IMG/VR virus record: IMGVR_UViG_3300009154_000362
Coordinates: 1-20,286 of that record
From: a virus
DNA: 20,286 bases
Reading direction: 5' to 3' (one strand)
Under the pieces are notes generated by a model. The model was not told where the DNA came from, made no database searches, and saw only the letters and a list, made by a program, of their open reading frames with translations. Both the position numbers and the translations under genes were made by a program. Positions 1 to 20,286 of the stretch are shown in pieces. Each line of letters starts with the position of its first letter. Positions within the stretch are counted from its first letter, which is position 1.

Positions 1-470
1 ACGTCGGTAGCGAAGCCAAAGCGGTGGAAGTTAGTAAAGAGGAGATAAGAGTCGACGACGTCCTTGCCACCAAAGAGCTCAAATGACTCCTTGACTTTTG
101 CAAGACCCCAGACAATCTGGCCGTCGCGCAGGGAGCCGGCTGTTTCCATGGACATGTCACCTGCCATAACGAAGTCGTTGAAGAACTCAAACGCCTCTTC
201 GTTCTGGATTGGATTCCAATCTTCAGAAACGACGTCCAGTACCGAGTCATCGAGAGAGCGAACGAGTGCCGACTGTCCGATAGCGATCTTCTTGCCGTTG
301 ATCTCCGCGTAGGCGGGAATCTTCTCGACGGTCCAGTCGAGGCCAGCAGCCTCGAGCATCTGGACTGGTGTTAAGTCTGCTGGTACCTTCGTACCGAGAC
401 CATGCCAAGGCGTCTCACCCGTGTAAGCCATCTGAGCCTTGCCGTTAATTTCTTCAATCATGTGTGCCAT
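1..470 (-). CDS. DUF932 / TIGR03299-type phage-plasmid protein, 3' end outside window
   Basis: The reading frame opens at ATG 470 and stays open to the left edge, so about 156 N-terminal residues are visible. AAGGA lies 8 bases before the ATG. Residues around 15-30 read YTGETPWHGLGTKVPAD, followed by a segment starting near LEAAGLDWTVEKIP. This GETPWHGLG opening is the signature I know from the DUF932 family of phage and plasmid proteins (about 300-400 aa when complete). The molecular function is not established; members occur near DNA-processing genes on mobile elements. It has its own promoter (546-551/523-528) and is the last gene in the window in the direction of transcription. The family call is fairly sure; no function is inferred. 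Confidence 0.8.
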   Translation of the reverse strand, partial: MAHMIEEINGKAQMAYTGETPWHGLGTKVPADLTPVQMLEAAGLDWTVEKIPAYAEINGKKIAIGQSALVRSLDDSVLDVVSEDWNPIQNEEAFEFFNDFVMAGDMSMETAGSLRDGQIVWGLAKVKESFELFGGKDVVDSYLLFTNFHRFGFATD

Positions 471-522
471 TATATAGATCCTTGAGTTTGGTTTTGATTT
501 GCTGTATTCATATTATATTAAG

Positions 523-551
523 ATATTATCATAAGAAAGATTATTTGTCAA
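523..551 (-). promoter_or_regulatory. sigma70-type promoter for the DUF932 gene
   Basis: TTGACA (546-551) overlaps the end of the SprT-like gene; 17 bases later TAATAT (523-528). GATAAT with a 15-base spacer is an alternative -10. The region down to the ATG at 470 is AT-rich and includes another TATAAT (512-517). Confidence 0.65.
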
Positions 552-1020
552 CCCTCCTACTCAACTTTTTTTGATCACGATTCCAGGCGAAGTAATCAGA
601 TGCCAGCTTATCCTGCATGGCGTAGGCCTCTACTTCCCATGGTAGATCGCGATAGGGAGTATCAGGGGATACTGGGGAACCATGCCAGTGGGCGTCTTTA
701 CGAACGTACTCCTTGAGTTCGTTCTTTGCCCACTGCTTTATGTGCACCATCTCGTGTGCCAGAGTGCGAATCATTGCAATACGTCCGAGAGAAGCTTCAA
801 GCTCGATCTCAAACTCACGTGGACGAGCGTGGTCGTCAATTGGAACGCACCATGCAAAAACATTATCGAGCTTCATGAGGTTCTTACGGATCTTGATGAA
901 CGTAAGAACTTTTATTGACAGCCTAGGTGTCAATAATTTGTCAGCAAAGAAGTTCACTGCCTGTCGAATCTCAGCGCGGGTTATCTTCGTCGGTGAAGAA
1001 CCTAGAATCTTAACTCTCAT
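541..1020 (-). CDS. SprT-like zinc metalloprotein (HExxH)
   Basis: A 159-aa protein with HEMVH at residues 89-93 (zinc ligands His89 and His93, catalytic Glu90), preceded by an I-x-T-L-A helix as in zincin peptidases. A downstream acidic stretch, DLPWEVEAYAMQ (125-136), may supply the third ligand, since SprT-like phage proteins often have a Glu or His there. The likely role is a small SprT/zincin-like peptidase or DNA-associated metalloprotein; the substrate is unknown. AGGAG precedes the ATG by 5 bases and the promoter at 1046-1074 lies directly upstream, so it can be transcribed alone or with DUF932. The stop codon overlaps the -35 box of the next promoter. The fold call is good; the function is inferred. 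Confidence 0.7.
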   Translation of the reverse strand: MRVKILGSSPTKITRAEIRQAVNFFADKLLTPRLSIKVLTFIKIRKNLMKLDNVFAWCVPIDDHARPREFEIELEASLGRIAMIRTLAHEMVHIKQWAKNELKEYVRKDAHWHGSPVSPDTPYRDLPWEVEAYAMQDKLASDYFAWNRDQKKLSRRVDK

Positions 1021-1045
1021 GTGATCTCCTATTGATTATAGGATT

Positions 1046-1074
1046 ATAATATCATAAAAAAGAATTATTGTCAA
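1046..1074 (-). promoter_or_regulatory. sigma70-type promoter for the SprT-like gene
   Basis: TTGACA (1069-1074), a 17-base spacer and TATTAT (1046-1051), with the ATG 26 bases on. The spacer resembles that of the promoter at 523-551 (both contain CTTTnTTATGAT), suggesting a phage promoter family. Confidence 0.75.
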
Positions 1075-1078
1075 CCCC

Positions 1079-1294
1079 TTATTTATGATCAGAAGTCCAT
1101 CTCTCTAGCTCTCTTTCATACCAGTCGATTGTCTTCCTGAGTTGGAGCTTCTCGTACTTCATCTCTTTTATCTTATCGTAAGACGTATTAGACTGAGAGT
1201 CAATAATTTTCTGGTCCAAATCCCGATGGGACTGGACCAGATGCTCCAAGTGTCTCTGCATGGCCCTTATCTTTGGGCTGGTTGTATCTTTCAT
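1079..1294 (-). CDS. DUF465 (YdcH-like) small coiled-coil protein
   Basis: A 71-aa, highly charged, helical protein. An HLVQSHRDLDQKI segment (about 17-29) and a KYEKLQLRKTIDWYER segment (about 47-62) match the DUF465/YdcH pattern of two antiparallel helices, where a short HxxLdxxI helix is followed by a KxxKLxLKDxI helix. Function in this family is unknown. Its ATG overlaps the stop of the exonuclease gene by 4 bases (ATGA), so it is translationally coupled and is the last gene of the operon that begins at 4817. The fold is likely helical with no membrane segment. Confidence 0.65.
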   Translation of the reverse strand: MKDTTSPKIRAMQRHLEHLVQSHRDLDQKIIDSQSNTSYDKIKEMKYEKLQLRKTIDWYERELERWTSDHK

Positions 1295-1977
1295 CCAAAT
1301 AACTCCCTTACTCTGCCTGTATATAGGGACTTCTGCTTCTTAAACACCAGTGGTTCTGGGGCGTCGTCTACCATAATTATGATGACGATCTGCGGTACCT
1401 GAATTCCATGTCTCTCTTCTGCCATGAGCGCATAGCACGTGGCCTGAAGAAAGTAGCTCTCGATCATGCTCTCTGTCTTATTGCCGCGAGAGGTCTTGAA
1501 GTCGATGATAGATGTCACACCGTCGTAGTCGGCAATAACGTCCGTCGCACCAGCCGTCTTTAACTCGTCAGAGTAGAGGAAGTGCTCGATCCCGTAGATG
1601 GTATCAACGTGCTCGTCTAGAACTCTCTTAGCCATCATAAAAGTCTCGACGTTGGCCGGCATGGCACCCTTCGTCCAGAACTGCTCGTTGAGGAGATATC
1701 TCTCCGCTATATCGTGAACTGCGGTACCACGACGAGCAGCGAGGTTAGAGACCTTAGCAGCCTCCACCTCGCCCACTCTCTTCTTCCAGTCCTCAAGACC
1801 CTTCTTGCTCAGCTTCTCGCCGAGAATGGTGGTCACAGACTTGTACGCTTGGCCTTCGGCGGTGACGTAGTGTCTCTTTTCATCTATCTCAACACGCTCG
1901 AGCTCGATGCGCTCGAGCAGACTATGCGTGAAGATCTTCCCTTCGTTCCTTTTGACGGGTGTATCTGTCTTTAGCAA
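1291..1977 (-). CDS. PD-(D/E)XK exonuclease, RecB/Cas4-like
   Basis: A 228-aa single-domain nuclease. Visible motifs in order: GTAVHDIAERY (84-94, motif I His), Glu131, GATDVIADYDG (143-153, Asp146), IIDFKTSRG (157-165, Asp159 and Lys161) and QATCYALM (178-185). These are the standard RecB-family metal and catalytic positions. The N-terminal HYVTAEGQAYKSVTTILG is the opening I expect in exonucleases of marine T4-like phages. The probable role is processing DNA ends for recombination or degrading host DNA. The start is TTG 1977, because no ATG or GTG lies before the conserved N-terminus; AAGGA lies 8 bases upstream of this TTG. That choice makes a 56-base overlap with PhoH, whose frame differs. 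A CTG further in is the only alternative. Confidence 0.8.
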   Translation of the reverse strand: MLKTDTPVKRNEGKIFTHSLLERIELERVEIDEKRHYVTAEGQAYKSVTTILGEKLSKKGLEDWKKRVGEVEAAKVSNLAARRGTAVHDIAERYLLNEQFWTKGAMPANVETFMMAKRVLDEHVDTIYGIEHFLYSDELKTAGATDVIADYDGVTSIIDFKTSRGNKTESMIESYFLQATCYALMAEERHGIQVPQIVIIIMVDDAPEPLVFKKQKSLYTGRVRELFG

Positions 1978-2701
1978 TGATATATTCCTTCACCATTCTT
2001 GATCTAACAATATCTTGAATCTCAAATTCAATAAACTCAAAGGCCTTCATGGTCTTTATGATGTTTATAAAATCCCTCAGTCCTGACTTCTCTTGTTCAC
2101 GAGTAAAGTCAGTCTGCCTAAAGTCACCTGAGAATATAATCCTGCAGTTGTCGCCGACTCGAGTTATAATCGAGTCGATCTCATGGTACGTCATATTCTG
2201 AACTTCGTCAACTATTATTACGCAGTTGGATAGAGTTATACCTCTTATGTACGAGGTAGAGATGAACTCTATGTAGTCCTTTGTCTTTAGCACCTCATAC
2301 GCATCGCCACGACCAAACAACTCTGTGGCTATGGCCATATAAGGCGCCTCGTATACCTTTGACTTCTCTTTTGTGTTTCCAGGTAAGAAACCCATGTCTC
2401 TAGTAGGAACCGCGCTCCTTACTATGAATATCTTGTTGTACTTGTCGCTACCCGATGTCAGCTCTCTTATTGAGAGATAAAGTGATAAAAACGTCTTACC
2501 AGTTCCGGCAATTCCATGGAGAAGTAAGTTCTTTCCATTTTCAAATGCCTCAAATGTTTTTCTTTGGTTCTCAGTTAGAGGATCTATATTCTTTAGCTTA
2601 AAATTAGATCTAAATCCCGTGTCTTGATTACCAAGCACTCCTTCCTGTCTTAAGATTCTTCTTTGTTTTTTTGTTAATCTCTGAGTGACAGTTTCTGACA
2701 T
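1922..2701 (-). CDS. phoH: PhoH-family ATPase
   Basis: A 259-aa P-loop protein with Walker A GIAGTGKT (63-70), Walker B VIIVDE (161-166) followed by QNM, and the downstream SGDFRQTD (191-198), all diagnostic for PhoH. Cellular PhoH/PhoH2 proteins are ATPases linked to RNA metabolism and phosphate starvation; phage copies are widespread in marine T4-like phages, and their role is debated. It lies between small conserved ORFs and the exonuclease, which hints at nucleic-acid turnover rather than phosphate response, and no pho-box-like element was noticed. A 6-bp hairpin with an 8-base loop ends 3 bases before the ATG. The C-terminus overlaps the exonuclease start by 56 bases. Confidence 0.93.
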   Translation of the reverse strand: MSETVTQRLTKKQRRILRQEGVLGNQDTGFRSNFKLKNIDPLTENQRKTFEAFENGKNLLLHGIAGTGKTFLSLYLSIRELTSGSDKYNKIFIVRSAVPTRDMGFLPGNTKEKSKVYEAPYMAIATELFGRGDAYEVLKTKDYIEFISTSYIRGITLSNCVIIVDEVQNMTYHEIDSIITRVGDNCRIIFSGDFRQTDFTREQEKSGLRDFINIIKTMKAFEFIEFEIQDIVRSRMVKEYIIAKDRYTRQKERREDLHA

Positions 2702-2704
2702 TTA

Positions 2705-2724
2705 CGCTCTTTCTTATTAGAGCG
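2705..2724 (-). promoter_or_regulatory. RBS-overlapping hairpin before phoH
   Basis: On the transcribed strand CGCTCT and AGAGCG form a 6-bp stem around an 8-base loop AATAAGAA, ending 3 bases before the phoH ATG. The only Shine-Dalgarno-like purines (AAGAAAGAG) are in the loop and the 3' stem. It occupies most of the 27-base gap between the genes. It could tune phoH translation. No T-tract follows, so it is not a terminator. Confidence 0.35.
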
Positions 2725-2728
2725 CTCC

Positions 2729-2971
2729 CTAGAATGTGTTTACAGTAGACCTAGATATGCCTCTTGAGTTCTTCTTCTTAATATCCCTCAAGAGATCTCT
2801 AAATCCGTTATCTGGTTTTTGATTACCTCGTCCTGATACAATCATAGGAGCGCCGTTTACGAGTTGGGTTATGCTGGGGTTATCCTTTAGATATTCATCC
2901 AGCTGCGACATAGACATAAACATAGTGTACTCTTCACCACTATCATTATTTAGAAATCCATAAGTTGGCAT
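2729..2971 (-). CDS. conserved T4-like phage protein, FmdB-like N-terminus
   Basis: An 80-aa protein starting MPTYGFLNNDSGEEYTMFMS. It resembles the MPTYEF opening of FmdB-type regulators but lacks the Cys pairs of their zinc ribbon. The C-terminus has KKKNSRGISRSTVNTF, a basic tail ending in a T-V-N-T-F pattern that I associate with a small conserved protein of marine T4-like phages. Function is unknown. The ATG overlaps the preceding stop by one base (TAATG), so it is coupled to the 61-aa ORF upstream. The call is conserved hypothetical; the FmdB likeness is only suggestive. Confidence 0.6.
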   Translation of the reverse strand: MPTYGFLNNDSGEEYTMFMSMSQLDEYLKDNPSITQLVNGAPMIVSGRGNQKPDNGFRDLLRDIKKKNSRGISRSTVNTF

Positions 2972-3156
2972 TAGTATCCATAATCCTCATCATAATCAAC
3001 AAGCCGGTCAACATTCTTCGTCTTGATTGCCTGTTGAAGGCGCTTCATTCTATTCTTACTCTTCTCACTTTTTAGCTTAGATATAGTCGTCTCTTCGCCG
3101 TCGTAGTACTTACGTTCTTCATAACGAAAATTAAAATTACGCTTTGTCTTGCTCAT
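2971..3156 (-). CDS. hypothetical basic 61-aa protein
   Basis: A short Lys/Arg-rich protein ending in an acidic-aromatic tail (DYDEDYGY). I do not recognise a family. The N-terminal part (MSKTKRNFNFRYEERKYYD) and the central KLKSEKSKNRMKRLQQAIK look like a basic helix. It overlaps the upstream DUF6433-like gene by 20 bases and shares one base with the downstream ORF, so it is embedded in a tightly packed operon. This packing, and the lack of any other frame filling the space, support a real gene. Confidence 0.55.
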   Translation of the reverse strand: MSKTKRNFNFRYEERKYYDGEETTISKLKSEKSKNRMKRLQQAIKTKNVDRLVDYDEDYGY

Positions 3157-3565
3157 TGATAAGCCCTGGAAATGCTTCTTTTACGATTGCCTCAGTTAAT
3201 CCCTTATATGGGAGCTTCTTGTCCTTTATAGCCGCGAGTAGCTCTGCGTCTGCTGGTGCCAGCGACTCTAGTAGCTCAATGAACAGGGTCTCTCTCCTGA
3301 GCTGCTTTAGATTTGGATTACCGCCTTCTACAAAGAGATATAACTTTCTGATCTCAGAGTACAGAACGCTCTCTAGGTCTTCAAGATCATTCTTCTTGTA
3401 TGGCACCTCGCCAGGAGGCAGAAGCCACTTGATATCCTTGCTATAGGCGCCCTGCAGGATAGTTCTAATGGCGTAGTTATCGTTCTGCCTTAGAGCTGCA
3501 ATCTTTTCATCTTTGGTCTTTAGACTTGCGATCTTTCCTAAGATCTCAGCAATTCCTAGTTTCAT
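3137..3565 (-). CDS. DUF6433-like conserved phage protein
   Basis: A 142-aa, mostly helical soluble protein. The N-terminal pattern KTKDEKIAALRQNDNYAIRTIL followed by DIKWLLPPGEVPYKKN matches a family I recall from marine T4-like phages as DUF6433 (a K..K...LR.N....LR.IL helix pair, then W.LP.G.PPY). No catalytic motif is visible and the biochemical role is unknown. The start codon shares one base with the RNase H stop (TAATG). Constant placement beside RNase H suggests a DNA-metabolism role, which is inference only. The family number should be verified by profile search. Confidence 0.6.
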   Translation of the reverse strand: MKLGIAEILGKIASLKTKDEKIAALRQNDNYAIRTILQGAYSKDIKWLLPPGEVPYKKNDLEDLESVLYSEIRKLYLFVEGGNPNLKQLRRETLFIELLESLAPADAELLAAIKDKKLPYKGLTEAIVKEAFPGLINEQDKA

Positions 3566-4428
3566 TAAAATTCCCCAATATGCTCGACGAGCATCTTCAA
3601 TTTGTTTACGATAAAGTAGTTAAGAAGCTTGCTTCTATCTCTACTGTCCTGAACTATATATGATTCTTTGATTTTCTCGGATATATCAGCAGGTATGCAC
3701 GTTAGGTCGATAAGCTGCTGGTTTCTGGCGTAGTTGCGTGCGAGAGCGTGATTTAGATCCATGGCTATATTCTGCTCTATAAAAGCATCGATCTTCTTCT
3801 GAGTGAGAGGCTTCTGACGCTCACCTACCACAAAGCAGTTATCAGAAGATAGAACATTAGGGATACCATCGCCTGAGTCACCCTTGAGAACGTGCTCTTG
3901 AAGATAGCGTATAGGATCTGCGTGAGTTATAAACTTCTTTCTCACGGGGTCGTACTGTCTCACGTGGAGGTACTTGTGCAGCTGGATGAAGTCCTTATCA
4001 CCAGATAAGATCAGTACCTTTGCGTCTTCACCGATGGACGCCGCGGCTGTCATCTTAACGAGCGTGGCGATGATATCGTCTGCCTCTGCCGACTCGATGT
4101 CGATCACGCGATACGGAAAGAACTCCTTGAGCTCTGCGCGAAGCTTGTTCATGCACTCAAAGATAGATACCCAGTCGAGCTCAGACTTCTCTATGTTCTT
4201 CTTGCGATTTGCCTTGTAGTAGGGAAAGATCTTCTTGCGCCAGTAGTTCTTATTATCGCAGGCGATGATCATCTCGCCGTACTCACTGCAGAATCTATTA
4301 CGATAAGATCTAATTGAGTTGAGAACCATATGCCTGATCATGTTCTCTTCGATCTTGGCGTTGGTATGATTGCCTATCTGCATCATTAAGTTAGAAAGCA
4401 TCACCTGTGATAGGTCTAGTATAATCAC
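3565..4428 (-). CDS. rnh: RNase H / T4 Rnh-type 5' nuclease
   Basis: A 287-aa FEN/T5-type flap nuclease (T4 Rnh is 305 aa) that removes RNA primers and short DNA flaps during lagging-strand synthesis. Metal ligands are visible in order: Asp5 (IILDLSQ), Asp58 (IACDNK), Glu115/Asp117/Asp118 (SAEADDIIA), Asp144/Asp146 (LSGDKDF), and Asp184/Asp187 in GDSGDGIPN with its helix-hairpin-helix segment. YWRKKIFPYYKANRK (62-76) is the conserved arch region. The start is GTG 4428: Asp5 must be included and the next ATG is past it. GTG overlaps the upstream TGA by 4 bases (GTGA), so it is coupled. It works with the primase encoded at 14049. Confidence 0.93.
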   Translation of the reverse strand: MIILDLSQVMLSNLMMQIGNHTNAKIEENMIRHMVLNSIRSYRNRFCSEYGEMIIACDNKNYWRKKIFPYYKANRKKNIEKSELDWVSIFECMNKLRAELKEFFPYRVIDIESAEADDIIATLVKMTAAASIGEDAKVLILSGDKDFIQLHKYLHVRQYDPVRKKFITHADPIRYLQEHVLKGDSGDGIPNVLSSDNCFVVGERQKPLTQKKIDAFIEQNIAMDLNHALARNYARNQQLIDLTCIPADISEKIKESYIVQDSRDRSKLLNYFIVNKLKMLVEHIGEF

Positions 4429-4817
4429 TCTTTTAATTCCTTCTCTATGTCATCATAGAATCGCGTGTCTAGCTCTATATTCAGCTTATTGACTATCCTG
4501 AGACTGCCGTCCTCTTCAGGGATAAAGATCTCTTGCGCTATCTGCTGAAATGGATGGTCCATCTCATAGTTATACATCAACATGGATCTTATAGACTCGA
4601 CTATGAAAGCCCCATACTTGAGCTCAAGACCGTCTTCCTGAAAATCAAAACCAGCTATATTCAACTGCTCAAAGAGCATAGGAACTACGACGGATATTGT
4701 CTCTCCTATATGAACGTGTCTTATCATGTCCATATTTGAATTTATCTCCTCAAGGGATGTTGGTCCCTTGATATTCTGATTGATCTTTGGAAAAGATATT
4801 ATGTTATTGCTATCCAT
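4425..4817 (-). CDS. conserved hypothetical, first gene of RNase H operon
   Basis: A 130-aa acidic protein with no signal peptide or membrane segment. ISFPKINQNIKGPTSLEE near the N-terminus and HVHIGETISVVVPMLFEQL (35-53) look like a conserved small phage protein next to RNase H, but I cannot name the family. AAAGG lies 5 bases before the ATG. It is the first gene after the promoter/inverted repeat at 4832-4871 and is coupled to RNase H by a 4-base overlap, so it is probably an early or middle DNA-metabolism accessory protein (inference). Confidence 0.6.
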   Translation of the reverse strand: MDSNNIISFPKINQNIKGPTSLEEINSNMDMIRHVHIGETISVVVPMLFEQLNIAGFDFQEDGLELKYGAFIVESIRSMLMYNYEMDHPFQQIAQEIFIPEEDGSLRIVNKLNIELDTRFYDDIEKELKE

Positions 4818-4831
4818 GTTGACCTTTATTT

Positions 4832-4860
4832 AATATATCACACGGGTGAATTTCTGTCAA
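4832..4860 (-). promoter_or_regulatory. sigma70-type promoter for the RNase H-PhoH operon
   Basis: TTGACA (4855-4860), a 17-base spacer and TATATT (4832-4837), followed 15 bases later by the ATG of the 130-aa ORF. The -35 is perfect and the -10 is 5 of 6. The left arm of a 10-bp inverted repeat fills part of the spacer and the other arm is just upstream of the -35, so the site is probably regulated. Confidence 0.75.
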
Positions 4861-4871
4861 CTCACCCGTGT
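4840..4871. repeat. 10-bp perfect inverted repeat around the -35 box (possible operator)
   Basis: Arms ACACGGGTGA (4840-4849) and TCACCCGTGT (4862-4871) are perfect inverted repeats with a 12-base centre that contains the TTGACA box. The GC-rich arms stand out in an AT-rich gap. On the minus strand the second arm is followed by GATATATTAAAT, not a U-tract, so an operator explains it better than an intrinsic terminator. A hairpin in read-through RNA from the glycosyltransferase gene is also possible. Confidence 0.65.
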
Positions 4872-4875
4872 TAAA

Positions 4876-5850
4876 TTAGATTATTTTATATGAGAACATC
4901 TGCTTTGGTAGTTCTCTCGGAGAGTCCACATGACTCTTTAAGAACGCCTCCCACTGAGCGATCCTGCTATCCCAGCTATAGAAAACATCCATATAGGCCT
5001 TCTGATTCTTGAGTCTAGAATTCATAGTATCAGTACCAATATCGCCGATGATTGAGTCTAATACCGTGTAGAACATCTGCGCGTGAGAGTTCTTATCCTC
5101 ATTCCACTGGTACATGAAAGTCCAGTTGCTCGCCGTCTCAGGTAGCGCGCCGAAGTTTGGATGCGCGCACGCCAGTCCAGCGCTCATTGCCTCCATTAGA
5201 CACAGGCAGGAGGTCTCTTGCCAAATTGATGGATACGCAAAGATATGAGCCTGCTCAAGCGCAGATCTTACGACCTCATTAGACTGTGTGCCGTGGTAGT
5301 TGATCTTTGGATGAGCCTCGAGCGATTCAAAGAGCTGCGTATATGGATTATCTCTCTCTTCCCAGCCGTATAGCTTAAAGGACGAGAAGACATCTAACTC
5401 GATGTTGTCGTGCTTCTCACAGAGCTTGTTGAACACGGCGTATAAGATATCTAAACCGCGATGAGGCGTTGGTGTGTAGATCAGCTTGATCTTATCTTTT
5501 GGCTTCTCGACGAGATTAAGTGGGTTTATGGCATTGTGTATTACCATGCACTTAGACCACGGGATATTGTACATCTCGATAAAACCACGCATCTGCCAGT
5601 GAGACGAGAATATCAGCTTAGCGAAGTTTCTCCAACCGCCGTCTTTGAGATGCTCACTTGCTGGATCACCAGCTAGATCTTGAAGCCATAAGATTCTAAC
5701 GTGTTTATCTGATAGATCCTCGTGCACGCGAGACACAAAGATCTGGAAGTTATCAAGCAACTCAGGATCAATTCTTTCTATCAACCCGTTCTTCATGATC
5801 TCAGTTCCGCCCATGGCATTACCTGCGATCTTATCAACTGCAAAAGGCAT
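4876..5850 (-). CDS. GT-B glycosyltransferase (group 1 / GT4-like)
   Basis: A 324-aa protein with a short N-terminal Rossmann-like half and a nucleotide-sugar binding C-terminal half. Visible: GGTEIMKNGL (14-23, usual GG loop), VIHNAINP (103-110), IYTPTPHRGLDIL (124-136, the donor-phosphate R.GLD segment) and the EX7E motif Glu212-Glu220 in QETSCLCLMEAMSAGLA. It transfers a sugar from a nucleotide-activated donor; the acceptor (virion protein, DNA base or host glycan) is unknown. CGGAG precedes the ATG by 7 bases. It follows the RmlB-like gene by 11 bases, so the pair probably makes and transfers one modified sugar. It is slightly short for GT4, consistent with a trimmed N-domain. Confidence 0.88.
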   Translation of the reverse strand: MPFAVDKIAGNAMGGTEIMKNGLIERIDPELLDNFQIFVSRVHEDLSDKHVRILWLQDLAGDPASEHLKDGGWRNFAKLIFSSHWQMRGFIEMYNIPWSKCMVIHNAINPLNLVEKPKDKIKLIYTPTPHRGLDILYAVFNKLCEKHDNIELDVFSSFKLYGWEERDNPYTQLFESLEAHPKINYHGTQSNEVVRSALEQAHIFAYPSIWQETSCLCLMEAMSAGLACAHPNFGALPETASNWTFMYQWNEDKNSHAQMFYTVLDSIIGDIGTDTMNSRLKNQKAYMDVFYSWDSRIAQWEAFLKSHVDSPRELPKQMFSYKII

Positions 5851-5861
5851 ATTATACTCCG

Positions 5862-6878
5862 TTATTTAATCCAATCACGGTTCTCATCGAACCAACGCGC
5901 GAGCTGTGGAATTGCATCTGCCGCTTTGTACTCTTGCTCCCAGCCTATCGCTCTTAGGTACTCGCCGGATATGCTGTACTTAAAATCATGACCGGGACGA
6001 TCTTTGCTTGGGTCTATGAGCTCGTAGTTGAGCTCTGTTCCAACGCCAGAAGCCAGTATCGATGCTACCTCAAGATTATTTAGCTCTTCTGTAGAAGCAA
6101 TATTAATCTTAACGCATCTTCCAGACGTAGTATTCTCTGGTATGACAAGCGTGGGCTGCTTCAGGATGAATAGAAGTGCGCTGGCCACGTCCTTTGCATG
6201 AAGATAGCAGCGGCCGCCGATCTTTCCTGTCTTGCTGTCGTAGTGAATAGTCAGCTTATCGTCGTTGATGATCTTCTTCATGCATAGCGGTATAAACTTC
6301 TCTGTGCTCTGTCTCTCACCGTATACGTTCATGGTGTGAGTGATATAGATAGGAAGATTATACGTATTCTCATAGGCCACCGCCATGGCCTCACCGGCTG
6401 CCTTAGAAGCAGAGTATGGATTTGTAGGGTTGAACCTGTCGTACTCTTTGAAAGTAGTATCAGGAACTGCGGGACCGAATACCTCATCTGTAGAGAAGTA
6501 GACTAAGCGCTCTAGATTATTTAGCGTCCTTGCAAATTCAAGGATGTTCACCGTTCCGTTGACATTATTCTCAACGAACTCCATTGGATACTTGATAGAG
6601 CGGGTAACGTGAGAAGAAGCACCGAGATGCAAGACGATATTAATATCGCCAATGAGATCTGCCGTGTGCTCGTTGACTGAAGCTCTAAGGTCGTGATAGA
6701 CGATCTTTACTCGCTTTGCATCGCGACGATTCTTTAAGATGTCATGCAGGCGGTTTAGACTTCCAGAGAAGTCGAGCCTGTCTAAGCTGACTATCTCGAA
6801 GTCTGTATTGTCGAGAAGATACTCAATGAGATGGTGCCCGATAAATCCGGCACCGCCAGTAACCAATACTCTCTTCAT
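5862..6878 (-). CDS. RmlB-like NDP-sugar 4,6-dehydratase (extended SDR)
   Basis: A 338-aa extended short-chain dehydrogenase/reductase. The NAD-binding GGAGFIG is at 8-14, the catalytic STDEVFG at 129-135 (Asp131/Glu132 as in dTDP-glucose 4,6-dehydratases), and Y155xxxK159 lies within NPYSASKAAGE. The Asp-Glu pair favours a dehydratase over a 4-epimerase. The probable reaction is NDP-glucose to NDP-4-keto-6-deoxyglucose, supplying a deoxysugar precursor in the cytoplasm. The nucleotide and exact sugar cannot be read from sequence. It starts 2 bases after the SpeD-like stop and precedes the glycosyltransferase, forming a three-gene unit. An epimerase is the main alternative. Confidence 0.85.
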   Translation of the reverse strand: MKRVLVTGGAGFIGHHLIEYLLDNTDFEIVSLDRLDFSGSLNRLHDILKNRRDAKRVKIVYHDLRASVNEHTADLIGDINIVLHLGASSHVTRSIKYPMEFVENNVNGTVNILEFARTLNNLERLVYFSTDEVFGPAVPDTTFKEYDRFNPTNPYSASKAAGEAMAVAYENTYNLPIYITHTMNVYGERQSTEKFIPLCMKKIINDDKLTIHYDSKTGKIGGRCYLHAKDVASALLFILKQPTLVIPENTTSGRCVKINIASTEELNNLEVASILASGVGTELNYELIDPSKDRPGHDFKYSISGEYLRAIGWEQEYKAADAIPQLARWFDENRDWIK

Positions 6879-6880
6879 GT

Positions 6881-7246
6881 TCAGGCCTGGCGCTGCAAGA
6901 ATGCTGCTTTATGGCCTGTTATCTTGAAGTACTTAACAGCGCAGTCTAGAACAGTCTGTGGGTCAAATGTCTTGCAAGAAAATACGTCGAGATAGAACGT
7001 ATTGTTCTCTTCTACAAAGTGCGCGCAGATATTTGAAGTCTCAATGAGCTGCACTAGGGTATAGCCGAGTTTATTTCCAGAACCAAAGTGGATTACCTGA
7101 GGTTCGCCATATGGCACCATGTCGATCTCTTTAACGAGCTCGCGTGCAAAGTTAGCGATGTTCTCGCCGTTTGAGATTGACTCTGGGTCTGCACCCGAGC
7201 AGTCGAGAATGAGGTGGTAACCCCAAGATGGTACTTCATTTTCCAT
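6881..7246 (-). CDS. S-adenosylmethionine decarboxylase-like (SpeD family) protein
   Basis: A 121-aa protein of the class 1 bacterial/archaeal AdoMetDC fold. GYHLILDCSGAD (9-20) is the usual first strand. GYTLVQLIETSNICAHFVEE (61-80) and FYLDVFSC (84-91) replace the classic AESHISIHTWPE and VDVFTC. Ser71, His76 and Cys91 keep the 5- and 20-residue spacings of the pyruvoyl-forming Ser63, His68 and Cys83 of the Thermotoga enzyme, so self-cleavage at Ser71 is plausible. The residue after the Ser is Asn instead of His, and one residue is added between Glu and Ser. It may decarboxylate AdoMet, or arginine/ornithine as in neofunctionalised relatives. GGAG precedes the ATG by 6 bases. Confidence 0.78.
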   Translation of the reverse strand: MENEVPSWGYHLILDCSGADPESISNGENIANFARELVKEIDMVPYGEPQVIHFGSGNKLGYTLVQLIETSNICAHFVEENNTFYLDVFSCKTFDPQTVLDCAVKYFKITGHKAAFLQRQA

Positions 7247-7265
7247 TATTTACTCCATTTATATT

Positions 7266-7451
7266 TTAAGGATTTGTGACAGCGTTTAGCGTGTCGTACT
7301 CGCTCGGTGAGAGCATAGCGGCGAAGTCTTTTCCATCGCGCGTAATAATAATTATCTTATTATCATTATCAACTAGAGAGAGATAGTAATCAAAATCTCT
7401 CTCTAGTTCAGTCATATTTATTCGAATCTTACGTGATTCGTCTTCGCTCAT
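7266..7451 (-). CDS. Phd/YefM-like antitoxin-type protein, no toxin seen
   Basis: A 61-aa protein from ATG 7451, which shares one base with the upstream stop (TGATG); a longer TTG start at 7529 would run 79 bases into the neighbour and is rejected. RINMTELERDFDYYL then NKIIIITRDGKDFAAMLSPSEYDTL matches the DNA-binding N-domain of Phd/YefM antitoxins (N..eL....d.yl, I.itr.Gk..A.L.s..ey..L). The C-terminal toxin-binding tail is almost absent, and neither neighbour resembles Doc, RelE or YoeB. It could be a phage autoregulator, or an anti-toxin that neutralises a host toxin. The family call is reasonable; the role is inferred. Confidence 0.6.
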   Translation of the reverse strand: MSEDESRKIRINMTELERDFDYYLSLVDNDNKIIIITRDGKDFAAMLSPSEYDTLNAVTNP

Positions 7452-7738
7452 CAGTAGTTGTCTACAAACTGAACGTACTCGACGGTACTGATTCGAAAAG
7501 ATCTCCAACCGCCTTTCTCCATGTCCCAAACAGCCATGACGTCAGGGTTCTTTGCGTGGAACTCTTTCTCTTCATTGATGTTGTGATTAGGAGGAAGCAT
7601 CTGTGGTGCGAGCGTTGCTCGCATCTTGCGGGGAGTTCCATCTACCTTGGTAAAGTGAATCTCAACCACACCGCGCTTTAGATCTTTAAGAAGCGTGGTA
7701 CGGCCTTCGTCTGTTAGGCCTACAATCTCTTCGTTCAT
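7451..7738 (-). CDS. DUF2693 / WYL_2 Sm-like SH3 beta-barrel protein
   Basis: A 95-aa protein with LKRGVVEIHFTKVDGTPRKM (20-39), TLAPQMLPP (42-50) and VWDMEKGGWRSFRISTVEYV (69-88). The F-T-K-x-D-G-T-x-R pattern followed by a late V-W-D...W-R-S-F-R is the signature of this small beta-barrel family (earlier DUF2693), common in T4-like phages. Sm-like folds often bind nucleic acid, but no activity is known for this family. The start overlaps the glutaredoxin stop by 4 bases (ATGA) and the end shares a base with the Phd-like gene, so the three are coupled. Confidence 0.75.
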   Translation of the reverse strand: MNEEIVGLTDEGRTTLLKDLKRGVVEIHFTKVDGTPRKMRATLAPQMLPPNHNINEEKEFHAKNPDVMAVWDMEKGGWRSFRISTVEYVQFVDNY

Positions 7739-8004
7739 AGTATAACTCTCTCATTTAGAAGTTGCTGATTATTTTGTTGACTCGATACATGTTCCCTGAG
7801 TTCTTTATAGCCACCGATGTGATATCCATCGACAATAATAACTGGAAATGTCTTTGCTGTTGGATACTTCTCAAGGAGGAATTCTTTGGTAAAGTTCACG
7901 TCGAGCTTATGCTCGAGAAACTCTATGTTCTTCTGGCGAAGAAATCCAACCGCCATCTCGCAGTAGCTGCAACCGCTCGTGCTGTACATCTCTATGCTGC
8001 TCAT
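7735..8004 (-). CDS. glutaredoxin
   Basis: An 89-aa thioredoxin-fold protein with active site GCSYC (Cys12 and Cys15), cis-proline TFP (52-54) and the GSH-binding GGYKEL (64-69). It probably reduces the class Ia ribonucleotide reductase encoded at 9601-13347, as NrdC does for T4. The start is ATG 8004, since a stop lies three codons upstream in frame. GGAGAGG is 13 bases upstream, a long spacing, and the first 98 bases overlap the upstream 70-aa ORF in another frame, so translation may depend on coupling. The C-terminal NNQQLLNERVIL is an extra tail. Confidence 0.88.
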   Translation of the reverse strand: MSSIEMYSTSGCSYCEMAVGFLRQKNIEFLEHKLDVNFTKEFLLEKYPTAKTFPVIIVDGYHIGGYKELREHVSSQQNNQQLLNERVIL

Positions 8005-8119
8005 TTTTGTTTACTAACCTCTCCCAATAAAGTGCAATATCTTTTTTATCTGCTGGATCATAACCAACTGCGATCATATCTCTACCAACTAAAATCTCAA
8101 GTTCGCTAAGTAGACTCAT
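7907..8119 (-). CDS. hypothetical 70-aa protein overlapping glutaredoxin
   Basis: The ORF starts at ATG 8119, sharing one base with the upstream stop (TAATG). It fills the 115 bases before glutaredoxin, then continues 98 bases into it in another frame. The first 38 residues (MSLLSELEILVGRD, then DPADKKDIALYWERLV) look like a compact helical protein; the tail over glutaredoxin may be less constrained. I recognise no family. Coupling and absence of another frame argue for a real gene. The long overlap could reflect a mutation that moved the stop. Confidence 0.5.
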   Translation of the reverse strand: MSLLSELEILVGRDMIAVGYDPADKKDIALYWERLVNKNEQHRDVQHERLQLLRDGGWISSPEEHRVSRA

Positions 8120-8319
8120 TAATCATGTTCCTCTATCTTATATATCTTGTACGTAACGTAGTCAAGATATACATCGATTCTCTTTTTATCAACCATATCA
8201 TACTGGATGCTGCAGTTATCAAAAATCAAGTTGACAACACATCCATCTGACTCAGCGATAGCCTGAAGCTTATCAGCATGATCATCGTAGAAATCGCCTA
8301 TGAATCTATCGTATTTCAT
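8119..8319 (-). CDS. hypothetical 66-aa protein after the tRNA
   Basis: From ATG 8319 it encodes about 66 residues (MKYDRFIGDFYDDHADKLQ, ending YKIEEHD). A TTG 12 bases further up would place the ribosome site inside the tRNA, so the ATG, with GAGAAG 4 bases upstream, is preferred. It is acidic and contains DGCVVNLIFDNCSIQYD, alternating strands with two Cys. No family is recognised. It is the first protein gene after the tRNA and probably shares its promoter (8420-8448). Confidence 0.5.
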   Translation of the reverse strand: MKYDRFIGDFYDDHADKLQAIAESDGCVVNLIFDNCSIQYDMVDKKRIDVYLDYVTYKIYKIEEHD

Positions 8320-8335
8320 ATCTCTTCTCAAAATT

Positions 8336-8411
8336 TGGTGGACCCGGCAGGACTCGAACCTGCAACCAGACCGTTATGAGCGGCCGGCTCTAACCATTGA
8401 GCTACAGGTCC
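8336..8411 (-). tRNA. tRNA with CAU anticodon, probably tRNA-Ile2 (decodes AUA)
   Basis: A 76-base cloverleaf on the minus strand with a 7-bp acceptor (one G-U), D arm GCTC/GAGC, an anticodon stem whose loop is CTCATAA, a T arm with TTCGAGT, and an encoded CCA. The CAU anticodon allows initiator Met, elongator Met or lysidine-modified Ile2. The short 8-base D loop (AATGGTTA) and variable region TGGTT resemble E. coli Ile(CAU) more than elongator Met. AUA codons are frequent in the neighbouring genes, which gives such a tRNA a purpose. The identity needs TilS-type modification and is inferred. Its first base is about 9 bases from the -10 box. Confidence 0.85.
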
Positions 8412-8419
8412 ATAACACT

Positions 8420-8448
8420 AATATACACTAGTTTAGAATATTTGTCAA
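8420..8448 (-). promoter_or_regulatory. sigma70-type promoter for the tRNA
   Basis: TTGACA (8443-8448), a 17-base spacer and TATATT (8420-8425), with the tRNA 5' end 9 bases past the -10. Transcription would start almost at the mature end, leaving little or no 5' leader. The -35 begins directly after the nuclease stop codon. It probably also feeds the downstream small ORFs and glutaredoxin. Confidence 0.75.
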
Positions 8449-8862
8449 CTATATTTTTACGTGAGCTTTGTGGACTTTAACTGATATCCAGCTGTTGTAC
8501 CACTCGTCGCTCTCGAGAACTTTGTTCTCAAACTGGTACTTTGCTTCCCAGTAGTTGCACTCGCCCTTTGTCTTACAGAGCCTGAGTATCTCTCGCTTGA
8601 AGTTGCTAGAGTGAACTCCTTCGACATTGAGATCTACCAAGAGATCTTTGCTAGACCCATAGTAGTCTTTCCAGTCGGAGTCGATCTTAACTCTCTTTCT
8701 CTTACCCTTGATCTTCTTTGATCGAGTAAACTTAAAGAGCTTCTTTCCGATGTATTTTTTATTACTGGTGAGATTAGTGATTAGATATACGAAGCCGACG
8801 TAGTCTTCAGACTCAAGATCAATAATCTCACCGTTGTATAGCCAAGGATTTTCATAAGACAT
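8449..8862 (-). CDS. GIY-YIG endonuclease (SegE-like)
   Basis: 137 aa from ATG 8862. GFVYLI (23-28) stands for GIY, KKYIGKK (35-41) for YIG, followed by a DWKDYYGSS segment (63-71), Glu106 in NYWEAKYQ as the probable catalytic glutamate, and NSWI (123-126). This matches the catalytic domain of T4 Seg-type free-standing nucleases. It probably nicks or cuts DNA, as a homing endonuclease or in host DNA breakdown; no DNA-binding domain follows, so target choice is unclear. A GTG at 8880 could add 6 residues, but the GGAGGGAG site is 7 bases before the ATG and sits in a hairpin loop (8861-8883). Confidence 0.78.
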   Translation of the reverse strand: MSYENPWLYNGEIIDLESEDYVGFVYLITNLTSNKKYIGKKLFKFTRSKKIKGKRKRVKIDSDWKDYYGSSKDLLVDLNVEGVHSSNFKREILRLCKTKGECNYWEAKYQFENKVLESDEWYNSWISVKVHKAHVKI

Positions 8863-8883
8863 AGTGGGACTCCCTCCCACTAT
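8861..8883 (-). promoter_or_regulatory. hairpin with the RBS in its loop, before the GIY-YIG gene
   Basis: On the transcribed strand ATAGTGGGA and TCCCACTAT form a perfect 9-bp stem around a 5-base loop GGGAG. The Shine-Dalgarno core is the loop, and the last two stem bases are the A and T of the start codon. No T-tract follows, so it is not a terminator. It is probably a translational operator or thermosensor-like gate. Confidence 0.6.
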
Positions 8884-8886
8884 TTA

Positions 8887-9156
8887 TTAGAACCTATCGC
8901 GATCCTGATTGTCCCAAACATCGTCCTCATCTTCGAGATAAGGAATGACGTCGTCGTCTACCTCATCTAGAGACTCATTGTATGCGCTGTCGTAGACGCT
9001 GTCGATCTTCTTTGCGGACTTTGGTTCCACATCTATATCGCTGTTATTGATAAGACTGATTAGCTCTTCATAGAGAGAGCGCCTCTCATTCTGATCCGTA
9101 ACATTTAACTTTATAGTCTCTACTAGGTCTATAAGAAATCTATCATTACGTCCCAT
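8887..9156 (-). CDS. hypothetical acidic 89-aa protein
   Basis: The N-terminal part (RFLIDLVETIKLNV, ERRSLYEELISLI) looks helical; the C-terminal half is very acidic (SLDEVDDDVIPYLEDEDD) and ends NQDRDRF. I recognise no family. The acidity recalls DNA-mimic or chaperone-like small phage proteins, but nothing else supports that. The ATG shares one base with the stop of the HNH gene (TAATG), so it is coupled. It is followed by the hairpin-controlled GIY-YIG gene. Confidence 0.5.
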   Translation of the reverse strand: MGRNDRFLIDLVETIKLNVTDQNERRSLYEELISLINNSDIDVEPKSAKKIDSVYDSAYNESLDEVDDDVIPYLEDEDDVWDNQDRDRF

Positions 9157-9629
9157 TATTTGGTCTCCACGTATTTCTTATATGCTGCGATCCAGTCCTT
9201 AGCGATCTCCTGCTGAGCGGTCTTCATGTCAACTTTTCCATCACAGATCAACTTATGTAGTCTATTCTCTAGGGCATCCTTGATGTGAGCATTGTATGGA
9301 GTTGTAGTATACGACTGAGGCCATAGATTCTTGATGTCATTTGCGCCGCCTAGCTCGAGAGAGATAAGGTGGTCGATCTCGAACTTATCGGTCGACGGAT
9401 CAATGTGGTACGCTGCGAATACTTGTTTTTTTAGTGAGTCAGGCACATTGCGTACTCCTGGCTGCGAGGTATAACCAGAAACGCAGATCATCTCCTTGGT
9501 TGCAGCCGGATTGACTACACCTGGAGTAAGCTTTGGGTCTGGCGACTGCGGAAGATCTGCAGCGAGAGCCATCGACCCAAGAGCCATGACAAAAGATAAG
9601 CTATAGAGAGAAATTCTTAAAAGTTTCAT
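9156..9629 (-). CDS. exported HNH-type nuclease with signal peptide
   Basis: 157 aa from ATG 9629 (AAGGA 9 bases upstream). Residues 1-24 are a Sec signal peptide: KLLR, then a hydrophobic ISLYSLSFVMALGSM core and an ALA cleavage site before ADLP. The mature part has LTPGVVNP (34-41), FEIDHLISLELGG (83-95) with Asp86-His87, then Asn97 and NLWPQ (101-105), the beta-beta-alpha metal HNH core. Cys49 and Cys129 could pair in the periplasm. Homologues with this layout are common in bacteria. The protein probably cuts DNA outside the cytoplasm. It overlaps the nrdB end by 29 bases; a farther start at 9656 would spoil the signal peptide. Confidence 0.8.
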   Translation of the reverse strand: MKLLRISLYSLSFVMALGSMALAADLPQSPDPKLTPGVVNPAATKEMICVSGYTSQPGVRNVPDSLKKQVFAAYHIDPSTDKFEIDHLISLELGGANDIKNLWPQSYTTTPYNAHIKDALENRLHKLICDGKVDMKTAQQEIAKDWIAAYKKYVETK

Positions 9630-10680
9630 TATTAACATCCTTCTTAACGCCACCACCTACATAGCTGGTGATCTCAGTTTCTTGTGGAGCTACCTGTACT
9701 TCAGCGCCGCTAATCCACTTCTGTGTCCACGGCAGAGGATTAGACCCAGTCTTATACGGACAGGAAAGACCAACTGCGGTCATGCGCTTATTTGCTATCC
9801 ATTCTATATATTCATTTAGTAGAGCCTTATTGAGACCGATCATAGAGCCATCTTTGAATAGATAGTTAGCCCATGCTTTCTCTTGGTCGACCGCGTCGAT
9901 GAACATCTTGATGCACTCTTCTTTAGTTTCATCACGAATAATTGCAAAGTCAGGATCATCAGTCGGCAGCACTTTAAGCAGCTGCTGAGTGCCCGCTAGA
10001 TGAAGGTTCTCATCGCGTGCGATAAGCTTGATGATCTTGGCATTACCCTCCATCTTCTTCACCTCAGCAAAAGCCCACGAGCATGCAAAGCTGACGTAGA
10101 AGCGAACACCCTCGAGAATATTGACTGACATAAGTGTCAGCCACAATGCTTTCTTATGACCATACCCGCTGTTTGAAACTGATTTGTTATTATATTCAAT
10201 AAGATCATCATAGTACTTGCTGATGTCACCAGCGCAGTCTACGATCTCCTTCATGTCCATCATACCGTCGAAGATAACCGACGGATCAGAGTATACGTTC
10301 CTAATGATGTGAGTGTAACTGCGTGAGTGGATAGATTCGCTGAATGCCCACGTAAGAATCCAGTTCTCGAGTTCAGGAAGTGAGCAGATAGGACTGAATG
10401 CTGCTGTTGGTGCGCGCCCTTGAACGGAGTCGAGAAGGATCTGTCGCTTGAGATTTGAGGTAAAGATGTGCTGCTCATGTGTGGTCAACGCCTTAAAGTC
10501 TTTTGCATCGCGATATACGTCGATCTCCTCTGGTCTCCAGAAGAAGCCGAGCTGCGACTGTGTGAGCTTCTCTAAGAATGGATACTTCTGCTTATCATAA
10601 CGAGCGATAGTTACAGGATCGTCAAAGAACGCCTTGACTTTGGTTGGATCTTTATGATTAGTTGCATCGAATACTGACAT
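9601..10680 (-). CDS. nrdB: class Ia ribonucleotide reductase beta subunit NrdB
   Basis: 359 aa from ATG 10680, which shares one base with the upstream stop; GGGAG is 6 bases before it. The di-iron and radical residues fall at the same numbers as in E. coli: Asp84 (ILLDSVQG), Glu115 and His118 (AFSESIHSRSY), Tyr122, then the later Glu in EGVRFYVSFA and the Glu/His of RDENLHL. NETFKNFSL at the end is the C-terminal peptide that docks to NrdA. It makes the tyrosyl radical used by NrdA to reduce NDPs. T4 NrdB is 388 aa. It is separated from nrdA by two small coupled ORFs. No intein or intron is seen. Confidence 0.96.
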   Translation of the reverse strand: MSVFDATNHKDPTKVKAFFDDPVTIARYDKQKYPFLEKLTQSQLGFFWRPEEIDVYRDAKDFKALTTHEQHIFTSNLKRQILLDSVQGRAPTAAFSPICSLPELENWILTWAFSESIHSRSYTHIIRNVYSDPSVIFDGMMDMKEIVDCAGDISKYYDDLIEYNNKSVSNSGYGHKKALWLTLMSVNILEGVRFYVSFACSWAFAEVKKMEGNAKIIKLIARDENLHLAGTQQLLKVLPTDDPDFAIIRDETKEECIKMFIDAVDQEKAWANYLFKDGSMIGLNKALLNEYIEWIANKRMTAVGLSCPYKTGSNPLPWTQKWISGAEVQVAPQETEITSYVGGGVKKDVNNETFKNFSL

Positions 10681-10877
10681 CACCATCTCCCATCGTCGAC
10701 ATAGATTACGATCTTTAAGAATAGAACTTTAACTACTAGATCAAGTTTCAGTCCTGGATCCATATCGCTCTGTGTATTAATATGAAAGTAGAATGGCGTC
10801 TTTAACCAGTTAAATGGATTTAGAACGAATGTAAGTATTATATTAGAGTGCTTTATATAGTTAATTATGTTGTTCAT
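10680..10877 (-). CDS. small conserved ORF between nrdA and nrdB (65 aa)
   Basis: 65 residues, aromatic and hydrophobic: FVLNPFNWLKTPFYFHIN, then LDLVVKVLFLKIVIYVDDG. It reads as a strand-rich domain rather than a clear membrane helix. Similar small ORFs beside nrd genes occur in marine T4-like phages, but I cannot name a family. It is joined by a 4-base overlap upstream and a 1-base overlap to nrdB, so it is likely translated with the reductase. A role tied to the reductase is speculation. Confidence 0.55.
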   Translation of the reverse strand: MNNIINYIKHSNIILTFVLNPFNWLKTPFYFHINTQSDMDPGLKLDLVVKVLFLKIVIYVDDGRW

Positions 10878-11068
10878 TTGTTAAACTGCTCCACTAGTGC
10901 AATTCTAGATTCCCTGCTGTATCTATTCTCTAGTATGAGAATAGCTCGTCTGAGCATGCCAACCGCCAGTAGTACGACATCGTCTGCTGTATCGGTCATC
11001 ATTATCTGCGTCTCAACGGGCAGCATCATCTTTGCTATCTTAATTTCCATCTTCTCTTTGTCTGTCAT
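10874..11068 (-). CDS. small ORF after nrdA (64 aa), helical
   Basis: The sequence is MTDKEKMEIKIAKMM, then DTADDVVLLAVGMLRRAILILE and a basic tail. It is predicted helical with no Cys and no signal peptide. Its ATG overlaps the nrdA stop by 4 bases and its stop overlaps the next ATG by 4, so nrdA, the two ORFs and nrdB form one coupled chain. No family is recognised. Confidence 0.55.
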   Translation of the reverse strand: MTDKEKMEIKIAKMMLPVETQIMMTDTADDVVLLAVGMLRRAILILENRYSRESRIALVEQFNK

Positions 11069-13347
11069 ATCTTACAGCTCTCGCAATCTTCATCGTCTGT
11101 TGCGCCTAGCGCCAGCTCCTGGTGAACGTCGATCTCGCCGGCCTGATCGTTCGTGTTAAAGTAGTAGAGCTGCTTGCCACCGTATTTATAGAACATCAGG
11201 AGATGCTGGAGCATAGTGGACATTGGTATCTGCTCTTCTGGATAGAACTTAGGGTTGTATGAGGTGTTTACTGATATTCCCTGATCGATAAACTTCTGCA
11301 GCACGCTAGCGATCTTAATATATCCTTCTGGGGAAACTTGGTCCCAAAGAAGATCGTACTTTCTCTTAAGGCGTCTGACTTCTGGTACGACCTGCTTGAG
11401 AACGCCGTCTTTGCTCTGCTTAACAGATACGAGAGATCTAGCAGGTTCGATCCCGTTGGTTGAGTTTGAAATCTGAGCGGAGGTTTCGGCTGGCATGAGC
11501 GCCATGAGGGTAGAGTTTCTGATTCCATATTGTTTAGCCCTTTCACGAAGTAAGTTCCAGTCCAACTTGTAATCTGGATTTACAAGTTCGTCTACTTCTC
11601 TCTTATATGTGTCGATAGGCATGATGCCTTGGGAGTACTTGGTCTCATTAGACTTAGACGGAGCTCCGACTTCAGCTGCGAGATCAATAGAGGCTTTAAT
11701 GAGATAGTAAGACCAAGCTTCGGCGTACTCATGTATCTTCTTTAAACCTTCAGAGCCAATATGCTGATAGCTAAGATCATTGCGAGCCAACCAATAAGCG
11801 AGATTAATGATACCCACACCAAGGGGTCTTCGTGCCATAGTTGAGTTCCTTGCTGCAAGGACAGGATAGTCCTGATAGCTGAGTAGCTCATCCAGAGCGC
11901 GAACGACAAGAGTACAAGGACGCTCAAAGTCATTTGGATCTTTAATCTTTCCCCAGTTGATGGCTGCTAGTGTACAGAGCGAGATCTCACCGTTCTCATC
12001 GTTTAGATCAGTGAGCGGCTTAGTGGGCAGGTTGATCTCAGAGCAGAGATTTGACATGCGAATTGGGGCGAGCTCCTTGATGAACGAGCCGTGATCGTTC
12101 GCGTGATCGACGTTCTGTAGGTAGATGCGGCCCGTGTCCTTGCGCTCCTGCATGAACGCAGAGAAGAGATCGATGGCCGACACTACTTTCTTTCTCAGCC
12201 TAGTGGAGCGCTCGTACTTCTCATAGAGTTCTTTAAACTTTTCCACGTCAGTAAAGAACGCATCATATAGATCTGGTACATCAGAAGGGCTGAACAGGGT
12301 AATAGAGCCACCGCTAAGAAGTCGCTCGTACATAATTCTGTTGAATTGAACGCCGTAGTCAAGATGTCTAACACGATTGTCCTCTGTTCCCTTGTTGTTC
12401 TTTAATACGAGGATGTCTTCGACTTCCAGATGCCATAGAGGATAGTAAAGTGTTGCTGCACCTCCGCGTACGCCTCCCTGACTGCAGCTCTTGACTGCTG
12501 ACTGAAAGTGCTTATAGAAAGGTATAACACCCGTATGAGAAGCATCCCCATTTCGAATAGGAGAACCAATAGCCCTAATACGACCAGCTCCAATACCAAT
12601 GCCGGCTTTTTGAGAAACGTACTTGACGATCGAAGAAGACGTTGCATTAATGGAGTCGAGTGAGTCGTCTGTCTCAATAAGAACACACGAACTGAACTGC
12701 TTTTGAGGAGTGCGAAGACCCGCCATGATAGGAGTAGGGAGCGAAATTTCGAAATTAGATACTGCATCGTATAGGTCTCTGATCCACTTTAGTCTGTCTG
12801 TCTTATAGTTTCTAAATAGCACCATGGCGATAAGCATCATCGCCATCTGTGGTGTCTCATAGTATTTATTAGTCACGCGATTCTTCACTAGATACTTACC
12901 GCGGAACTGCTCCATGCCGGCGTACGTGAGGTTGAAGTCGCGCTTGTGATCGATAAATGCGTTCAACTGAATGAGATCATCGAGGTTGTACCACTTGAGT
13001 AAGTCTGGATCGTAGTAACCCGCTGATACCACGTTCTGTATGTGCTGGTGGAGATGAACTGGATCGTAGTTATTATAAACATTCTTGCGGAGGTGGTAAT
13101 TGATTAAGTTTCCGGCTACGTACTGGTAGTTTGGTGTTTCCTCGCTGATTAGGTCCGCTGAGGCCTTGATGAGAGTCTCTTGGATATCACTAGTCTTGAT
13201 GCCGTTGTAGAACTGGATCTGAGACCTAAGCTCGATCTCGCTCTCAGAAACGCCGGTGATATCCTCGCAAGCCCACGCTACAACCTTGTGGAATTTATCT
13301 AAGTCGAGAGGCTCGCGCTCTCCGTTCCTCTTTAGTACGTTGATCAT
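11065..13347 (-). CDS. nrdA: class Ia ribonucleotide reductase alpha subunit NrdA
   Basis: A 760-aa large subunit (T4 NrdA is 754). The N-terminal ATP-cone spans about 1-90 (VLKRNGEREPLDLDKFHKVV), so dATP/ATP activity control is expected. Active-site signatures: SSCVLIETDDSLDSI (first redox Cys and specificity site), SNLCSEINLP (thiyl-radical Cys with Asn and Glu), SLCTLAAINWG (second redox Cys), MPAETSAQISN, YYFNT (radical-transfer Tyr pair) and the C-terminal CESC redox pair. It reduces ribonucleotides together with NrdB and probably the glutaredoxin at 7735. It starts 12 bases after the ThyX stop in the same operon. Confidence 0.97.
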   Translation of the reverse strand: MINVLKRNGEREPLDLDKFHKVVAWACEDITGVSESEIELRSQIQFYNGIKTSDIQETLIKASADLISEETPNYQYVAGNLINYHLRKNVYNNYDPVHLHQHIQNVVSAGYYDPDLLKWYNLDDLIQLNAFIDHKRDFNLTYAGMEQFRGKYLVKNRVTNKYYETPQMAMMLIAMVLFRNYKTDRLKWIRDLYDAVSNFEISLPTPIMAGLRTPQKQFSSCVLIETDDSLDSINATSSSIVKYVSQKAGIGIGAGRIRAIGSPIRNGDASHTGVIPFYKHFQSAVKSCSQGGVRGGAATLYYPLWHLEVEDILVLKNNKGTEDNRVRHLDYGVQFNRIMYERLLSGGSITLFSPSDVPDLYDAFFTDVEKFKELYEKYERSTRLRKKVVSAIDLFSAFMQERKDTGRIYLQNVDHANDHGSFIKELAPIRMSNLCSEINLPTKPLTDLNDENGEISLCTLAAINWGKIKDPNDFERPCTLVVRALDELLSYQDYPVLAARNSTMARRPLGVGIINLAYWLARNDLSYQHIGSEGLKKIHEYAEAWSYYLIKASIDLAAEVGAPSKSNETKYSQGIMPIDTYKREVDELVNPDYKLDWNLLRERAKQYGIRNSTLMALMPAETSAQISNSTNGIEPARSLVSVKQSKDGVLKQVVPEVRRLKRKYDLLWDQVSPEGYIKIASVLQKFIDQGISVNTSYNPKFYPEEQIPMSTMLQHLLMFYKYGGKQLYYFNTNDQAGEIDVHQELALGATDDEDCESCKI

Positions 13348-13359
13348 TATTGTTCTTTC

Positions 13360-14013
13360 TTATAGTTCTAGTGAGTCCCGAAGTGAGGGGAAGTATTGTG
13401 TTATCTGGTACCACGCGTCTGTTGCTATCGCCCTGTGCTCTTTCTGCGTGCCGCTAGCCATGCGTAGCTCGCAGTAGTGTATCCAACTTCTAAGAGAACC
13501 AGCCATATAAAGACGAGAGACAGTAAGGCCTTCTGGCAGAACTGCACGAGCTTGTTCTTTTGCAATACCATTACGAATTGCCCATTCATATTCTTTTTGT
13601 GCATATTCAATTACTATCTTTTGACGCTCATTCCAACCGTGTTTGAGCTCTGGATCGTCTTTAACTTCAATCGAGTTCTGTCTGTTTTTTGGATCTTGCA
13701 AACGGGCCTCACGAGTGACGAACCCGAGGTCGCTGGTCGGATCTGCATAGCGCTGACTGAACTCCTGGAATGAGAATGAACGATGACGTAGGATCTGACG
13801 AGCGATGTCGCGAGTCGTATTTATCTCCATGGTAATGTGAACCATCTCAAATGGAGACCAGTGCTTGTTCTTTATGAGATACTTGAGGAGCTTCTGAGAG
13901 GTCTCCCTGTTGTTCTGATTGGATGGGTTGGATACCCGCGCGACGTAGGCTATGAAGTCGTCTACGTCCATATTGAGTGGTCTAGTTAAAGCAATGATAT
14001 CAGCTGTGTTCAT
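13360..14013 (-). CDS. thyX: flavin-dependent thymidylate synthase ThyX
   Basis: 217 aa from ATG 14013. The ThyX signature is RHRSFSFQEFSQRY (76-89), matching RHRxxSxNExSxRY except that the usual Asn is Gln; LRSWIHYCELR near the C-terminus is the second conserved block. It converts dUMP to dTMP using methylene-tetrahydrofolate, FAD and NADPH. The GTG at 14064, which overlaps primase, is rejected: ATG 14013 has AAGAGAG just upstream and gives a normal length. It is the first gene after the perfect promoter at 14113-14141 and precedes nrdA, so dTMP and dNDP supply are co-expressed. Confidence 0.93.
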   Translation of the reverse strand: MNTADIIALTRPLNMDVDDFIAYVARVSNPSNQNNRETSQKLLKYLIKNKHWSPFEMVHITMEINTTRDIARQILRHRSFSFQEFSQRYADPTSDLGFVTREARLQDPKNRQNSIEVKDDPELKHGWNERQKIVIEYAQKEYEWAIRNGIAKEQARAVLPEGLTVSRLYMAGSLRSWIHYCELRMASGTQKEHRAIATDAWYQITQYFPSLRDSLEL

Positions 14014-14048
14014 CTTGTCTCTCTTGAATAGTTCTAATTGCAAGCTCA

Positions 14049-15083
14049 CTAAGCCCTCCTCCACCTCTGCAGCGCCATCTTAGCCTGCAGGTCCCTGTAA
14101 GTATTCTGGTCTATTATATACCGAATGAAGTCGGATGTCAACCCCGCCATCACCATGTCGTTGATGTCCTTGTGCTCGAGGTTCTCAGGCCAGATGCAGA
14201 CACCGTAGCCCTGCATGATCGCCTTGTCGATCTTCTTTATCGTATCGACCGACCTAGGCTCGTTGTCGTACACCACTACCAAGGAAGACTTATGTACGGA
14301 TAGAAGAGTACCGAGAGCAGAAACAAGATCACCGCCAGCAGTAGCAATACTATTAGGGATAAACATAGAATCAATTGGACCCTCCATCACGTAAGTCGTC
14401 TTATCGAAGTTGACGGTGTCGAGCCCATAGACCTTGGGCTGCGTGTCATCTACCACTATTGTTATATATTTGGTCTTGGACTTAGGGTTCATAGAGCGCC
14501 CCTGGAACGCATGCATCTTCTGGTCTCTATTTAAGAATGGAATAAGGAGTCTGGTCTCATCGCGCTCTAGTACAGAACCCTCGAACTTACCAGGTATGAT
14601 CTCATTGGACCATGCAAAGAAGTTAGTGCACTTGAACAGCTTTGCATGATATGGATTAGGGATATTACGATCTACAACGTACTTCTTCATACTGTCGTCA
14701 GGAGACAGCTGACTGATCTTCTTGAGGCCCTTGAACGGGCTGGACTTCATGAAAACTGGAGGCTTCATCTTCTTGACAAAGTCCTCGAGATCTACCTGCT
14801 GAGGTGACTTCTCCTCGCGCATCTTCTCCATAACGTACTCGTTGTAGAGAGACTGGTCTATAGACCTGATGAAGTTGGGAACGTTGGTGGATACGCTGCA
14901 GTTGAAGCAGTGGTACGTGAGTCTACCCTTGGTCGTGTAGATATTGCCTCTGGCCTTGCGCTTGTCAGTCTGACTGTCGCCGCATACTGGACACGAGAAG
15001 TTGTACCTGCCAGATCCCTTCCGCTTGAAGTTCCTCAGTCTACCGGATACCAATCCTATGTACTTCTCTTCTAACCAACTCAT
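14049..15083 (-). CDS. 61: DNA primase, DnaG/T4 gp61 type
   Basis: 344 aa (T4 gp61 is 342). The zinc ribbon spans about 31-62: CPVC (31-34) and HCFNC (58-62). The TOPRIM domain has MEGPIDSMF (233-241, Glu234) and VVYDNEPRS (270-278, Asp273 and Glu275). It makes RNA primers on the lagging strand, normally with a gp41-type helicase that is not in this window. It is driven by the extended -10 promoter at 15117-15144. The 3' end contains the perfect promoter for the ThyX-Nrd operon, so the coding sequence is constrained there for two reasons. Confidence 0.93.
   Translation of the reverse strand: MSWLEEKYIGLVSGRLRNFKRKGSGRYNFSCPVCGDSQTDKRKARGNIYTTKGRLTYHCFNCSVSTNVPNFIRSIDQSLYNEYVMEKMREEKSPQQVDLEDFVKKMKPPVFMKSSPFKGLKKISQLSPDDSMKKYVVDRNIPNPYHAKLFKCTNFFAWSNEIIPGKFEGSVLERDETRLLIPFLNRDQKMHAFQGRSMNPKSKTKYITIVVDDTQPKVYGLDTVNFDKTTYVMEGPIDSMFIPNSIATAGGDLVSALGTLLSVHKSSLVVVYDNEPRSVDTIKKIDKAIMQGYGVCIWPENLEHKDINDMVMAGLTSDFIRYIIDQNTYRDLQAKMALQRWRRA
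14113..14141 (-). promoter_or_regulatory. perfect sigma70 consensus promoter inside the primase 3' end
   Basis: TTGACA (14136-14141), a 17-base spacer and TATAAT (14113-14118) lie within the primase coding sequence, about 100 bases before the thyX ATG. Both hexamers match the consensus exactly. It probably drives thyX, nrdA, the two small ORFs, nrdB and the HNH gene. A short CCGA/TCGG inverted pair lies in the spacer. Confidence 0.75.
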
Positions 15084-15116
15084 TCAACGTATCCTATTCT
15101 CACTGACCATAGTATG

Positions 15117-15144
15117 ATTATACCACAGTCAGAAAAAATGTACA
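15117..15144 (-). promoter_or_regulatory. extended -10 promoter for primase
   Basis: TGTACA (15139-15144, 4 of 6), a 16-base spacer and TATAAT (15117-15122) preceded by TGG, i.e. the extended TGnTATAAT form. The primase ATG is about 34 bases after the -10. It lies in the 74-base gap, the largest in the window. The weaker -35 is offset by the TG motif. Confidence 0.7.
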
Positions 15145-15157
15145 CTGTTATTTTTGG

Positions 15158-15565
15158 CTAGTGCACTAGTATTTTGAAATAGTTTGCTAAGTATGACAGT
15201 ACCCAAGTTATCGTGATACCACCTCCAATAGCCATCCAGATGTATCTCTCCATCTGGGTTATTCTCTCGTTCAACTTGCTATGTTGAGAAGTCGATTCCT
15301 CGCGGAGCTTCTTGATCTCATCTATAATACCATTATCTTGAGATCTCATGGTGTTGTATACCCCGTCTATCTTACTGTCTAGATCCCTGCGTCTCTGTTC
15401 TACCAGTTCTTCTATATAGTCGTGGTGCTTCTCGTGCTGACCTAGTCTCTGCTCGTGGACCGCGAGCATCTGCTTTATATCTACTGACACCTCGGTTAGA
15501 CGCTCTATTACGCTTTCCATTCTATCTATTCTCGGATTTACTACGTCTAGAACTTGAATTGTCAT
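15158..15565 (-). CDS. coiled-coil protein with C-terminal membrane helix
   Basis: 135 aa. About residues 10-105 are a long heptad-rich helix with many charged residues (ERLTEVSVDIKQML, IDEIKKLREES, SKLNERITQMERY). Residues about 109-128 (YIWMAIGGGITITWVLSYLA) form one membrane span, leaving a very short C-terminus, so it is a tail-anchored protein. The layout recalls XhlA-like haemolysin/holin accessory proteins, but I cannot confirm the family. The gene follows a 55-aa ORF by one base and AGGA is 7 bases upstream. The stop lies in a CTAGTGCACTAG palindrome (15158-15169). Confidence 0.65.
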   Translation of the reverse strand: MTIQVLDVVNPRIDRMESVIERLTEVSVDIKQMLAVHEQRLGQHEKHHDYIEELVEQRRRDLDSKIDGVYNTMRSQDNGIIDEIKKLREESTSQHSKLNERITQMERYIWMAIGGGITITWVLSYLANYFKILVH

Positions 15566-15566
15566 G

Positions 15567-15734
15567 TCATGATCCTACTGGTAGCTGTCGCTTTAGTATC
15601 ACGCGAAGAGGCTGCTTTTTCTTCTGAAGTGGCTTGAGAAGTAGAGGATCAAATGTCTGTATCGGGCCCGATGTAGAACTCGAAGGACCCATTTGATTTG
15701 CTGGTACTACAGCGCCGTCTTCTTCTTTAATCAT
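15567..15734 (-). CDS. small conserved phage protein (55 aa)
   Basis: The ATG at 15734 shares one base with the upstream stop (TGATG); AAGGA is 7 bases before it. The ORF reads MIKEEDGAVVPANQMGPSS, then GPIQTFDPLLLKPLQKKK and a basic end QLPVGS. The acidic start, V-P-A-N-x-x-G and Ser/Gly stretch resemble the many small P-A-N-x-x-G proteins of marine T4-like phages, whose function is unknown. The downstream coiled-coil gene begins one base after its stop. It fills the space between its neighbours completely, so it is likely real. Confidence 0.6.
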   Translation of the reverse strand: MIKEEDGAVVPANQMGPSSSTSGPIQTFDPLLLKPLQKKKQPLRVILKRQLPVGS

Positions 15735-16123
15735 CAGATATTCCTTAGTACTCTAATTACATTCTCATCCATGACTATGGCATCAGTGCTTATGATCGCC
15801 TCATCTCCTACATTATATATCTTTTCAGGAAGAACATTGAGTAGAATCAAGAAAGGCTTGATATATGTCATCTGCTTCTTGACTTTCAAGTATAGTATCT
15901 TGCAGAGGTACTCTGGAGCAAATACATTGCTGAGCACTATCAGGTGATTCAGTATGAGTCTCTCTTTAAGCTCACCGGTATCTATGTATCTCGTTATCAG
16001 CTTCTTGATGTACTTTATTCGCTTTAAGTCCTCGAGAAACTCCTCTGTGGAATTCAACTGAGGATTATCGTAGTGCTTTGCGCAGTATATCAAGAAGTTA
16101 TCATCAGTCAATTTTTCACTCAT
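15734..16123 (-). CDS. conserved T4-like phage protein (129 aa)
   Basis: The sequence has DDNFLIYCAKHYDNPQ, then EEFLEDLKRIKYIKKLITRYIDTGELKERLILNHLIVLSNVFAPE, a pattern I know from marine T4-like phages as a conserved protein of unknown function. It is helical and soluble. The start overlaps the preceding structural gene by 4 bases (ATGA), so it sits inside a virion gene block and may assist assembly (inference). A promoter-like element lies within its first 40 bases (16084-16111). Confidence 0.6.
   Translation of the reverse strand: MSEKLTDDNFLIYCAKHYDNPQLNSTEEFLEDLKRIKYIKKLITRYIDTGELKERLILNHLIVLSNVFAPEYLCKILYLKVKKQMTYIKPFLILLNVLPEKIYNVGDEAIISTDAIVMDENVIRVLRNI
16084..16111 (-). promoter_or_regulatory. 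possible internal promoter at start of the 129-aa gene
   Basis: TTGACT (16106-16111), a 16-base spacer and TATACT (16084-16089), each 5 of 6, lie inside coding sequence. They could give extra expression of the 55-aa and coiled-coil genes. The coding context makes chance plausible. Confidence 0.3.
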
Positions 16124-16479
16124 GCCCAGCTATTAATAGCAGCCCTCGCCCATGTGTTTGCGGCTATACAAACATATATGTAGTTTGTATCAAAGGCAAT
16201 CTGACCTGTTTTACCAACCGATGTGCTATTTGATGGAGCCGCTTTGTTTAGATTTACGCTCAGAAAACCAGAACTGGTGTTTATGTATAAATTATCGCCA
16301 ACTATAACAGTTCCTCTTGTATTAGAAGAAGCATATGGCAGAGAGTTTGCTAAGTTAGTGAGAGCTATAGTGCGCGCAGACGCGCTGCCGCTGGCATTGG
16401 CTAGTATAACTAGCCTGTCTGTGCCAGCAGCAGAGTTCGTCGTCGGAAGTGCCGATAACTTCTTCTGGTCGTTTGCCAT
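16120..16479 (-). CDS. small structural protein, fibre/decoration-like
   Basis: 119 aa, Ser/Ala/Thr/Asn-rich with no catalytic motif. MANDQKKLSALPTTNSA, GTDRLVIL, GDNLYINTSSGFLSVNL and VGKTGQIAFDTNYIYVCIAANTWARAAI give alternating short strands typical of phage tail-fibre or head-decoration tips, where GQIAFDTNYIYVCI...W resembles the repeating end unit of many marine phage fibre proteins. AGGAG precedes the ATG by 8 bases. It stands 16 bases after a larger structural gene. The virion location is inferred from composition and context. Confidence 0.6.
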   Translation of the reverse strand: MANDQKKLSALPTTNSAAGTDRLVILANASGSASARTIALTNLANSLPYASSNTRGTVIVGDNLYINTSSGFLSVNLNKAAPSNSTSVGKTGQIAFDTNYIYVCIAANTWARAAINSWA

Positions 16480-16495
16480 TATTTAACTCCTTCTA

Positions 16496-17491
16496 TCAGG
16501 AGTCTAGGAAGATAACGTCTTCCGCATCAGCAGTCGTAGCAGGAGCTGCACCAGCTTGAATACCGGTCTGAGCACCAAGAGATCCCATGGCAACTAGAAC
16601 TTCATAGTGTACACGTCCGGCGCGGCCGCCAGAACCTTCTGTACGAAGAACCCAACCGGCATGCGCGACGCCATTGTTCTTTCCGCCGCCGACTGTTACG
16701 TCACCAACTGCTGTATCTCCTTGAATCGTATGTACCTCACCGGTAGCCGTAGTTCTAGCGTCGGTGATGTCAATATTAGCTCCACCCTTTGCTGTCGCGA
16801 GGGCGATAGTAGTGGTGTTTGCGAATGAGACATAGTAGTACGTATTACCCGAGAGAGGAGCAATTGGCGTATTGCTCGTAGGAACTGCGTAGTACAGTCT
16901 ATCGCCAACCTGCCACTTTGAGTTGGCGGTTGATACTGCGATTGTGTCAGTGGTATTGCTGAATCCGACTGAGTTGGCCGTGATGTTGATAGCAGCAGGA
17001 GCCGCTATAGTGATATTTGGAGGGCTGATGTATCCAGAGCCAGCAGTTGAGATGTTAAGCTGCGTGATCTTACCTGCAAGCGTAGTTGAGTTTGCGAAGG
17101 CGTTTACTACACCAGACGATCCACCCTGCACTACTGTTACTGTAACCGCAGCGTTCGCGCCGTATCCCGAACCAGAAGATACTACGATGGCTGTAGCGAG
17201 ACCACCTGAGTTTATTCCGGCCTCGATAACATCTACGCCAAAGGCTCCAACAGCCTTACCTGGTATGAATGCGCTCTGTGTAGTATTGCCAAACATAGTG
17301 GAATCTACGGCAGCGCGTGAGCCCGCCGAGGTATTACCATAGTGAGCATTTGCCCCATCGACGCGTACTGATGTATTTCCGCCGCCAGCCTTGACGAGCG
17401 TGTTTATTCCAATCGGACAACCATTAGATGTCTCCTTGGTAGTTGTACTATTGGCAGTGACCGCCTGGTCGTTTCTACCCCATTGTGCCAT
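16496..17491 (-). CDS. virion structural protein with GSGY beta modules
   Basis: 331 aa, Gly/Ala/Thr/Asn-rich. It opens MAQWGRNDQAVTANS, as in a family of marine T4-like virion proteins. Two similar modules carry GSGY (107-110 and 151-154), each with alternating strands around (ATAIVVSSGSGY, TQLNISTAGSGY). A third part (195-242) has VGDRLYYAVP and YYYVSF, and the C-terminal part has GWVLRTEGSGGRAGRVHYEVLV (280-301). It is probably a head or tail surface protein. AGGAG is 9 bases before the ATG and an AATAAATA element lies about 35 bases upstream, fitting late expression. Confidence 0.7.
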   Translation of the reverse strand: MAQWGRNDQAVTANSTTTKETSNGCPIGINTLVKAGGGNTSVRVDGANAHYGNTSAGSRAAVDSTMFGNTTQSAFIPGKAVGAFGVDVIEAGINSGGLATAIVVSSGSGYGANAAVTVTVVQGGSSGVVNAFANSTTLAGKITQLNISTAGSGYISPPNITIAAPAAINITANSVGFSNTTDTIAVSTANSKWQVGDRLYYAVPTSNTPIAPLSGNTYYYVSFANTTTIALATAKGGANIDITDARTTATGEVHTIQGDTAVGDVTVGGGKNNGVAHAGWVLRTEGSGGRAGRVHYEVLVAMGSLGAQTGIQAGAAPATTADAEDVIFLDS

Positions 17492-17525
17492 CTTAGTGTT
17501 CTCCTTGTAAGAATAAGCTTTTGAT

Positions 17526-17533
17526 TATTTATT
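17526..17533 (-). promoter_or_regulatory. late-promoter-like AATAAATA element
   Basis: AATAAATA on the minus strand, close to T4 late TATAAATA, overlaps the stop of the 74-aa gene and ends 34 bases before the ATG of the structural protein. No TTGACA box accompanies it. This position suits a gp55-type late promoter, but the element is short and AT-rich gaps can give it by chance. Confidence 0.35.
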
Positions 17534-17753
17534 CATCATCGAGGGTTAACATATCGAGAAGATACTGTGATTTCTTACCTATTGGCTTTACTTTACCATT
17601 GACAATCAACACGTGATCTTCAGAAGCACTCGAGCTAGAATTCTCGCGATTCTTGATGAAGTCGCTTGTATTCTTTGCTCGAGCCTGCTGCTCTATTAGT
17701 CTTGCCATCTCGTCTGCAGAGATGTTATTCGCACTACCGATAGATATAGCCAT
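17529..17753 (-). CDS. hypothetical 74-aa protein in virion block
   Basis: Helical N-terminus (SADEMARLIEQQARAKNTSDF), a Ser-rich linker (SSSSASED) and a short C-terminal part (VLIVNGKVKPIGKKSQYLLDML) ending DDE. No family is recognised. It starts 2 bases after the giant structural gene, so it is likely co-transcribed, and precedes a structural protein. A small virion or assembly protein is a guess from context only. Confidence 0.5.
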   Translation of the reverse strand: MAISIGSANNISADEMARLIEQQARAKNTSDFIKNRENSSSSASEDHVLIVNGKVKPIGKKSQYLLDMLTLDDE

Positions 17754-17755
17754 TT

Positions 17756-20286
17756 TTATCTCTTGCTACCGCCTAGAGATACCCTAGGCTTAGGCGCGTA
17801 CGACTTGCCGGTGATCATCGACTTAAATCCGCGCTCTACTGCGTCCTTCATCTCAGCGCCCTGTGCCGCGTGATAGCTGCCTAGGAACTTCTGAACGTGC
17901 TTCAGGTGAACCTTATGCTTCTCGCCGTCGATATCTAGAGTGAGGTGACCGTTGTTGTCTGGCTTCTTGTCGCTGATCTGAGCTACGAGGTTAGCCCTAT
18001 TCTCCGATGGAGTATCACCGTCTTCCGACTTTGCCTTCTTAGGACGACCTTTGCCGCGCTTGGCTTCTTCTTCCTCGATGAACTTTGCGAGAAGAGAGAT
18101 AGAATTGTGTGACTCGTTCGCTAGTTTTTCAAAATCGCTCTGTGACATTGATTGTCCCTTATTTGCCCTGTACTTGGCGGTACCGCCTGTTGTGTATTTA
18201 CTGGTGTCTGAACTTGGATACGTGTCTGTCATCTGCGGAGTATTAACAGACTTACCCTTTACCATATTTAATTTATTAGCGGCATACTGTCTCTCTGCCG
18301 CAGCTAGAGTATCACCGTCAGAATCTTCTTTTACAATTCTTAAGTTTTCTTTAGGAAATTGAGATGATCTGTCACCATGATATACTGTATAGTATAGTTT
18401 TTTACTTCCAGGTATACCACGATGAATTTTACCAACAGTACCTTTTTTACCGTGGAGGCTACTGCCAGGATTATGTATTGTAACTTCATTGCCTAATTTG
18501 AATGCTGATTTAATTGCTTCGTCGAGAGTTTCTTCTTTATGAAGCAGCCTGAAGTCTTTAGCGTCAATCTTACCGTTATGATTCTTGTCGAGCTTATACT
18601 GCTTACCGACGAGCTTCTTCTCATCGCTGATGTCATAGCGAGCGGTGCTGTTGGTTGGGTTCTCTCCGCTCTGGTCGCCTTTCTCGCCGGCTTGATTGCC
18701 GATAGTCGGCCTGTTCATCGGGAGCTTCATTGACTTCTTTGCCTCAGCGAGAGAAGCAAAGTGAGCTAGCTCGTCCGCCGTGAAGATAATGCTCTCATTT
18801 GTATCCGTATCGTCTTCAGCGTCAGGATATATATCTTTGGCTTTTGCTCTATATTCAGGTTTTTTCTTGAAATAATCTTTGACATCACCAGCAGTGCGAC
18901 CAGGATCTTGTTTATCTCTATTTTGATCTTTATTAACTAAGCCTGCAACTGTCGTTGAAAGTCTTGGCTTAGTTTGAGGGGCAACAGACGGGGTAGTATC
19001 TGGCTTAGATGCTGGCTTAGAGTCCGGAACTTCAGATGGGCGAGTACCCGATGATACACCCGGATTCTTTGGCTCAGCTGGCTTAGAGTCTGGAACTTCA
19101 GATGGACGAGTACCTGACGATACACCTGGATTAGCTGGCTCGTCTACGCTCTTTGGATTGCTGACGTACTTCTCGCCGGCGACGTTTGTCTGGTATTCTT
19201 TACCTTTATATGTGAACTTACCACCTGCGCCGCCGGCTTTCTTACGAGCTGAAGCGAATGCACTGCCGAAGCTGTCGTCCTCATGCATGAGGTTGATCTT
19301 CTCGATAAGATCTAGCTCGCCTGCGCCGAGAACCGACTCGATGGTATTCATGCCGGTATCGGCGCCGCCGTATCCCTTGCCAGCCGGTGGGTTCATACCG
19401 CCTTGGTTTGAATCAATATTGGCGTTCTTGTCCTTCGGCTTCTTCGGAGGAAGAGGCACGCTGCTCGATGCGGTATCTTTTGGTCTTACTGGTGGTAGTG
19501 GAACTGTTGCCATCTTTGCATCTTCCTTATAAAAACTTAGGGTTTTGTTAATGTCTTTTCCAAATCTCTTGCGATCTTCTGGTGAGATGATAGTATTAAA
19601 GTAGTCTGAAGCGTCTTTTCTGGTTGCTGTTCCAGCTTTGCTCTTGTCTAGTAGATCTTTAGTAGCAGCAGAAGCAGCTTGTGCCTGCTCAGGTGTCTTA
19701 CCTGCAGACTTACTGACCGCGCTCATTACATCGGGCATCTTATCTAGAGCGGAAGATAGCTTCTTTACTGGATCTTGATCGTCTTGACTGTCATTATTAT
19801 CACCGGCGTGAAGGTTCATCTTGCGCGTAGAGCTCTGCTTCTCGAGCTCGCGACGACGGCTGAGTGCCGCTCTCATCTTTGATTGAATACCAGTGCCTAT
19901 GTTTCCGAAGTGAATTTCCTGCTCGTCGATCTCAGAGTCCTCTTTGTTTAGTCTCTTTGCGGCCTGAAGGGATACCCTAACGTTCTTCTTCAAGTCAGCT
20001 GGATCGTAATTTCTGTTATTGAGAACTCCGCCGTCACCCATAGAGGACATAATGTGGTGGTCGGCACGGGCCTGTACTTGCTTGAGAGCGTTCTTTCCAG
20101 CTGGAGTATTGCCGACTTCGTCGAGCTGCTCAGCTTCTTCTTTCTGTATCTCCTTGTTGAAGATACCCTGGTCCTTGAAGATCTTCTTGCTCTTTGCAGG
20201 CGACTTGTCTGTCTCGGTATCTCTATCGACTGTCTTTGGATGGATATCAATCTCAGTTACCCCACCCTTAACAGCGCGAGCTGAAT
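17756..20286 (-). CDS. giant mosaic phage structural protein, N-terminus outside window
   Basis: The frame is open to the right edge, so at least 842 residues are present; an internal ATG at 20050 is not the true start because 78 more in-frame codons precede it without a stop. It is low-complexity, Lys/Asp/Pro/Ser-rich, and contains Pro-rich VPLPPVRPKD/VPLPPKKPKD, a 22-residue tandem repeat (NPGVSSGTRPSEVPDSKP), an EF-hand-like DKNHNGKIDAKDF (18551-18589), a basic SH3/KOW-like segment (GNEVTIHNPGSS to PKENLRIVKED), and a C-terminal LTLDIDGEKHKVHLKHV. Such proteins in marine T4-like phages are taken as virion components. Function is unknown. Confidence 0.65.
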   Translation of the reverse strand, partial: SARAVKGGVTEIDIHPKTVDRDTETDKSPAKSKKIFKDQGIFNKEIQKEEAEQLDEVGNTPAGKNALKQVQARADHHIMSSMGDGGVLNNRNYDPADLKKNVRVSLQAAKRLNKEDSEIDEQEIHFGNIGTGIQSKMRAALSRRRELEKQSSTRKMNLHAGDNNDSQDDQDPVKKLSSALDKMPDVMSAVSKSAGKTPEQAQAASAATKDLLDKSKAGTATRKDASDYFNTIISPEDRKRFGKDINKTLSFYKEDAKMATVPLPPVRPKDTASSSVPLPPKKPKDKNANIDSNQGGMNPPAGKGYGGADTGMNTIESVLGAGELDLIEKINLMHEDDSFGSAFASARKKAGGAGGKFTYKGKEYQTNVAGEKYVSNPKSVDEPANPGVSSGTRPSEVPDSKPAEPKNPGVSSGTRPSEVPDSKPASKPDTTPSVAPQTKPRLSTTVAGLVNKDQNRDKQDPGRTAGDVKDYFKKKPEYRAKAKDIYPDAEDDTDTNESIIFTADELAHFASLAEAKKSMKLPMNRPTIGNQAGEKGDQSGENPTNSTARYDISDEKKLVGKQYKLDKNHNGKIDAKDFRLLHKEETLDEAIKSAFKLGNEVTIHNPGSSLHGKKGTVGKIHRGIPGSKKLYYTVYHGDRSSQFPKENLRIVKEDSDGDTLAAAERQYAANKLNMVKGKSVNTPQMTDTYPSSDTSKYTTGGTAKYRANKGQSMSQSDFEKLANESHNSISLLAKFIEEEEAKRGKGRPKKAKSEDGDTPSENRANLVAQISDKKPDNNGHLTLDIDGEKHKVHLKHVQKFLGSYHAAQGAEMKDAVERGFKSMITGKSYAPKPRVSLGGSKR
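18563..18589 (-). other. EF-hand-like calcium-binding loop
   Basis: These codons spell DKNHNGKID and are followed by AKDF. The D-x-N-x-N-G-x-I-D spacing is that of an EF-hand or dockerin loop. The flanks (KLVGKQYKL before, RLLHKE after) could be helices. Calcium binding in the virion is inferred. Confidence 0.5.
19014..19143. repeat. 66-bp tandem coding repeat (22 residues, two copies)
   Basis: Units 19014-19079 and 19080 to about 19143 encode NPGVSSGTRPSEVPDSKP plus a short linker. The nucleotide copies differ mainly at silent third positions while the peptide stays the same, suggesting an old duplication under protein-level selection. The Pro/Ser-rich sequence is likely an extended linker. 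Confidence 0.75.

Follow-up and report, generated by a model that had tools for sequence, protein, structure and literature searches.

Control by a hairpin together with a promoter has been described for a set of homing endonuclease genes, namely I-TevI, I-TevII, I-TevIII and segB of phage T4 and mobE of Aeh1, some of which are located in or beside nrd genes (passages of PMC2988022). Inhibitory structures at the translation start are described for T4 e, soc, 49 and I-TevI (passages of PMC3014915), and passages of both reviews report experiments on the same arrangement for e and I-TevI. In the case of T4 e, late promoters lie in the region encoding the 5' strand of the structure, and they are predicted there in close T4 relatives as well (passages of PMC3014915). 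The T4 late promoter is an octamer situated about one helical turn before the transcription start, with its first base at -13, and an A at -13 is a substitution listed for nine T4 sites (passages of PMC2988020). For cyanophages, a late promoter has been reported as NATAAATA, and homologues of g55, g33 and g45 have been reported for cyanomyoviruses (passages of PMC2984593).

Here, the whole of a 20,286-base virus record (the window) was analysed, and we propose, with a probability of roughly 85%, that one overlapping DNA element, a late promoter within a ribosome-site hairpin, acts as a temporal gate on a SegE-type nuclease. Long early transcripts would traverse the nrdA-nrdB region and continue into the SegE-type gene. 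On this long RNA, a 9-bp hairpin would bury the ribosome site and the start codon, so that little nuclease is made. Later in infection, the late RNA polymerase would start from AATAAATA near A8875, within the hairpin, and the late RNA (AGGGAGUCCCACUAUG...) would lack the 5' arm, leaving the ribosome site open and allowing the nuclease to be made late. The features involved are collected in Table 1.

Table 1 Features of the SegE-type locus and its upstream region in the window.
Feature	Position	Strand	Basis
SegE-type GIY-YIG nuclease gene, 137 aa	8449..8862	(-)	ORF and profile match
RNA hairpin: 5' arm ATAGTGGGA (8883-8875), loop GGGAG (8874-8870), 3' arm TCCCACTAT (8869-8861)	8861..8883	(-)	sequence, folds
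Shine-Dalgarno-like GGGAGGGAG, extending over 5' arm and loop	8870..8878	(-)	sequence
Predicted late transcription start (+1), A8875, final base of 5' arm	8875	(-)	predicted from T4 spacing, to within about a base
T4-type late promoter AATAAATA; its final three bases double as the opening three of the 5' arm	8881..8888	(-)	motif match
Small acidic ORF immediately upstream; stop codon overlaps promoter octamer	8887..9156	(-)	ORF list
Perfect sigma-70 consensus TTGACA-17-TATAAT, candidate early promoter	14113..14141	(-)	consensus match only

The encoded protein is assigned to the SegE GIY-YIG family PF19835 by a profile match that covers the whole domain (positions 1-123 of 123; E 1.5e-35; 122.6 bits against a cut-off of 25), and in an alignment of six sequences Tyr26, Tyr37, Gly39 and Glu106 are invariant. 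The PF19835 match was preferred to the PHROGs label for this family, 'NAD synthetase' (phrog_447), which was dropped. The same label is attached to the family in many of the phage records listed and is apparently a wrong name propagated for a GIY-YIG nuclease. A sequence search of solved structures returned a single match (E 0.17), which was judged to be due to chance.

A preliminary description of this DNA had reported a 9-bp hairpin with loop GGGAG that takes the AT of the ATG into its stem. All of this is exact on the minus strand: the stem is perfect, the ATG occupies 8862-8860, and its AT supplies the final two stem bases, within a start region that reads TTCTAATAAATAGTGGGAGGGAGTCCCACTATGTCT. 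The description had equated the loop with the Shine-Dalgarno core, and GGGAG does lie in the loop, but the Shine-Dalgarno-like run is longer and reaches into the 5' arm. AGGGAG (8875-8870) is placed 7 nt before the ATG and would stand at the head of the predicted late RNA. Folding of positions 8840-8900, a check that the description had recommended, gives -19.4 kcal/mol on the minus strand (z -2.39), an energy equalled or bettered by 4 of 200 shuffles. The plus strand, which is not the coding strand of the nuclease, gives z -3.61, an energy matched by 0 of 200 shuffles. Folding energy by itself marks the hairpin as no more than moderately unusual; its repeat stands sixth among the 113 inverted repeats listed for the window (25 displayed), and Rfam at gathering thresholds matches only a tRNA (8339-8411) in the window, leaving the hairpin unmatched. 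The argument that it is not a chance structure comes mainly from its recurrence in relatives with altered letters, and the hairpin is confirmed as real.

The late-promoter octamer (8888-8881), which was absent from the preliminary description, is by its letters a variant of the T4 octamer with an A at -13. In the nearest long contig (150,648 bases, among the best 80 listed), the homologue is 70% identical and the letters of the hairpin are identical. ATAAATA emerges there, with no prior motif, as the 7-mer with the highest enrichment ahead of ORFs, at 26 of 179 where 0.74 would be expected; since it is identical when reversed, a backwards-motif control is uninformative. Ten genes behind TAAATA in this contig were scanned, and five match virion families (major head, scaffold, head-tail adaptor and, twice, tail tube), three match families of unknown function and two are unmatched.

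Early read-through into the nuclease gene is plausible from the layout of the sequence. The perfect sigma-70 site is a candidate early promoter for a series of ORFs, nrdA and nrdB among them, that continues into the nuclease gene, and all ORFs longer than 139 aa in the window are on the minus strand. Between this site and the nuclease there are two terminator-like minus-strand matches, both weak (12846 and 9781), and the scanned region holds 8 such matches compared with 5.4 by chance. A read-through RNA would also pass through the small acidic ORF, which has no match in Pfam or PHROGs. Other features were recorded nearby on the same strand. An ORF at 9156-9656 overlaps the 3' end of nrdB, and its product resembles an HNH protein by eye and begins with a signal-peptide-like stretch; the window copy has no Pfam match, and the copy in a related contig (G001) has a sub-threshold HNH match. 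Directly after the nuclease gene, and before a tRNA-Met (8336-8411), a near-consensus sigma-70 site (8420-8448, 11 of 12) is a candidate early promoter of the genes that follow. An ORF that weakly matches a Phd-like antitoxin contains ATAAATA and, after it, a perfect 14-bp inverted repeat (7371-7421).

Opening the ribosome site is predicted to cost 12.2 kcal/mol on the read-through RNA versus 3.8 kcal/mol on the late RNA, computed with the late start set one base after A8875, and folds of short pieces give -2.8 kcal/mol for RNA from A8875 versus -13.8 kcal/mol for longer RNA. In these models, the ribosome site and AUG are held in an inhibitory helix on RNA initiated upstream, and the late promoter overlies the DNA of the 5' strand such that late RNA starting at the predicted position would not form the fold. 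On read-through RNA the hairpin should repress nuclease translation, and to this extent the silencing idea of the preliminary description stands as a prediction. The part that requires a protein, the ribosome or temperature to open the stem is not supported: release needs neither a protein nor heat, because the late RNA would begin inside the hairpin and never have the 5' arm. The published T4 logic that applies here is a late promoter that removes the 5' arm (passages of PMC2988022 and PMC3014915), and not that of the T4 hairpin operators to which the description had pointed. The release step proposed earlier is probably wrong.

Recurrence was assessed across 328 loci with a match to the family, made up of four viral-contig scans (the best 80 each of at least 595, at least 598, at least 600 and 219 confirmed relatives), 17 phage records taken in from 457 with a family match, and the window's own locus. 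Five loci with no usable start or with less than 60 nt upstream were dropped, and the remaining 323 yielded 222 distinct 60-nt upstream sequences, the window included. Of these 222, 62 have a strong hairpin that ends at the start codon, compared with a mean of 2.05 and a maximum of 4 over 20 rounds of dinucleotide shuffling. The search before homologues that the preliminary description had suggested is thus borne out, with letters changed and pairing kept. Strong hairpins accompany 48 of the 61 upstreams with TAAATA at 12-45 nt and 14 of the 161 without (Fisher p 4e-24, uncorrected for kinship). Among control genes, drawn from these loci and from the nearest contig, strong hairpins accompany 5 of 45 with TAAATA and 17 of 706 without. 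When TAAGTA and TATATA are allowed beside TAAATA, 57 of the 62 hairpins have one of these hexamers at the base of the 5' arm or close to it, and the predicted late start falls within the hairpin in all 57 (5' arm in 38, loop in 19). A Shine-Dalgarno match of at least 4 nt between -20 and -4 is found in 42 of the 57. Synechococcus phage S-SCSM1, a cultured relative, displays the same arrangement, with TCTAAATATTCCA-GACAA-TGGAATAT before its start region.

Once promoter bases are removed, the 57 promoter-bearing hairpins comprise 43 different stems, and swapped arms pair at 44%; own arms pair at 100% by construction, so only the swapped value is informative. Covariation was counted by position relative to promoter and start, as MAFFT applied to 16 upstreams put the stems wrongly. 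In a test that involves no selection for pairing, the 9 nt after TAAATA form at least 6 pairs with their own downstream DNA in 34 of 52 cases versus 10.2 with swapped partners, and in 27 of 38 versus 7.2 expected after related proteins were thinned (permutation p 1e-4 or less). The hairpin looks to be under selection, because its recurrence comes with compensatory changes, and the fact that stems vary in sequence yet stay in place over the late promoter suggests that the promoter-hairpin overlap is itself selected. On a quick protein tree the promoter changes 26 times and the hairpin 23 times; a paired correlated-evolution test on well-supported branches gave a median p of 0.5, with too few pairs (9). 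Unconserved stems lacking compensatory changes had been named in the preliminary description as evidence against its proposal. For promoter-bearing members the outcome speaks for the stem, although 147 of the 222 upstreams have neither TAAATA at 12-45 nt nor a strong hairpin.

These patterns also bear on whether the hairpin could be a translational operator or an RNA thermometer, with the stem opened by a bound protein, the ribosome or heat. The hairpin does bury the ribosome site and start codon, and T4 has protein-bound translational operators, for example those of gp43 and RegA (passages of PMC3014915). However, relatives keep the pairing and its position and not the letters of the stem, which argues against a sequence-specific protein, and the association with late promoters would go unexplained. 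With stem letters unconserved and the late promoter accounting for release, an operator or thermometer was set aside as the main reading, and we consider it very unlikely.

A U-run of at least 5 between hairpin and start codon is found in 16 of the 57 promoter-bearing hairpins, several of them from close relatives, with Synechococcus phage BUCT-ZZ01 as an example. This raises the alternative that the hairpin is a transcription terminator or mRNA-end stabiliser that overlaps the gene start by accident. However, the window hairpin has no U-run and is not among the terminator-like matches, its stem extends into the ATG, and most promoter-bearing members retain the Shine-Dalgarno match described above. 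For the window hairpin a terminator was rejected for want of a U-run, and we consider this alternative highly improbable. Under the temporal gate, a U-run palindrome could additionally terminate early RNA.

The gate is not universal among relatives. A SegE gene is present in all 17 related contigs searched (of 25), but 13 of the 17 are without TAAATA at 12-45 nt before its in-frame ATG. The other four have it, with predicted accessibility differences from 7.0 to 13.5 kcal/mol. Within the set of 222 upstreams, 13 of the 61 with TAAATA fall under the hairpin cut-off, and 14 of the hairpins have no TAAATA at 12-45 nt. At some promoterless SegE genes the start codon and the stop codon upstream share bases (TAGTG or TAATG), which may reflect translational coupling. 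Several variant layouts were also seen. In Synechococcus phage ACG-2014d (L106) and in L157, the 5' arm precedes the late promoter, placing the promoter in the loop. Four loci (L248, L250, L097 and G017 near 73937) have a hairpin ending at the ATG, such as GTACCTA-TAGA-TAGGTAC, with no TAAATA nearby. The SegE gene of Acidovorax phage ACP17 (L090, around 5001) is opposite in direction to its annotated neighbours and has CATAAATACCTCC immediately before the ATG, so that its late RNA might be nearly leaderless.

The distribution of such hairpins among other genes was surveyed in 18 sequences (2,143,657 bases, 2408 ORFs). TAAATA precedes 317 ORFs, and a strong hairpin is present at 16 of these: five SegE genes, three other nuclease-like genes (GIY-YIG/NUMOD3 in two genomes and HNH in one) and eight others. 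The survey is relevant to a further alternative, in which the hairpin is a by-product of a promoter ending in ATA near a Shine-Dalgarno sequence and a start codon (TAT), with short stems resulting from composition alone. In many members the bottom ATA/TAT pairs are indeed set by promoter and start codon, and a predicted accessibility difference of at least 4 kcal/mol is reached by 65 of 305 other late-promoter genes. However, the excess of own over swapped partners persists with only the 9 nt after TAAATA, and strong hairpins are confined to 5 of 45 other TAAATA genes in the control set and to the 16 of 317 genome-wide, 5 of which are SegE. A by-product is disfavoured, and we regard it as extremely improbable.

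Among TAAATA-preceded nuclease genes, a difference of at least 4 kcal/mol is predicted for all five SegE genes (including that of the window), all four other GIY/NUMOD3 genes and two of three HNH genes. The non-SegE nucleases, at 6 of 7, exceed the 65 of 305 other genes (rank test p 2.4e-4), although four of the seven come from one genome, which suggested the idea, and two of the other three reach 4 kcal/mol. TAAATA is missing at 12-45 nt before the in-frame ATG in 6 of 13 non-SegE nuclease matches, and some of the strongest non-nuclease cases resemble ordinary late genes (neck-like and spanin-like, named by eye). We raise only tentatively, as a somewhat doubtful extension, that promoter-in-hairpin gating is general and has evolved repeatedly for unrelated mobile-type nucleases (SegE, NUMOD3 GIY-YIG and HNH) in cyanophage-like T4 relatives, and that in one branch the hairpin is now an intrinsic terminator. 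In that branch a single palindrome would stop early RNA, hide the ribosome site and launch late RNA. If this were true, the signature could serve to find such nuclease genes without sequence homology.

Compared with the described systems, the window most closely resembles T4 I-TevI, I-TevII, I-TevIII and segB and Aeh1 mobE. As in those genes, the ribosome site would lie in a hairpin on early or middle read-through RNA, and the promoter is positioned to leave late RNA without the 5' strand. The window nuclease differs from them in being a free-standing, 137-aa SegE-type protein from a lineage related to Kyanoviridae phages; in its set, moreover, stem sequences vary between relatives, 57 distinct upstreams carry the arrangement, and some have a U-run. 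Unlike the window gene, T4 e, soc and 49 do not encode SegE-type nucleases, and the phages concerned are close T4 relatives. The cyanophage late promoter NATAAATA has the same motif as that of the window, and the passages of PMC2984593 mention no overlap with a hairpin. In the literature searched, in the passages that the sources offered, promoter-in-hairpin control is not reported for SegE-type genes of cyanophage-like phages. The combination of TAAATA, hairpin and start provides an annotation signature that is testable in public genomes, and its occurrence hints that free-standing phage endonucleases recurrently need silence until late. Thus, it is well supported that the proposed gate in the window is a device already known from T4, now found in a SegE-type gene of cyanophage-like phages, which extends a classic T4 timing device, with comparative evidence, to uncultured members of this group.
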